64,000 nucleotides of DNA. It comes from Schizochytrium sp. TIO01. Taxonomy: Eukaryota > Sar > Bigyra > Thraustochytrida > Thraustochytriidae. The position numbers were made by a program, and so were the translations under genes. Positions within the stretch are counted from its first letter, which is position 1. Every line of letters begins with the position of its first letter. The notes under the pieces were generated by a model that had not been told where the DNA came from, did not search any database, and worked only from the letters and a program-made list of their open reading frames with translations. Location: assembly GCA_004764695.1 (NCBI GenBank), contig SMSO01000037.1, positions 1,793,747 through 1,857,746 on the forward strand, read 5' to 3'. Positions 1 to 64,000 of this stretch are shown one piece after another.

Positions 1-402
1 AAAAGCAAATACCCGCGCAAAGAACGAAAGCAAGAAAGCAAAGCAAAGCAAAGCAAAGCCAAGCCGACGCCTTCGCACAATCACCCAACCCTCGAGCCAA
101 ACCAATCGGCAGAGCCCCAACCACCGCTCGCCCTTGGTCCCTTTCGCTTCGCTTTCCGAAAGCTCACCCAATAAGTGAAGGCAGAAGGAAGAAAGAAATT
201 CTCTTCCAGCCTTAGAAAAGGTCCAAAGAGAGAGAATCGATTGATCGATTGACTATTATTGGTGATAGATTAATTGATTGATTGATTGACTGATTGATTG
301 ATTTGATCAATAATCAATAGTCTCATCATAATCAATCCACTCACTCACTGATATTGGTGATAGGCAATAAATTGAGTGATAGAAAAGGAGAGCGAAAGCG
401 CG
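1..402. other. Upstream region of GTP cyclohydrolase gene
   Basis: No gene is visible. The stretch holds an AAAGC pentanucleotide run (about 35-59), a GC-moderate leader, and an ATTG/ATCG tetranucleotide-rich tract (about 235-320) directly before the GTP cyclohydrolase I start. It probably contains that gene's promoter and 5' UTR. I see no convincing TATA box. Confidence 0.5.
235..320. repeat. Degenerate ATTG/ATCG tetranucleotide tract
   Basis: Repeated ATTG and ATCG units, interrupted by single-base changes, about 80 bases upstream of the GTP cyclohydrolase I ATG. The same motif family recurs at about 30368-30600, so it looks like a genome-wide simple-repeat habit and not a specific operator. 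Confidence 0.7.
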
Positions 403-1227
403 ATGCAGAACAACTTGGAGCACGAGTCCTCTCTTGGCGAGACGGCTTTGGCACGTAAAGAAGAGGAGGCAGCGGGCAGCAGCAACCAGTCGAGTGGCAA
501 CTGCAGCGACATGGAGCTCAGCGAACGTGAGGGAGGACCCGTCGTGAAGCGGATGCGGTCCAACTCTGGAGGCAGCGTGGTCGCGGCGAACGTGTCGCAG
601 GACCGTCTCATGGAGCTCTCCGAGTGCCTTCCGGGACGCGTCGGCAAGACTGCTGAGGAGGAAGATGCCCGTGAGAAGCGCATGGTGGCAGCGGTACGCA
701 CCCTGCTCACGGAAATGGGCGAGGACCCCGAGCGTGAAGGTCTCATGAAGACACCGCTGCGCATGACCAAGGCACTCTTGTACTTTACGCAAGGATACGC
801 ACAGAACTTGCACGAGCTCGTCAACGAGGCCATCTTTGATGAGAACCATCACGAGATGATCATTGTTAAGGACATTGACCTCTTCTCCATGTGCGAGCAC
901 CACCTTGTGCCCTTCCACGGCAAGTGCCACATTGGGTACATTCCCAAGTGCCGCATCCTCGGCATCTCTAAACTTGCACGCGTCAGCGAAATGTTCTCGC
1001 GCCGCCTTCAGGTGCAGGAGCGCCTCACCACGCAGATTGCAGAGGCCATTATGGAGATCCTCGACCCTCAGGGAGTTGGCGTCGTCATTGAGGCAGCTCA
1101 CATGTGCATGGTTGGTCGCGGTGTCCAGAAGACTGGTGCAAAGACCGTTACCAGCTCCGTTCGAGGCGTCTTCCAGTCAGACTCCCGCACTCGCCAGGAG
1201 TTCTTTGCCCATCTCCACAACAGGTGA
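403..1227 (+). CDS. GTP cyclohydrolase I
   Basis: Converts GTP to 7,8-dihydroneopterin triphosphate, the first step of tetrahydrobiopterin or folate synthesis; family members form decamers. The 274-residue protein has a low-complexity N-terminal arm (residues 1-90) and a complete catalytic domain (about 95-274). Diagnostic motifs are [50 protein letters not shown] and [12 protein letters not shown]. The zinc ligands of the family are present as Cys164, His167 and Cys235. The open frame begins at a GTG at 376; I chose the first ATG at 403. The C-terminal end matches the family's usual end, so the single frame looks complete. The stop overlaps a splice-donor-like string, treated here as chance. 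Identification is secure; whether it serves pterin cofactor or folate synthesis is not decided by sequence. Confidence 0.96.
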
Positions 1228-2640
1228 GCAACTCTTGCACTGCGAATCGATCTCCAGCACAGTCGAGCTCTTCTTTTCGAGCATCGTTAGCATCTGCAAC
1301 TTCTTCAACTCAAAGGTCTCGTTTCGGACCTTTTAACATCTTGACAATCAGTCAGTGGTTATCCTTGAACTAGGACCGAGCGCCTCGCGTGGTCAGAACC
1401 ACTGCCTTGACCCTCGGGCCTTTAGATAGAGCCCACTTTGCTTTATAGATAATGACGTTGCTTCAAAGGTTGTGGGGCTTCGATGAATCTTTGAACAGAT
1501 CTCGGCCTGCTGCGACTTGCGACGAACCTTAAACTCAGACACACACAAACGTCCCGCTTTCATCACATTCAGACGCATATCCATCGTACTCGAAGATATT
1601 TTTGCATGGGTTTGTTTCCACGCCACAACCAACAAATTTGCCCTGGCGCTAGCGTACACGGACAAGATGGACTACAGCGCAATCATTCTCACGGCGGTGC
1701 TTCCCATGAAAACATCGCGTGGATCACAACCAAGGTAGTGCGTACGATCCTGTAATTTTTTAAAATTGTTGGTCTCAATTTTTTTTACCACCACCTTTCT
1801 TTTTACTATCTTGCGAATTTTCTCACTTGGTCCAAGGAATTTAGTTTGTTGTCCATTTTCCGGATACTTGGTTCGCATTGATTTTGTCGACCGCCACTAC
1901 AAGTATAATTAATTGATACTAAGCTGGAATAAGATGTACCACGGTTTTACTTGGTCTCACCAGATGTAGTTTGTGTCAGCTCATATTTCATTTTTCTTTT
2001 GCCCCAATCAAACGAATTACCCACAGTGCTGTTTCATTTTCCCCTTCGCACTGATATGAAATAAATACCCTCCTTGGTTCGCTCACTACGTCCCAAACAT
2101 AAAAGGAAAACCTTGTTCGATTCTGTGCTATTTGGGACCACTACCAGGCATTTTGGAAAGAAACGTTGACATTTCTTTGTTTAGTTTTGCTAGTTTCTTG
2201 GCATCATGACCTTTCGAATCTACTACACGGCTTTGGCTCAAATAACGGAAAGGAAACGACAAAGAACCTAAACACTACAAAGTCTCCGTGGCACGCTTCT
2301 CGTACATACATGACTGAGTAGCTCTTCGCTTTTTACTCTTTTTTTTTTTTTTCCTTTGTTCCTTCTCGCAAAATCTACGTCAAATCCTTCTTTGCATGCT
2401 TCTTCTTCCCAATCTGTTATGAAGGAGTGCTGCAGCACGCGTACGAACAAAATCTTGCGTAATGGCAACATCAACACGGGTGTACATTGCAGTGCAGAGT
2501 CGTATATTTCGATTTCGCTTTGATTAATTTTTTCTCAAACTGGATAGTACTTGGGTAGTCACTTTCCTAAGGTAGGTACCCATTTTCGTGAGAACGGTAG
2601 AACAGCCCACCAAAACTCCAACACGAAGGAACGCCACGCC
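1228..2640. other. Intergenic, GTP cyclohydrolase to FANCL
   Basis: About 1.4 kb with no gene I can support. It is AT-rich in its second half, with short T runs around 2339-2352. A minus-strand frame at 2268-2471 has a lysine-rich, vaguely protein-like translation (67 residues from an ATG at 2471) but no recognisable family. It should hold the 3' UTR of the first gene and the promoter of the second. Confidence 0.5.
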
Positions 2641-3975
2641 ATGGTGCTCGTGACCGTGCCTTCAGACGGAAGCCTGCGTGGTTCACTGCGCTCTCGAAAC
2701 GGCCGCGAATTCCTCGTACATATCACGGCGCCGCAAACGTTGAACTCCGAAGGCCATGACACGGACTTCGACGCAGCAGCATGCACCGACAAGAGGCGTA
2801 AAGTTGCGACAAACGGAGCAGCGAAAGCGCTCAACAAGCTTGGCCCACGACAACTCTTTGGGGACGCAGAACTACTTCAGCTCCTGCGGCCACACAGCGA
2901 TCTTGTTAAACTCAGACTTGAGCAAGCTGGCACCTCTGCAGAAATCCTCGAGAAGGATTTGCTTGAAATCCTTGAGCACGCAATACGTGATTGTGAGCAA
3001 AGCCATTTACTAAATGGAAAAGAACCCTCACCATCAAGAACAGCACAGACCATCGATAGAACAAGCTCGGCGCAATTGCAGTTTTGTAAACGCGTTGTTG
3101 AAGACATTGAAGCCTTAGGATGGGACCAGGTCATGCGCATCTCTGAAGACATGCGCAGCCTTGATCTTTTAGTCAAAGATGAAGCAGGCCGTGAGCATAC
3201 ATTACACGTCAACTTTCCCTCAAATTATCCACAGCAATCCCCCTCACTTTCGGCATCTGTGCCGGAAGCCTTTCAACAAGATGCAACCAGGGATACCTCT
3301 ATGCGAGACTCGCGAAATAACCTTACTCGATCAAATAACGTGCATCTTCCTGGGTTGCGTGGCCTTGTTGCTCAATTTCAAGATAAATTGCGATCCTTTC
3401 AAGGCGCGTGGGCTGAGTTGGATGATTTGGATGCCAACACATGGGTTCTTGATCCTGTCGAACCAAATTATAGTATCATGTATCGTCGCATCGCTTTAGC
3501 CAAGCACTGTTCAATGCAAGTGCGAATTTCAATTGAGGCGCCACGATCAGTTTGTGAGTGTCAGTTCATGGGCTCTGAGGCTGCTTTAGCTCCCTTTCGC
3601 AAGCGCTTCAATCGTAATTTGCGCTCTTGGAATCGGAGCGCAGGCGTGCGTTCGAATTTGCTGCGAGTGCTTGAGATCTCTGAGTTTCCGCAAAAGGACG
3701 CCAAGGAGATTGGTGAGCAGCAGGAATGTGGTGTTTGCTATTGTGTTCGCCTTCCTATTGAAGATCTTGAGGTTGATGCAGAAATTTCAACGCGCAACAA
3801 AAATGAGTCAATACTTCCTGACTGCATTTGTCCCAATCCCAAGTGTTCACGAGGTTTTCACCCAGCTTGCTTACGTGACTGGTTTCAGTCTCTGCCAACT
3901 ACACGCCACACATTTGACACCATGTTTGGCACATGCCCATATTGCTCGGGGCCTATTAGTGTTCTCACTGGCTAA
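2641..3975 (+). CDS. FANCL-like RING E3 ubiquitin ligase (Fanconi anaemia core)
   Basis: FANCL is the catalytic E3 of the Fanconi anaemia core complex and monoubiquitinates FANCD2/FANCI at DNA crosslinks. The 444-residue protein has the family order: an N-terminal beta-rich ELF-like segment (1-60), a helical region (70-120), a double-RWD substrate-binding region (about 145-350) with ALGWDQVMRISEDM, GREHTLHVNFPSNYP, DANTWVLDPVEPNYS and YRRIALAKHCSM, and a C-terminal RING/PHD-like domain (362-444). In the RING, CGVC, CICPNPKCSRGFHPAC and CPYC supply a full set of zinc ligands, and the tryptophan after the middle ligands (RDWFQSL) matches E2-binding members. The length is somewhat greater than the roughly 375 residues of animal FANCL because of inserts before each RWD. 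The open frame starts at a TTG at 2551; the first ATG is 2641. Confidence 0.93.
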   Translation: MVLVTVPSDGSLRGSLRSRNGREFLVHITAPQTLNSEGHDTDFDAAACTDKRRKVATNGAAKALNKLGPRQLFGDAELLQLLRPHSDLVKLRLEQAGTSAEILEKDLLEILEHAIRDCEQSHLLNGKEPSPSRTAQTIDRTSSAQLQFCKRVVEDIEALGWDQVMRISEDMRSLDLLVKDEAGREHTLHVNFPSNYPQQSPSLSASVPEAFQQDATRDTSMRDSRNNLTRSNNVHLPGLRGLVAQFQDKLRSFQGAWAELDDLDANTWVLDPVEPNYSIMYRRIALAKHCSMQVRISIEAPRSVCECQFMGSEAALAPFRKRFNRNLRSWNRSAGVRSNLLRVLEISEFPQKDAKEIGEQQECGVCYCVRLPIEDLEVDAEISTRNKNESILPDCICPNPKCSRGFHPACLRDWFQSLPTTRHTFDTMFGTCPYCSGPISVLTG

Positions 3976-4160
3976 GGAGTTGAGCAATATCAATCTGTTG
4001 TTGGCTGTGCCCTAACCATGTAACTTTAATTTCAGAACTAAAATGAGAAAAACGATGAACTGTATGAGATTTGCTTGATATGATTGACCAGTGTGGTATG
4101 AGTCTTGAACTTGTTTATTTATCCTAGAGCTTCTCACTTCTCCTACTCTCCAAATAGACT

Positions 4161-4238
4161 GGCAGGCAGGCAGGCAGGCAGGCAGACAGACACACAAACA
4201 GACAGACACACACTCAAACAGACACACACACACACACC
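4161..4238. repeat. GGCA/GACA/CA microsatellite
   Basis: A compound simple repeat: seven GGCA-type units passing into GACA and then CACACA. On the minus strand it translates as a Cys/Val/Leu-rich frame, which is an artefact of the repeat. Confidence 0.85.
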
Positions 4239-4506
4239 TTTTCAAGGCGTTTCACTGACAATCTCGAGTTTGATCACAAGTTGATACCAGGTCTCATGCA
4301 AGTAAGTATTCCTAGTAATCTTGAAAAATCGCCTCGCCTGTGACGTCTGAATCATGCTTTTCCTATATGTCAGCGATGCAAAGGCAGGAATGGCCGCCCA
4401 TTCATGCTGACTGTGCCGAGGAAATCAAGTTCAGTCGTCTGAAGTCAGCTCCTTATCATGCTTGCCTGGATGTTTGGTTGCTTGGTAAATTGCATCCCCA
4501 TGTCCA

Positions 4507-5303
4507 GTGACTCCACAGCTTTGCCTTTCCTTGCCCAAGCCCTTATACCAGAATGCATTCACTTCATCACGAACTCAACTGATCCAGCTGCTTTCTTTTC
4601 ATTGCTGTGATAAGTCAGGTCCTCCACATCGTCTCCCATTGCGAATTCTAGCAGCAGTGATAAGACCATGCATTCATACTTCTGTGAGCCGGTGCCAGGT
4701 CCGTGTTCAGACACTTGGGAACGCTGATAGAAATCACATCGACAGCATATGGTCATCGCAGATGACGTATCGTTGCTGTCGAACGGAGTTCTCTGTTCTC
4801 AAGACCAAGTCTGGTGCTCAGCTGATTGAGGACGATGAAATAACTAGTCATCCACGGCCATCTCTAAAGCCGAGTGAAGCGCACGAAATGGCAACGAATC
4901 GTGGGTTTCTTGGCAGAAACAGCAGCTCCATTCTACCAGGAGCACTAAAATCTGCCAAGTCCGTCAGAAAAACGAGGAACACTCCAGAAATCCCTGTCTC
5001 CGCACAGCCATCGAGGCCAACGCCACTCTAACATTCATAAGATCCGCTCTCCTTGTTCACCAAAACCATTACGTACCTACTCCGTTATCCGCCGCACCGA
5101 AGGCCTCGTTTCAGAAATAGACAACATCATGAAAAAATCACGGCATCCGATTGCAACCTGTAGAGACAAGGTCAACTTGAAGGCTCCGTAGAATTTGGGC
5201 ATCACCAACATGCGTACCATTGTCTACAGTAGCGTGGATGTGCAGGTCCACGCTGGCCGCGATCTTGAGATCTCCTCAACGCGAGACCGTATAACAATTT
5301 GAT
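4507..5303 (+). pseudogene. Possible coding relic, family unknown
   Basis: Two overlapping plus-strand frames look weakly protein-like. The first (4507-5031, opening at GTG, internal ATG at 4888) ends in a Ser/Arg/Pro-rich tail. The second frame, open from about 5020 to 5303, contains segments such as RRTEGLVSEIDNIMKKS and NLGITNMRTIVYSSVDV, separated by one TAG at 5188-5190. No domain is recognised. It may be a decayed gene, a spliced gene read in pieces, or chance. Confidence 0.22.
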
Positions 5304-5707
5304 TGATATCATGACATGGCTCTCTTCTCAACTTATAATTGATGCACTATTGTACTAATGGTGAATAGGTTCTTCGGCACAGAGGTCATTAAACTGATAA
5401 CAAAAAGGAAAGTAAAAAAGAAAAAAAAGAGACAATTTCATTTGTTCAAGTGTGCGCAGAAGACGGCTTGCGCCAGCATCGTGTTGATGGTTTTTATTAT
5501 CATGGGCCTATCTGCGAAGAGCATTTGGTGCACGGTGGACAAAGTAGGACCTTGGACAAACAGCGCTCGAGAGAGAATAAAGTGAAGTTTCAGGGAGTTC
5601 ACGGGAAGGATTTCTAAAAGTAAGCCAACAACAAACTCGTTGAGTTTTTGGAGGAAACTTTTATCGCAGGAAAAGGATATCCATTATGAATTACCTGCTA
5701 TTAATAG

Positions 5708-6010
5708 GGGTATGATTATAAGAGAAGGCTAAAACAACAAAGAAACTCCGCGAGAAAGAATTCGGAAGTGCTATCAGTGCCTGGTTTCTTCAGAGCAAAG
5801 CCGGAACTGCTCGCCAGCTACTCGCTTCGTTCAAACCGCGTGTTACTTCGCGGCGCGACGGAGACGACAGTGACCGAGGTAGTGCGACTTCTGGCAAAAG
5901 TTTATAGACAGGAGATCCGCTCGTCGGACGCTGATCAGATCAGTCTGGTGAGAATCATCACTGAAGAAGACCTCACTAGTCGTACCGTAGTCCTCGAGAT
6001 CAAAGACTGA
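5708..6010 (+). other. Unassigned open frame before the C1-domain gene
   Basis: An 100-codon frame without any ATG ends at a TGA two bases before the ATG of the C1-domain gene. The part after a splice-acceptor-like tract (TGGTTTCTTCAG, ending about 5792) reads plausibly as protein, with TETTVTEVVRLLAKVYRQE and SLVRIITEEDLTSRTVVLEI. It could be the last exon of a short gene or part of the downstream gene's 5' end, but the two frames differ. No family is recognised. Confidence 0.25.
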
Positions 6011-6012
6011 CC

Positions 6013-7341
6013 ATGACGAGCAACCCAGCGGACCAAAGTTCTTCAGCGCCGTGGAAAGGGGACGAATTCGAGGAGTGGAAAGGTGGAGGACCGACATCAT
6101 TGCTGGACTCTTCTCCGTTGACTTCCCTAAACGCGGATCAAGATGACTTATTGCGGGTCCCTGGAATCGCAGCTAAACCCCACATGCTGCTGGGCGATGA
6201 CCACGAATTTGTTGGGAATGGCAAGTCAGCAACCTCACTACTCACGCATGATCTTGAAGTTAGAACTTTTACGAAACCTACAGACTGCTCCGTCTGTGGA
6301 AAACTATTGCTGGGATTAAGGAAACAGGGTCTCGCTTGTAAAAAGTGCGGTGCTGCTGCCCACAAAAAGTGCGCTGAGCTATTGGATGTCGAGAAACCAT
6401 GTGAGTCGCAAGGAGAATTCGAGCATGAGTGGATGTTGGGCCCTCCGATTCATGAGTTTGCATTAAAAACATTTACTTCGCCAACAAAATGTAAACTGTG
6501 CCACGAATTCCTTCTAGGTATCTTTCAGCAAGGCCTTGAATGCAGAATTTGTAAAGCCGTGGTGCACAAAAAATGCGCGAACCAGTACAGCTCTACAGTA
6601 AAGAGCTGCAAGCCACCCGCGCCCGAAGAGACATCTCCGCGTCGCGCCTTAATTAACGTGCAAACCATCCCAGCCTCAGATGCCAAGCCTGATAACAAAG
6701 TATTGAGCCACTCAGAACACGAGCCTCAGCATCAGTTCCATGAAGCTCCGAAATTGCAATCCCAGTCCAAACCTCTTCAGCAAAGGCCTCCGCCACCCCC
6801 TCTTTCTCGCCCCCCACCGCCTCCGCACTCGCCACCACCACCCAGCCCACGATCCTCACCTTCATCACCCCTTCGAACGGCGGCGGCAACTTCCTCAAGC
6901 CCATCCTGTATAACATCGACGTCTCGCCCTCCTGCTCCAAAACGGGTGCCACCTCCTCCACCACCTCGAGCTTTTGATAATGTTACGGTGGCAAATAACA
7001 ACCCAACACCTGCTTTCACGTTAGACACTCTGGAGCAGAGGTTGGGAAGCTCAGCAACACAACTTCGGGAACGAATGAATCGTCTCGATTCGGATTGGTC
7101 CGAAACAAGCACTCGTTTAGCTACGCAACTCGCTGCTCTAGATAACAAAATCGAGGATTCTATGAATGACGCCAATCTGAAACTCCAGCGCCGCATGGAG
7201 TACATTGAACAGAATGGAATTGCCAATACTCTCGCTCTCGGAATTCGAGAACAAACAAAACGGGCAGTCGCTGCAATTGATAGTTTGTCATCTAGAGACC
7301 TTTTTAAGGATTCCGAGGAAAAACAGTACATAAGCCTTTGA
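6013..7341 (+). CDS. Tandem C1-domain (diacylglycerol-binding type) protein
   Basis: A 442-residue protein with two complete C1 zinc fingers, at residues about 79-129 and 147-197. Each has the full His/Cys ligand series of the PKC-C1 family and also the proline of the first loop (TFTKPT, TFTSPT) and the QG of the second (RKQGLAC, QQGLEC), which are features of diacylglycerol/phorbol-ester-binding members. A proline-rich segment follows (about 255-325, runs of PPPPP), a likely SH3/WW or profilin ligand, then a charged region with coiled-coil character (about 335-435). No kinase or GTPase-regulating domain is present in this frame. The ATG is preceded by GACC and lies two bases after an unassigned upstream frame. 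The stop lies 26 bases before the next ATG, which starts a senescence-domain frame; the two are probably one gene split by a frameshift or a small intron. Inferred role: membrane-recruited adaptor. Confidence 0.85.
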   Translation: MTSNPADQSSSAPWKGDEFEEWKGGGPTSLLDSSPLTSLNADQDDLLRVPGIAAKPHMLLGDDHEFVGNGKSATSLLTHDLEVRTFTKPTDCSVCGKLLLGLRKQGLACKKCGAAAHKKCAELLDVEKPCESQGEFEHEWMLGPPIHEFALKTFTSPTKCKLCHEFLLGIFQQGLECRICKAVVHKKCANQYSSTVKSCKPPAPEETSPRRALINVQTIPASDAKPDNKVLSHSEHEPQHQFHEAPKLQSQSKPLQQRPPPPPLSRPPPPPHSPPPPSPRSSPSSPLRTAAATSSSPSCITSTSRPPAPKRVPPPPPPRAFDNVTVANNNPTPAFTLDTLEQRLGSSATQLRERMNRLDSDWSETSTRLATQLAALDNKIEDSMNDANLKLQRRMEYIEQNGIANTLALGIREQTKRAVAAIDSLSSRDLFKDSEEKQYISL

Positions 7342-7367
7342 ACGTGGACCCTGACGCACTAGGCGCC

Positions 7368-7889
7368 ATGGAGTATGCTGCCAGCGCAGCTCAGACGCTA
7401 GGTGCAGCGGGAACCAAAACAGTGAACTTTGTGAAAGATTCTACCGTTGCCGGCTTGCAATATGTATCCAAATCTGAGCTAGCTCGTGCATTTGAAGAAG
7501 AGTCAGACCCACGTTTGCGAAGAGCCTTGGCAGATGGTTTTGCAGGTCTCAGTATGGTCACCAACCAAGTCTCACAAAGCATCTCAGATGTTGGTGCTGC
7601 TTCTGGTCGTTCTATTGTGTCTAATACAACTCGTACGTACGGGCCAGAAGCAGGGAGAATGGCACAAGCTTCCACGCAGATTATTGGCGGAGCATATGAC
7701 ACAGTCACTGCATGCACTGGTTTTGTCAGCGGGTCTCATTTTCTCAAGGCGCCACTTCGAACAGCAGACCGATGGGCGCTTCGCGAGCCAGTTGTGCTTG
7801 ATGGCAACATGTATCAGATAGTTTACAACTATCTTGGCTATAAGGGAGATGGATTTGGCTGGAATCACTCCGGTACCTTGCAATTTTAA
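7368..7889 (+). CDS. Senescence/spartin-domain protein (or C-terminal half of the C1 gene)
   Basis: The 173-residue frame matches the C-terminal senescence domain shared by plant ERD7-type proteins and animal spartin, which binds lipids on lipid droplets and endosomes. The best-matching segment is GAASGRSIVSNTTRTYGPEAG followed by AQASTQIIGGAYDTVTACTG, the alanine/glycine-rich amphipathic helices of that domain. The ATG at 7368 has a good context (GCGCCATGG), but the frame is already open from 7308 and overlaps the end of the upstream C1 frame. With only 26 bases between stop and ATG there is no room for a separate promoter. A one-base insertion in the A5 run at about 7319-7323 would join the two frames into one protein of roughly 620 residues. 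I list them apart because that is what the sequence shows. Confidence 0.72.
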   Translation: MEYAASAAQTLGAAGTKTVNFVKDSTVAGLQYVSKSELARAFEEESDPRLRRALADGFAGLSMVTNQVSQSISDVGAASGRSIVSNTTRTYGPEAGRMAQASTQIIGGAYDTVTACTGFVSGSHFLKAPLRTADRWALREPVVLDGNMYQIVYNYLGYKGDGFGWNHSGTLQF

Positions 7890-8059
7890 TTCAATTGAAG
7901 CAATCCCATCCCTTCCTCCTATTCAAAGTAGACTTTATCGTTCCATCGCGGAGAAAGAGGGAAGGGTGAGGGGTTCTGTCTCATTGCACACTATCAAACA
8001 GAATGGGCTGTCATACCCCTAAAAAAGAAAAAAAAAATCAAACAAAACCGGATTGCAGT

Positions 8060-8215
8060 TTTCTCCTCCGAGAGCTGCTCGATGGGCTTCCTCTTCGCAG
8101 GCTCTTCGGGAAGAACACCCTTTCTACATCGCTTGTAGTCGACAGTTATGTAACCATCTCGCTCACTATCGTACAGCATCACGTCAAGCGTCCCACTTAC
8201 GACGAGGTCTCCAGA
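8060..8215 (-). pseudogene. Fragment resembling a PD-(D/E)XK nuclease
   Basis: Within a minus-strand frame open from 8335 to 7994 (opening codon TTG), about 50 residues read like the core of RecB/lambda-exonuclease-type PD-(D/E)XK nucleases: SGTLDVMLYDSERDGYITVD followed by YKRC. These would supply the Gly-x-x-Asp strand and the Asp-x-Lys strand. The flanks (polylysine, then a run of phenylalanines from poly-A) do not look coding. The surrounding protein is missing, so this is at most a relic or one exon. The assignment rests on a short motif. Confidence 0.35.
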
Positions 8216-9129
8216 TTTAGCTCTTGATTTTTCTCTATTTTTTTTACTAAATTTAAAAATGAATGAATTTTGTACACGTATACGCAGATACCTCTTGAAC
8301 GCTAATATTCTGTATAGCAATAACTTTCCACTCAATGCAAAGTTTACAAAGTAAGATGAGTTGTTTGACAGAGAGTATGCGAAAAAGCAAGATAAATTCG
8401 TGCATGAGTATGTTTCATGTATCGTATTAGCAACCGCTGTATGTTAGGGACTAAAGACATGCGATGCTTGCAAGACTTTAAGAAGTATGCATCTAAGGCG
8501 CTAGTTGTTTAATCATTGGAAAGATGCAAGCCGACTGTCATCAAGAGACTTTTAACTGCATCCTCTCAAGGCGCAAAGGCCCAAGGTCACTTACGCAATT
8601 CAGCGGGCAAAACGTCAGCAACATAGAGTTCTAAAATCAGAGCAGGTTTTGCAAAGTCTCCCCTGGCTTTGAATGCGTAGGCTGTGCAACAGCAACATTG
8701 CGCGAAAACACCATTGAAAGGAGTTTTGAACTCGGTTGAACAGACTCGAGAGCACTCCTTTTACAGTTCGTGGAGAGCACGGCGATAAGATGAAGGGGGG
8801 CATTACTTTCTTACTGAGCCATGCCGGAGATTGTTTCTGCGCTATAAGTAGTAAGTACTATGTGGATAAGGCCTACTCCTATCGACCTTTCACTCTTGTA
8901 AAAACTAGCACCAGAGCGTATCAGATGGGTAATAATAAAACACTTGAGAGTTTCTTTGGGTTGGTAGTAGAAAGAACCACACCTTTAAATTCCCACTGCA
9001 ATGCGGCGCCTGCCCTGTCCATCGCTACTGGTCGGCATTGACCAGTCCCTAAGCATCACAAGCCTCAACGAGAAAGGAATTCGAAAACTGTACCTGCAAA
9101 ACGTAGGAATTCCAGTCGGCAGATCGGTG

Positions 9130-10465
9130 GGTGGGTGTTAGGCAGGTAGGAAGGTACCGACTGTATTCGCCAAACTTACTCACAGCCGCCGTTCGCGGTA
9201 CGGCGAGCCCGTGGTTCCTGCGCAGCGCTCCTTCCATCGCCAGGCACACGCTTCCGCCTCCAACAAGTGCTCTACCTCTAGAGGCTGAGAGAGGGATGGA
9301 TGGAGGCGCCGCGCCCTTGAGGCCAGGTCCCGCAACGTCAGTGAGTGCACGACCGGCCATCACGAGCCCAGGTCCTCACGCCGACCTCTGCGGACGCCGA
9401 CGACCACGCCTCCCAGGCCCCGCTGCGCCAAAAGGGAGGGTGTCTGCCGTGCCGAGGGCGGGAACGGCCTCCAAGCGTGGCGCAAGTCACGAGGCGAACG
9501 AAGCCTCTCCGCTGTACGACACACACAGCGAGACCATAGTGGTGTAGTACACACCCCGTGCCGGGATCCAAGATGGAGCCCCAGTTTACAAACATGCATG
9601 CATACATACATACATGCATTCATTTACAGGTACATCTCGGCGGGCAAACTTCGCAAGGGTTCTCTCTACGCTCTGCTCGCGCGTGCTTCCCGGCCTGTAC
9701 CATCGCGGGAGGCCGCAGGGTTCCGAGGCGGGGCTCGCGGCGGCGGCTCGCTCGCTCTCTCGGTCGCTGTCCGCCCAGGGTCGCTGCTGGAGAAGGGCGG
9801 CGATCGCTTGCATCCATCTCTCGCTGGCCCGGCCGGTTTCCGGCAAGGATCCCGACCCTCGCTGGCCGCGCAGGACCTCCTTACTCCAAAGGCAGAGCCC
9901 CGGCTGCCTCGTCCTCCTCCTCGCGGGCGAGCCTCGTGCCGCCAAAGCAAAATGCGCCCCCTCGAAACGTTCTGGCCAACGATCCAGCCAACTAGGCGAT
10001 TCTCAAAATGTCCTGCACGAGAACGTGGCCAGCGAGGCTTTCCGCCTCCGAGTGCTCTTGCACTACTCCCCTGAGACATGCCTGGCCCCGCCTCTATCCT
10101 TGCCGCTTCCCGCGAGCCCGCCTCCAGCCAGAGCTCCTTGGCGCCTCTAACCAGAGCCCGTGCCTCGATCCCCGCGTCTTGAGCAATCTCGTCCTTCGCA
10201 TTCCTTCGCAGTCCTTCGCCGTCCTCGCCCCGTCCCCGCCTTCCGCCAGTGCCCACACCTCGCGCACACTTGTGAGTGCACACCTGCCTCCGGGGACCCC
10301 TCCTGCGCTATGGAAGGGACTCGGAAGCGGCCGGGCCGCTGCTCTGTCTGATGGTTTGGATGCCCTCGCTGCTCCTGGAGGCCGCGCAAAGGACCCCTTC
10401 TGCGACGCCTCCCTCTCTTTTGATGCAAGCAGCGCGATGCCAGAAGGGCCAGGGAAACGGGCCTC
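9130..10465. other. GC-rich island without an assignable gene
   Basis: This block is much richer in G+C than its surroundings and has long open frames on both strands at once, for example plus 9614-10150 and minus 9666-10283. Their translations are Arg/Pro/Ala/Ser-rich and match nothing I recognise. Overlapping open frames in opposite directions are expected in GC-rich noncoding DNA. It contains a short ATGCATAC-type run (9593-9622). It may be a promoter/CpG-like island or noncoding RNA gene. Confidence 0.35.
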
Positions 10466-10469
10466 CTGT

Positions 10470-10529
10470 TGAATGAATGAATGAATGAATGAATGAATGA
10501 ATGAGTGAATGAGTGAGTGAGTGAGTGAG
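10470..10529. repeat. GAAT/GAGT tetranucleotide repeat
   Basis: About fifteen tetranucleotide units, GAAT at first and GAGT toward the end. Confidence 0.9.
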
Positions 10530-10597
10530 CTGGCGATCGATCGGTCGTTCAGTTTCGCGTTCTTTTTGTTCTGTGGGTTGCGAAGTTATGTACCTTA

Positions 10598-10676
10598 GAA
10601 AGAAAGAAGAACTCGAAGGGGAAAAAAAAGAAAAAAGAAAAAAAAAAGAAAGAGAAAAGAAAGAAAGAAAGAAACG
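10598..10676. repeat. Purine-only A/G tract
   Basis: About 80 bases that are almost entirely A and G (GAAA and AAAG units), a polypurine tract able in principle to form a triplex. Confidence 0.85.
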
Positions 10677-11036
10677 CATGGCCGAGTCCTCGAGGAGGCA
10701 GCGAGCCGGTGCAAGTAGGCTATAGCGAAACCGCAAGTGGGTTATACGCAGGCTACTATAGACTATTTCAGGGATTGCCTATTATTACCTGGGAGCAGAG
10801 ACCTGAAAGAAAGTGAAAGAGCGGACGGCCAGGCAGGGAGGGGGACTGCAGGGAGGCGTCTGAGGGAGGGACCCCGAGGAAGAAGGCTTAGGCGGGGTCT
10901 GCGAAAGAAAAGCAGCCAGGATTGTGGCGTGGGGAAGAAAGGAAGTAGGGGTGGTTAGGTGAAAAGGTAGAAGTAGGAGACGAGGCGATGGGGGCATTGT
11001 GGAGAGAGATGGTGAGTGTTCAAACGAATTCTGAAG

Positions 11037-11118
11037 CAATCGATCGATCCACCGCTCCGACGAGGCAAGCAAAACCTGATCCATCAGCGATCGATCAGTC
11101 GATTGATCGATCAACGAT
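11037..11118. repeat. GATC/GATT-rich repeat tract
   Basis: Scattered ATCGATCG and GATTGATCGATC units before the hydroxylase-VHL gene, related to the ATTG/ATCG tract at 235-320. Confidence 0.6.
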
Positions 11119-11338
11119 CCACCTGGACGCCTGCCTGCGAGGCGAGCAAGAGCGGCCGCGCTAGAATTGCGGAGAGCAAACGAGACTCCGTGGGAGTGCA
11201 GCGGTTGATCCTTCTGAAGAGAAGGAAGTAAAAGGAGAAGCAGAAGAAGAAGAGATATCCTTAGATTCTTGAAATTCTTGAACTTAAGACAGAAGGCATT
11301 ATAGCCATAATATCTGCTCGTAATTTGACACAGAAACC

Positions 11339-13177
11339 ATGTCGGTGAAACCTGAACTTAGCAGGCATGCAATGCTTGTGGTGATTCTCCTGGCATGCTT
11401 GGCGGTGCCTGGATTTGCCTTTCTTGATGGTGTCGTGGATGCTGTCAAGACAACCATTGCTGGAGCTACTGGGCGTACTGCGTATGCACCCTCAAAACGT
11501 GCAGAGGTGGAGCACGCGGAGGATGTTGTGGTCGCAGATTTTAGCGCACCGCAGGGAAGCCTTCCTAAGGTGCGTCTTGGTTCCCGCGTCATCGATCTCG
11601 TTAACGCTCTGCACTTTGATGACCTCATGCAAGATACCCCGGACGAGATTCGCCCTCCTAGCGTGGTAGTCTTTTACGACAGCAACGATAATACATGCAT
11701 GGAAAAATACGATAGCTTAGGCTGGGACAATCTTGCTGAGTCCAAGCTTCCTGCTCGTGAGCGTCTCATGACTGCTCGTTACGATATGTATGCTGCACCG
11801 CGTCGTGCATGGTACAAGTTTATTCCTGAGATGGACCTTGCTAAACGTTTCAACGTGAAGCAATGCCCTGAAGTGGTTTTTGCACCACGCTCCTGCGATG
11901 GTCTTACTGAGTTTTGCCATCGTGAGACTGATGGAGATGGCATCCAGTACATGGGATGCGAAAACTTTAAGGAGTCCTGCGAGAATACCAAGATCTGGGA
12001 CGGCAAGGGCGACTTGAAGACATGGATCATGGACAATGTCGAGTCGGAGGGCGAGCCTGCTGTGAGCCGCTTCATGGGATCCATGGAGGCCCAAGGTGAG
12101 TGGATCCTCGGACGCGACCGCACTACCACCGACAATCAGATGCGTAACCTTTATCTTTCCCCTGCATTCCCAGCATTCACAAAGCGTGGTTTCAAGGCAC
12201 TTCCTATTCCGGATGAGCTTATGAAATGGCTTGATGGCTTTTATGAGCGTAATGAAAAGCACCGTCGCACGGAGTTTTGGGAAGCGGAGTCCACCCAGAT
12301 GGGCTTTCACGAGACCCCGACTTCGTTCTTGGATATGGATCGTGAGCGCTTTGAAAAGGAACGCATGGCCAACCTCTATCTTAAACCCCTTGTTGAAGAG
12401 TGGGCTGGTCTCCCTGAAGGCACTCTTGAACTTACTGCCTTTTACGGAATGCGTGAGTACCCGGATGAATCGATCCTCAAGAACCACGTGGATCGCATTG
12501 ACACCCATGTACTTTCTGTAACCATCTCTGTTCGTAAGCTTGACGAGGCTAAGTCTGCTGCTCACCCATGGCCTCTTGAGGTTGTTCAATGGTCTGGTGA
12601 TCATGTGCGCTACGAGCACCCTGGTGGTACCATGGTCCTTTACGAATCTTCCAAGCTTATGCACGGTCGCCCGTTCAAGAACAAGGGTGGTACCCATGTC
12701 GGTTGCTTTGCTCATTTTAAGCCAAAGACTATGCACAGCACGGACGCTAGCCGCTGGGAAGATATCGTCGCTACAGCCCGCTCTAACCAGCGCCGCAATT
12801 CACAGAACACTGCGTACAGATCGCGCCCGTCGGTTGAGCCCAACGATGTACACTTTTCCAATGTTGACTATGGTGAGGGCACTCGCTGGCGTCTCAAGAC
12901 TGAAGGTGAGAACGAGGTCCGCAATGACCAGGTACCCGTTACTTTTCATAACAAGCACGACAAGACCCTTGCTGTGTATTGGCAGGGCCATGATGGCGGT
13001 CCTGTTCACCAAGGTACGGTGGCTCCTGGTGCAACTTTTGACGTTGGTTCTTACCGTGGCCATCAATTCTTCTGGTCTGCTGTTCTTCCTGAGCATGAAG
13101 GTTCCCCGACGGCAATGCCCGGTGGTCGTATCACTGTGGAAAAGGGCCGTACGGTTTACGCTTACACCGCAAAGTAA
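11339..13177 (+). CDS. Prolyl-hydroxylase-like 2OG oxygenase fused to a VHL-beta-like domain (copy A)
   Basis: A 612-residue secretory-route protein with four parts. A hydrophobic signal/anchor lies at residues 11-29. A thioredoxin-like domain (about 80-235) has the cis-proline strand FNVKQCPEVVF but no CxxC. A 2-oxoglutarate/Fe(II) oxygenase domain (about 265-465) follows: ELTAFYGMREY, iron ligands His383 and Asp385 in NHVDRIDTHVLSV, and distal His442 in YESSKLMHGRPF, then GCFAHFKPK, a prolyl-4-hydroxylase-like layout. Last is a VHL-beta-like domain (about 532-611) with VPVTFHNKHDKTLAVYW and GSYRGHQFFW. Against human VHL, the pocket Trp, Ser and His are kept (Trp548, Ser571, His575), while the pocket Tyr is His557 and the second Trp is Phe577. 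Start ATG at 11339 in AAACCATGT context. A paralogue lies tail to tail 0.9 kb downstream. Hydroxylase-like chemistry is family knowledge; binding of its own product by the VHL-like part is inference. Confidence 0.85.
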   Translation: MSVKPELSRHAMLVVILLACLAVPGFAFLDGVVDAVKTTIAGATGRTAYAPSKRAEVEHAEDVVVADFSAPQGSLPKVRLGSRVIDLVNALHFDDLMQDTPDEIRPPSVVVFYDSNDNTCMEKYDSLGWDNLAESKLPARERLMTARYDMYAAPRRAWYKFIPEMDLAKRFNVKQCPEVVFAPRSCDGLTEFCHRETDGDGIQYMGCENFKESCENTKIWDGKGDLKTWIMDNVESEGEPAVSRFMGSMEAQGEWILGRDRTTTDNQMRNLYLSPAFPAFTKRGFKALPIPDELMKWLDGFYERNEKHRRTEFWEAESTQMGFHETPTSFLDMDRERFEKERMANLYLKPLVEEWAGLPEGTLELTAFYGMREYPDESILKNHVDRIDTHVLSVTISVRKLDEAKSAAHPWPLEVVQWSGDHVRYEHPGGTMVLYESSKLMHGRPFKNKGGTHVGCFAHFKPKTMHSTDASRWEDIVATARSNQRRNSQNTAYRSRPSVEPNDVHFSNVDYGEGTRWRLKTEGENEVRNDQVPVTFHNKHDKTLAVYWQGHDGGPVHQGTVAPGATFDVGSYRGHQFFWSAVLPEHEGSPTAMPGGRITVEKGRTVYAYTAK

Positions 13178-14111
13178 GTAAGCTTATATGCAGCTAGCTT
13201 ACAGTTTACTCTGACCGTCCAACTTCTTTTTTCCTAATCTCTCTTGGCAAAACTTACCAAGTCCGTGCAAAACGAGATATCAGACATATTTGACATTGTA
13301 AATTGGTCATTCTCATAGACTCGTATTCTATGTTCGGAAGTACTCGAGAAAGAAGTGGCAAACCTGTACTTGTTTTAAACCAAATTAGTAATGCTGAAGC
13401 TTCTCTCAAGAGAAAGCTCATAAAAACTTTAAATATCATTTATCAGATGAATAAAGACATCTCATACATCTGTTCGATTTCATTTCCTACCATGTTTACA
13501 GAATGATGGCTTCTTTTGATTTTTCTTTTTGATATTATATATATATATATATATCATGAAAGAAAGAAAGAGAGAAACGCTCGTCAGTCAAACTAAAAAC
13601 TTCTTAAACACCTCAGAGTATAAAAGAAGAATTCAATCTCGTCACAATATCCTTGACCTCCAAAAAGTCCTAGGATCTGAGTGACTTAGTAACAGTCTTA
13701 TGTACGCCACAGCCTTTGTTCAAGGAGGTTATGTAAAGGAAAAGGTGAAAACATTGTTTGTAGACAACTTTATAAATCTAAAGGCCTGGTACACATTGGA
13801 ATTCCGTCAAGAAGTTTGTCGTTGGGTATACATTACAAGCCAAATGAGTGCAAAATGCGAAGCAGTTGCCCAGTTAATATGGCCCTTTTTAATTACGTAT
13901 CCACCTAGCGCAAATAATGCAAAGTGTATGTAAGAGGTTAAGAACTTTCCCAAGGTTGAATGAGGTAGGCAAACGATGCAAACAGATTCATGGAGTGAAG
14001 AGGCGGCAGCATTTCTGAATCATTTCCAATGAGTTGAAAAAGAAGTTTACGAGGACACGGCTACAACTGAACTACGTGCCCTCGTATTGGGAAGGGCGAT
14101 TGCTGCAAGTT
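13178..14111. other. Spacer between convergent hydroxylase-VHL paralogues
   Basis: AT-rich 3' flank of both genes. It holds a (TA)n run with a following GAAA/GAGA stretch (13534-13577) and a 77-codon plus-strand frame (13700-13933) with no recognisable family. No gene is supported. Confidence 0.5.
13534..13577. repeat. (TA)n plus GAAA tract
   Basis: Ten or so TA units followed by AAAGAAAGAAAGAGAG, lying between the convergent genes. Confidence 0.85.
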
Positions 14112-16115
14112 TTACTCCTGCTTCAGCTTTTCACGAACTTTGTCAGCAAACTGTGTTTGTGGCTTGCGATGGGTGCCGTCGCGTGTCAAAGAGTACTTCA
14201 CAACAGATCGGCCCATCTCCATCGAAAATGTTCCATCCGGAATCGGATCGGTGCTACCTGCTTCACAGAATGCAAACTGGTGATCACGGAAAGTGGTGAT
14301 TGTGGTTGCGGTTCCCCGGGCAAGAGTTCCTTGGTGAACCGAAGGACCATTCGGGTTAAGCCAGTAAAGATCAAGTGTACGGTCAGCTTCATTCTTGAAG
14401 ACCACCGAGAAGCCACCATTCGCATCAGCAGCGCCCTCATCCTCATCTGCCTCATCACCATCAGAGCTAAGGTGGGTCCACTTGGTTCCCTCGCCAAAAC
14501 TTTTGCTGGCGTACTCGATGGTCGAAGCAGGGGGTTCCACTGGGTCAGTTTGACGGAAGGTTCTGTGTCCTGTAAATGCAGATTGGTGAGCACGTGCAAC
14601 GCGTGCAATGTCGTCCCAGCGGCGCGTCATATCGGATCCTGCAGACTTCGGCTTGAAGTGCACAAAGGCGCCAAGATGGTCACCTCCGAGGTTGGGATAC
14701 GGCCGTCCATGAGGAAGCTTTGAGGACTCATAGAGCACCATGGTGCCAGCCGGGTGCTCGTAGCGGACATGGTCACCATTCCAGTCAATAACTTCAAGTG
14801 GCCAAGATGCGTTAGTGGGCCACTCACCCTTAGCAACGGTGATAGTTACCGAGAGAACGTGAGAGTCGATGCGATCAATGTGCGAGCGCAGCCAGTTATC
14901 GTGCTTGTAGTGGCGCACACCGTAGAATGCGGTGAGCTCAAGATCGCCCATCTGCGACCACTCCTCCACAATAGGCTTAATGAACTTATTCACCATGCGG
15001 TTGGCGTGAATTCTCTCACGGTCAAGGTCCGTGAACTCAGTCGGTGTCTCGTGAAAAGACATTTGCGTGGACTCAGCCTGCCAAAACTCCGTTCGTTTGT
15101 GGCTCTTGTTACGTTCCAAGAAACCAAGGAGCCACGTCATGAACTCTCCAGGGACGTCGGTAGCTTTGAATCCGCGAGGCGTGAACGCCGGAAAGGCCTG
15201 AGAGAGGTAGAGATTACGCATCATTGTGTTTGAGGTGGTAAACTCTCGGTCATGCATCCATTTTCCCTGCTCGCGGTAGGTACGGAGAAACTTGGAGAGT
15301 TTAGGACGACCCTCTGCAGCAACTTTGTCTTTAATCCAACTTGCAAGATCTCCAGTACCGTCCCATTTGACGGTGTTAGTGCACTGCTCAACAAAGTTCT
15401 CGCAGCCGATGAGCTCGATCGAGGGTGCCTCGGGGTCCATACCGCGACTGCACCAATCAGTCCACCCATTACAAGAACGGGGTACGAAAACAACTTCGGG
15501 GCACTGCTTGACATTAAAGCGTTTCGCAAGATCCATCTCAGGCGTAAACTTGTACCAGGCACGGCGGGGTGCAGCGTACATGTCGTACCGAGCTGTGAAG
15601 AGCATATCACGGCTTGGAAGCTTAGTCTCGGCGATGTTGTCCCAACGCAAAGCGTTGTACTTTTTCACGCACTCGCTGTCACGCGAGTTGTAAAAGACGA
15701 CCACTCCAGCTGGGCGAATGTCGTCTGGTGAGTCCTGAAGAATTGAATCAAAGTGAATTCCGTTCACAAGATCAGCAACACGGCCACCCATAGTCACGGA
15801 AGGAAGGTCCATGTCGCTGTAATCTGCAATCTCGAGGCCAGATGCATGAGGAGGCTTTGGTCTTTTGGATTCTGCAGCAGGGTTTTTCGCGGTACTCGCC
15901 TGTACGACCCCAGGGCTTGGGCCAAAGAAGAATGCCTTGACGTCATCCAGAGAGAATGCAGAAGTAGAAACCACCGCCAGTGCCAAAACTACGATGGCAA
16001 TCACAGTTGCAGGCGCGATGGACTTCTTAGCCTTGCCTTTATTGGCGCTCGCCATTGTGGCTGCAGACCGCGCCTTCGCCACCTCGGCAGTCGAAGGCTT
16101 ACTGTTCTTGGCCAT
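14112..16115 (-). CDS. Prolyl-hydroxylase-like 2OG oxygenase fused to a VHL-beta-like domain (copy B)
   Basis: A 667-residue paralogue of copy A, alignable over nearly its full length with clearly more than half of positions identical by eye in the core. The N-terminus differs: about 30 Lys/Ala/Ser-rich residues, then a long hydrophobic segment (33-54), suggesting a type II membrane anchor. The thioredoxin-like domain (about 110-265) again lacks CxxC. The oxygenase has His412, Asp414 and His469 (SHIDRIDSHVLSV, ESSKLPHGRPY). The VHL-like domain (about 568-645) keeps Trp585 and His612, but the pocket Ser position is Thr608 and the SYRGH core reads TFRDH, so it is the more diverged pocket. An acidic insert (about 551-565) precedes it and a basic 20-residue tail follows. 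The open frame starts at TTG (16199); the first ATG is at 16115. Confidence 0.85.
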   Translation of the reverse strand: MAKNSKPSTAEVAKARSAATMASANKGKAKKSIAPATVIAIVVLALAVVSTSAFSLDDVKAFFFGPSPGVVQASTAKNPAAESKRPKPPHASGLEIADYSDMDLPSVTMGGRVADLVNGIHFDSILQDSPDDIRPAGVVVFYNSRDSECVKKYNALRWDNIAETKLPSRDMLFTARYDMYAAPRRAWYKFTPEMDLAKRFNVKQCPEVVFVPRSCNGWTDWCSRGMDPEAPSIELIGCENFVEQCTNTVKWDGTGDLASWIKDKVAAEGRPKLSKFLRTYREQGKWMHDREFTTSNTMMRNLYLSQAFPAFTPRGFKATDVPGEFMTWLLGFLERNKSHKRTEFWQAESTQMSFHETPTEFTDLDRERIHANRMVNKFIKPIVEEWSQMGDLELTAFYGVRHYKHDNWLRSHIDRIDSHVLSVTITVAKGEWPTNASWPLEVIDWNGDHVRYEHPAGTMVLYESSKLPHGRPYPNLGGDHLGAFVHFKPKSAGSDMTRRWDDIARVARAHQSAFTGHRTFRQTDPVEPPASTIEYASKSFGEGTKWTHLSSDGDEADEDEGAADANGGFSVVFKNEADRTLDLYWLNPNGPSVHQGTLARGTATTITTFRDHQFAFCEAGSTDPIPDGTFSMEMGRSVVKYSLTRDGTHRKPQTQFADKVREKLKQE

Positions 16116-16662
16116 CTCGGCCTTCCGAGACAGGGAAACCTGCAAGACGCCGCTCCTAGGCGTTCGCTCGCCCCGCAACCCTGTTCCACCCGCCTTCAAC
16201 GCCCTCGAACCAACTGCCTTTGCGTCGAGGATTCGGGGATTCGTGAACTGGCCGCTTCGAAGATTGCTGTATTTAGTTCGAGTACCCCTTTTGTTTTATC
16301 TTCAGTAAAAAGACTTTCTTTGTACCTTTCGTCAATAAACAAAAAACTTTTATTTATATTTCTTTCTCTCTCTTTACTCTCTCTTCGTCTTCTACAATAG
16401 CAGTCCGATACCCTTAACTATAGCAGTGCCCACCAGCAGGCTCCAGTAGGCTCAGAAATGAGGGTCACAGAATTATGCGCCACCGCTCTTCCGACGGCTG
16501 CAAAGACCGTGAGTTTGGACTCGAAGAAGCTCAATGAGCCCTGCCAAGCCGGTCCTCTCCGCCTGCCTTCACGCCAGCTCCTCCCTCCTGTGTCTGCCTG
16601 ACCTTCTGCACCATTTGTTCGTTTTCATTGGATTGACCTACTACTCCTCAATATGGGCACTA

Positions 16663-16692
16663 CAATGCAATGCAATGCAATGCAATGCAATT
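16663..16692. repeat. (ATGCA)n pentanucleotide repeat
   Basis: About six tandem AATGC units. Confidence 0.9.
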
Positions 16693-16845
16693 CACAGATA
16701 AATAATTATAGATAAATAGTTATATAGACAGATAGAGGGTGGGTTTGTGATACATACAATCCATCCACTGCTCGCTTCGCCTTCTTGACTGTCCACATCT
16801 TCAGAGCGTGGCATGAAACGCACGAGGCCGTGGCCCCGAGGAGGC

Positions 16846-16847
<2 letters not shown>

Positions 16848-16893
<46 letters not shown>
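16848..16893. repeat. (GCTT)n tetranucleotide repeat
   Basis: Eleven near-perfect GCTT units, directly upstream of a 16-base minisatellite. Confidence 0.93.
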
Positions 16894-16894
<1 letters not shown>

Positions 16895-16929
16895 CGATTG
16901 TGCGGTCTTCGAGATCGGTTTCTCTGATT

Positions 16930-17016
16930 ATCTGTTTCTTTGTTTATCTGTTTCTTCGTTTATCTGTTTCTTTGTATATCTGTTTCTTTGTATATCTTTT
17001 TTTTTGTATATCTGTT
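16930..17016. repeat. 16-base minisatellite
   Basis: Five tandem copies of a 16-base unit close to CTGTTTCTTTGTATAT, with one or two substitutions per copy and a partial sixth copy. Confidence 0.85.
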
Positions 17017-17855
17017 CAGGATTCCTAAGCGCGACCTACGAGTTCATAGCAGGCGTCGAATGCCTGTTTCGCCATGCAGAACTACGCAAAGCCAAACCAA
17101 AGCCAAAGCCAAAGCCCAAGCACCAGAGCCGCAGAGACGACGCGAGGCGCCTCCACAGCGCGGAGGTCGAAAGGATATGCGTTGAGCTTGAGAGCCGCAG
17201 AGCTGACAGCAGTTCTGGCGATAAATAGCCTGATCTCGGATGACGGGCGTCAATGTCAGGAATCGCGATGACGATTATGGAGTACCATGGAATTCTAAGG
17301 CTCTCTCTGATGGATAAAGGGGAACTCAACTCCGATTCTGCGCAGTCATCCCAATCTCGAAAGCACCTCGGTCCGCAGGATTGAGGGGGCCTCGAGTGGG
17401 ACTGCGAGCGTCGCAAGGGTCGGTGAGGAGAGCATTGACGCACCGGCAGAGCTGGGACCTGAAGAAGCGAAGGCGGCAACGCAATAGTTTAGAGACTACA
17501 TTTCTTTTGTGATCGTCGCTTAGTTAATTGCCATGTTTCTTTTAAGCTCTGCTTCTTATTATTAATAAGAAGAAAGGTACTAGGGGAACTCCTAACAAGG
17601 GAGACCCTAAGGCCACGCATGAGAAACGGGTAGGAGTACATTGGCGCAAACCGCCAAAGCAAAACTGACAGCAGCGTCGTGGAGACCAAAATTGCCTGTT
17701 AGCGTGCACGGGGCTGAGAGCTGCTGCTGAGCTAACGAGCACGTGGAAGGTTGAAAGCAGTTTCCTTGACAGCAATCGTGGATTGACTCTCTAGACTTTG
17801 GGGTAGATCTCCGCGTCGTTGGTTGGGTTGTCGAGTCGGATTCCGTTGATTCAAG

Positions 17856-18881
17856 ATGACCACTGAGTTTGAGGACGTGCAAAAGTTCTGGGAAAGAGCA
17901 GGCCAAGATGCAGTTGGTGCAGCGTGCCAAAGCGATGCAATTTTGCGTTTTTTTGACAAATTCTCGGTCCTTGAAGTCATCGAAGGCAAGGTTCTTAAGT
18001 TTGATGTGGACAAGATCGCCGAGCTTCAAGACAAGGTCGATAGTCTTCCCGCAATGAACGGTGATGATTCTTTGCGCAAGATCTTTGCTCCCGGTGCCAC
18101 CAAGAGTGCAACTGTGCGTAATCACAAACTCGTCGCTGTTATCAAAGAGGGCTTGACCAACATCTGCGAGAGCGGCGAAGTCCCCAGCACTGGAGGATCA
18201 GCTTCTGCCCCGGAACCTGCATCAGATTACTCAGCTCCTGAAGGGCAGCAATCCCAACAGGCTTCGTACATCCAGCTCGCTAGGGACCTCCCGGAAGGCG
18301 CTCGAATCAATGTTCGATGCTCTCCAGACACCGATGCCGAGGTCGTTGGTACCATTGGCGAGGACGATGTTATCGCTATGATGAGCATGCAGGGCGATTG
18401 GGCTTGCATTGACTTTGACGGAAGCACTGCGTATGTCCTCACTCGTATGGGTGACCGTGCTTTGCTCGTGCCAATGAACAACTCACAGCCTGCTCCGGTA
18501 GCCGCTAAGGAGAACCAGGGCGCCGCAAACCACGCTGCTGCTGCTGCTGCTGCTGCAGCTCCGATGAAGCCTCCTCAACCTGTCATGCAGCAGCAACATC
18601 AGCAGCAAATGCCACAGCATGCACAGCCACCACGTGTCGCCCCCCCAACTATGATGGCTCACCATGCTCCAAGCATGCATCAGCAGTACATGCCCCAGAG
18701 TTCCATGCACCCGATGGCAATGAACAGCATGAACGAGGATCCTTCCAGGCCGGTATCTTTTGAGGAATACAACCAATTGCGCTTTCGTGTACAGCAGCTT
18801 GAGGCTGATATGCGGGCATTTCGTATGCTTATGCGTTCCTGGAGCTTGGACACTCCCTCTGCTGCTGCGGCTCCTTATTAG
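17856..18881 (+). CDS. SH3b-domain protein with Gln/Met-rich tail, function unknown
   Basis: A 341-residue protein of unknown function. Residues 1-110 are helical and charged, with no named family. Residues about 145-207 look like a bacterial-type SH3 (SH3b) domain: INVRCSPDTDAEVVGTIGED, then QGDWACIDFDGSTAYVL. The next part (about 208-300) is low complexity: an alanine run encoded by GCT repeats, then Gln/His/Met/Pro-rich sequence typical of disordered or prion-like tails. A short amphipathic helix with coiled-coil character ends the protein (EEYNQLRFRVQQLEADMRAF). There is no signal peptide or membrane segment. The ATG at 17856 (CAAGATGAC) is the first in the frame. SH3b domains often bind cell-wall or peptide ligands in bacteria; a cytoplasmic scaffold is as likely here. 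Coding status is well supported by the domain; the function is open. Confidence 0.8.
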   Translation: MTTEFEDVQKFWERAGQDAVGAACQSDAILRFFDKFSVLEVIEGKVLKFDVDKIAELQDKVDSLPAMNGDDSLRKIFAPGATKSATVRNHKLVAVIKEGLTNICESGEVPSTGGSASAPEPASDYSAPEGQQSQQASYIQLARDLPEGARINVRCSPDTDAEVVGTIGEDDVIAMMSMQGDWACIDFDGSTAYVLTRMGDRALLVPMNNSQPAPVAAKENQGAANHAAAAAAAAAPMKPPQPVMQQQHQQQMPQHAQPPRVAPPTMMAHHAPSMHQQYMPQSSMHPMAMNSMNEDPSRPVSFEEYNQLRFRVQQLEADMRAFRMLMRSWSLDTPSAAAAPY

Positions 18882-19879
18882 ATTAACCTATGATCTACCT
18901 GAATTGCAATAACTTTCAAAGGATGAGACACTGAACATTTGTACGAACAAGGTTTCATTCAGTCTTTTGATCAATGTGCCGTATTAGCATGCAAAATGGA
19001 GACCAGAATTTAATATCTCTTTAAAGAGCAGGAAGGAGTATTGGTATCGTGGATACATGCACATCGCCGACTGCTTGCTGTATGCGGTACCTCTAGCATT
19101 GGATTGCCATGCTGGCCCTATTCAGCGGAAGTCGCAGACGCGCTTATTCAGTATATGTTGAAAGCATAATACTCATTCTCTCTCCTTTGGCTGTTCATTA
19201 TGATGTTGATCGCCTGAAAGTGAAAATGATCACCGACATGCTATTCCTAGCATCAGTTTTTTTTTGGTCGGCACTCCATAGAATACTGAGCAAACAAAGT
19301 TAATATCCTTGTACGAACTTGACGACAAGGTCTATTATGTATATTTTGGATTGATTGCATCCAAGATTTATCTGTGGAAGGCACTCGAAGAACCCTTCGC
19401 CCCCTTTTGTTCAGAAGTAGAATTCCACAAAACCTAAACGAAATAATAAATATGCAAACAATTTGAGTAATCAAAGGCTCTCACCGAAATGTGCTATTTA
19501 TCGTTTAACATATAGTAAACATTATAAAACTGAAGAAATGCTTACTAAGAGTACTTTCATATTGCGGTTCTAAAGTGATACATGTAAGATTGTTAAAATT
19601 TTAAAACTGCATTACATCACTATGGCACGCGATACTTTCCTATAGGCTATACTCCAGACACCAAGTAGAAAAGTTATAGCTACGTTGCTTTATTATTTAG
19701 TACAGTGAAGCATTCATCAAAGTGATCGCAATATATCTCATCTTAAATTTAGAATATTATCCTAAATGTACTGTAAGTGGTGCTCTGCGTCACAAGTCAA
19801 TCGATCTACTGGCAATGCTCCAGCCAGGCGTCTTCAAAATTCTCGCCAAGCTTAAGCTGCTGCTCGGATTTCTACTTTC
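18882..19879. other. AT-rich intergenic stretch
   Basis: Between the SH3b gene and the kinase relic. I see no gene, no RNA gene and only short simple-sequence runs. Confidence 0.45.
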
Positions 19880-20700
19880 ACACGCGCAGTCCCAAACTAT
19901 GCTTCAAAGTATCGAATGCATCCTCGCTCCATCTGATTGAATCTGTATTGAGGCTCGTGGTCGAGCAGATGTGTCTACTTTGTATAGTTTCTGCGAGGAA
20001 AGTTTCATAGCTTGTCCAGTCAAACAGTGTGTTTTCCTCATATATACATGCAAGACATACCTTCGAAGACTTCTCAACAAGCCCATATACATCAGCTGGA
20101 CCGCTTGACAATTGTTTAGACGCTCGCTAGGCTTTGCAACTCTTTGAGGGGATCAATAAAGCTTGCATCGCTGTGGTCGGCTTAGAGGACAGATTCTTCA
20201 GTATAACACCCACAGAATATAAATCCATGGTATGAGACCATTTATCAGTTGAGTAGAAAAGTATCGAGGTAGAGTAAGGACGTTTAATTTACAGTGTAAT
20301 CTGCAACTTTCATACCATACAAAATCTCTTAAGTAATAGTGTTCAATTTCCTTGATTCTGTGGGCATGTAATTGCGCCATGCCAATAAACAGGTTCAAAG
20401 CAAGTCGAACACAAGCGGCCTCGTCATTGTGCGGGTGTTCTTCAATCCATTTCGCTAGGTCACTTTGCTCGTAGACGTCTGTCACAATGTACCCCCCCAA
20501 ATCTGCGTGAGTCATGTCATACCCACAAAATCACTACATGCTAGGAGACCGACCACCTTGCCTGTATTTGCAACTTGTTTGTAAAAAGTTTTAATTAATT
20601 TTTCTGTCCAATGTGAGGCTACTTCAGAACCAGATTTCTGCCATCATAATCAAAAGCAGTTTTTGTGTCTCTTGAGGAGAGATAAGCCCGAACAAACTGG
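19880..20700 (-). pseudogene. Broken protein kinase gene
   Basis: Minus-strand fragments in changing frames follow the order of a protein kinase domain. The alpha-C region is VASHWTEKLIKTFYKQVANT (about 20570-20630), then VVGLLACSDF, the hinge YIVTDVYEQSDLAKWIEEH (20430-20490), the alpha-E helix LFIGMAQLHAHRI, a DFG-like strand KVADYTVN (about 20280-20310), the alpha-F region SHTMDLYSVGVILKNLS (about 20195-20245), and a C-lobe tail from 20111 down to 19878. The HRDLKxxN catalytic loop is not recognisable. At least three frame changes occur. One coincides with a tandem 5-base duplication (GTCATGTCAT, 20511-20520); removing one copy restores continuity. No N-lobe glycine loop was found upstream. 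It could also be an intron-rich gene, but the duplication argues for a pseudogene. Other genes in the window show no introns. Confidence 0.65.
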
Positions 20701-22323
20701 AAATTAGAGAACGAGATATTGGCTTACGAGAGGTCAGAACTTACAACTCCCAAAAGTCTTTCTGCGCTTCTATGTAGTCACCTACCCAATAGTTATTTCC
20801 TAAGAGCTCTATGTGATGTTTTCGTGCATGATGTAAAGTTTCAGCAAGTTACGACAGAGCAATTTACCTAGTTCAATAAAGGTACATTGTGGAAGAATGG
20901 CATCTTGCTCTGTGTTAGCATCTTACAATTTCATCTTCATAGTACTCGCTGTTTCAAGAATGTTTTTGACTCTTTTGCATACTATGTCACTTTGAAAAAG
21001 TTCCGAGCGTCTTTTGTAATTGCTCAAGGACATTTAGACAGCCCAGAAGTGAAAAAGGTATACACCCCAGTGAGAAACTCTGAGACTACCTCGGTACATT
21101 TGTTCGACCTCTCCTTAAAATCTACGTTTTCAAAGCATTGAATGTTAAGTAGATGGCCCGAAGTGTATCTTACACTTCAAAATTGAACGAGGCTCGTGTG
21201 GGATATCCACTTACATCTGCAGAACATCTCCAAGCCATGAAACTTTAGGTTTCTACTCCTTCGTCTTTCATGAAGAGGTCCTCTGAGAATCAGATGGAAA
21301 GTATCTTCCATTCCTGACTAATCTGCTCGTTTTATCCCAGTGTAAAGCTTCTAGGTTAAAAAAGAAACCGGAGAAGCATTCGCGTTGTATCTTACACTAA
21401 TCTATCGATCGTAGTGTCCTTTACTTCTTATAAAAAGACTGCTCTCAACCTTCAAAACAGTTTTAAGTTATTGTGGACAAAGCTATAGTGGGAAGCAACG
21501 AAACATAGCACATGCAGTGCCAGAAAATAGAAAGACAGAGAAGTAAGTAAAGTATAGAAGCACAAAGGTTGTCCTCATAATTCTCTTAGAGTATGAGAAC
21601 GCTGTACTAGATTGTTAGTTTTTTTGGTTTTAGTAGTATATGATGTAGTAGTTGGAAAGTAGGTATGATTTGTGTATGTTTGGGTTGGGAAAATGTTGAA
21701 GGATAACTTGCGTGTGGTAGCGTAGTGAGAAAGTATTTTAAAGGAAGAGAATAGCAAAACAGAGACGAGTGTATGAACAAAGAAGGATCAATGAGTAAAA
21801 AGATCTAGTGCTTGGAGCAACCCAGATATCTTGAATCTCACCTCAGTTCATCTTTGCTTTCTTTTTTGAGTAGAAGATTCACTCGGCCATTCTACTTCTC
21901 AAGGGTTCCTCTTCTTCTCTCGATACAAAACGCCTTACATCAGCTACGCATTGTTTCAACAAATACATGCGAGTATCTTTCGAGGCGGTGAAATCTATAG
22001 ACATGGGATCAACAGCAGACAAAGCAAGAATACCATGGCATTATACTCCCCTGGTTGTCTGCGCAACATCGGAGAGATGAGATGTTCACCTTTGAAAATT
22101 GTCTCAGTAGTACAGAGAAAGATTTTGTTTATCTTGTCTCCAGTTAAAGGAGAATGGCGGAAGACAAGCAAACATTTAAAAGACAATGACGTAGACGAGA
22201 TTGCAGGAGCTTTGTATTGTAAAGAAGACGATAGATAAGAGGGCATTAACATCGGAGACTTACTACAGCCATGTTCCAAGAGAAGAGTTTGGAATTGCGG
22301 CTAGGAAGTAGCACCATGCTGAT
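20701..22323. other. Intergenic, kinase relic to PDH E1-alpha
   Basis: AT-rich, no supported gene. It may include further decayed 5' parts of the kinase and, next to 22324, the 3' UTR of PDH E1-alpha. A plus-strand frame at 21951-22238 is not convincing. Confidence 0.45.
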
Positions 22324-23517
22324 TTAGTGGTAGAGGTTGTTCTGGATGTCCGGCATGCGAACAACGGAGGGCATCTCGGACTCAAGGCGGCGTCCGTTGG
22401 AGGACATCTTGCCGGTGGTGTAGATGTCGGAGGCAAGTTCGCTGTCGTCAGGGACGGAAGACTCCTTGGCAGCCTTGAGTGCTTTCTGGACCTCGGAGCG
22501 GATGTTCTTCTCGATCTCCTTGAGTTCATCCTCAGAGGCCCAGCCGGCCTCGACAATGCGCTTCTTGACGAGCTCAATGGGGTCACGGCTCTGGCGCACG
22601 TTAGTGACCTCGTCACGGGTACGGTAAGAGATACCAGGGTCAGACATGGAGTGACCGTGGTAACGGTAGGTCTTGAGCTCAACGTAGATGGGGCCGTTGC
22701 CAGCACCGGTGTACTCCTTACAGAACTTGATACCTTCACGTACGGCAAGGACGTCCATACCGTCAATGAAGAGACCAGGGATCTTGTTACCCTGCTTGTA
22801 GTACTCGGTGATGTACGAGGAGCGGTTCACGCTAGTACCCATACCGTACTCGTTGTTCTCACAGCCGAAGATGACCGGGAGCTTCCAGAGGGCAGCCATG
22901 TTGGCGGCCTCCCAGCACTGGCCCTGGTTGGCGGAACCGTCACCGTAGAGGGTGATGGAGCAGTTCATGGCTTCGTCAGCCTTCTGGTTGTAGGCGTGGT
23001 AGAAGGCAAGGCCAGCACCGATGGGAACCTGGGCTCCGACAATGGCGGCACCACCGTAGAAGTTGGTGGCCTTGTTGTACATGTGCATGGAGCCTCCCTT
23101 ACCGCGGGAGCAGCCGTTGCGGAAGCCGAAGAGCTCCTCGAAGATCTCCTGCACGGGCACACCGCGCACGTAGGCCATACCGTGGCAACGGTAGGTGGTG
23201 ATGACGTCGTCATCGCGGGTGAAGGCAGCCTCGATACCCTGGGCGATGGCCTCCTGGCCGTCATACAAGTGGCAGAAACCGCGGATGTTGCGGGCCTTGT
23301 ACTCACCGTCGGCGGCGATCTCCATGCGGCGGATGGTGTACATGTTGTGGTGGTACTCCATGAGCTCCTCCTTGGTGGCCTCTGCCTTCTGTGCAGGGGG
23401 CTCCACGTGGTGGCCCTTGAAGTCCACCGGCAGCTCAAACGTGTAGCTGCTCATGCTGCGAGCGGCACGCGGGGCGAGGCCGCTGCGGCCAGCCAGAGAC
23501 TTGAAGGCGACCTGCAT
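22324..23517 (-). CDS. Pyruvate dehydrogenase E1 component, alpha subunit (mitochondrial)
   Basis: The thiamine-diphosphate-dependent alpha subunit of the pyruvate dehydrogenase complex, which decarboxylates pyruvate and, with E1-beta, acetylates the E2 lipoyl groups. The 397-residue protein has a short Arg/Ser/Ala-rich N-terminus (1-23) suited to a mitochondrial presequence. The core motifs follow: FCHLYDGQEAIAQGIEAAF, TTYRCHGMAYVRG, SRGKGGSMHMY, and the ThDP/Mg motif GDG (192-194) through NN (221-222). The regulatory phosphorylation loop YRYHGHSMSDPGISYRTRDE is present with Ser290 and Ser297 at the positions of animal sites 1 and 2, so control by a PDH kinase is possible (inference). The ATG at 23517 is the first; the frame extends open upstream only to a TTG at 23700 through low-complexity sequence. 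Codons favour C or G at position three, keeping a 432-codon antisense frame open. Confidence 0.97.
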   Translation of the reverse strand: MQVAFKSLAGRSGLAPRAARSMSSYTFELPVDFKGHHVEPPAQKAEATKEELMEYHHNMYTIRRMEIAADGEYKARNIRGFCHLYDGQEAIAQGIEAAFTRDDDVITTYRCHGMAYVRGVPVQEIFEELFGFRNGCSRGKGGSMHMYNKATNFYGGAAIVGAQVPIGAGLAFYHAYNQKADEAMNCSITLYGDGSANQGQCWEAANMAALWKLPVIFGCENNEYGMGTSVNRSSYITEYYKQGNKIPGLFIDGMDVLAVREGIKFCKEYTGAGNGPIYVELKTYRYHGHSMSDPGISYRTRDEVTNVRQSRDPIELVKKRIVEAGWASEDELKEIEKNIRSEVQKALKAAKESSVPDDSELASDIYTTGKMSSNGRRLESEMPSVVRMPDIQNNLYH

Positions 23518-23847
23518 TTTGTCTGCTTCTTCCGCTTCTTCTTCTTCGGCTGCTGCTGCTGTTGCTGCGATCGATTCGCTCGCTTGTCTCGGGTCTGCTG
23601 CTCGTGCAGACGGAGATGTAGATAGGCACACAGAGATGCTGCTTTGCTGACGCCGCCGACGCACTCGCACAGCGCCGCTACAAAAACAAAACAAATACAA
23701 AAAGACAAGCGATTCTAAACAAAGGATGCGTAGGACTTCCTAGGCACCTACTAGCCATATCCTCAACTAACAGAAGCTGAGTATAATGTAAACAGAAAGA
23801 ATCACTTTGGCGCTTTTACAATGAAAAAGTAAATCAATTGAAAAGTC

Positions 23848-23888
23848 AATCATTCATTCATTCATTCGTTCATTCATTCATTCACTCT
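23848..23888. repeat. (ATTC)n repeat
   Basis: About ten ATTC units with one GTTC and one ACTC variant. Confidence 0.9.
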
Positions 23889-24583
23889 TTCTTCTGCTTT
23901 CTCAATTGAAAAACAAATTACTTTTCTTTCTTCAATTATGCATTCGCATATTTTTTCAATTTGTTTTTTAAAGTTGAAAGGAAAGCCTTGAGGACAACAA
24001 TAAGAGCAAAAAGGAAAACCTTTTCATATCTTTGAAATACTTTTAAACCTCACTTTCTAAAAGGAGACGAAAAGGAGATGAAAAGAAAAGAAAAGAAAAA
24101 AAGAAAAAGAAAAAAAAAGGGGCGAACGGAGAGATATGGAAACACTGTTAAGAACTCTGCTACTTTCCAATTGTCGGGATTTTTAAAATTAAATAAACTT
24201 TTCAGTCAAGCCATCTTTTAAATTAAAAGACATCCAAAAGAAAAATGGCTTTATGCAGAGAGCTAACTTGAGGTTCAATATAAGGTCGGTTATCCGCAGG
24301 CAGGACGAGCTGATCTGAACAAACAGGTTTCTTTCTCTCCCTGAGCCTTTGGTCTCTTTCGTCTCTCTTGTTTGATCAGCTGCTTGTTCTCAGAGATTGA
24401 AGGCATGGAAAGCCAAAAGAGCAGAAGAAGCAAGTGCCAAATAAGGTACTGCGCAGCATTTCATGAAAAAGGGCGAATTCAGGAGTTTAATTCTTTCACG
24501 AAAACAATAATAATGTTTTAACCCTTTTATTTAATATAGATTGAAAACGAGGAGAGGAGGCCAAAGGCAAGGAAGCCACAATG

Positions 24584-24609
24584 CAAACAAACAAACAAAC
24601 AAACAAACA
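24584..24609. repeat. (AAAC)n repeat
   Basis: Six perfect CAAA units. Confidence 0.9.
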
Positions 24610-24758
24610 TACAAATACAACCTCATCTTGCCTGGCTCCCCTTGGAAGCGTGGCCATTGTGGTGTCTTGATGCCCTTCGGAAGAGCACAGAAGAGCCCCT
24701 CTGAGTATGCCCCGACGAAAGATAGATACACTACATCCATTCGACTTCTCATAAGTTC

Positions 24759-24836
<78 letters not shown>
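24759..24836. repeat. (TTTC)n microsatellite
   Basis: A near-perfect run of about nineteen TTTC units, a long polypyrimidine tract. Confidence 0.95.
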
Positions 24837-25663
24837 AAAATCATTTTACATGGTATGCAGAAAAACTAACCACAGATCATCTCGTCCTGCTCGATCCATT
24901 GTTGTTCCCCAAACGACCAGCCTGAAGCCGCCCCTCCTTCCTCGTGTTCCTCTCCTTCGGCCCCATTTCCGCTCACCCTCGCGTACTTCTGCGCTTTCTG
25001 GCTGCCCGAGTCTCCGTCAAATCCACACGGGATCCGTCAAACCAAATCCCAAACCTCAGAACATTCATCTCAATCTCGACATCAAAGAAAAACTAACTCT
25101 TTGAAAAAGCATTCGCATACAATACATACATATATAATATAATACATATATCGATAGATACATCAATCATCATAAAAAACACACCACAAATAAAATCAGA
25201 TCTCAAAACCAGATCTTCGCGTCTAAGCCCTCCTACGCGCGCCTAGGCCCCCTGCGCCTGCGTCTTAAACTACGCGTCCGAAATTGCAGGCAGAGGATAC
25301 AGCCCCAGTAGGAGTTAATACCGCCATGGTAGGGTCGGCGAATAAAAGACGCCTTCGCCGAAGATAGCGCAGATCGATTGAAAGAAACAGCGATAGATCG
25401 AGAGACGGAGGCGACAGAGCTCAGGGCCTCAGTCAGACCCCTTTCGCCCTCAGCGAAAGGCCGGCGCAGGGGTGCCGCGGCCGGGCGGCGGCCTAGGCAG
25501 GCGGGAAGGCAGGCGGCTGGGGCGGAGGAGCGGCGCAGAATTTGTTGCCTGCGCAGGTGACGAGACGCCGTGCTTCCTGTGCCAAGCACAAATTTGCGCC
25601 CGAAAAAAGTGGACCCTGTTTTGTATTGAGAGTTTTGTTTTAAGCACTGATCAATTGTTATTC

Positions 25664-25704
25664 ATTTGTTTGTTTGTTTGTTTGGTTGGTTGTTTGTTTG
25701 TTTG
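25664..25704. repeat. (TTTG)n repeat
   Basis: About ten units, interrupted once by GGTTGG; the same unit forms the very long array at 46541. Confidence 0.9.
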
Positions 25705-25882
25705 CTGCAGAGAGGAAAAGGGGCTGATGCGATAGGTTGGTTTTGGCGAGAGATGGTGGAAAAGAGCATATATGCAAGGACAGGGTCGGTAGGACCTAGG
25801 CATGTGTGCAGCTTGGCAGTTGAAAAGCTTACAATCGAATATCTTCGTGACTATGGCGATTCTGAAATATGCTGTGAACAAG

Positions 25883-25904
25883 TTTTTTTTTTTTTTTTTT
25901 TTTT
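25883..25904. repeat. Poly-T tract (22 T)
   Basis: Uninterrupted T run with no coding context; a candidate relic of a retrotransposed poly-A tail on the other strand, but no flanking target-site duplication was found by eye. Confidence 0.9.
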
Positions 25905-28415
25905 AAATTAAATGAATGTATCCTCTTCTTTAAAAAATAAATAAAAATATATTGAAAGTTAGTTGAATATGATGCGTTTGCTATTGAGAGAGAGAATCAC
26001 GAAAGGAAAGAGGCCTGAATAATTTTAGATAGAAGATAGCAGAAAGAACGTGGAATCGATTTTTAATTAAAAAAGTTATGTTTCACTTGCCTATGCTCAG
26101 ATAGATAATACACTGATAGGGAGTTCTGTTCTTGTTTGGTTCGCCTGGGAAAGAGAACGAACACCTGCGCGAGCGGAGCTAGATCCAGAGGAGCAAGAAC
26201 GAGGATATATTGATTTACACATGGGTTGATATCGATGGTTCGAGGTCCTGGCTGACACCCAGCTCGCAAATTAAAACAAACAGAGGAGAGGAGGTGCTGT
26301 GCAGCGTTAAAAGGGTGAGGATCGGTCGTCCCGCATCAATGTCAGCGGTTCTTGAAGCTTTCGGAATGAACTTTATTATTATTATTATTGAGGTTATTAT
26401 TATCGTTGATAGAGAAATAATCAGAATTGAAAATATCCGTGCGATGGCGATGAATAGTTTTCCTCAGGCTGCATTCAGGGCCTTTTGAGGGGTCAGCATC
26501 GAAGAAACAACTTAATCAAACAGTCCTTCAGATTGTGGGAGGGAAACAAAGTCGCTCCACTCAGCCCATCCAAGGCGGGTAAGCGTTTGCAGAGAGCAAG
26601 GGTCCTTGATAAAGCTAGAAGAAAGAGACCAACCTGTGTATGAAGCGAAGGATATTTTGATAGATAGATGATACATCAGAAAGACTCAATGTTATTCTTC
26701 TTATATGATTGCGCCAGCCGACCAGACCTCCAAATTTTAAAACTGCTCCAAGCTCTCTTTATATGAATATATGAAACAATTGACAATACGATAGAAAGGG
26801 CAGTTTTTCTTTTTGTTTGTATTAAAAAAAGAAAGAAAGAAAAAGAGGCATCAGGTCAATCACATCATACATCACTCCCCTTCCGCCCATAGTCCCGCTT
26901 CGGCTTCGATGAGTACGCATCACCGGACAAAACAGAGGCCATGGCCTATCACTCGCTTTTGCATTGGAATTCTCCTGGAAAAGCGAGCGCCGGAACCCTC
27001 TGAATACAGCGCACCTCCGAGGGACGGTTGTATTTAGTCCCCGGAAGGATACTGAGGATTGAATTAGTACAAAAAGACGTGACAAGCTAACTGACTGCCA
27101 CGTTGAAAATACGATGGCTTCTTTCGATTCTGGGTGTTTATGCGTGGTGTTTTTCTCGTAGCATTTTAAAATTACGTGTACATCGCAGTCATAATATCTT
27201 TATCGATACGAATCTCTTTTTGGTGGCCTCGTAGCATTCCTTTGTGTCGTTAAAGATTCCTACGATTTTTGCTTTGAATGATAAAGTTCTTGTGAAGAGT
27301 AAATAAATAAATAAATAAACCAAAACATCCTCGCTCTTTCTTTTCAGACACTTTTATTAATTCTTTCTTTTAACATGAAAGAAAAGTAGCTATGTAAAAC
27401 TGATGCTCTTCATATTCTAATTCCATTCCCACAATGCTTTGGCGCAAGCTAATAGAAGAAGCCTGGGGGTCACCACCATCATCGTCGTCATCACCTACTT
27501 AAGAATCTGTGAGCAGCTTGACTCCATGCATCGCAAAGCCCTCATCATTGCCACAAACCGAACAGTAAAGAACTGCGAGCTGCCTACTCCGCATCATGCT
27601 CTCTTCCACCGCCACTACTACTACTGCCATCAAGTAAGTAATAAGACGGCAGAAAAGCGTAGCAAACGTTCTCTTTCGTTGAAATGAATGCTTCACTCAC
27701 TTTGAAGAATAAAAACAAAAACAAAGCCTTTCTAATAGTCAATCTTCTGTTGGGGTAATCTCGGCGCCTCTCCCTACTAGCTAGTAGTAGTTGTTTAGCT
27801 AGCTAGCTATTTGTTAGCAACGGAAGCGATGACGACGACGACGGTGATTTTTGAACCTACACATCATCAGCATCGTAATGAGTCATCCATCATCCATCAT
27901 CCATCATCGTTGATGGTTCACTACCCTGCGACGATCACCAATGACTCCACCGCCATCCTTCAAAAGTCCACCTCCCTCGTCGTGCTCCCTCGCTGGCCCC
28001 GGCCTCGCTGGATAATCTATCCTTCAGCCCAGCAAATAAAGGACCAGCCGGCTTCAAGGTGAGGAAGGGAACCTTGATCCCAAAGAGGCAAACTTGGGCG
28101 AATCGACACCTAGGTAGCCGCTCTCCTCGGCGAGCACCGTCCTCCGCGGCGAGCGCTCGCTCGCGAGGCGGGCAGCGACGGGCGCCTGGGAACTCCCGCG
28201 CCCGAGCATCTCCTCACCGGGAGGGAGGTCGCGGTCAGCGGCGGCGACCGAAAGCTGGGCGGCGGGCGCCGACGTAGCGCTTTTGACGGGAAATAAAAGG
28301 CAGAATTTGTGCGGATTTGGGGACCTGCCGAGCGAGGCTACCATGGTGGCCGCCTGCTTCTTCCTGAGCGGCGGCAATTGTGCCAAGTCGGCATCATCAT
28401 CACCATCGGTGGAGC

Positions 28416-28450
28416 AGAGCAGAGCAGAGCAGAGCAGAGCAGAGCAGAGC
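28416..28450. repeat. (AGAGC)n pentanucleotide repeat
   Basis: Seven perfect AGAGC units. Confidence 0.93.
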
Positions 28451-28492
28451 AAGGCAACACGGGCTGCGTCGCCCGCGACGTCTCCGACCGTG

Positions 28493-28630
28493 AGTTTGAC
28501 TTTTGAATTTAGACCTTTGAAATTAGACCTTTGAAATTAGACCTTTGAATTTCGAATTTCGAATTTTGAATTTTGAATTTTTGAAATTTGAATTTTGAAG
28601 TTTGACTTTTGAAGTTTGAATTTTAAATTC
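28493..28630. repeat. TTTGAA-rich tandem tract with 14-base units
   Basis: Three tandem copies of a 14-base unit AGACCTTTGAAATT grade into many TTTGAA/TTCGAA hexamer variants. The minus-strand translation is a Lys/Ile/Ser/Asn repeat and is not a gene. Confidence 0.85.
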
Positions 28631-29633
28631 TTCTCAGACGCGCTTTGCGGATTTGAATTTGAAATTCCATGAACTCCGGAACTTCGAAGACTGACTGTCG
28701 AAAACTTGAGCAGCAAAAGGCCGCCTTCGAAATTTGAACTCGGCGGAGAACCGCGCCTCTCAGGCGGAAGCTTCGCGCCCTTTGCGCCGCGCCGCTTCCG
28801 CCGTCGGCACGGCCACGGCGAAGCGCTTGAGCGCGCCGTGGCACATCTGCGCTGCAGTGATTCTTCTTCGTCGTCATCCTCGTCTGCGATTTGCAGGTGC
28901 ATATTTCTCTCTCTACAGTTAGTTAGTTTCCTTATCTTTCTTATCTTGTATTCCAAAAGGGCGAAAGCATTTCTACAGACTATAATTTTTTAAGCAAATG
29001 TTTATTTTATTTTAGCTAACAACATTTATGTAGTTTTTATTTTAAAAATAATAATTGAGTTTTATATTTAATTGAACTGGTTTTCATAAAGAAGAAAAAA
29101 GGCAAGTTCTTTCAGACCTTTTCAGATCTGGAGCTCGTCGCCAATTGAATCCACAGGTATCTTTAGCATGAAAATGGCAGTCATTTGTAGCACAGCGTTG
29201 CCCAATAAACTCTATTTTCCTTTGCGAACTTGCGAGTCTGAGCCTGTGAATGTATAGGCTGTATATATATTTTTAACACATTTAAGTTTAGAAAAATCCT
29301 TTGGTAACAATCAACTTTTTGATAACTTCCATGCAGCTCTTTATCGAGAGAGAGAGAAAAAAAGAAATTTAAAAAAAAAGAAGAGAGAGGAGCATAACAC
29401 CGTAGTTAACAATAAGAGGGATCTTGAATCGATATTAGTAGCATTCATTCAATCATTCATTCATTCAATCATTCATTCATTCCATTCTAAGAATCAACCA
29501 CACAAAGAGTGTGCTGCTTCTGCGGCTTCTTTCTACAGCTTCTGCGGCTTCTGCTGCTGCGTCGAGGCCAAGCTCGCTGCGCTGGCCACGACGGATCGAG
29601 GCAGCGTCTGCGTCTGCGCTTCCCGCCACCACT

Positions 29634-29673
<40 letters not shown>
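29634..29673. repeat. (CAG)n trinucleotide repeat
   Basis: About thirteen perfect CAG units. All six frames stay open through it, but no gene is evident around it. Confidence 0.93.
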
Positions 29674-29675
<2 letters not shown>

Positions 29676-29774
29676 CCAGTGCGGATTCTAGGTTTAGGCG
29701 GAATCCTTCGTCCACTCAATCGCATCCTTGCGCATCGATGCAAATTGATTTTTAATTAAGCAAGTCATTGATTA

Positions 29775-29802
29775 ACTAATTAATTAATTAATTAATTAAT
29801 TA
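29775..29802. repeat. (TTAA)n repeat
   Basis: Seven TTAA/TAAT units. Confidence 0.9.
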
Positions 29803-30367
29803 GCTAATCAAAGTGCGGCTGATTAAGACCTCCATGAACAATGCCGCGAATTGCAGTGCAACGATCGCAATGCGGCGATCGGCAGCGATTGCAATGCGAT
29901 GCAATCAAATACGATGACATCAACACGTCCACACATGACTACAGAAACACATGCACGCATACATACGTAAATACATACACGCATACATATGACACGCCGC
30001 GATCAGCCGTCGAGTCGCAGACCAGACCGACGGGATCCCAAGCTGCGGCTTGGCTCCAGCTGGAGGCGGAATTTGTGCTGTCCGTGTACCATCGATCTGA
30101 GCGGCGTCAATCTCTCTCTCTCTCTCTCTCTGTGTCTATGTGAGTGAGTGTGTGCGTGTGTGTTGTTTCTGTTTTGCGATCTCTCTCTCTGTGAGACCTC
30201 GAACCGCCGCCGCTGCTCAATAAGCCGTGTGTTTGCTTGCTTATTACGGGGTCTGCGAATCATTCTTGTTCAAAATAGGCACAGCGCATGGACAGATTGG
30301 ACGATGGATGATCAGGCACTCCCTGCCGACCTCCCGTTTCATAGGATGGGTGAAGGGCTGAGACTGG

Positions 30368-30600
30368 TTGATTGATTGATTGAAGAATTGATTGAAGAAT
30401 TGATTGAAGAATTGAAGAATTGATTGAACAATTGATTGAACAATTGATTGAACAATTGATTGATCAGTTGATTGAACAATTGAAGAATTGATTGATTGAT
30501 CTGTTGATTGAACAATTGAACAATTGATTGATTGATCGATTGATCAGTTGATTGAAGAATTGAAGAATTGATTGAAGAATCGATTAAAGGAATGCAGGAA
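30368..30600. repeat. 12-base GAATTGATTGAA minisatellite
   Basis: About 230 bases made of ATTG tetramers arranged in 12-base higher-order units (GAAGAATTGATT and GAACAATTGATT variants). Confidence 0.9.
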
Positions 30601-32569
30601 TGGACCTCATTGTGGAGGAATGAATGCGTAAGCAGGATCGCGAGAACCGCGCCCGTTGCCTTAAAAGAAAGGCGTCGTCATCCACTGTAGCCGAGTGCTT
30701 AGCGCCGCCTAGGACCTACCTACCACTCTCCTTTTGCAGTAACTTCCTTCATGTTCTTATCATGATTTCAACTACTTTTCAGTTCTGTAGTAAACATTGG
30801 CCATGAGGCTGCTATTGGACCATCTATTTCACTATTTAGTCTGAAAGTAGCGTGAAGATGAAAAGCGCCTTCAGCATAGAAGCAGAAGCCTTATTTGATT
30901 CACAAGGATGGCTGACGATGCGCCGGTTATAATCTATTTCCTCTCCACAGATGCCTTCTTCGCGTACGCTCGAATCCGGAGTGCCTTGGAGGAGGGGGCG
31001 CATATCTTCGCAAGATAGAAGGCGGATTTAGCTCAGTGCGAAAGAGAGAACGAAAGCTCCCGCATTGCGGCGCTTTCTTCCCGACCCGCCTAACGACGCA
31101 TAGAAAGCTCTTGTGTAAAATAGCGATAAATGACCTCTCTCGCGTCTGCATTTTGCATAGTAGGCATGCACTTACTACTTACTTATTTGGTTTTAACCTT
31201 TGAAAGGTTTCGTTGCGAATAATTGTTTGCATGAATACAAAGAAAATTTGAAGCCTTGAGTAATAAAATTAGTAGTTTATGGAGCGATATAACTTTATAA
31301 AATTTTAATTTGTTTTTAAATAAAAATAACTTATTCATATGATAGCAGGAGGAGAAAGAAACCATCAGATAGAAACGAAAAAGAAAAGAGAGAACTTGCC
31401 GCTCGCTATAGCAACAAGAATTACCTTAAATTAACGGCCAGCTCCCGCTCTCACCCAACTCGTACAGCGCGTCCACGTACATCTCCTCCGCGACCTCCTC
31501 GCCACCCTTCGCCACGCCCTTCTCCGCCTGGTTCCCACCTCCTCGCTTTCGCCCGCGCAACCCTTTTCCAAAATATCATAACCTGGGAACGCGGGGACCG
31601 TCTCGCGACCACCAGTGGACCGCTCAGATTTGCCTGGTTGGAGGGAGGCCTGGGTCCTTCTGTCCCAATTCCAGGGACCAAAACCCCCAGCGATTCACTG
31701 CTACAGTTACCAATAGGTACGCCTACTTCATGGTAACGCGGGGAACCTCCGGATTGGGTGGATGCGATGAAAAATCCTCACCAGCGGGAGACAAAGTAGA
31801 GGTGACCCGGAGTGCTAGGTGTGGCGGTAGATGGGGCTTAGCGCGACCCCGCCTGTGAAGAGCTCGCTGCTTTTGGCTGCGATGATGATGATGATGGCTA
31901 GTTTGTCTCGATTTCGATTTCACTCACGCGCTCCCGGTTTATCGATCTGCTGGTGTGGAAGGCAGGCGAAACTCGCAGGAAGAGCTCTATTATAGCTCGC
32001 TTGAGAGCACGAGGTGGTTTTTACGAGGCGTTTTCTGCTCGAGCAGAGAGAGAGAGACCTCACGTAGGCAAGAGCCGTGGGAAAAAGCAGGGCGTCTTAA
32101 ATGAGGCCATCGTACTGTTTGCGGCTAATGTACTACTAGGGTGGGCCTCCAGTGGCTTGAATTTAGGACGCCGTCTTAAAATCGAAAGTAAGTGTAGTGG
32201 CGCTGATGATGGGTGGCGCTGGAGGAGTGCGAGAGGAAATGCCTCCAAGGACCACGAAGAATGCGAAATACTCGCAGCCAAGACCACCTCCGCCCTCCTC
32301 TGGCACCCCGAGCACCAGGAGGCCCTCCCTGGCACCCGTCCTTACGCCTTTTCGACTTGTCTTCAGGTGCGGCGAGCGAGCATCCTCGAAGTCCTGGTCC
32401 ATGGAATGCAAGCATGCAAACGATGCCCTCGCCAGTGGAGGAGGTGGTACCTCTTAGGCGATTCAGTAGGAGGTCACTAGCAGTCGAAGCGAAGAACTGG
32501 TCGCCTGTAAGGTGAATAGGCGGTAATATGGGATAAAGAGTGCGACTTTCTGTATATACAGACATTTCA

Positions 32570-32735
32570 TATGCATGTATGAATGAATGACTGTATGTCA
32601 AATGTCTGTGTATGTATATGTCTGTATGTCTGTATTTCTTGTATTTCTTTTGTATGTATGTATGTCTGTATTTCTTTTGTATTTCTTTTGTACGTATGTA
32701 TGTATGTATTTCTTTTGCATGTATGTGTTTATTTT
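32570..32735. repeat. TGTA/TATTTCTTT mixed repeat
   Basis: Interleaved TGTATG units and TGTATTTCTTT blocks, each repeated three to four times. The Cys/Ile/Ser/Tyr-rich frames through it are artefacts. Confidence 0.8.
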
Positions 32736-33165
32736 GTATGGTGCGATTTGATATGGTTCATATTACTTATAAGAAAATAAAAATGCAGATGTATGTAATG
32801 TATGTAGAGCATAGTATACATATTCTATACGCTCTATACCGTACCATCTAAGGGTAGTGAGTGATTAGTGAGTGATTAGTAATCAAAGGTTATAACTTGT
32901 GGTTCATTCAATCAGTGGTGGATTGGAGTCCTTTGGAGAAAAAGGAGAGGTATCAGTCTACCAATCGGTCGGTCGGCGTCTCGGCTCGGCTGGCGGAGCG
33001 TAGTTCGTGTGGTCAGTAAAGAGGCAGCAAGCGGCTTGTTGGCGCGGCGAGTCTCTTGAAGTGTGCATCTTGTGTTGCGTGGAAAGAGGGTGGTCGAGCG
33101 TCCACTCATCTTGCCCTGCATCATTCCATAGAGATCTAGAGATCGAAGCAAACTAGCTAAACAAG

Positions 33166-34767
33166 ATGAGCTCTGGCATGTTTCTGCTCCTCGAGGCCGC
33201 CTCTGGCTATGGCCTCTTTGAGGTTATCGAGACCGACGAGGTGGCCCTCCAGAAGGAGCAGGTCCAGGCCTCCGTGACTGAGCTCGAGCGCTTCAGCAAG
33301 CTCGTCAAGCTCAAGGCTTTCCAGCCGTTCTCCAGCGCTGAGAATGCCCTCGAGAACATCATGAAGGTGTCTGAGAACCTTGTGCCCGAGGACCTTGCTA
33401 CCTTCCTCACCAGCAACCTCCCCAAGGGCAAGAAGATGAAGTCCGAGGGTATGTTCCTCGGTGTCACCGCACCCAACTTGGCCTCTGCCATCCGCGAGAC
33501 CACTACCATCCCCTGCAAGTCCGATGAGACCGTGCTCGAGCTCCTCCGTGGAGTCCGCACCCACCTTGCCCGCTACGTGAAACAGCTCGACGGAGGTGCC
33601 TCCGAGAAGGCGCAGCTCGGTCTTGGACACAGTTACTCTCGTGCCAAGGTCAAGTTCAACGTGAACCGTCAGGACAACATGATCATCCAGAGCATCTGCC
33701 TCTTGGACCAGATGGACAAGGACATCAACACCTGCGCCATGCGCGTCAAGGAGTGGTACTCTTGGCACTTCCCCGAGCTTCAGAAGATCGTGTCTGACTC
33801 TTTCATCTTCGCACGCCTCGTGCAGTTCATTGGCGCTCGCAACAACTTGAGCGAGGAAAAGCTCGAGGGCCTCACCGAGATCACCATGGACAAGGAGATC
33901 TCTGAGCAAATCCTCGACGCCGCTCGTGCCTCCATGGGTTTCGACTGCTCTGACATCGATATGCTTAACCTCAGCCAGTTCGCCGACCGCGTCGTCGAGC
34001 TCGCCAAGTACCGCCGCGAGCTCCACACCTACCTCCTCGAGAAGATGTCCGTCGTGGCACCCAACCTCGCGGCCCTCATCGGAGAGCCCGTCGCCGCCAG
34101 ACTCATCTCCCACGCTGGCAGCCTCGTAAACCTTGCAAAGTACCCGGCCTCCACCATCCAGATTCTCGGTGCTGAGAAGGCTCTCTTCCGCGCCCTCAAG
34201 ACCAAGGGCAACACCCCCAAGTACGGCCTTATCTTCCACTCCAGCTTCATCGGACGTGCTGGAGCCAAGAACAAGGGCCGCATCTCCCGTTACCTTGCCA
34301 ACAAATGCGCTATTGCCGCCCGCATTGACTACTTCGCAGAGGTCCCTAACCCGGCTTACGGTGAGAAGCTCAAGGACCAGGTCGAGGAGAGACTCGCGTT
34401 CTACGACACCGGAGCCACCCCGAAGAAGAACCTTGATGTGATGAGAGAGGCAGCTAAGGAGGCCGCCGCCCTTGTGAAGGAGATGGGCCTCTCATCAGAC
34501 GCCGCGACGCCGAAAAAACGCAAGCGCACAGACGAGGACGACAGCAGCGACGAAGAGGAGGATAACAAGAAGGCCGACGACAGCAGTGACGAAGAGGAGG
34601 AGGCCCCCAAACTGAAGAAGGACAAGAAGTCTAAGAAGAGCAAAAAGGAAAACGGTGAGACCCCGAGCAAGTCCGCCAAGAAGGAAAAGAAGGAAAAGAA
34701 GGAGAAGAAGGACAAGAAGAAGGACGACGACGCACCCAAGAAGAAGAAGAAGAAGACGAAGGAGTAA
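33166..34767 (+). CDS. NOP56: NOP56, box C/D snoRNP core protein
   Basis: Core scaffold of box C/D small nucleolar ribonucleoproteins, acting with fibrillarin, NOP58 and SNU13 in rRNA 2'-O-methylation and pre-rRNA processing in the nucleolus. The 533-residue protein contains the NOP5NT domain (about 4-70), the coiled-coil NOSIC region, and the Nop domain. Highly conserved strings are AQLGLGHSYSRAKVKFNVNR, MIIQSICLLDQMDKDINT, LIGEPVAARLISHAGSLVNL and STIQILGAEKALFRALKTKG. NOP56 rather than NOP58 is favoured by the N-terminal and hinge sequences. The last 90 residues are the family's charged tail, first acidic-serine blocks (DDSSDEEED) that are likely CK2 sites, then KKE/KKD repeats. Start ATG at 33166 in AACAAGATGA. 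No intron. Strong C-ending codon bias suggests high expression and keeps a 360-codon antisense frame open. Confidence 0.97.
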   Translation: MSSGMFLLLEAASGYGLFEVIETDEVALQKEQVQASVTELERFSKLVKLKAFQPFSSAENALENIMKVSENLVPEDLATFLTSNLPKGKKMKSEGMFLGVTAPNLASAIRETTTIPCKSDETVLELLRGVRTHLARYVKQLDGGASEKAQLGLGHSYSRAKVKFNVNRQDNMIIQSICLLDQMDKDINTCAMRVKEWYSWHFPELQKIVSDSFIFARLVQFIGARNNLSEEKLEGLTEITMDKEISEQILDAARASMGFDCSDIDMLNLSQFADRVVELAKYRRELHTYLLEKMSVVAPNLAALIGEPVAARLISHAGSLVNLAKYPASTIQILGAEKALFRALKTKGNTPKYGLIFHSSFIGRAGAKNKGRISRYLANKCAIAARIDYFAEVPNPAYGEKLKDQVEERLAFYDTGATPKKNLDVMREAAKEAAALVKEMGLSSDAATPKKRKRTDEDDSSDEEEDNKKADDSSDEEEEAPKLKKDKKSKKSKKENGETPSKSAKKEKKEKKEKKDKKKDDDAPKKKKKKTKE

Positions 34768-36299
34768 GTAAGTAAGGAGTAAGCTGGCTAGCTAGCTGAC
34801 ATGCCCAAGGCCTGCCTGCGTGCATGCATGCATACTTCTTCACAACCCTCGAAAATAGATCAAATCTGAGCCTGTTTGTTTTTTGTTCAAGACACACCTA
34901 CTACCAAATCTACAAAATCTGCTACTACTTCATACTTTTTCCTTTGCCAGCCTTCTTGCGCTTGTTCAAGATCTCCACAAAGACCGACATGTGCTCTACC
35001 CCTCTAGGCGTTCCCAGCTAGGCAGAGCCCAGCTGTACGTCTCTCACAAACAACACATACACACAATCATCGATTAAAGTTCTCTTTTCCTTTCCTTCCA
35101 CACCTCGTCTTTTACAAATCCTCTAAACATCTTTTTTTACAACATATACAACATCTCCTTTTGTGAATTCTTTCGTGCAACAGTATGATATTCTTGTTGA
35201 ATGCTGAAGCCCAAGTTTCGAATTTAGCCGGTGAATAATACAGAGCCTTGTACTTTTAAGATTTAAGAATCAAGTTTCTCTCTCTCCCCCTTGGCCAAAA
35301 AAAATAATTTTCCGCAGGATCTTTTCTGGATTGATGACCGATGCATTGCGCATACAAAGCCTCACTCAATTTTCTTTAATCCTAGACTAATTTACCTGCT
35401 TTGTGTTTGCGATAGGATTCCGTGAACATTAATAGCCCAACAGAAGGTATCATATTGATTGATTCCTTACAATAGTTCGTTTGCTCTATGCATCTGTGTA
35501 AGCGCACGCTGCATGCCCCAGTAGCAAAATAAAAGAGAGATCAGTCGATAGACCATATGCTAGCCTTTTATATCTTCTCTGTTATATGTACGAATCTCAA
35601 AGTAGTTTACGAAATGAACAAACTGCCTCACTTTGTTCATTGGCTCAGCTCAGACTGTTGCTTGACGATCGTTACTCTAAAGATTTGAAGGTTGGTGAAC
35701 CCATTTTGCCCTTATTGGTGTCCTTCTACTCTAATTTTATTTTCAAAGTGAATAAATACCTCGAAGAATAACAGTAGGTATGTATGATGTCATCGAAAGA
35801 AGCAAAGAGCCACGATATTACTTTTTGAAATAGCAGAGCGTTATGAGTAGTACCGGCCTATTCAAAATTGCATGGTTGAAACAAAAGGCAACTGCACCTT
35901 ATGCCATAGATGATAGAAGCGTTTGAGCGAATTGGACTATACAAAATTTGCATATCTTCCTATAACTTTAACCTCATAGACCATAGGTTTGAAATCACTT
36001 ACCTTTATGTGCACATCATCATTCCCAACACTCCACGTTTATTATCTATTCATACTCCCCATATAGTACAAACTTGCGAATTATATATCTACATATGCGC
36101 CTTCGCCCTGGTTTTATGTGCCTTCGAAATCTCTTTTTGGAGGTGAATGTGAGGATAGGAGTACCGCGACCCAATCCAAGAGTTGCACAAAATAATCGCT
36201 CATTGTAGATGTCAGTAGTTGATCAAAAATGTGCATTTGCTCGAGAGTCAACACTTTCACTACAAGCTAGGGATCTTGTAAGATATTTAGTTGATTATT

Positions 36300-36346
36300 G
36301 GGGGGGGGGGGGTTATTGCCTTCTGGGGAGGGGGGGTAGGGAGGGG
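36300..36346 (+). other. G-run cluster with quadruplex potential
   Basis: A run of 13 G, a 12-base spacer, then GGGG, GGGGGGG, GGG and GGGG runs separated by one or two bases. This satisfies the usual intramolecular G-quadruplex pattern on the plus strand. Confidence 0.7.
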
Positions 36347-36586
36347 ATAGACAAGAACAGTGTATACCAACAGGTCAAGTTGGGTCTCGACATGGCGTTC
36401 AATCATTGCTGTTTGACGAGTCCATAGTATCTTGTTGTAGTATCCGAATGATGCGACGCTTTAATTAATAATCTGACTGTGTTTAACATAGCAGACAACA
36501 CAAAAGGCTTGAAAAACTACAACGTAAACCAGACATGGGAACTACAGACAGTTTGAATACACATACCATATATACTAGATAGATGA

Positions 36587-36690
36587 AAAGCAAGAAGGCA
36601 AAATCTAAATATCCAAAGATAGAGCGCGCAATGCTATAAAGCAAGGAGGCAAGAAATTAAATATCCAAAGATAGAACGCACGATGCTATA
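36587..36690. repeat. Tandem duplication of a 52-base unit
   Basis: Two adjacent copies of about 52 bases sharing AAATATCCAAAGATAGA and ATGCTATA, with several substitutions between copies. Confidence 0.85.
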
Positions 36691-37496
36691 AAATGCGCAT
36701 CACAAGAAAATTCATGTTAAAAAGGCATGAGAGAATTGACAAGTACAAACGAAGTAACAAAAAATGTGATTTTTCTAACCTACGTGTATCCACTAATATT
36801 CAGGTATGCAAGGCACTACCTTCGGAAATTGAAGGCACTCAACATTTGATGAGAGGACGTATAGCAATACGCCAGAGCGGAGCTGAAAGATAGGAGCCAC
36901 AGTGAATCCAATAACAAAAGAGATCCTTGCCGTCAACATCACAAAGAGTCTCTGAGATATGCCTATGCAAGGAACCTGGTTTGGAGAAGAAAAAGGAAAG
37001 GGAAAAGACAAACACACAGCAAACTCTGCCGCCTGTCCACACGACGCACCAACACTGTTAATGCAATACATCTAGGCACGCATAGGGTTAGCGACAAAAG
37101 ACAAAGAAGAAGAAATATACGTAATTGTACGAACACAGACACACTTTTGTGAACGCAGGCGATCACCAGCTCTATCTTTCTCTTACTCCATCTTCATCAA
37201 AGAAGGAGGAAGTTCATGACGAAAAGGACACAGGGAATCATCTATGTTGGCGCATACTCCAGCAAACAGATCAGCAATCAAAGGGTGTCGTTGCAAGAAG
37301 TTGACCACGCAAAAGTATGCAACCCGAGTCCGAACGAAAGGATTAAAAAAAGGAGCCAAGTATAGCTACACGCACACATACACAGACATGATGAGCAGAT
37401 GTTACGCATGAACACACCACACATACATTTGAGTGGCATCCGACTCTAACTACCTGCAACATCAAATCAAATTGATCTTGAGCATGAATTCAGGGC

Positions 37497-39380
37497 TCAG
37501 AGGGTGGCATCATTGTAGTCATCTTTCTTGCCCTTTCCACCCTTATCCTTGCTCTTCTCCTTGGAGGTGCCCTTTGCACCAGTGCCATCGTCCTCCTCAT
37601 CAAACAACGCGCGGCGTTCCATTGAAGCAGACACACGACGGCCAATGTTAGCAGCATCCTTGGAGACATTAGCGCTTGCAAGAACCTCCTCAGGACTGTG
37701 ACCGTAGCGCTTTGCATAACGTGCAAGAATAGCCTGCGCAATTTCTTCAGATTCCGCAGCATCGGCGTCACGCAAGGTTTCTTCAGCTGCCTCAGTCGCT
37801 TCCTCCTGTTCTTGAGACTTGAGCGCCTCCTGAACAAGATCAGAGTATCCTGCACGCTCAGAGCGCTCAATAGTCCTGCGGCGATCCTCAGGGCTTGGCT
37901 CAGGAATGTCAGGCTTGGTTGCAAGACGCTCGTCATCCAGTGAAATGATCTCACGCTTAGACTTGCTCTTCTTGCCGAGTGTTGTCTTCATGAGACCACC
38001 CAGAAGCGAACGGCGGGCATTTCCGGACTTGCTGCCACTGCTAGTCTTCTCCAGGCCAGCTGCAGCTGCTTCGTCAAAGTCCGGTACAACATCGCCATCG
38101 TCAACCCCTGTGAAATCTTCATCCTCGTGACTTTCGAGGGCCTCGAGAGGTGCAGGGCCGTCGAGTTCTGGAGCACGGTACAAGATCAGCGATATGTCAT
38201 CAACGTAGCCACCCGCCAGACTGCGTTGCAAGGTTTCGTCGTAAAGATCTGTTGCCATCTTGTAGAGAGGCGTGGAGTTCTCAAAGTGGTCTGAGAAGAA
38301 GGTCACGAGCTCATCAGCCTTAATGACATGTTCATCAAAGATACCATCACTAGCCATGAGCAAGATACTCCCCGGACTCATCACAAACGGGGATGAAACC
38401 TCCGGAACGGAGATGTATCCTGTGCCGTAAACATCAAAGTCACCAATACCACGAGTGGGCTGAATAGAGAACTTAGTAAGCGGGTTTACGAGAAAGGCAC
38501 CATCAATCTCGAAAGCGCCGGCGTAGTCTGTGTTGAGACGCAGGAGCTCAGACGGGTTGAATACGCTGTGGGCAGGCGAGCCAATTGCCATTGGAGGGAC
38601 ATGTTTGCTCTGCACCTCGCTCAAGCCGAAGACGGGCTGCAGAAACGAGTCTTCGAAAATCTTCATGTTGAAAATCATAATTCGCGAGTCGCCGGTCTGA
38701 GCAATCCTACAGGTTCCATTGTACGTGTTATGCAGCGTGACCACACAGGTGGTTCCACCAGTGTACTTGGGCCTCTTAAGAAACTTGCGTTCCACCATGG
38801 GTCTGTGATAGCCATCCTCATCAACAACCACCAAGACCGCCGAGTTAATGTCGCGAACTTCGGCTAGGAAGCCCACGCGTCCTTCCCATTTGCCCCCAAA
38901 GCACTTGACAAACATACCGGGATGCACGTCTTCACCAGTCCAGCACACGGTGTCGGACACCTCACGAAAAGCCTCTTTGATGAGCTCCTCGGAGGGTACT
39001 GAATCCGGATCAGAACGTGCCGACATGAGCCGCAGGAGCGTCTCGGGCATAGCATCACAAACTGCACGAGCCACCTCATGGCCATCGCGATCATGGCCAT
39101 CGCAGAGAACTTTTATGTCCCAATTTCCATACCGAGCAAGGCCAATAGCATCCTGGCCGACGTTTTTATGTCCAGGAGATCTGGACTGCGAGATGAAGGC
39201 GACGGTCTCGTTGGGCTGACCCTCAGCGTCTACGAAAGCCTCGGGGACGTTGTCCTGACCGTTGTCGCAAATAAGCAGGGTTTGAAAAGAGGGCTTAAAC
39301 TCCGCTGGCGCAGCGGAGGCCTTGACACTCTTCCGTTCGCTCGCGCGACGGCTTGCGCTCTTGCGCAAGAACGAGCGCAT
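37497..39380 (-). CDS. PP2C-family protein phosphatase with inserted domain
   Basis: A Mg/Mn-dependent Ser/Thr phosphatase of the PPM/PP2C family, 627 residues. Metal and phosphate motifs in order are SRSPGHKNVGQDA (about 66-78), VLCDGHDRDGHE (91-102), GDSR (230-233), TRGIGDFDV (309-317), ASDGIFDE (343-350) and DDIS (394-397), so the metal-binding aspartates appear intact. Between the helices after the first metal motif and the GGTTCVV strand lies an extra segment (about 149-207), MFVKCFGGKWEGRVGFLAEV through VERKFLK, resembling a small SH3/KOW-like barrel. A charged 220-residue C-terminal tail follows (Ser/Lys/Glu-rich, ending in a lysine-rich stretch), probably disordered. The N-terminus (1-25) is Arg/Ser-rich. 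The open frame begins at a GTG (39494); I chose the first ATG. Substrates cannot be inferred. Confidence 0.92.
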   Translation of the reverse strand: MRSFLRKSASRRASERKSVKASAAPAEFKPSFQTLLICDNGQDNVPEAFVDAEGQPNETVAFISQSRSPGHKNVGQDAIGLARYGNWDIKVLCDGHDRDGHEVARAVCDAMPETLLRLMSARSDPDSVPSEELIKEAFREVSDTVCWTGEDVHPGMFVKCFGGKWEGRVGFLAEVRDINSAVLVVVDEDGYHRPMVERKFLKRPKYTGGTTCVVTLHNTYNGTCRIAQTGDSRIMIFNMKIFEDSFLQPVFGLSEVQSKHVPPMAIGSPAHSVFNPSELLRLNTDYAGAFEIDGAFLVNPLTKFSIQPTRGIGDFDVYGTGYISVPEVSSPFVMSPGSILLMASDGIFDEHVIKADELVTFFSDHFENSTPLYKMATDLYDETLQRSLAGGYVDDISLILYRAPELDGPAPLEALESHEDEDFTGVDDGDVVPDFDEAAAAGLEKTSSGSKSGNARRSLLGGLMKTTLGKKSKSKREIISLDDERLATKPDIPEPSPEDRRRTIERSERAGYSDLVQEALKSQEQEEATEAAEETLRDADAAESEEIAQAILARYAKRYGHSPEEVLASANVSKDAANIGRRVSASMERRALFDEEDDGTGAKGTSKEKSKDKGGKGKKDDYNDATL

Positions 39381-40017
39381 GACGTTGCACGCGAGTGACA
39401 CAATGGTGGATGTCCGCGATTCGTAGTCTTCTACTGTCGCGATCCGCGCTTGGCGAACCGCACCAAGACCGGCAGCCCTGGGCCTTCTGGCCACAGCTAC
39501 CTCTCACCCTGGTCTCGACCGGACGTTCCTCTCAATGCGAAGCGAACTGCTGTTGCTTGGGCTACAAGCAGGACAGCTCCACTCGGAACTGTCAAATTCC
39601 ACAAGATGTCACAATCAGCCGGCACCTGGAGTGCTTGGCTTACTCTGTTTACGGCTAGGTTGCCTCTCGATACCCCCGCTTGCTTTGCTTGCTTGCTTAC
39701 TTGCTTGCTTGCACAAGCACCCAGCTAACGAAGTAACGAACTCACTCACTTACGCACGCTCGCACGCACGCTCGTGACTTGGTTTAAGGTCAGAGCTAAA
39801 TAGACTCTAAAGCGCTCGCTGGCTTATGAGTCAATTCGGCAGCTGCAAACAAAACCCGGCAAACCTGGCAACCCGCACTTATCGCGTATCAGCCGTCGCC
39901 GCCACAGCGCTGTCTCCGATCCGGAAGCTGCAGGAACAAGGCTCTGCCTGCACCAAACGCGGCCACGCTGCGAACCCAGTGAACCGCGCGCGTGCAAATT
40001 GGATTGCAATTCGCAGT

Positions 40018-40038
40018 ATAGGTAGGTAGGTAGGTAGT
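40018..40038. repeat. (GGTA)n repeat
   Basis: Five GGTA units; shorter copies of the same motif occur at 9140, 46986-47006 and 55062. Confidence 0.85.
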
Positions 40039-40431
40039 GCCTTTATTCTGTGGAAGAAAGTAAAAAGGATGAAGGTGTACTTTTCAGTAGGACTGTCTAT
40101 GCGCCTCCTAGCAATGGCCTGCTGGCACTTGCACCTCTACTGCTAGTGATACGATTAGCTGGCGCTTAGTACCTCCAGCACAGGAAAGAGTTCACGGAAG
40201 CAGAGCCGAGATGTGCAGACGGCTTTCTTTCTCTGGCGATGTCAAAACTGCTGCTACTGCTGATACTGCTGATACTTTAGAAGCAATCGCCTCTGGGTTG
40301 GAGTCCTCCACGTATAGAGCTTTGCGTGCAGCCAGAGTGCACGTTCTTGGGGACTCGAGTCAATCGACCGCCGATTCTTCCACCTCAAAGGAGTTTCTCT
40401 TTGAAAGTTTTACTTTGTTAATGGGAAGGAC

Positions 40432-40439
40432 AGAAAGAA

Positions 40440-40475
<36 letters not shown>

Positions 40476-40560
40476 AACGAGGAAGAAAAGAGAAAGGGGT
40501 CTGAAAGGCGAAAAGAACGAAAGAACGAAAGAACGAAAGAACGAAAGAACGAACGAAAGA
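40432..40560. repeat. (GAAA)n and (GAACGAAA)n tracts
   Basis: About eleven GAAA units (40432-40478), a short spacer, then five GAACGAAA octamers (about 40510-40560). Nearly all purine on the plus strand apart from the C of the octamers. Confidence 0.92.
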
Positions 40561-42095
40561 ATCACTGAGCTAACTTGGATGCTTTGCTTTTGCCGATGGT
40601 GCCGATGCTCCTGAGTGGAAAACGGCTGCAGCTTCCAGCTGCCTGGGCACGGCAAGAGTATGCTCTTCTTCGCTGCGCTCTGCTCTGCTCCGCGTTCTCT
40701 TCTGCTTACCTAATTTGCAACGAAATAAGCGGTGCACGCGGGACTGACTAACTAGCTCAAACTTGAGGAATGGGCAATGGAAAGTGGAGATTCTGCACAG
40801 CGCGTGCACAGGTGATCTTGATCTTGTGACAACAACTCTTCAGAAAGCAAACAACACGCAAAGCAAGCGAGCTACCAGCAAACAGTCTGGCTGAATAACC
40901 GCGTGGGCCTCAGCTGGGAGAACGAGGCGTGCGTGAGAACCGCTCTGGGATGGCAGGCTGTATGGCGGGATCACCGAACCGTACAAAGACCAGGAAGGAA
41001 GGTCTCCTGGGCGCGCGCCGGTCGCTACTTCAATTCGTGCTCGCTCGGGCACGAACTCACTCGCTCACTCGCTCGCTTCCTCACTCAGATCCTGGTGCAA
41101 CTGCAGCTAAAGAGGGTGCAAGACTAGACTACTAGGGGCGAAGTTGTGAGGACATTCGACAGCCTGGAGAGCCTTGTCCTCTCTCTGCCGGGGCACGAAT
41201 GAGCAATTGATCGATTATCGATTGTCGATGGTTGATTGAGGTTCTTGATTACTTATATGATGCAGTTATTTATTTGTAATTATTTTATCATTTTATGTTT
41301 CTTTTATTTTAAAGCAAAAAAAGAAAGGAGCCTACTTACCATGAATAATTAGAAGGGGGATGTGCACGTGAAGCAGGTAATTCATTGTATAGCACTGAAG
41401 GCAATATGAATGCAGGAGGAAGAGTGGGTAAAGTGTCTATCTCGTGAAGCTGACTCCCCTACCCCACTCTCGACTTAGAATCTGCTACGTGCCTTATGTT
41501 GATACATTTTCATAGATCTAGCAGAAGTTTCGTAATTTCAATTTTTATTATTTTTTTCAAAATATAACATGTTTATTTTAATTTTAAATTTCTAAGAATT
41601 AAAGTGTCTTTTCGAGTTCTTTTCCCCCGTAGCTTAGCGATGATTTACGATAGTACTGGTGCTTCAAGAGCTCGAAGTTTCCAGTTTCTTGAGCCTGGCA
41701 CTGCAAGAGAGTCGCGATATTGCTACGGCCGCCAAATTAATAAGATATAAGCATGGCCTTTCTGTTCTTTAAATATATTTATCTCCAATTATCCTGCGGT
41801 TGGGTGGAGAATTCAGGTTTGATTCTTCTACCTACCTAGAAGCCTACTTTCCAGTTCAATATTTTCGATATTTTGTAAATGAAGATATGTCTATCTTTCG
41901 TTTCCTTTATGCGGTTTGTAATTCGCCTGGTGAACAGAGACACGGTGAAAACCTTGGATGCCGAATTTAGAATGATGCCGATCTCTTGAAGGGCAGGATT
42001 AAATATAGGCAACATTTGACTCTTAGGTGAGAAGGAGGAAGCGAGTACATGGCACAACCGACCTTCTAAATCTCATCACGTTACCTACTGGTCGC

Positions 42096-42359
42096 ATGAA
42101 GTTGAAAGAGGAGGTATGGGTAAACTATTCTATGTATTTCAACCACATCAATCAACTAGGTTTGACTGAAGAAATACACACGAGTCAATCAACTCAAGGA
42201 GTCATCAACTGTAAATTGCCAGGACCTAAGAGAGAGCAGCTACGAATTATAGTACCCAGCATCCCCAGTACCCGATCAGGTGATGAGCTTGAAATGCATA
42301 ATAACATTTACGACGATGAAAACAACTCGTTCAAAGACGATGATAGCATCATATTTTAA
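42096..42359 (+). other. Short open frame, possible relic
   Basis: Eighty-seven residues from an ATG at 42096, within a frame open from 42027. The end is acidic and Asn/Asp-rich (NNIYDDENNSFKDDDSIIF). No family is recognised. It may be a tiny gene, a 3' exon or chance. Confidence 0.2.
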
Positions 42360-43214
42360 AAATTTGCTGTTAAGGTTTGAGTTCCAGGATAAGAAGCACA
42401 TATTCTGCGCAGATGTACAGTATACACCCATAAGCTATAATTGACAAAAAGGTGTCCACAGTTCCTGGGGGGCTGAGGAGGAAGTTTCATGTCTAGCTGC
42501 GCGCGTGTTCTGCGTGCAAGATTATTTTAGTACAGACAACATACGAAGGTGTTTAGGTAGGTTGACGTGGACTTGGCCAAGAAGCTCAAATGATTGCTAA
42601 TAATGCTGAGAGCTAATGCCTTTTATTTATTTATTGGATTTCCAGGAGCCAGGAGCCTGGTTAGTCTCAGTTTAGCCCGAAAAAACCTCGCTGGGAGCCT
42701 GAGCCTTGAATATTTGGTACACACCTGATTTACTTTTTCTTCTCCTTGTCATCGATTTGGAATACTTCATAGGTAAGAACACAAGTACCATTTAGTAGTG
42801 AGCTCTAGCTAGAATAATTGATGGTGAATTTAATTAGATAGCACTTTTAAAAGATTACTCAGCTTGGAGATCGTAAGTTGGGATAAAAATTTGTAAGACT
42901 ACATTTGATAGCTCAAAGTACATGAGGAGGATGAATGATATCAAGGATCTCGTAGGAGGCAGCAGCGCTGATGAGAGCCAGTCAGATGGCATTTTGAAGT
43001 AGCTCCAATAAGTATCTAATAAAAGTAAGGACTCAGATGTCGTGATAATAATGTTATTATATTAAAAAGATTTGATGTATTTCCGAGTCAAGTTCAATTT
43101 ATTTTTTCTTGGAATTTATTTTAATTTTTTAAATATTAAATTTTATTGGCATCAAAATTGGAGGAATTCTTAAAAGGTGTGCGAGGATCTCGGCGTTGGG
43201 GCTACTATTGGCAC

Positions 43215-44159
43215 ATGGTTGTGAACATCGTCATGATAGTATTACCCTCTTGATACTTGCTACGGAATTCACTCTCTGAGGTGCTTAAAATCTTAGCACC
43301 ATTGTACAAGTTCAATATAGTTGTGAGGCTATCGCCCAGCTCATACCAAGTCGATTCTTAAATCAGTTTATCGGATTGAAACCGTGCCTGCCAAACTATG
43401 AAAGGGTTATATATTACTACTCTCCTTGTTCGGACGAATTACAAAGAGTCGGAGCCAAATTTATACAATCAGCACCTGAATCCACTCAGAAGCTTTCCCC
43501 AGGAACTATGAAGATAGAGTCCAATTTGCTAAGGCCTATATGAAAAGGTGGTTTCTATTCCTCAAGGTACGGTGGTCCAGTCCAAGAGAACTAATTTATT
43601 GTGCAACACAATTTGTCGAAGTTTCTTTTACTAATCGAAATGAATAACTTAACTGTGAACCCTGTCTTAATTTGTCGAGATTGTCCTTGCTGCCAATGGG
43701 GGCTACCAGCGCCATTGTAACAAATTTCCAAATTAAGATACCTTGGTTGAGTGCGCATGATGATTTCCTGTTAGACCTCATACTTACGTAGGATATCAAT
43801 AAGAGAGCATCAGTTCACGTCTTACCAAGACGTTCTGCATTGTTTCATAGTTAGGACTATATATACACTTGAGGTCGAGAAAATTGTGAATCTCATTTTT
43901 TTCTGTCCATAAAAGGTTTCATGGTAGATGGCACCCCTTACACCTAAGATCACCCATGTATGCAGAATAGATACTGTAGACCAAATTTCAATGGGATAAA
44001 CGTAACTCCACATAAGTGCGTCTTCGTTTTATATATCGTAATCATGATCAGACCTAAGAACGATATGACTACAATTAGCCATGGAGCAAATAATTGGCGT
44101 TGGCTACTCTTTATAAAATCCTGAATATACGTTGTTTGTGCCATGGTTAACAAAACAAC
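43215..44159 (-). pseudogene. Possible decayed membrane-protein gene
   Basis: Successive minus-strand frames read as protein but each is cut short. A first frame from an ATG at about 44144 includes a clear hydrophobic helix (LFAPWLIVVISFLGLIMITI). A second begins near 44013 with another likely membrane segment (WSTVSILHTWVILGVRG). A third, joined across a seven-A run near 43900, reads NEIHNFLDLKCIYSPNYETM. A later piece (about 43215-43365) reads ESTWYELGDSLTTILNLYNG. The frame breaks at short homopolymers suggest decay of one multi-pass membrane protein, or sequencing errors. A protein-like plus-strand frame overlaps at 43292-43541, so strand assignment is uncertain. Confidence 0.3.
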
Positions 44160-45949
44160 TAGAGCCTTACAACAACTGGCACTTTAGGGTGCGAAGGTAA
44201 GATCTCCGTCCAACCGTTCCTGAGTATTACTTCAACAGGCTTGAGGACAATTCCTCGAACCACTCCAATGTTGACGAGGATGGTTTTGCTGTCTAACAGA
44301 ATGTAACCATATGGCTTCCATCATACAGAAGTTCATTTTGACTCAGTTTCGCAAGACATAAATATATTACTCTGAGAAACCGACTTGTGAGATAGAAACA
44401 TAAATATATAGCGGTCCTCCTTTTAATATCTACTTTGATGTATCAGCTATTCACTTTGTATTGCGATGTTTGAGGAATCACTGAAGACTCCTATGCAAGG
44501 AATCCACGAAAAATTCCCTTCAAAGGCAGTATTTGGCACCATCGACGCAATTGCGGTGTTGGAGTGATATTTAAAAATGGTGGAATAGTTGCTGCACACC
44601 CAGAAGTCTTTAAAAAAACATTGCGAATGTCATTCTTGCATGCATCGATCGAGGTCTAGTAAACTAAATAACATTATAATTCGCAATTCTTTCAACTAGC
44701 TTTTGATATATATTCCCTTTCTGTTGTAATTACGTCAAGAAGAAAGCTTGACTTTCTCAAACTTTATAAATAAGAAGTAAAATCAAAGACTTTTCGGTGA
44801 CCTCAAGAGGACGATGTGGGTTCCTACTCGCTTGGTTACTTACAGCCGTGAAGTATTGGTCTTGACCATCAATCACGGTTGCTGAACAAAAGGTTGTGAG
44901 TTTTAAGAGCCACCTTTTTCTTATATTTCCTTGCAACTCACTTGTTTATTTCATTTTGACGGATAGACCAGACAGTAGGTAGATAGATGCCTAACACTTG
45001 GTACTACCTACCTATAACCTATCTATCTCTTCGTTTCAAGCAATCTCTGCCACTATTTTTTGATATGGGAACCAATCTGCACAAACTGTGCTTGCTACCA
45101 GGGGAAAGTCTTCAGAAGAGCTGATGCAAACCGAAGTAAACCTTTCGGCCTGTCTTCTAGGAAGAGGATCTAGTCCCGCCTATTCAAGCGTAAGAAATAA
45201 CAGAATTTCGCAAAGGTAAAAGAGCAGCAGCCGCAGCAGCACTTCGATCCTGTTTCCCTGGAGACTTCACAGTTCGGGTTCCCGACTGCTTCGTGAGAGC
45301 CCTCACCCAAAGCAAAGACATGTGATCAATATAAACAGGTACATCCTGATCCTCAACGACAGCAGCACCTACCCAGTGCAGCAGCCACCCAATCAGCAGA
45401 CTTGCCAGGAAGTAGTAGTGAGTAGTAATCTTGTTGTGGCATCATTATGCCGCCAAAAACCCGGCGAGCAGCCCAAAGTAACCAACCAGCTTAGTGGAGC
45501 GTTGACCCTTACATATTGAAAATGTCTGACTGCCTGCAGTTGAACGTTCGAAGCACGAGTCAGATCTTCGCTCTTGCAAGCCGGGCCTCGAGCTCTTTAT
45601 CCCTGGCTCTCCGTTCCCATTCTACAGGAACCGCCGCCGACGCAAGGCGCCTCAGCCGAGACCTGCCACAGGTTTAATGTAATGAATGCCAAATGCCTTA
45701 AACGGACACGTGTCCTCCTCCTCCTCCTCCTCCTCTTCGTGCAATATCCACCGCCAAAGCCACCGCGATCCCTGGCGTGTTTATGAACGAAGTTCGGGCT
45801 CGCGAACGACTCTAACGGAGTAAAGCGGGCGAATGCACCGGGAACCCAAATGCAAGAGCATGCTGATCAACCTGAGGATTTATTTCCGCCAAGGCCAAGA
45901 CCCATGCGAGAACCTCTCAAAGCTGGCCGAAGTATGCATGCATATTTGT

Positions 45950-46115
45950 TTCATACGAATGTACATATGTATGGATTTATGGATGTATGTTTGAGAAGTC
46001 TAAATGTATGGGTGTATGTATGGATGTATGGATGTATGTATGTATGTATGGATGTATGTTTTACACGTATGTATGTATGGATGGATGTATGGATGGATGT
46101 ATGGATGTGGATGTA
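45950..46115. repeat. (TATG)n/(GATG)n repeat tract
   Basis: Interleaved TATG, GATG and TGTA units over about 165 bases; translates as Met/Tyr/Val/Trp-rich artefact frames. Confidence 0.88.
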
Positions 46116-46540
46116 CCAGATGGCAGCTAGCCAGCTCGCTACCGAATCATCAGTCTGAGCAAAACACGCTGTCTAACAGCGCAGGAACAATGGCTTCAGG
46201 ACTGCCGGCTTGCCAGAATCTACCACAAGCAGCATCCAGATCCAAGTCGAGCTTGGACACAGATCGCCGCGACGTCCGTGAATGAAACCAGCTGGCACTG
46301 TAGCATTGGTGGTGGAGCCCAACCTTTAGTAAAAAAACCGTGCTCAGGTTGGCCTCACTTTTGGGCGAAGAGCAACTTGTTACGAGTAATGTCGCCCTCC
46401 TCAGCGATGGAGCATCCACATCTCGAACATTTAGCACTCCCTGGTTTGGTCTATAGCATTTCATAAAACATGACAAGATTCCGGTTGTTAGTTGTTATTC
46501 ACTTAGGTACCTCCAAATTGTCAGGCCAAATCGAATTGTG

Positions 46541-46834
46541 GTTTGTCTGTTTGTTTGTTTGTTTGTTTGTTTGTTTGTTTGTTTGTTTGTTTGTTTGTTT
46601 GTTTGTTTGTTTGTTTGTTTGTTTGTTTGTTTGTTTGTTTGTTTGTTTGTTTGTTTGTTTGTTTGTTTGTTTGTTTGTTTGTTTGTTTGTTTGTTTGTTT
46701 GTTTGTTTGTTTGTTTGTTTGTTTGTTTGTTTGTTTGTTTGTTTGTTTGTTTGTTTGTTTGTTTGTTTGTTTGTTTGTTTGTTTGTTTGTTTGTTTGTTT
46801 GTTTGTTTGTTTGTTTGTTTGTTTGTTTGTTTGT
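46541..46834. repeat. (TTTG)n array, about 73 units
   Basis: A 294-base, almost perfect TTTG array with one C substitution near its left end (GTCTG). Because the unit has four bases and no stop in any register, three plus frames and three minus frames stay open (Cys-Leu-Phe-Val or Lys-Gln-Thr-Asn repeats); none is a gene. Confidence 0.98.
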
Positions 46835-48040
46835 CACTGCGAAGGCAGCCTGGTTTCCGTGCAAGCCGAGCAAGGTTCTCGTTGGCGTCCTGCTGTCTCC
46901 GAGCTTCAGCTTGACTCCAGCAGGGACAGAGTCCAAGAGCTGATCGATCTCTACAGCTTTGGTTCAATCGCGGATGGTAGTCAGCAGGTAGGTAGTAGGT
47001 AGGTAGGCGCCTACGTGGCTGAAGCCCGCCAAGAACAGGCCGAACCCTGCTTTAATAAGCTGGCAGCTTGAAGCGCTCTGTGGCGAAGTAAATAACCCAC
47101 TGTAGATGGCCAGGGCAAACTAGAGTATTCCTATTCTTGATAGTATAGGGAGACGCAGTAGACTTTGTGAAGAAGTCTGCGAGTCTGCTTGGGTTTAAGG
47201 GAAGACTTTGGCGGTTTAACTTTAGGCTTCACTCTTTGCTTCAAGGGAAGGGGGCCTTGCGAATACAAGAGCGTCCTCAGATTAGGACGTAGTCTTTTCT
47301 GAGAGTTTTAGCTTTGGCGCCGCTTTCGGCTCTGTTCTTGTTCTTGTTCTCACGGCTGGGTACTCGAGTACCTGATACTGGCGGGTACTTACCACAAGGT
47401 GGGCCTATATCTAGACTGATTCCGCAGATCATGAAGCGTCATTGCTCATCATCAACCTCAAGCTTGAGGCCATTCTGCAACATCTTGAAGGAGTTCTTGA
47501 GACTTTGCTGTTTCTGCTGTTGGCGTCGTTAATGTTGTTGTTGGTACCACTGTTGAAGTTGTCGATTGAATTGTCATTCTAAGGATATAGTTTTTATTGA
47601 TATTATATAATTGTTACTCTTATCAATCTTATTATAATAGGTATACTACTACTGACTATGAGCAATATGGGAATGAGATGAAGCAGGCAAACAGTCGATT
47701 CCTCGAGCCGTGAGGCAAAACCCTTCAGGAGCTTCGTTTGTGGGGCGTGCGTGAAGACCCGTTGGGCGAGCTAGGCACAGAAAGGGAGCTCCTGAGAGAG
47801 TCTCGAACCTTATTACAACGACTGAAGCGTAGTTAGGACTGCCAGGTTGGCGTTGTTTGAGCGGATTGCGAACTTTGGGGCGTTGACGACTCTGACTTCT
47901 TCTTCTTCTTCTTCTTCTTCTCTACGATTGATATTGTTGATTTCTGCCATTCAGATCTGTAGAGATCAACTTGATACATTGGAGCTTCTTGGTTCGCGAG
48001 CTGCAAAACAACACACGGGGTTCTCGGCGAACGAACGAAA

Positions 48041-49357
48041 ATGCCAGCGCAATATACCAATTCTTATGCAGCTGCAATGAAAAGAGTCCCGAGTGAAAAT
48101 AACGGGCTCGACGGCGAAGGATTTGTTTCAAGACACGCCCCACGGCTTCCTGGATTCTCAGCTCAGCGTTTTCCAGTGGGAATGGGAAACTCGGGGTCTT
48201 CGTCGATGACAGATGCCAACCACAAAGACACGCAAACGTCAAGACAACGCAATACGAACACCAGAAAAGAAAATGCCATCGAGATTTTGGGCATCACTCT
48301 CGAGCTTAAGTGGTTAAGTCTCATCCTGCTCATCGTACAGAACACTGTACTTGTACTTGCGATGAGGTTTTCTCGAACGAACACAGCTTCGGATGGCATG
48401 CTTTACAAGTCATCCACCGCAGTTGTCATGGCTGAGGTACTGAAGCTCTGTATCTCTACCTACGGCGTGTACAAGGAGCGCGAAAGCAAAGGAGACTTTC
48501 TCGAGTTTGCCGGAGACGAGCTCACGAACCCAGATATCCTCAAACTCGCAGTTCCTGGCATTCTATATACCATTCAAAACAACCTTCTTTTCCTTGCTCT
48601 TTCCAACCTGGAAGCCGCAGTTTATCAGGTTACCTACCAGCTCAAGATCCTCACTACAGCCATGTTCAGTATCGCTATGCTAGGCCGGACCTTGTCCATG
48701 TATCAGATGCTAGCCCTTGTGATGCTCATGATGGGAGTGGCCATGGTGCAGCTTTCCTCTACCTCGGGCGGAGGTAATAAAGATCGGGCTTCTGAAGGTA
48801 ACCGTTTGGTTGGTGTGACTTGTGTTCTTCTGGCGTGTGTATCCTCTGGCTTCGCTGGTGTTTACACAGAAAAGATTCTAAAACATGGCCGCGTGGTGTC
48901 CTTGTTCACTCGTAACATGCAGCTCGCTGTCTTTGGTATTATCCTTGGCCTTCTCGGCGTGATTATGAATGATGCTGTAGACGTGTTTGAGCACGGCTTC
49001 TTTAGCGGTTACACGCCTATTGTATGGCTCGTGGTGATAGTACAGGCAGCAGGTGGTCTTATGATTGCTGTGGTGATGAAGTATGCAGATAACATTCTCA
49101 AGGGCTTTGCCACATCCATCTCCATCATTCTGTCCTCAGTATTGTCCAGCCTCTTGTTCGGGTTTTCTCTTACTTTGCAGTTTGTAGCTGGGACCACTGT
49201 AGTGATTGGTGCGGTCTTCCTCTTCGGGGTCAAGCCCCGCACGAAGCGCCATGAGTCGTCTTCGTATGATATTGAGCAGCGAGGTAATGCAGTTGGGCAT
49301 CGACCACTGACCTCAGGCAAGGGTGGCTCCCAGATCGCATCTATGTTGCGCGTCTAA
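48041..49357 (+). CDS. Nucleotide-sugar transporter, SLC35A-like
   Basis: A Golgi/ER nucleotide-sugar antiporter of the SLC35A (UDP-galactose / UDP-N-acetylglucosamine / CMP-sialic acid) branch; 438 residues. An 80-residue hydrophilic, Asn/Ser-rich N-terminus precedes about ten membrane helices (from about 90 to 400). Family signatures are LYKSSTAVVMAEVLKL at 121-136, GILYTIQNNLLFLALSNLEA followed by VYQVTYQLKILTTAMFSI, and in the second half GFAGVYTEKILKH and KYADNILKGFATSISIILSS. The substrate cannot be told from sequence alone within this branch. Start ATG at 48041 (AAAATGC) is the first in the frame. An AATAAA-like, A-rich stretch lies about 145 bases after the stop (near 49505) and may direct polyadenylation. 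It lies divergent to nothing nearby; the next gene converges on it. Confidence 0.93.
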   Translation: MPAQYTNSYAAAMKRVPSENNGLDGEGFVSRHAPRLPGFSAQRFPVGMGNSGSSSMTDANHKDTQTSRQRNTNTRKENAIEILGITLELKWLSLILLIVQNTVLVLAMRFSRTNTASDGMLYKSSTAVVMAEVLKLCISTYGVYKERESKGDFLEFAGDELTNPDILKLAVPGILYTIQNNLLFLALSNLEAAVYQVTYQLKILTTAMFSIAMLGRTLSMYQMLALVMLMMGVAMVQLSSTSGGGNKDRASEGNRLVGVTCVLLACVSSGFAGVYTEKILKHGRVVSLFTRNMQLAVFGIILGLLGVIMNDAVDVFEHGFFSGYTPIVWLVVIVQAAGGLMIAVVMKYADNILKGFATSISIILSSVLSSLLFGFSLTLQFVAGTTVVIGAVFLFGVKPRTKRHESSSYDIEQRGNAVGHRPLTSGKGGSQIASMLRV

Positions 49358-50160
49358 CGGGCTTTCGCATTTGCACTCATCTTATGACTGTTTTTTAACT
49401 AGCTACCATGTATTCGGGCAGAGATGTGCAAGTTCTCGCCTATTGATGTTGCATATGAACAGCGCCAGCAAACCTGAAGCCAAATAGGTTTTTGGAAGAA
49501 AAAAATAAAAAATAGACAACTACAAAGCAAACTACAAAATCGCACCTTATAACGGAGGCACGTTCCCCATAGGAACGGTCGTCTGCAGATCCCCTAGCAT
49601 AGTCCTTATAACGCAGCAATCAAGCCCTTGCTTAGCACACAGCATCAGGAAGCTCTCTGCAAGTGGAGAGGACAAAAGAAAAACTACGAAACGATTAAAA
49701 GAGCAAATAACAAAAAACGATACGTCTAAGCAGCATCAAATAAACCCATGAATAAAGGCAGGCGAATGCTCGCAAACAAGAAACACAAGTAGAAAAGGAA
49801 TACTACGACGATCATATGAACTCTTGATTCTAAGAGTCACTGGCGCCCACCAAAACTCAACAATATTGAGGACAGCAAAACAAAAGAAAAAAGTGGTACT
49901 TCATTGGGCCGTCTAGCTTGAAGTCAATGTGATGACAAGTAGATAGATGTAAGAGCATAAATGTACAAACGAAAAAGGAGGAAGTAGCGACAGGTAAGGG
50001 TTCTCTTCTTTCTAAAAACTTTTATTTCTTCATCATTATGCTCCCTCTCCTCTGAACAGAAGCTTCGGACCTCCAACCCTTTTACTGAACTTCAGGTCTT
50101 TAGTCTGATCAATCACGCAACTCAACGCAACGGCAAATTTTGAAAATGTTGTCTCGAGCA
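49358..50160. other. Convergent spacer, transporter to UFSP2-like gene
   Basis: A-rich 3' flank of both genes, with no repeat of note. At its right end (50040-50160) a minus-strand frame different from the UFSP2 frame stays open and protein-like past the UFSP2 stop; see findings. Confidence 0.45.
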
Positions 50161-51717
50161 TCAAACCATGGGCAATATCAAGGTCCATGCCAGTGATGTC
50201 GAAGCACGTTTTCCAGGCGACAGTACCGACTTGATTGTTCTCCAGCCAACAGGAAGTGCTGAGTAACCTTCCATCCGTGAGACCTCTTCTACAAGCTGTG
50301 AGAGGTTATCATCTCTTGCAGCATAGTAGTGTGGGTCAACAATGAGCAGCTTACTCTCCGCCATAGGGCGGCCAAGAGCAGTGCGTGCCGTGCCCGCAAT
50401 GACAAGAGCAAGGTTAGCACCACAAGCAACTACTGGAGTGTTAGCACCAACCAAATGCTCCTCGATTTGTGTGAATGCATCTTCATAGTCCCCATGTGCC
50501 CTAATAAATCGACAATCTACATCATATCGATCACTCAAGATCCATGAAATTTCTTGCGACCCAATCCACTGCTTGCAAGGCGGTTGGAAGTTAGTATCCA
50601 TCACATTCATTTCTTTAAGACGCTTCTGAACTTCGATAACATTAGGCACTAGCTCTTGTGTAGCATCTGTTGCTTTAGAGGGAGATTCAACTACGCTATA
50701 TCCATTATAGTGGAAATAACTCAACATCATTTGTAAGCTTCGGTATGCACAACCCCATCCTCGATCATCAAGATTTTGCATTCCATAATGATAATAGTCA
50801 AATCTACCTCTTACAAGATGTATTTTAGATGCGTCCACTTGGTTAGGCTCTTTTGCCCGCAAATGTATATTTGATCTTGGCAGGGGCTCTTTTTCGGTGG
50901 CGCAAAACACGAAATTGTGTACGCGGGAAACAGAGCTTGGGAGTCGGGAGCTTGCCGGAAGACCGAGTTCGCGGCGAATCCTTGTGATTCTGGTAGGATC
51001 TCGACAACCTCGAATGTGAACAGGCAAGCCATCATTTATCACATGGACCTGAATGTCAGCAGCAATACCTGAACTCCGTGCTACTAGTAGTTCCTGGTCT
51101 GCCATTTCAAGAAGTCTAGTAAAAGCTTGAGCACAGGTCGTATCTTTAGGTACCAATGTGCAAACCTCGATGCGGTGGAAGTCAGTGCCGAAACTGCCAT
51201 TGTTAGGGGTCTTAGTGCAGCAAAGCTGTACTCCTCGAGCGGGCATAGATGCATCTGAAGGGAGCATATATGGGATGAGGCGCACAATCACTCTATTTTG
51301 AAATTGGAGGGAGTTTCGGCAAGCAGCAAAACTATTTCCAGTTGACAAGACTTTGTCTAGCTCTAAGCTCTCTACTAAGGATTGTGACAAGTTGATATCT
51401 ACGCCCACAGGTACAACTTTAGAAGATATCGAAGACCTGAACGCCACAACATTTTCCGAGATGGTTTCAAGTTCTCCAGAAATTCGTAATATGAAGTTGG
51501 CCACTAGAACAAACTTATCTAAGTTGTTAGCGCTCCCTTCGGGGAGCTCGTTTTGCAAAGTCCCGGTTGATCTTTCCACATAACTCGACACGCCGCCTCC
51601 GACAGGAGACTTCAATGTGCCTCCGCAAGGTGCTGTAAGTGCTTGCAGCTTTGGAATCGGTAACTCTGCAGACACTCTAGGACGATCGGACGCACCGAAA
51701 GTCCCCTTTATCGACAT
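50161..51717 (-). CDS. UFM1-specific protease 2-like cysteine peptidase
   Basis: Peptidase family C78, which matures the ubiquitin-like modifier UFM1 and removes it from targets such as ER-bound ribosomes. The 518-residue protein has a poorly conserved N-terminal half (1-290) and a C-terminal catalytic domain (about 300-518). Catalytic Cys323 lies in DDRGWGCAYRSLQ, preceded by the HYGMQNLD loop with the family tyrosine region; Asp461 and His463 lie in LLIVDPHYYA; KQWIGSQEISWIL is a further family signature. The long N-terminal half is typical of UFSP2 and distinguishes it from short UFSP1. The open frame begins at TTG (51759); ATG at 51717 is first. The last 30 residues run VGWRTIKSVLSPGKR to LILPMV, matching the family end loosely. 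Its presence implies a UFM1 pathway in this organism. Confidence 0.93.
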   Translation of the reverse strand: MSIKGTFGASDRPRVSAELPIPKLQALTAPCGGTLKSPVGGGVSSYVERSTGTLQNELPEGSANNLDKFVLVANFILRISGELETISENVVAFRSSISSKVVPVGVDINLSQSLVESLELDKVLSTGNSFAACRNSLQFQNRVIVRLIPYMLPSDASMPARGVQLCCTKTPNNGSFGTDFHRIEVCTLVPKDTTCAQAFTRLLEMADQELLVARSSGIAADIQVHVINDGLPVHIRGCRDPTRITRIRRELGLPASSRLPSSVSRVHNFVFCATEKEPLPRSNIHLRAKEPNQVDASKIHLVRGRFDYYHYGMQNLDDRGWGCAYRSLQMMLSYFHYNGYSVVESPSKATDATQELVPNVIEVQKRLKEMNVMDTNFQPPCKQWIGSQEISWILSDRYDVDCRFIRAHGDYEDAFTQIEEHLVGANTPVVACGANLALVIAGTARTALGRPMAESKLLIVDPHYYAARDDNLSQLVEEVSRMEGYSALPVGWRTIKSVLSPGKRASTSLAWTLILPMV

Positions 51718-54700
51718 GGTGGCTGCTCGGAGATAACGCGCGAAGGAGCAAGGAAACAAATATGATTAAGCAATGCTCAGTCGTACAGCACAGAATCAAG
51801 GAGCTAACCAAAAGCTCATGACAAGCCCTGATTAAGCTTTTCAACCTGTTGATTATCTTTCTTATTTCTTTTAGTTTTTTTTTTAGTTTTTTTATTTATT
51901 TATTTCCTTCTCTTAGGCTGGCCTGATCTGATTTGCTCATAGATCCTTTGTGGATGTTGAAATGGGGATGACATGGATTGTGATGAAACTTATGTATATT
52001 TGGAGAATTAAGTAAAAAGGGTTAGAGTTGTACTGTTTGCAACTTTGACAGCTTGTATTCATCATCAAGGCTTCACATCCGCAAACATTACTAGAGGTTC
52101 AAAACGACCCATTGTGGTACTCCTCTTTTAATGAATAGAGGGTGAATAATCCTCTTTGAAAACCATGGAGGTTAATTGGTGTGAACAAAACCGCCCCACT
52201 GAGTATTGTCTCACATTGTAAATGTGGTCTTCTTATCCAACTTCAGAGCAACAAAATATATTTGACCTTTCAGATATTCACTTTTGGGTCCTTACTTGAA
52301 TTTATGGTTCTTCTGTCCACAGTTTCTTTGCAAGACATTAAGTTTAGTGTAACTTAAATTAAAATCACCTAGGCTTTCGAACAGCATGCTATAATGTTGT
52401 GTAATGATACCGAGCAAGATAAACTTACTTATGGATGGTTTGACTTTCTGACAGAGGAAAGTAGAAAGACTGAGGTTGTGAAGAATAAGACGAATTTTAA
52501 TGCTATTAGCTTGTCGGTATTGGGCCTTTCATGAGTGTGCTCGTTCGTTAGCACTATTCTAATTGGAAACAAAGGAAGTGCCACAAAATTGAAAGGGAAA
52601 TTGATAACTACTAGATATGTTATTTTCTTTCATTTAGATCCATGCAAAAGTCTTTGACTACATGCTTATTCTTGCTGGTGACGAGGATTTCACCAATAAC
52701 AAAGACAACAACTAGACTCTATGCCTTGTACGAAGTCCCTTTTTAATAACTTGTACCGTACGATAGGAAAGACAAGTGGTTAGCGTGAAATGCCGTGTAC
52801 AATTAGTCATTTATTTTAAAAAGAAAATCGTTTTGCATTTTTAACTTTCCACTACAGTACGTGTCAAAATCTTCAGTTCCACCAGCGTTTGTATGATTAC
52901 AGCGAGATAAATCTTCATCAGAAGCATCCCGATCGGTTTGAGTAGTAACCTGACCTTGATTTAAAGAATAACAAACAGGTAACGGTGTTATTGTCAAGGT
53001 CATCCTTTCTCAATGATTAAAATAATATCTTGATTCAAAGGACTCAGCAACATTTATAAGAGCTCATACTAATTGTTCAAAATGATTCATTAAAATAGCA
53101 ATGTTTACTCGCATTGTCTCAAATATTTCTGTTCAGATTTATTTTAGCCAATACTCACGCAAACTACTCCCTGACTACACCAACATCACTTTTTGCCAGA
53201 CAATTAAAAACTAAGAAATTTAGTTATCATCGCATAATGTATCTATGGGGAATTAAAAAGCTTGAAGCCCATATCTATGCTCTTAACTACTATATTTTTA
53301 AAAAGTACTTTAAAATGATATATATATATATTTGTTTTTTTTTTTGTTTTTTTAAAAAGAGTTTTTATTTTATATGTATATAATCAAGTTCTAGTATCAT
53401 GATATTTAATTTTAATTAATATATATATTAAACATAAATGAAAACTATTATAAATCTGAGGAAAACACATAACACACACACACCTTATTAGGTCTTTAAG
53501 CCGAATCATCAGCATATAAATATGTTCAATATTATACTCGCGATGCTAAACTCAATCAGTAACGATCTTTGTAATGAATATAAATACATTTCAAATTATC
53601 CTTTATCAACCTTGTCCTCAATATTATGAACTAGGGTAGCTGCTAGTAGAAGCAAAGAGGCACATCTGAAAAAGCATCACCATAAATTCAGAACCATCTT
53701 CGTGCTGAAAGGGTGTATCTCATTTCCTCCATGCAGCTGCGCATTCAATTCTCAAAATTATGGCTTCAAGCGGTTTGTGATTGTCGTTTATGTAGTTCTA
53801 TCCATATATCCAAATATATTCATTCTATAGCGCAAGGAAACATTTTCGATTCTTTGTATTTAAAAAATGTTTTCCTTTCTCTCATTCGTTATTTGAGGTC
53901 ATACTTGACCTTTAAAATATGCACTCAAAATGACATACGAAAAGGCCAGTGTCCATGCAGATGCGTGGCTCTAGAGCTTGTTTCAAATTTATTGTATCTC
54001 CGCACCTGTAGTTAGCTCTTCACTCAACCTGGTTCCCGGGCCTTTTCACTCCGAAATCGCGGAGACAAGGCTGTTCGGTTCTAAAATAGACATGGACCCT
54101 TTTTCTTTTTCTTTTTTTACTTGAATAATAATAATAATATTACGAGCGAAGATTTGTCTTCGCTGTAGTCGCGCTGCTTCTGCTGAAGGGGAAACTGCCA
54201 TCGCTTGCGGCTTCTAACCCACCTGCGTGCACCGACGCCAGTAGAGAGGATTCTATATATGGGCTTCAAATAAATGCCTCGCAGACATTGTCTCTCACAC
54301 AGTGCCTCGCAGTTTTGGTATCAAAGGTGGAAGTAGGAAATGTTGGCGTTTTCTATCATTTCTTTAAAATTTAATGAAGCCTTGTGACCCCGCACTGATA
54401 TGGCGTACGCTGATCATAACTTTCCGTCTTTCCCGTTCGATCTTTCTGACAGAGCCTAAGTCAATCACGAAGGGTCGTTCCTCACGATGTGCGGGTCCTC
54501 TGGCCGCAGTTCTCAAGCAGTGCAGCGTGCTCTGGCGCTTGCGAAGCCGTACCGGAGTTGCAAGCCCACGGAGATTTACTTGTTTCATGGACGATCCAAA
54601 GAGAAGAAACGAACTCAGAACAGCGTAGACAACTCAAGAAAGCTTATGTATCATGCGCGATGCCCAGACCATCGGCGGCCCAATCCCAACAGCACTGGTG

Positions 54701-55547
54701 CCCTGCACGGCCCTCCCGCCCCTTCCGAGGAGCGAGCAAGCAGCATCAACAGATACTCTTCCATTCTCACTATTCAAGGTCGATACTACACGAGGCATTG
54801 TTGATTTATTGACCTATTCTTCATAGGCAGTCGTAGACAAAACACGAGACGCCTTTATGCATCCCAGCGCGTACATCCATGTTCTATACAGTAGGCGAAA
54901 CGTGAGGGCGATGTCTCCAGCGAGCGTACTCCGACGTCGAGGAGCGAGCTGGCTTCGAGCTGGCTGGAGAAATTAGAGCTTCGATAATCAGTGAGTGAAG
55001 ATGAGATTGAAGGAACAGAAAGAAGAAAGACGCGAATGAGCGATAGTAGGTATAGCATATATAGTAGGTAAGGTAAGATGAGGCGAGTACTAACTAAGTC
55101 CCTATAATGTACTAAAAAAGAATGAATGAGTTTCTCAGTAATGGCCCTAATAACAAACTTTTATTCATGAAGAAGAGAATATAGAGACCTAAGTTTTTTG
55201 ATTAATAATTTGTCGATTCATTCGTTTATTTATTCTTATTCATTCACTCATTCTTTCATAACAGGATCTGCGCAGGCGTGTCTATCTGCGCAGGCAACGT
55301 CGGTGCGGCGTCTCGCAGCGTCTCGCAGCCCGGGCTGCTGCGCGACCTATAGTCCGTCCGCCTCTGCGAGACGTGTCTGTCTGTGCTTTCTGGTACTACG
55401 TTCGTCCGTCGGCGGATAGACAAGTTTGGGATTCCGAGTTTGAACTTTGAACCCAGCGAGGCCAGCATCTTCATCGTCACGAGAGTGAAGCTGCAGAGAC
55501 CTCGTCGGCGGCCTTGAAGTCGGCTCCATAGCGTTAAAAATTACAGA
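51718..55547. other. AT-rich intergenic region, UFSP2-like to UBR ligase
   Basis: About 3.8 kb between divergent genes. Mostly AT-rich with T/TTTA runs (51862-51912), TA and T runs (53310-53365), ATA repeats near 54125, and a mixed-composition patch (54370-54800) where short frames exist on both strands without a recognisable family. ATTC-type repeats lie near 55215-55250, then the GC-richer leader of the UBR gene. No gene is supported. Confidence 0.5.
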
Positions 55548-58500
55548 ATGTGGGGCGGTGGCGGCCTTGGTAGCGCGCTGGCCGGCATGGCGTCGACCCT
55601 GCGTCTCTCGGAGCTCACATCCTCAAACTCCTCGACCTCATCCTCGACTTCGACCCAGAACTCTGCAGTAGCTCAAACCTCTACGCAGATATCATCTGCG
55701 CAGTCCCAACCATCCCATGTTACAACCGCTAGTCTTCGCACCAGGCTTGAGGCGCTTGTTCGGAGGCCAAGATCTGGTCAAGGAAGATACTCTCTGCAAG
55801 AAAGCCCTTCTGCAAGCTCCTCGTCGAGCCCAAATTCTTCAGAGCAGCTGGGGCTTCAAGGGCGCAACAGCAGTAGCATCAGAAGAGGTAGAACTGTAGA
55901 ACAAGATATTGGAGAAGGCACTGGAAGTGGGTTTAAATATCTTGAAGATCATGTAAATGAAGGCCTCAGCGGAGATCTCGGAGAACTTGGCTCCAGAATG
56001 GTACTCGAGGAAGATACTTCGGTTGAGATGGCGCAAGATGCGCTCTTGTATGTATTAGAGCAGGCGTGGAACGAGTCAAGGCTAGACGTGGATGTGGACT
56101 GCATGACCAGAGCTCTGAAATTGTGCGAATGGACTGCCATGGGAGGTCAGGACCCAGCGAAAGAGACTGCAAGGTTGCGGGAGGAATTTGGTTCCTCGTG
56201 GCCCAGGTGCAACCGCGTCTGGCTGAGCAATCATGTTGCGTATAGGTGCAAGGATTGTGGAACTACAGAGAGTTCATGCATCTGCGTGGAGTGTTTTGAC
56301 CCGGCAGACCACGAAGGCCATGATTTTCGCATTTACAAATCCAATAGCGGAGGATGCTGCGATTGCGGAGATCCGAATGCATGGAGGCCAAGCGGCAATT
56401 GCAAAGCCCATCGCGTAGACCCCAATGCCCCCGTTACTGGTACCGACGCTCTCCCGCCCACTGTGCGCCGTGGCACTAGCCTTGTTGTTAGCGTTCTGGC
56501 TAGAGAACTGCTTCTTTGTATTTGTGATGTACTTGCAGCTATCTCAGCCCCAAGGGAGCCCTGGCGAAAAGCTGCCGATCATACTTGGCACACAAGTCCC
56601 AATCTTGTACTCTCCAGCGGCACCCACCTCCACAACCTCACAGACCACGGTACGCAAGGAATTCAACATTTTAGTACTACAAGGGACAGTCATGTGGAGA
56701 AAAGGCAGAAACTCTTTGAATTTATTATTCGCTTTCTTACACAGCTTTGCGAACTCGGGCCTCCACTTCGTAGACTCATAGCTGAGGAACTTGTTACACC
56801 ATATAGCGCGCATCGCCCAGCCTCGGCGTATGCTTCCGAGAGCTTTGCCCAACATAGTTGTATTGAAGCGTTTATCCGCTTTGGCATTTTTCTTGAGTCT
56901 GATGTGCAAAAAGTTCTTGGTATCCTCGTTTTGCGCCTCCTCATTGATGATGACTTCAAAACGCATTATACAGATACATTTGTCACTAATTATGGCTACC
57001 TTATTACCAATTATCTACATGGCTCTAAAGTTGTCAGAGGAAGTATCAATGAATACCTGGACCGCATTCTTTGCCAGCTTTGCAACTCCACCGAACAGGT
57101 TCGCCACCTAGTCACAGGCCAGCCAACCGACATGTTAGGTATCACAGTTGACGCCATTCTCCAGCTAGGAAAAAGGGCGGCTGTGCCACGGCGTTTCGAC
57201 GTTGTCAGCTTGCCAAGGAATCGCAACTTGCCCAGCGATGGGGGGGACTCGGCAGCAGCGGCTGCAGCCGCAGCCTTGCGTGGACATCCAGAACCAAGGT
57301 CCTCTTCTCGACGGGCTCGCACTTTAGGGCCTGACGGAGGCTTCCCGCCCATGAGTAATTGCAACTTGGGCCATAACAACTCAAATGTCATGGTGGATGT
57401 GGCATCAGAAAATGTCGAAACACGCCTCTTTTACCGACTTATTATGGATTTACGTCTCCTACTTGTTCACGACACTGTCACCATTCATGGTATTATGCAA
57501 CGTCCTGAAATCCTCCAACAGGCTCTTACCATGTTTTCTATGCTACAAGAAATAAATCCCCAGACTCGCAAGGTCGATGTGCACTTAGAGTTCGAGAATC
57601 GTGCAACGTGGGAGGGTGCATTTTTGTTGGAAATGGAAATGGTTTGTGCCTTCTTTCGCCTGATTGATGGATTCAAGCAAGTGATGCGGGACAATCCAGG
57701 TGCCAAGCCCACGGCACTCAATGCCTTGCGCTCTACCACAAGGGCGCTTGTTCAGTGGTTAGAGAGTCAGGGCCTCACTGCACGACGATTTATTACCATG
57801 AGTACAGCGCATATTAAAGGTGGTGACCCCTTCTCGGGTGTCGTCGCGAGCCTCACGCACCTTGTCTCGTCAGGGAGCTACACGACTTCAATCCATATCC
57901 CGTTGCACCGTTTTTGGGCGGGCATTTTTCATGCAGCTATTGAAGAAACGGAGCCACGCACAACTTTGCGCAAGGTTCTCCAAGAGGGTCAAGGACATGC
58001 TCCTCCCACACCATCCGGTCTAATGGGCCGTCGTGACATGCTAGACATATTGATTGCACAATCTATCGACGCCCGAGAGCATCACGAAGGCGAAGATAGT
58101 AACTCCAGCATTACCCCTGCTGGCTTTGCTTGTCTAGTTGCAGAACACCCTCTCCGCGTCTTTTCAAAGCTTGCGCAAGTACGCTCGAGAGCGTGGATAC
58201 GTAATGGTGCCCTCGTTGAAGTGGAACCGCAGCATTATCTTTCTCGGTCGTGGTCTTGGTTTGCACACGACCTTGACCTTTTCACACTACAGTACTCCGC
58301 CTCCGTCATGGATGGCGACTCTTTCATCCGTTTCGTTGCCAAACGCTTTGAAGTCGACGAGGTCCTGAGCTATGCATGGACCCCAACGTCTGTGTTGGAG
58401 TCCAGTGGTACACTTAACGACTCTGCCCGTCGCAAGAGTCGCCGCCAGCGTCGCGCCGAGTCTGAGAAACTTGATGAGGATCAGCTTGCAGTGATGTGTG

Positions 58501-61500
58501 AGAGTATGCTTCATCTTGTAAGCGTTCTTGTCCATGACCGTACCCGTCTCGGCGAACGACCCAAAGAAACCCTACACAAACAGGTCATCCATGCTCTTGC
58601 TTCAAGTCCAGGAAGTAAACGCACATTCAGTGCAATTGAAGCATGTATTCCCCTACGTGTCCTCGAAGAGGGAGGGCGTCTGGAGGATGTTCTCGCCGAG
58701 GTAGCAGACTTCAATCCTCCTAGCGCTAAGGACACGGAAGGTACATACTCACTCAAAGAGTCCTATTGGACTAGCGACCTAGACTTGTACTATTCGCACT
58801 TCACAACAGAACAGCGACAGGTCATGGAAGAGAACTTCGACCTTTTTCATAAGAGAAAGCGCAAGCGCCGTGATATTAGCTCTAGCCTTGACAGTATTAC
58901 TGATGACGAAATCAGTCCGCGGAGCTCAGGAGATCGCTCACAGTCCATGTCCTGCACCACCGCATCTGCATCTGCATATGTTTGTCGTCTTATGGCATTG
59001 CCGCTAGATGCGCCCATTTACAAGTCTTTTTCCCATGTTCCGTTCAATCTCTTATTCTGCGCGGAACTTCATGGAACCATCTTCCGAGTTTTACATGCTT
59101 GTGTACGGGAGGAAGTTTCTGATGTTGTACTTGCCCGGCCAAGCATTCTTCTTGAAGCACTGAGTCTCCTCTATCAGGGCATCCTTCTAAGTACTGATCT
59201 TGATATGGTTGCCGAATATGAACGCGAACTTGTAGGCCATTTTCAAGATGCGTCAAATGACTCAAATGGTAAATCTTACGTTGGGCACAAACCTCGATCT
59301 AGAAGCTGTGACGGAACTATTGCCTGGACGTGGCCCAACACCGCCCTTCAGCGTTGCATGTCGGCCCCTACTGACTTGCGCGCCATGTCTATGTCTATCA
59401 ACCATCGCATTGACCACATCCAACACCGTGTTCGATTACCTTACCACAACCCGATCCTCAATGCCTGTGAGCTCGTGCCACTTGCTGAGAAACGAACCAA
59501 ATCTCCCAGTCGACAGGATGTCGATGGAGAGAACTCGCCGATACTAGCTCCTCGTGTTGCAAGTGATTCCTGTGTTGGTTCGCCTCCAACTCTCAGTGGG
59601 TCTCTCTCCGAGTGGTCTTGGCCTTCTCCATCTGGGCCTCTTGCTGCACCTTCTTCAGTGTCTTCATCGCCCTCTCTGTCACCATCTTCTCCGCCTTCAT
59701 CCTCCTCGATCCCCGTACCAGGGTCTCACACCGGAAGTTTAGGCGGAGCCATTGCTACAACACGACGGGCTAATAACACTACACAGACTTATGGGACACC
59801 TCAACTTGGTCCATCGGCTGTTGAATCCTTTTGTGATAAGTCAACCTTGGGATATCTCCCCGAACCCTTATGTAGCCTTGCACCTCGTGCTCGCGAGGAA
59901 CAAAGTGTTGGTGTCTCCATCTTTATGCTGCTTTTGCAACTCGTACAGAGTCAGGGCCGATGGGGTCGAGACGTACATGAATTAGCAGTGCTATTAGTAC
60001 AGGAGATCACTGAGCACATGCAAAAACTTGCACCTGGCTTACAAACGTTAAGTGACCATTTCATGAGCTCCAATACCTCTAATTCAACGGACCTAGCCAT
60101 GAACCGGAGAGCAACGAGCCCACAAGTTCCGACACCGCCGCGATCTGCTGTATTCGCGGCAGCCGTTGCTGCAAATGCGCTTAATCGTGCTAGAACTGCT
60201 CCATCTGCATGTACTACTAGCCCCAGCAAAGCCGAACCAGCTCAATCCCTCGAGTCTGCAAGCCCTGGCTTGAGTCTTACTGTTGGGCTACCTGTGAATG
60301 GAGTCTTGTCATCTCCTGACACATCAGACGCAGGAAGTACAAACACTGGCGCAGATGACTTAAGCAGTAATTCTTCTGCTACCAAAAAGCGCACAAAGAA
60401 GAAGAAGAAGAAATCATCCACATCGCAAAATGGACTAGACCAGAATGATCTTGCCTCCTTGTCACCTACGTTAAACGCCTCGGCTGCCAGGCAAGCTCGT
60501 ATTATGGCTAAATTCAAGAAACGCCAAGCAGCATTTCTCTCAAGCTCTGCTGGTTTGTCGACGCCCGACGAAGTAGAGAACACTTCACAAATTGAGGGTC
60601 AGCATGTGGAATGCGCTCTCTGTCGTGAACCTGCATCATTGAGTCGTACGATGGGAATTGTAGCTTACTCGGGCGTTGGTTCCGTGTCTGAAGCTCTCAA
60701 ACAAGAATATTTATTTGGAACCCCCATCCTTCAGAAGCCTGTTGGCGGTCCTCGCCACTCATGTGATACATCCTTAGTTCGTGCTTGTGGACACCATGTA
60801 CATTTTGACTGCCTAGAAACATACAAACAATCTCTCACAACCACGAACGATGTGATCGATGTAGAAGCAGACGAGTTTCGTTGCCCTATTTGCCGAAGCT
60901 TGGCAAACAACCTTTTGCCAATGTTTTATAAGGAAGACAGTGTTCCTTCCGCACTTGTAGAGAGATATCTTCAACGGATTCTTCGTGCAGCTGAACCTTC
61001 ATATGCAAGGGATGCAAAAAGGCTTGGACAGCTATTTCAGGAAAATTGTCTCCTAGCGATCTGCGCTGTGAATGATTCTGGCGCAAGTAACACCTTGCAG
61101 TCCTACGAGACCTTGGCTCATTTACTTCGATCTACCTACGAAGCTGTTCAACGTGTACAGGACGATGCAGAGCGACTGCAGGTGATTGAGGTTATCGAAG
61201 CTCAGATGGAGCGATTTGGCCTTGATGAAAACACTCCCTCGCCTTTTGAGCTATTTGGAAGTTGGCTCCTCCTTGGTGGTAAGGGACCCAAAATGGACTT
61301 TGCCAAGGAAACTCTAGCAGCAGCCATGGGACAAGTGATTGTTGCTCTTGCTGTAAACGCAGATGGAACATCTTTAGGTCAAGCCCTAAATGAACACGCC
61401 CATGAAACTGAGATGGTAAACAGTTCTTCCTCAACTTTGTTTACGATGATTAAAATGGCTGAGCAGACACTTGTCAAAGCTCAAATGTTGGGTAAAGCAT

Positions 61501-62423
61501 CCTCGTTTAAGCTTAAGATGCCAAGTGGATTTCCCAGCTTGGCCGCTCGAGCAGGAAAGCTTGGAGATATGCCAGTGGAAAAGGTAGTAGGAAGGTTGTG
61601 TGTTTCATTGATTCAGTCATTTATTATATCAATGGCTGCAGTCGAGTACCAGGGTCAGAGCTCCACTGGGCGCCGTTCTTGGCGATATGTGCATGAGGAC
61701 ATTCAAGCTGCCGAAGACGGTATTTTTGATTTAGAGAATGCTGAACTTGGCCTTACTGCGGAGATGATTCAAGAAAAGGTACAGCTGATTATCCAAGGAA
61801 TTATTTGTCCTCGGGGGGGCTTCTCTGATATGCATGAAGATAAAGATGAAATGATGGGAAGCAGTAACGAAAGAGGAAAGCAAGAAATTATTCAGCACCT
61901 TGCAGAGCCATCTCTGATATGCTCCGGTCGTCTCGAGCTTCCTGGGCTCCTGCAACTTCCTCAATTATACACAGACTTGTACCTGCGCTTCTGTGAAGGT
62001 GCAACCTCCCAGAATTTGCCAGTTTGTGAAACGTGCTCGCAGCCCCTTAGCACGGATACTGCAATGATTTGTCTTCATTGTGGAAAAACTCTTTGCTTAA
62101 GCATGACTTGTCAGCCGGGTGGTATCCAAAGACGTTTGACACGCCATGCACTCAATTGTACTGGCGTGGTGTGCAAAACAGTATGTGCTTTCCTCCCTGC
62201 GTATACCAGTTCTGCTTACGTTGTCATTAATAATACGCGAATGATGGAATTCGGTTCCGTCTATCTAGACTCGCACGGAGAGGCAGACCCCCTTTTGCGT
62301 CGGGGTAAACCACTGTATGTTTCTGATGCAAGAATGCAACAACTACGACGCCTGGTCTATGGTCTTGGGTTCACAACTGAAATGGTTGGAGTTCGCCGCA
62401 TATCACACTTTCTCGTAGAATAA
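55548..62423 (+). CDS. UBR1/UBR2/PRT6-type N-recognin E3 ubiquitin ligase
   Basis: A 2291-residue RING E3 of the N-degron pathway in one uninterrupted frame. A Ser/Thr-rich N-terminus (1-120) leads to the UBR zinc box (about 221-290): CNRVWLSNHVAYRCKDCG, then CICVECFDPADHEGHDF and GGCCDCGDPNAW, the fold that binds basic (type 1) N-terminal residues. A helical body follows (VLARELLLCICDVLAAI; TNYGYLITNYLHGSKVVRG). No ClpS-like type 2 domain is recognisable between the UBR box and this body, as in plant PRT6. A long Ser/Pro/Thr-rich insert spans about 1370-1680. The RING-H2 (about 1689-1780) runs from CALC to FRCPICR and has a roughly 50-residue insertion after the first Cys pair. The C-terminal autoinhibitory region (about 2160-2291) has CETCSQPL, MICLHCGKTLC, and the terminal LLRRGKPLYVS and RLVYGLGF. 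ATG at 55548 is first. Confidence 0.95.
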   Translation: MWGGGGLGSALAGMASTLRLSELTSSNSSTSSSTSTQNSAVAQTSTQISSAQSQPSHVTTASLRTRLEALVRRPRSGQGRYSLQESPSASSSSSPNSSEQLGLQGRNSSSIRRGRTVEQDIGEGTGSGFKYLEDHVNEGLSGDLGELGSRMVLEEDTSVEMAQDALLYVLEQAWNESRLDVDVDCMTRALKLCEWTAMGGQDPAKETARLREEFGSSWPRCNRVWLSNHVAYRCKDCGTTESSCICVECFDPADHEGHDFRIYKSNSGGCCDCGDPNAWRPSGNCKAHRVDPNAPVTGTDALPPTVRRGTSLVVSVLARELLLCICDVLAAISAPREPWRKAADHTWHTSPNLVLSSGTHLHNLTDHGTQGIQHFSTTRDSHVEKRQKLFEFIIRFLTQLCELGPPLRRLIAEELVTPYSAHRPASAYASESFAQHSCIEAFIRFGIFLESDVQKVLGILVLRLLIDDDFKTHYTDTFVTNYGYLITNYLHGSKVVRGSINEYLDRILCQLCNSTEQVRHLVTGQPTDMLGITVDAILQLGKRAAVPRRFDVVSLPRNRNLPSDGGDSAAAAAAAALRGHPEPRSSSRRARTLGPDGGFPPMSNCNLGHNNSNVMVDVASENVETRLFYRLIMDLRLLLVHDTVTIHGIMQRPEILQQALTMFSMLQEINPQTRKVDVHLEFENRATWEGAFLLEMEMVCAFFRLIDGFKQVMRDNPGAKPTALNALRSTTRALVQWLESQGLTARRFITMSTAHIKGGDPFSGVVASLTHLVSSGSYTTSIHIPLHRFWAGIFHAAIEETEPRTTLRKVLQEGQGHAPPTPSGLMGRRDMLDILIAQSIDAREHHEGEDSNSSITPAGFACLVAEHPLRVFSKLAQVRSRAWIRNGALVEVEPQHYLSRSWSWFAHDLDLFTLQYSASVMDGDSFIRFVAKRFEVDEVLSYAWTPTSVLESSGTLNDSARRKSRRQRRAESEKLDEDQLAVMCESMLHLVSVLVHDRTRLGERPKETLHKQVIHALASSPGSKRTFSAIEACIPLRVLEEGGRLEDVLAEVADFNPPSAKDTEGTYSLKESYWTSDLDLYYSHFTTEQRQVMEENFDLFHKRKRKRRDISSSLDSITDDEISPRSSGDRSQSMSCTTASASAYVCRLMALPLDAPIYKSFSHVPFNLLFCAELHGTIFRVLHACVREEVSDVVLARPSILLEALSLLYQGILLSTDLDMVAEYERELVGHFQDASNDSNGKSYVGHKPRSRSCDGTIAWTWPNTALQRCMSAPTDLRAMSMSINHRIDHIQHRVRLPYHNPILNACELVPLAEKRTKSPSRQDVDGENSPILAPRVASDSCVGSPPTLSGSLSEWSWPSPSGPLAAPSSVSSSPSLSPSSPPSSSSIPVPGSHTGSLGGAIATTRRANNTTQTYGTPQLGPSAVESFCDKSTLGYLPEPLCSLAPRAREEQSVGVSIFMLLLQLVQSQGRWGRDVHELAVLLVQEITEHMQKLAPGLQTLSDHFMSSNTSNSTDLAMNRRATSPQVPTPPRSAVFAAAVAANALNRARTAPSACTTSPSKAEPAQSLESASPGLSLTVGLPVNGVLSSPDTSDAGSTNTGADDLSSNSSATKKRTKKKKKKSSTSQNGLDQNDLASLSPTLNASAARQARIMAKFKKRQAAFLSSSAGLSTPDEVENTSQIEGQHVECALCREPASLSRTMGIVAYSGVGSVSEALKQEYLFGTPILQKPVGGPRHSCDTSLVRACGHHVHFDCLETYKQSLTTTNDVIDVEADEFRCPICRSLANNLLPMFYKEDSVPSALVERYLQRILRAAEPSYARDAKRLGQLFQENCLLAICAVNDSGASNTLQSYETLAHLLRSTYEAVQRVQDDAERLQVIEVIEAQMERFGLDENTPSPFELFGSWLLLGGKGPKMDFAKETLAAAMGQVIVALAVNADGTSLGQALNEHAHETEMVNSSSSTLFTMIKMAEQTLVKAQMLGKASSFKLKMPSGFPSLAARAGKLGDMPVEKVVGRLCVSLIQSFIISMAAVEYQGQSSTGRRSWRYVHEDIQAAEDGIFDLENAELGLTAEMIQEKVQLIIQGIICPRGGFSDMHEDKDEMMGSSNERGKQEIIQHLAEPSLICSGRLELPGLLQLPQLYTDLYLRFCEGATSQNLPVCETCSQPLSTDTAMICLHCGKTLCLSMTCQPGGIQRRLTRHALNCTGVVCKTVCAFLPAYTSSAYVVINNTRMMEFGSVYLDSHGEADPLLRRGKPLYVSDARMQQLRRLVYGLGFTTEMVGVRRISHFLVE

Positions 62424-62885
62424 GTCCGCTCGCACCATGGAAATCACCAAAAACTACTCTTTTCAGGACGGACTTTTCGGTCCGCGATAGTGGGCTCGAA
62501 TGGGTATTGAATTTTCATTTCATGCATGATGTAATATGATTTGTGCAGAAGCAGTTTACATTACTTTCGCTATTCAAACAACAAACTTTTCTCTATATTA
62601 TATCCTTTTGGGAAAACATCTATGATGGAGAAATCAAGTTGCGTTATTTCTTTAGCTATCGTTATCGTTACCTCCAGAAGGAGGATATTTCTATGACAAC
62701 AAATCAACAAATGGCGTAGTCCAGGAAACAATATATATATTTTTTATGTCTCGTCTTTGATGAAGGAAAATGCATATGTTCCTTGGAATCAGAAATACAA
62801 CAAATGTCTTTCATTGGTTCTTCATTTGGCTATTATTAACTGATTAGAAAAAGTTGCCGAGACAACTGGGCCTATTCCAATAAAA
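62424..62885. other. Convergent spacer after UBR ligase
   Basis: AT-rich 3' flank of the UBR gene and of the acidic protein gene on the other strand. It includes an AATAAA string at about 62879. No gene is seen. Confidence 0.5.
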
Positions 62886-64000
62886 TCACTTGGCTTTTTC
62901 ACAATTATCCTGTTCTCCCTTTACAGTTTTGCTATCACTTGCAAACTCAGTCTGTTCTACCTGTTCCTTGTTACTAGAGTCGTGGTCTAACTTTGATACG
63001 GGTGCTACTGGTGGCTTCCCACGCCACCAGCGGCGTACCCATGAGACATCCTCATCTTCATTCACTTTCGATTCCACACCTTGTTGTTCTTGAGATTCTC
63101 CTGGTTTATTTGGAATGTCCTCACTTTCAGACGAGACATTATGGCTTGTCTGGTCCGAGAAAGTTTCAACATCGTCTACTGAAGCCTTAGAAAGAGGGTT
63201 GCACTGTAGTTTTGAGCTTCCGTTGGTAGTACCAACCTCATTTCTATCGACGTATGAAAACTCATCATCGCTTTCTGTTTGTGCTGCAAGGTCTGGCCCA
63301 TCTGCTGACTCCAAGTTTTCTTCAATAGCCTCTTCATTGTGGGTGGCTAGACTAGCCTCATTTCGGCTGGTAGAGTCCTGCGAGTCCTGTGGGTGTGCAG
63401 CATCTGAAATGGGCTGGGTACGACGCCAACGCCAAGGTCTCCATGATGAGTAGCTGTCATCTTGTTGCACCTCTGCTGGAAATTGAGATGAACTCAGTTC
63501 ATCAGTTGAATCTTTTGATAAGTCTTGTTCTAAAGGCTCTGGTGGCATGGTCGAGTGTGTTTCCTTGGGCAATGTCTTTTCTGGGAGACTATCTACATCA
63601 CTTCTGGTGTTTTCCTTTATGTTGCTGAAGTTAGAATCTGCCTTAGGAATAGGAGATTCAGACTTGGAATCAGAGGCTTCATCGCCTTGGTGGCTGTCTA
63701 CCTCGGATGCAACGTCTTGATGTATTGTCTCGCCATTAGCATCTTCTCTATCGTTGCAGCTGGCTTCTGCGGGCATAGGCCCGTTCACTTTTCCAGAGAT
63801 AGGCTGAGTTGATTCAGGTGCAGTATCAAGTTCATTTTTCTCTTCTTGAGGAATGATTGGCGAATCATCAGTCATTTCAGTGGGACCTACTGGAGAATCC
63901 TCACGAGCAACAATAGGAGATTCAGAAGTCTTAATTTTGCTATCTTCAATGGATCCTGCATTAGCGCAAGCAGAAGTGCCATCATTCTCATCAACCTCTT
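62886..64000 (-). CDS. Acidic low-complexity protein with two Trp/Arg-rich islands (5' end outside window)
   Basis: The frame is open from its stop at 62886 to the window's right edge, so the true start lies beyond 64000. An internal ATG at 63875 is unlikely to be the start because the sequence before it has the same composition. The translation is rich in Asp, Glu, Ser, Gln and Asn with no globular domain, and looks disordered. Two islands stand out: SSWRPWRWRRTQP (about 63415-63455) and VSWVRRWWRGKPP (about 63015-63050), each embedded in strongly acidic sequence. Such basic-aromatic patches could be membrane- or partner-binding short motifs (inference). No family is recognised. Codon use is unbiased and AT-tolerant, like the neighbouring UBR gene. 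Confidence 0.7.
   Translation of the reverse strand, partial: EVDENDGTSACANAGSIEDSKIKTSESPIVAREDSPVGPTEMTDDSPIIPQEEKNELDTAPESTQPISGKVNGPMPAEASCNDREDANGETIHQDVASEVDSHQGDEASDSKSESPIPKADSNFSNIKENTRSDVDSLPEKTLPKETHSTMPPEPLEQDLSKDSTDELSSSQFPAEVQQDDSYSSWRPWRWRRTQPISDAAHPQDSQDSTSRNEASLATHNEEAIEENLESADGPDLAAQTESDDEFSYVDRNEVGTTNGSSKLQCNPLSKASVDDVETFSDQTSHNVSSESEDIPNKPGESQEQQGVESKVNEDEDVSWVRRWWRGKPPVAPVSKLDHDSSNKEQVEQTEFASDSKTVKGEQDNCEKAK

Follow-up and report, generated by a model that had tools for sequence, protein, structure and literature searches.

Animal oxygen sensing relies on VHL, known for reading hydroxyproline. One gene on a 64,000-nucleotide stretch of the Schizochytrium sp. TIO01 genome (the window) raises the question of whether a domain of the VHL type can stand in a single polypeptide with an oxygenase and, if so, what it binds there. 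Gene A (11339..13177, + strand) is a single open frame of 612 amino acids with an ATG and a stop codon, in which the first-pass annotation had proposed a possible prolyl hydroxylase joined to a VHL-like reader of its product. A 339-codon antisense frame lies over the gene (11717-12736, - strand) and probably just mirrors the coding sequence. Elsewhere in the window, Pfam identified genes of ubiquitin-pathway type: a FANCL-like gene (2551-3975, + strand), a peptidase of family C78 (50161-51759, - strand) and a UBR-box protein of 2291 amino acids (55548-62423, + strand).

The C-terminal domain of A (residues 526-612; 12914..13174, + strand) was assigned to the VHL beta type by phmmer, profile, hhalign and predicted fold. 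A phmmer comparison of A with the PDB placed VHL at the top of the list, yet with an E value of only 0.14, and Pfam gave no VHL match for A at E values up to 10; on A alone, the assignment would be unproven. Gene B (14112..16115, - strand), a convergent paralogue found about 0.9 kb downstream of A and 51% identical to it over 616 columns, encodes 667 amino acids from its first ATG at 16115, its frame extending to 16199 from a TTG. The VHL beta domain of B (14202..14450, - strand) is matched by Pfam PF01847 with 27.3 bits (cut-off 21, E 3.7e-6) and is the only one above the cut-off among the four candidates that this model gave over the 64 Mb genome. HMM comparisons thus recovered VHL in B but not in A, for which a P4H-type model was also negative. 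Among the other fusions described below, L015 scored 13.7 bits with the VHL model, below the cut-off, and C, D, L011 and L016 gave no match. When a profile of the seven domains was compared with the PDB, 24 of the 26 matches were to VHL (E 1.2e-4 to 2.8e-4), and hhalign against 74 bacterial VHL domains gave a probability of 97.6, the maximum in 50 column shuffles being 1.6. The predicted fold of the domain of A agreed with the VHL beta sandwich in a structure comparison, although the model drew on 50 bacterial VHL domains aligned together with A and B.

These results bear on a convergent origin of the resemblance, in which a different beta-sandwich family would carry an SYRGH string by chance. 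The string does sit at residues 571-575 of A where it had been reported and, although its exact letters are not conserved, the form [ST][YF]xxHxF is found in 7/7 domains. Convergence is very improbable, since Pfam, the predicted fold and both kinds of profile comparison agree on VHL, and we rejected it after the profile, profile-profile and fold tests. Altogether, the comparisons and the predicted structure indicate that the resemblance is not due to chance and that the C-terminal module of A and B is probably a genuine VHL beta domain, confirming that such a domain shares a frame with a 2OG oxygenase.

Searching the genome with A identified two further loci, C (L004, E 8e-19) and D (L005, E 0.168), the latter being picked up only through its VHL-like stretch. 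In C, the VHL-like domain precedes a 2OG region that resembles that of A, while D has a canonical P4H domain (PF13640, 1e-13) followed by the VHL-like domain. The match of D to the P4H structure 2jig (E 1e-23) is limited to its oxygenase part, D being the one protein among D, L015, L011 and L016 for which this PDB comparison was made. Scanning the open reading frames of the loci obtained in these searches with a four-domain profile brought in L015 (4e-16), L011 (3e-5) and L016 (6e-5); the scan covered these loci only, with 1.5 kb per flank, so that exons lying farther away would be missed and VHL-like domains on other proteins may be as well. A P4H-type catalytic domain is present in D, L015, L011 and L016, all four of which score above the PF13640 cut-off, and four of the 17 loci with PF13640 in the genome (16 above the cut-off) carry a VHL-like domain. 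In total, the VHL-like domain was found in seven 2OG oxygenases, the oxygenase coming first in A, B, D and L015 and the VHL-like domain first in C, L011 and L016.

Reverse genome searches with single domains as queries were consistent with this set: the domain of L015 found L015, D and L011, that of B found itself and A, along with L015 and D at E about 0.2, and that of C found C alone. The domains of L011 and L016 are assigned by their profile scores, with an additional match at E 0.249 for L011. Two Pfam VHL candidates below the cut-off (L023 and L024) lie in short frames outside 2OG proteins and were excluded from the fusion count. The second of these (C36:3305698-3305886), an 18-bit match, has a 119-residue frame with WINTDG...HFWMV and might represent one exon of a further gene of VHL-like type. 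L011 additionally has a ShK domain, slightly above the Pfam cut-off, and C (L004:757-2244) has an acidic tail ending in HREL, which we take to resemble an ER-retrieval signal. At the level of sequence, the fusion first noted for A is strengthened by a set of seven proteins, four of which have canonical P4H domains. Since the genome has five fusions besides A and B, four of them with canonical P4H domains, the VHL-like module would be an accessory domain common to a set of the hydroxylases of this organism.

The oxygenase region of A (residues 275-470; 12161..12748, + strand) was delimited by alignments and viral kinship, and that of B (14610..15197, - strand) by alignment. The residues H383, D385 and H442 sit in A where they had been placed by the annotation: H383-x-D385 (12485..12493, + strand), presumed iron ligands, and H442-x-R444 (12662..12670, + strand), in which the His would be the third iron ligand and the Arg is a conserved basic residue, are unchanged across the six aligned rows of A, B, C and three viral relatives, so that A has the HxD...H iron triad of 2OG/Fe(II) oxygenases in a conserved domain. 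Relatives of the 2OG domain of A, B and C were found on 11 viral-contig loci, with 27% identity in the best segment, and one of these relatives, L134, has a cyanophage homologue that carries the annotation 2OG-Fe(II) oxygenase. The whole A protein matches PHROG 2954 (E 3.3e-5), which is labelled ferrochelatase and which the viral relatives L133 and L134 also match (phrog_2954); this label is probably wrong, because of the annotation of the cyanophage homologue. Pfam gave no family at E values up to 10 for A or for its 2OG region, and a PDB search with the A/B/C 2OG profile gave no P4H at E values up to 10. By motif and kinship, A therefore classifies as a 2OG oxygenase, whereas the P4H-type part of the original proposal found no Pfam or PDB match; since other fusions carry P4H domains, A would by analogy act on proline. 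Compared with canonical P4H, the 2OG domain of A, B and C is more distant and has an Arg at H+2.

A viral origin of the fusion was considered and rejected: the viral loci have 2OG kin, but VHL-like profiles run on the open reading frames of the 11 viral loci gave one match of E 0.94 in each of eight and no match at E 1 or below in three. Viral contigs searched for close relatives of A, for the bacterial VHL pattern described below and for the P4H of D and L015 gave no locus in any case. Among plasmids, 16 records match D, none of them across more than 80% of D, and its C-terminal domain is left uncovered by the 15 of 16 matches listed, which reach residue 477 at most.

The N-terminal part of A bears on where these proteins would act. 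A hydrophobic stretch at residues 11-29 (11369..11425, + strand), with a 19-residue Kyte-Doolittle mean of 2.70 as against 0.31 or less beyond residue 130, bears out the proposed signal/anchor, and such a stretch is found at the N-terminus of 7/7 fusions (mean 1.49-2.70, lowest in C). The adjoining region (residues 67-244; 11537..12070, + strand) aligns with B at 64% identity, but its supposed thioredoxin-like nature was not confirmed: no Pfam family matched it, the single PDB match was unrelated (E 1.1), and thioredoxin was absent from the matches to both. A full-length structure of A predicted from a two-row alignment had a mean pLDDT of 32 (about 23-38 for residues 67-244) and was discarded. 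Because their N-termini are hydrophobic, the fusions would have a secretory location, with A and B probably either anchored in a membrane or secreted.

If the module worked as VHL does in animals, A would belong to an E3 ligase of the VHL type and target hydroxylated proteins to degradation. The beta domain alone speaks for such a role, which we nevertheless consider extremely improbable: as had been noted from the start, A has no alpha/SOCS domain, the chain stopping at residue 612, where the beta domain itself ends, with no room for one, and the hydrophobic N-terminus indicates the secretory route. With no alpha domain in A, this role was set aside, and it is unlikely that A and B work within a cullin E3 ligase.

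What the domain might bind was addressed through the hydroxyproline pocket. Tyr98 of VHL hydrogen-bonds the carbonyl of hydroxyproline. According to a review (PMC9528729), hydroxyproline is surrounded in VHL by W88, Y98, H110, S111, H115 and W117, and its hydroxyl is bonded by S111 and H115. A gap-free alignment of A to VHL (12980..13069, + strand) pairs W548 with W88, Q558 with Y98, S571 with S111, H575 with H115 and F577 with W117, so that three of the five positions (88, 111 and 115) are kept in A, as annotated (Trp548, Ser571 and His575). In the seven domains together, W88, S/T111 and H115 are each kept in 7/7 and W117 is replaced by Phe in 7/7, while Tyr98 is found in 0/7, with Gln in its place in five or four of the seven according to the gap placement for L011. 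No fusion thus has the complete W88 Y98 S111 H115 W117 pocket. Of the 77 columns, three are invariant, all of them pocket columns, for which the chance is 3e-4 to 1e-3 depending on the number of columns counted and assuming independent columns and equal kinship.

These positions speak to the idea of a true writer-reader, in which the domain would bind the hydroxyproline made by the attached hydroxylase and so lead to processive or clustered hydroxylation. S/T111 and H115, the residues that bind the hydroxyl in VHL according to PMC9528729, are kept in 7/7, and four proteins fuse the domain to a canonical P4H; but Y98 is lost, W117 has become Phe and, as described below, bacterial peptidases have the same pocket, and we regard this explanation as rather unlikely. 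Of the original claim, the fusion of a VHL beta domain to a 2OG oxygenase and the pocket residues 88, 111 and 115 stand, whereas the reading of hydroxyproline does not follow from a pocket with Tyr98 in 0/7 and Phe for W117.

A bacterial VHL-domain protein has been reported (PMC9002001), and a VHL sequence pattern identified 89 stretches in GTDB genomes, 80 as loci and 79 in-frame, mostly in records of Planctomycetes and Verrucomicrobia type by their titles. Two chance matches (L051 and L101) were dropped, and the 74 domains left after removal of short and duplicate segments have W88 in 72 and Y98 in 74, neither position being fixed by the pattern. By Pfam, L089 combines VHL with DPPIV_N and Peptidase_S9. 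L044, from a MAG titled Klebsiella pneumoniae, has a VHL-domain frame like those of Verrucomicrobia records, and its bin is perhaps mislabelled. The A3 profile matched in 10/10 genomes chosen because the pattern had found a VHL domain there, with a best E value no weaker than 0.0045 in any of them, and in 34/294 genomes in the phylum of G002 (30 of the 37 listed matches having a locus). Matches were also found in 4/398 Pseudomonadota genomes, where the domain lies in frames of about 260-350 residues, and in 0/395 genomes in the phylum of the chance-match locus L101, a result that shows little.

The open reading frames of those 30 loci and of L119 were read (31 in all). Pfam found DPPIV_N in 20, of which 18 also have Peptidase_S9, and an HExxH motif is present in eight: L151 scores above the Pfam metallopeptidase cut-off, L144, L153, L157 and L169 match weakly, and L119, L148 and L168 do not match. 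L167 is a sulfatase and L163 an acetylesterase, to which L171 is identical at 525/575 positions. No 2OG-VHL fusion was found by Pfam among these 31 profile-found frames (L171 being judged by its 91% identity to L163), nor by eye in the frames matched in the 4/398 Pseudomonadota genomes. A W at position 88 and S/T at 111 are found in 31/31 domains, and His115 is kept in 28/28 domains linked to DPPIV or HExxH, with Ala in L163, L171 and L167, a sequence pattern that fits a peptide-binding pocket. The three changes to Ala may be a single event, because these domains cluster in a tree and two of the proteins are identical at 525/575 positions; the tree of 48 domains is otherwise poorly resolved (9/45 inner branches starred, long branches meeting) and was unused for descent. 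Four of the HExxH-type domains (L144, L119, L153 and L168) have the pocket W-N-T-H-F, in which position 98 is Asn and position 117 is Phe, and share this Phe and an amide at 98 with most hydroxylase-linked domains.

The diversity of these carriers (DPPIV/S9 peptidases, HExxH proteins, a sulfatase, acetylesterases) would be expected of a generic accessory beta domain, spread by domain shuffling and serving stability, dimerisation or docking in secreted enzymes with no preference for hydroxyproline, as it may do in bacteria. The Pseudomonadota frames, the loss of Y98 and a SELENOM-pVHL fusion of Aureococcus, reported in PMC7539508, also favour a generic domain, which we count as a sizeable minority possibility; against it, searches of this genome with single domains match 2OG oxygenases alone, and the invariant columns are pocket columns.

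The reading that we prefer, and to which we give about an even chance, is that A and B are membrane-anchored or secreted 2OG/Fe(II) oxygenases whose VHL beta module binds a (hydroxy)proline stretch of the substrate. Through the VHL pocket, the module would bind segments of the target protein that contain proline or hydroxyproline and would so keep the enzyme on repeated sites or hold the product, a role comparable to that of the peptide-substrate-binding domain of collagen prolyl 4-hydroxylase. Specificity for hydroxyproline is disfavoured because Y98 is lost and bacterial peptidases share the pocket. To our knowledge, the bacterial DPPIV/S9-linked VHL domains, which retain the complete pocket, have no known hydroxyproline ligand, and for this reason the pocket residues may be conserved for a different ligand or for folding, which counts against the preferred reading.

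More broadly, and as a tentative idea that is on balance doubtful, the VHL beta domain could be an ancient (hydroxy)proline-peptide-binding module of secreted enzymes that predates animal oxygen sensing, with at least seven one-chain secretory writer-readers here, the domain lying on either side of the oxygenase, and prolyl-type peptidases as its partners in bacteria. The question is then opened of whether the animal oxygen sensor took over a peptide-binding domain that had existed earlier in secretory or bacterial proteins. VHL-bearing hydroxylases allow a direct test of whether the fold binds (hydroxy)proline wherever it is present and, if this is true, they would offer protein engineering natural enzymes that unite hydroxylase and binder in one chain. 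No P4H-VHL fusion was found in the open-licence literature, seen mostly as listings and the beginnings of abstracts, and public proteomes may contain fusions of this kind that have passed without comment.

Compared with known systems, the domain of A resembles the VHL tumour suppressor (PF01847) in its predicted beta sandwich and in having W88, S/T111 and H115 at the same spacing, but it lacks the alpha/SOCS part, Y98 is replaced, mostly by Gln across the fusions, W117 is Phe, and the domain shares its chain with an oxygenase and a hydrophobic N-terminus that precedes both. The catalytic domain of D resembles prolyl 4-hydroxylase of the 2jig type, which we take to be the Chlamydomonas enzyme, and has HxD...H...K by inspection. 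If the proposed mechanism is right, the fusions would share with collagen prolyl 4-hydroxylase the combination of a P4H with a separate substrate-binding module, which in the collagen enzyme is helical, unlike VHL. The VHL-DPPIV/S9 peptidases of Planctomycetota, Verrucomicrobiota and other bacteria likewise carry an accessory VHL beta domain with the same pocket positions on a peptide-acting enzyme, but the partner there is a peptidase, and Y98 and W117 are kept. Finally, the Aureococcus SELENOM-pVHL fusion reported in PMC7539508 likewise joins a VHL beta domain to a second protein in a eukaryotic microbe, the partner there being a selenoprotein and here an oxygenase.
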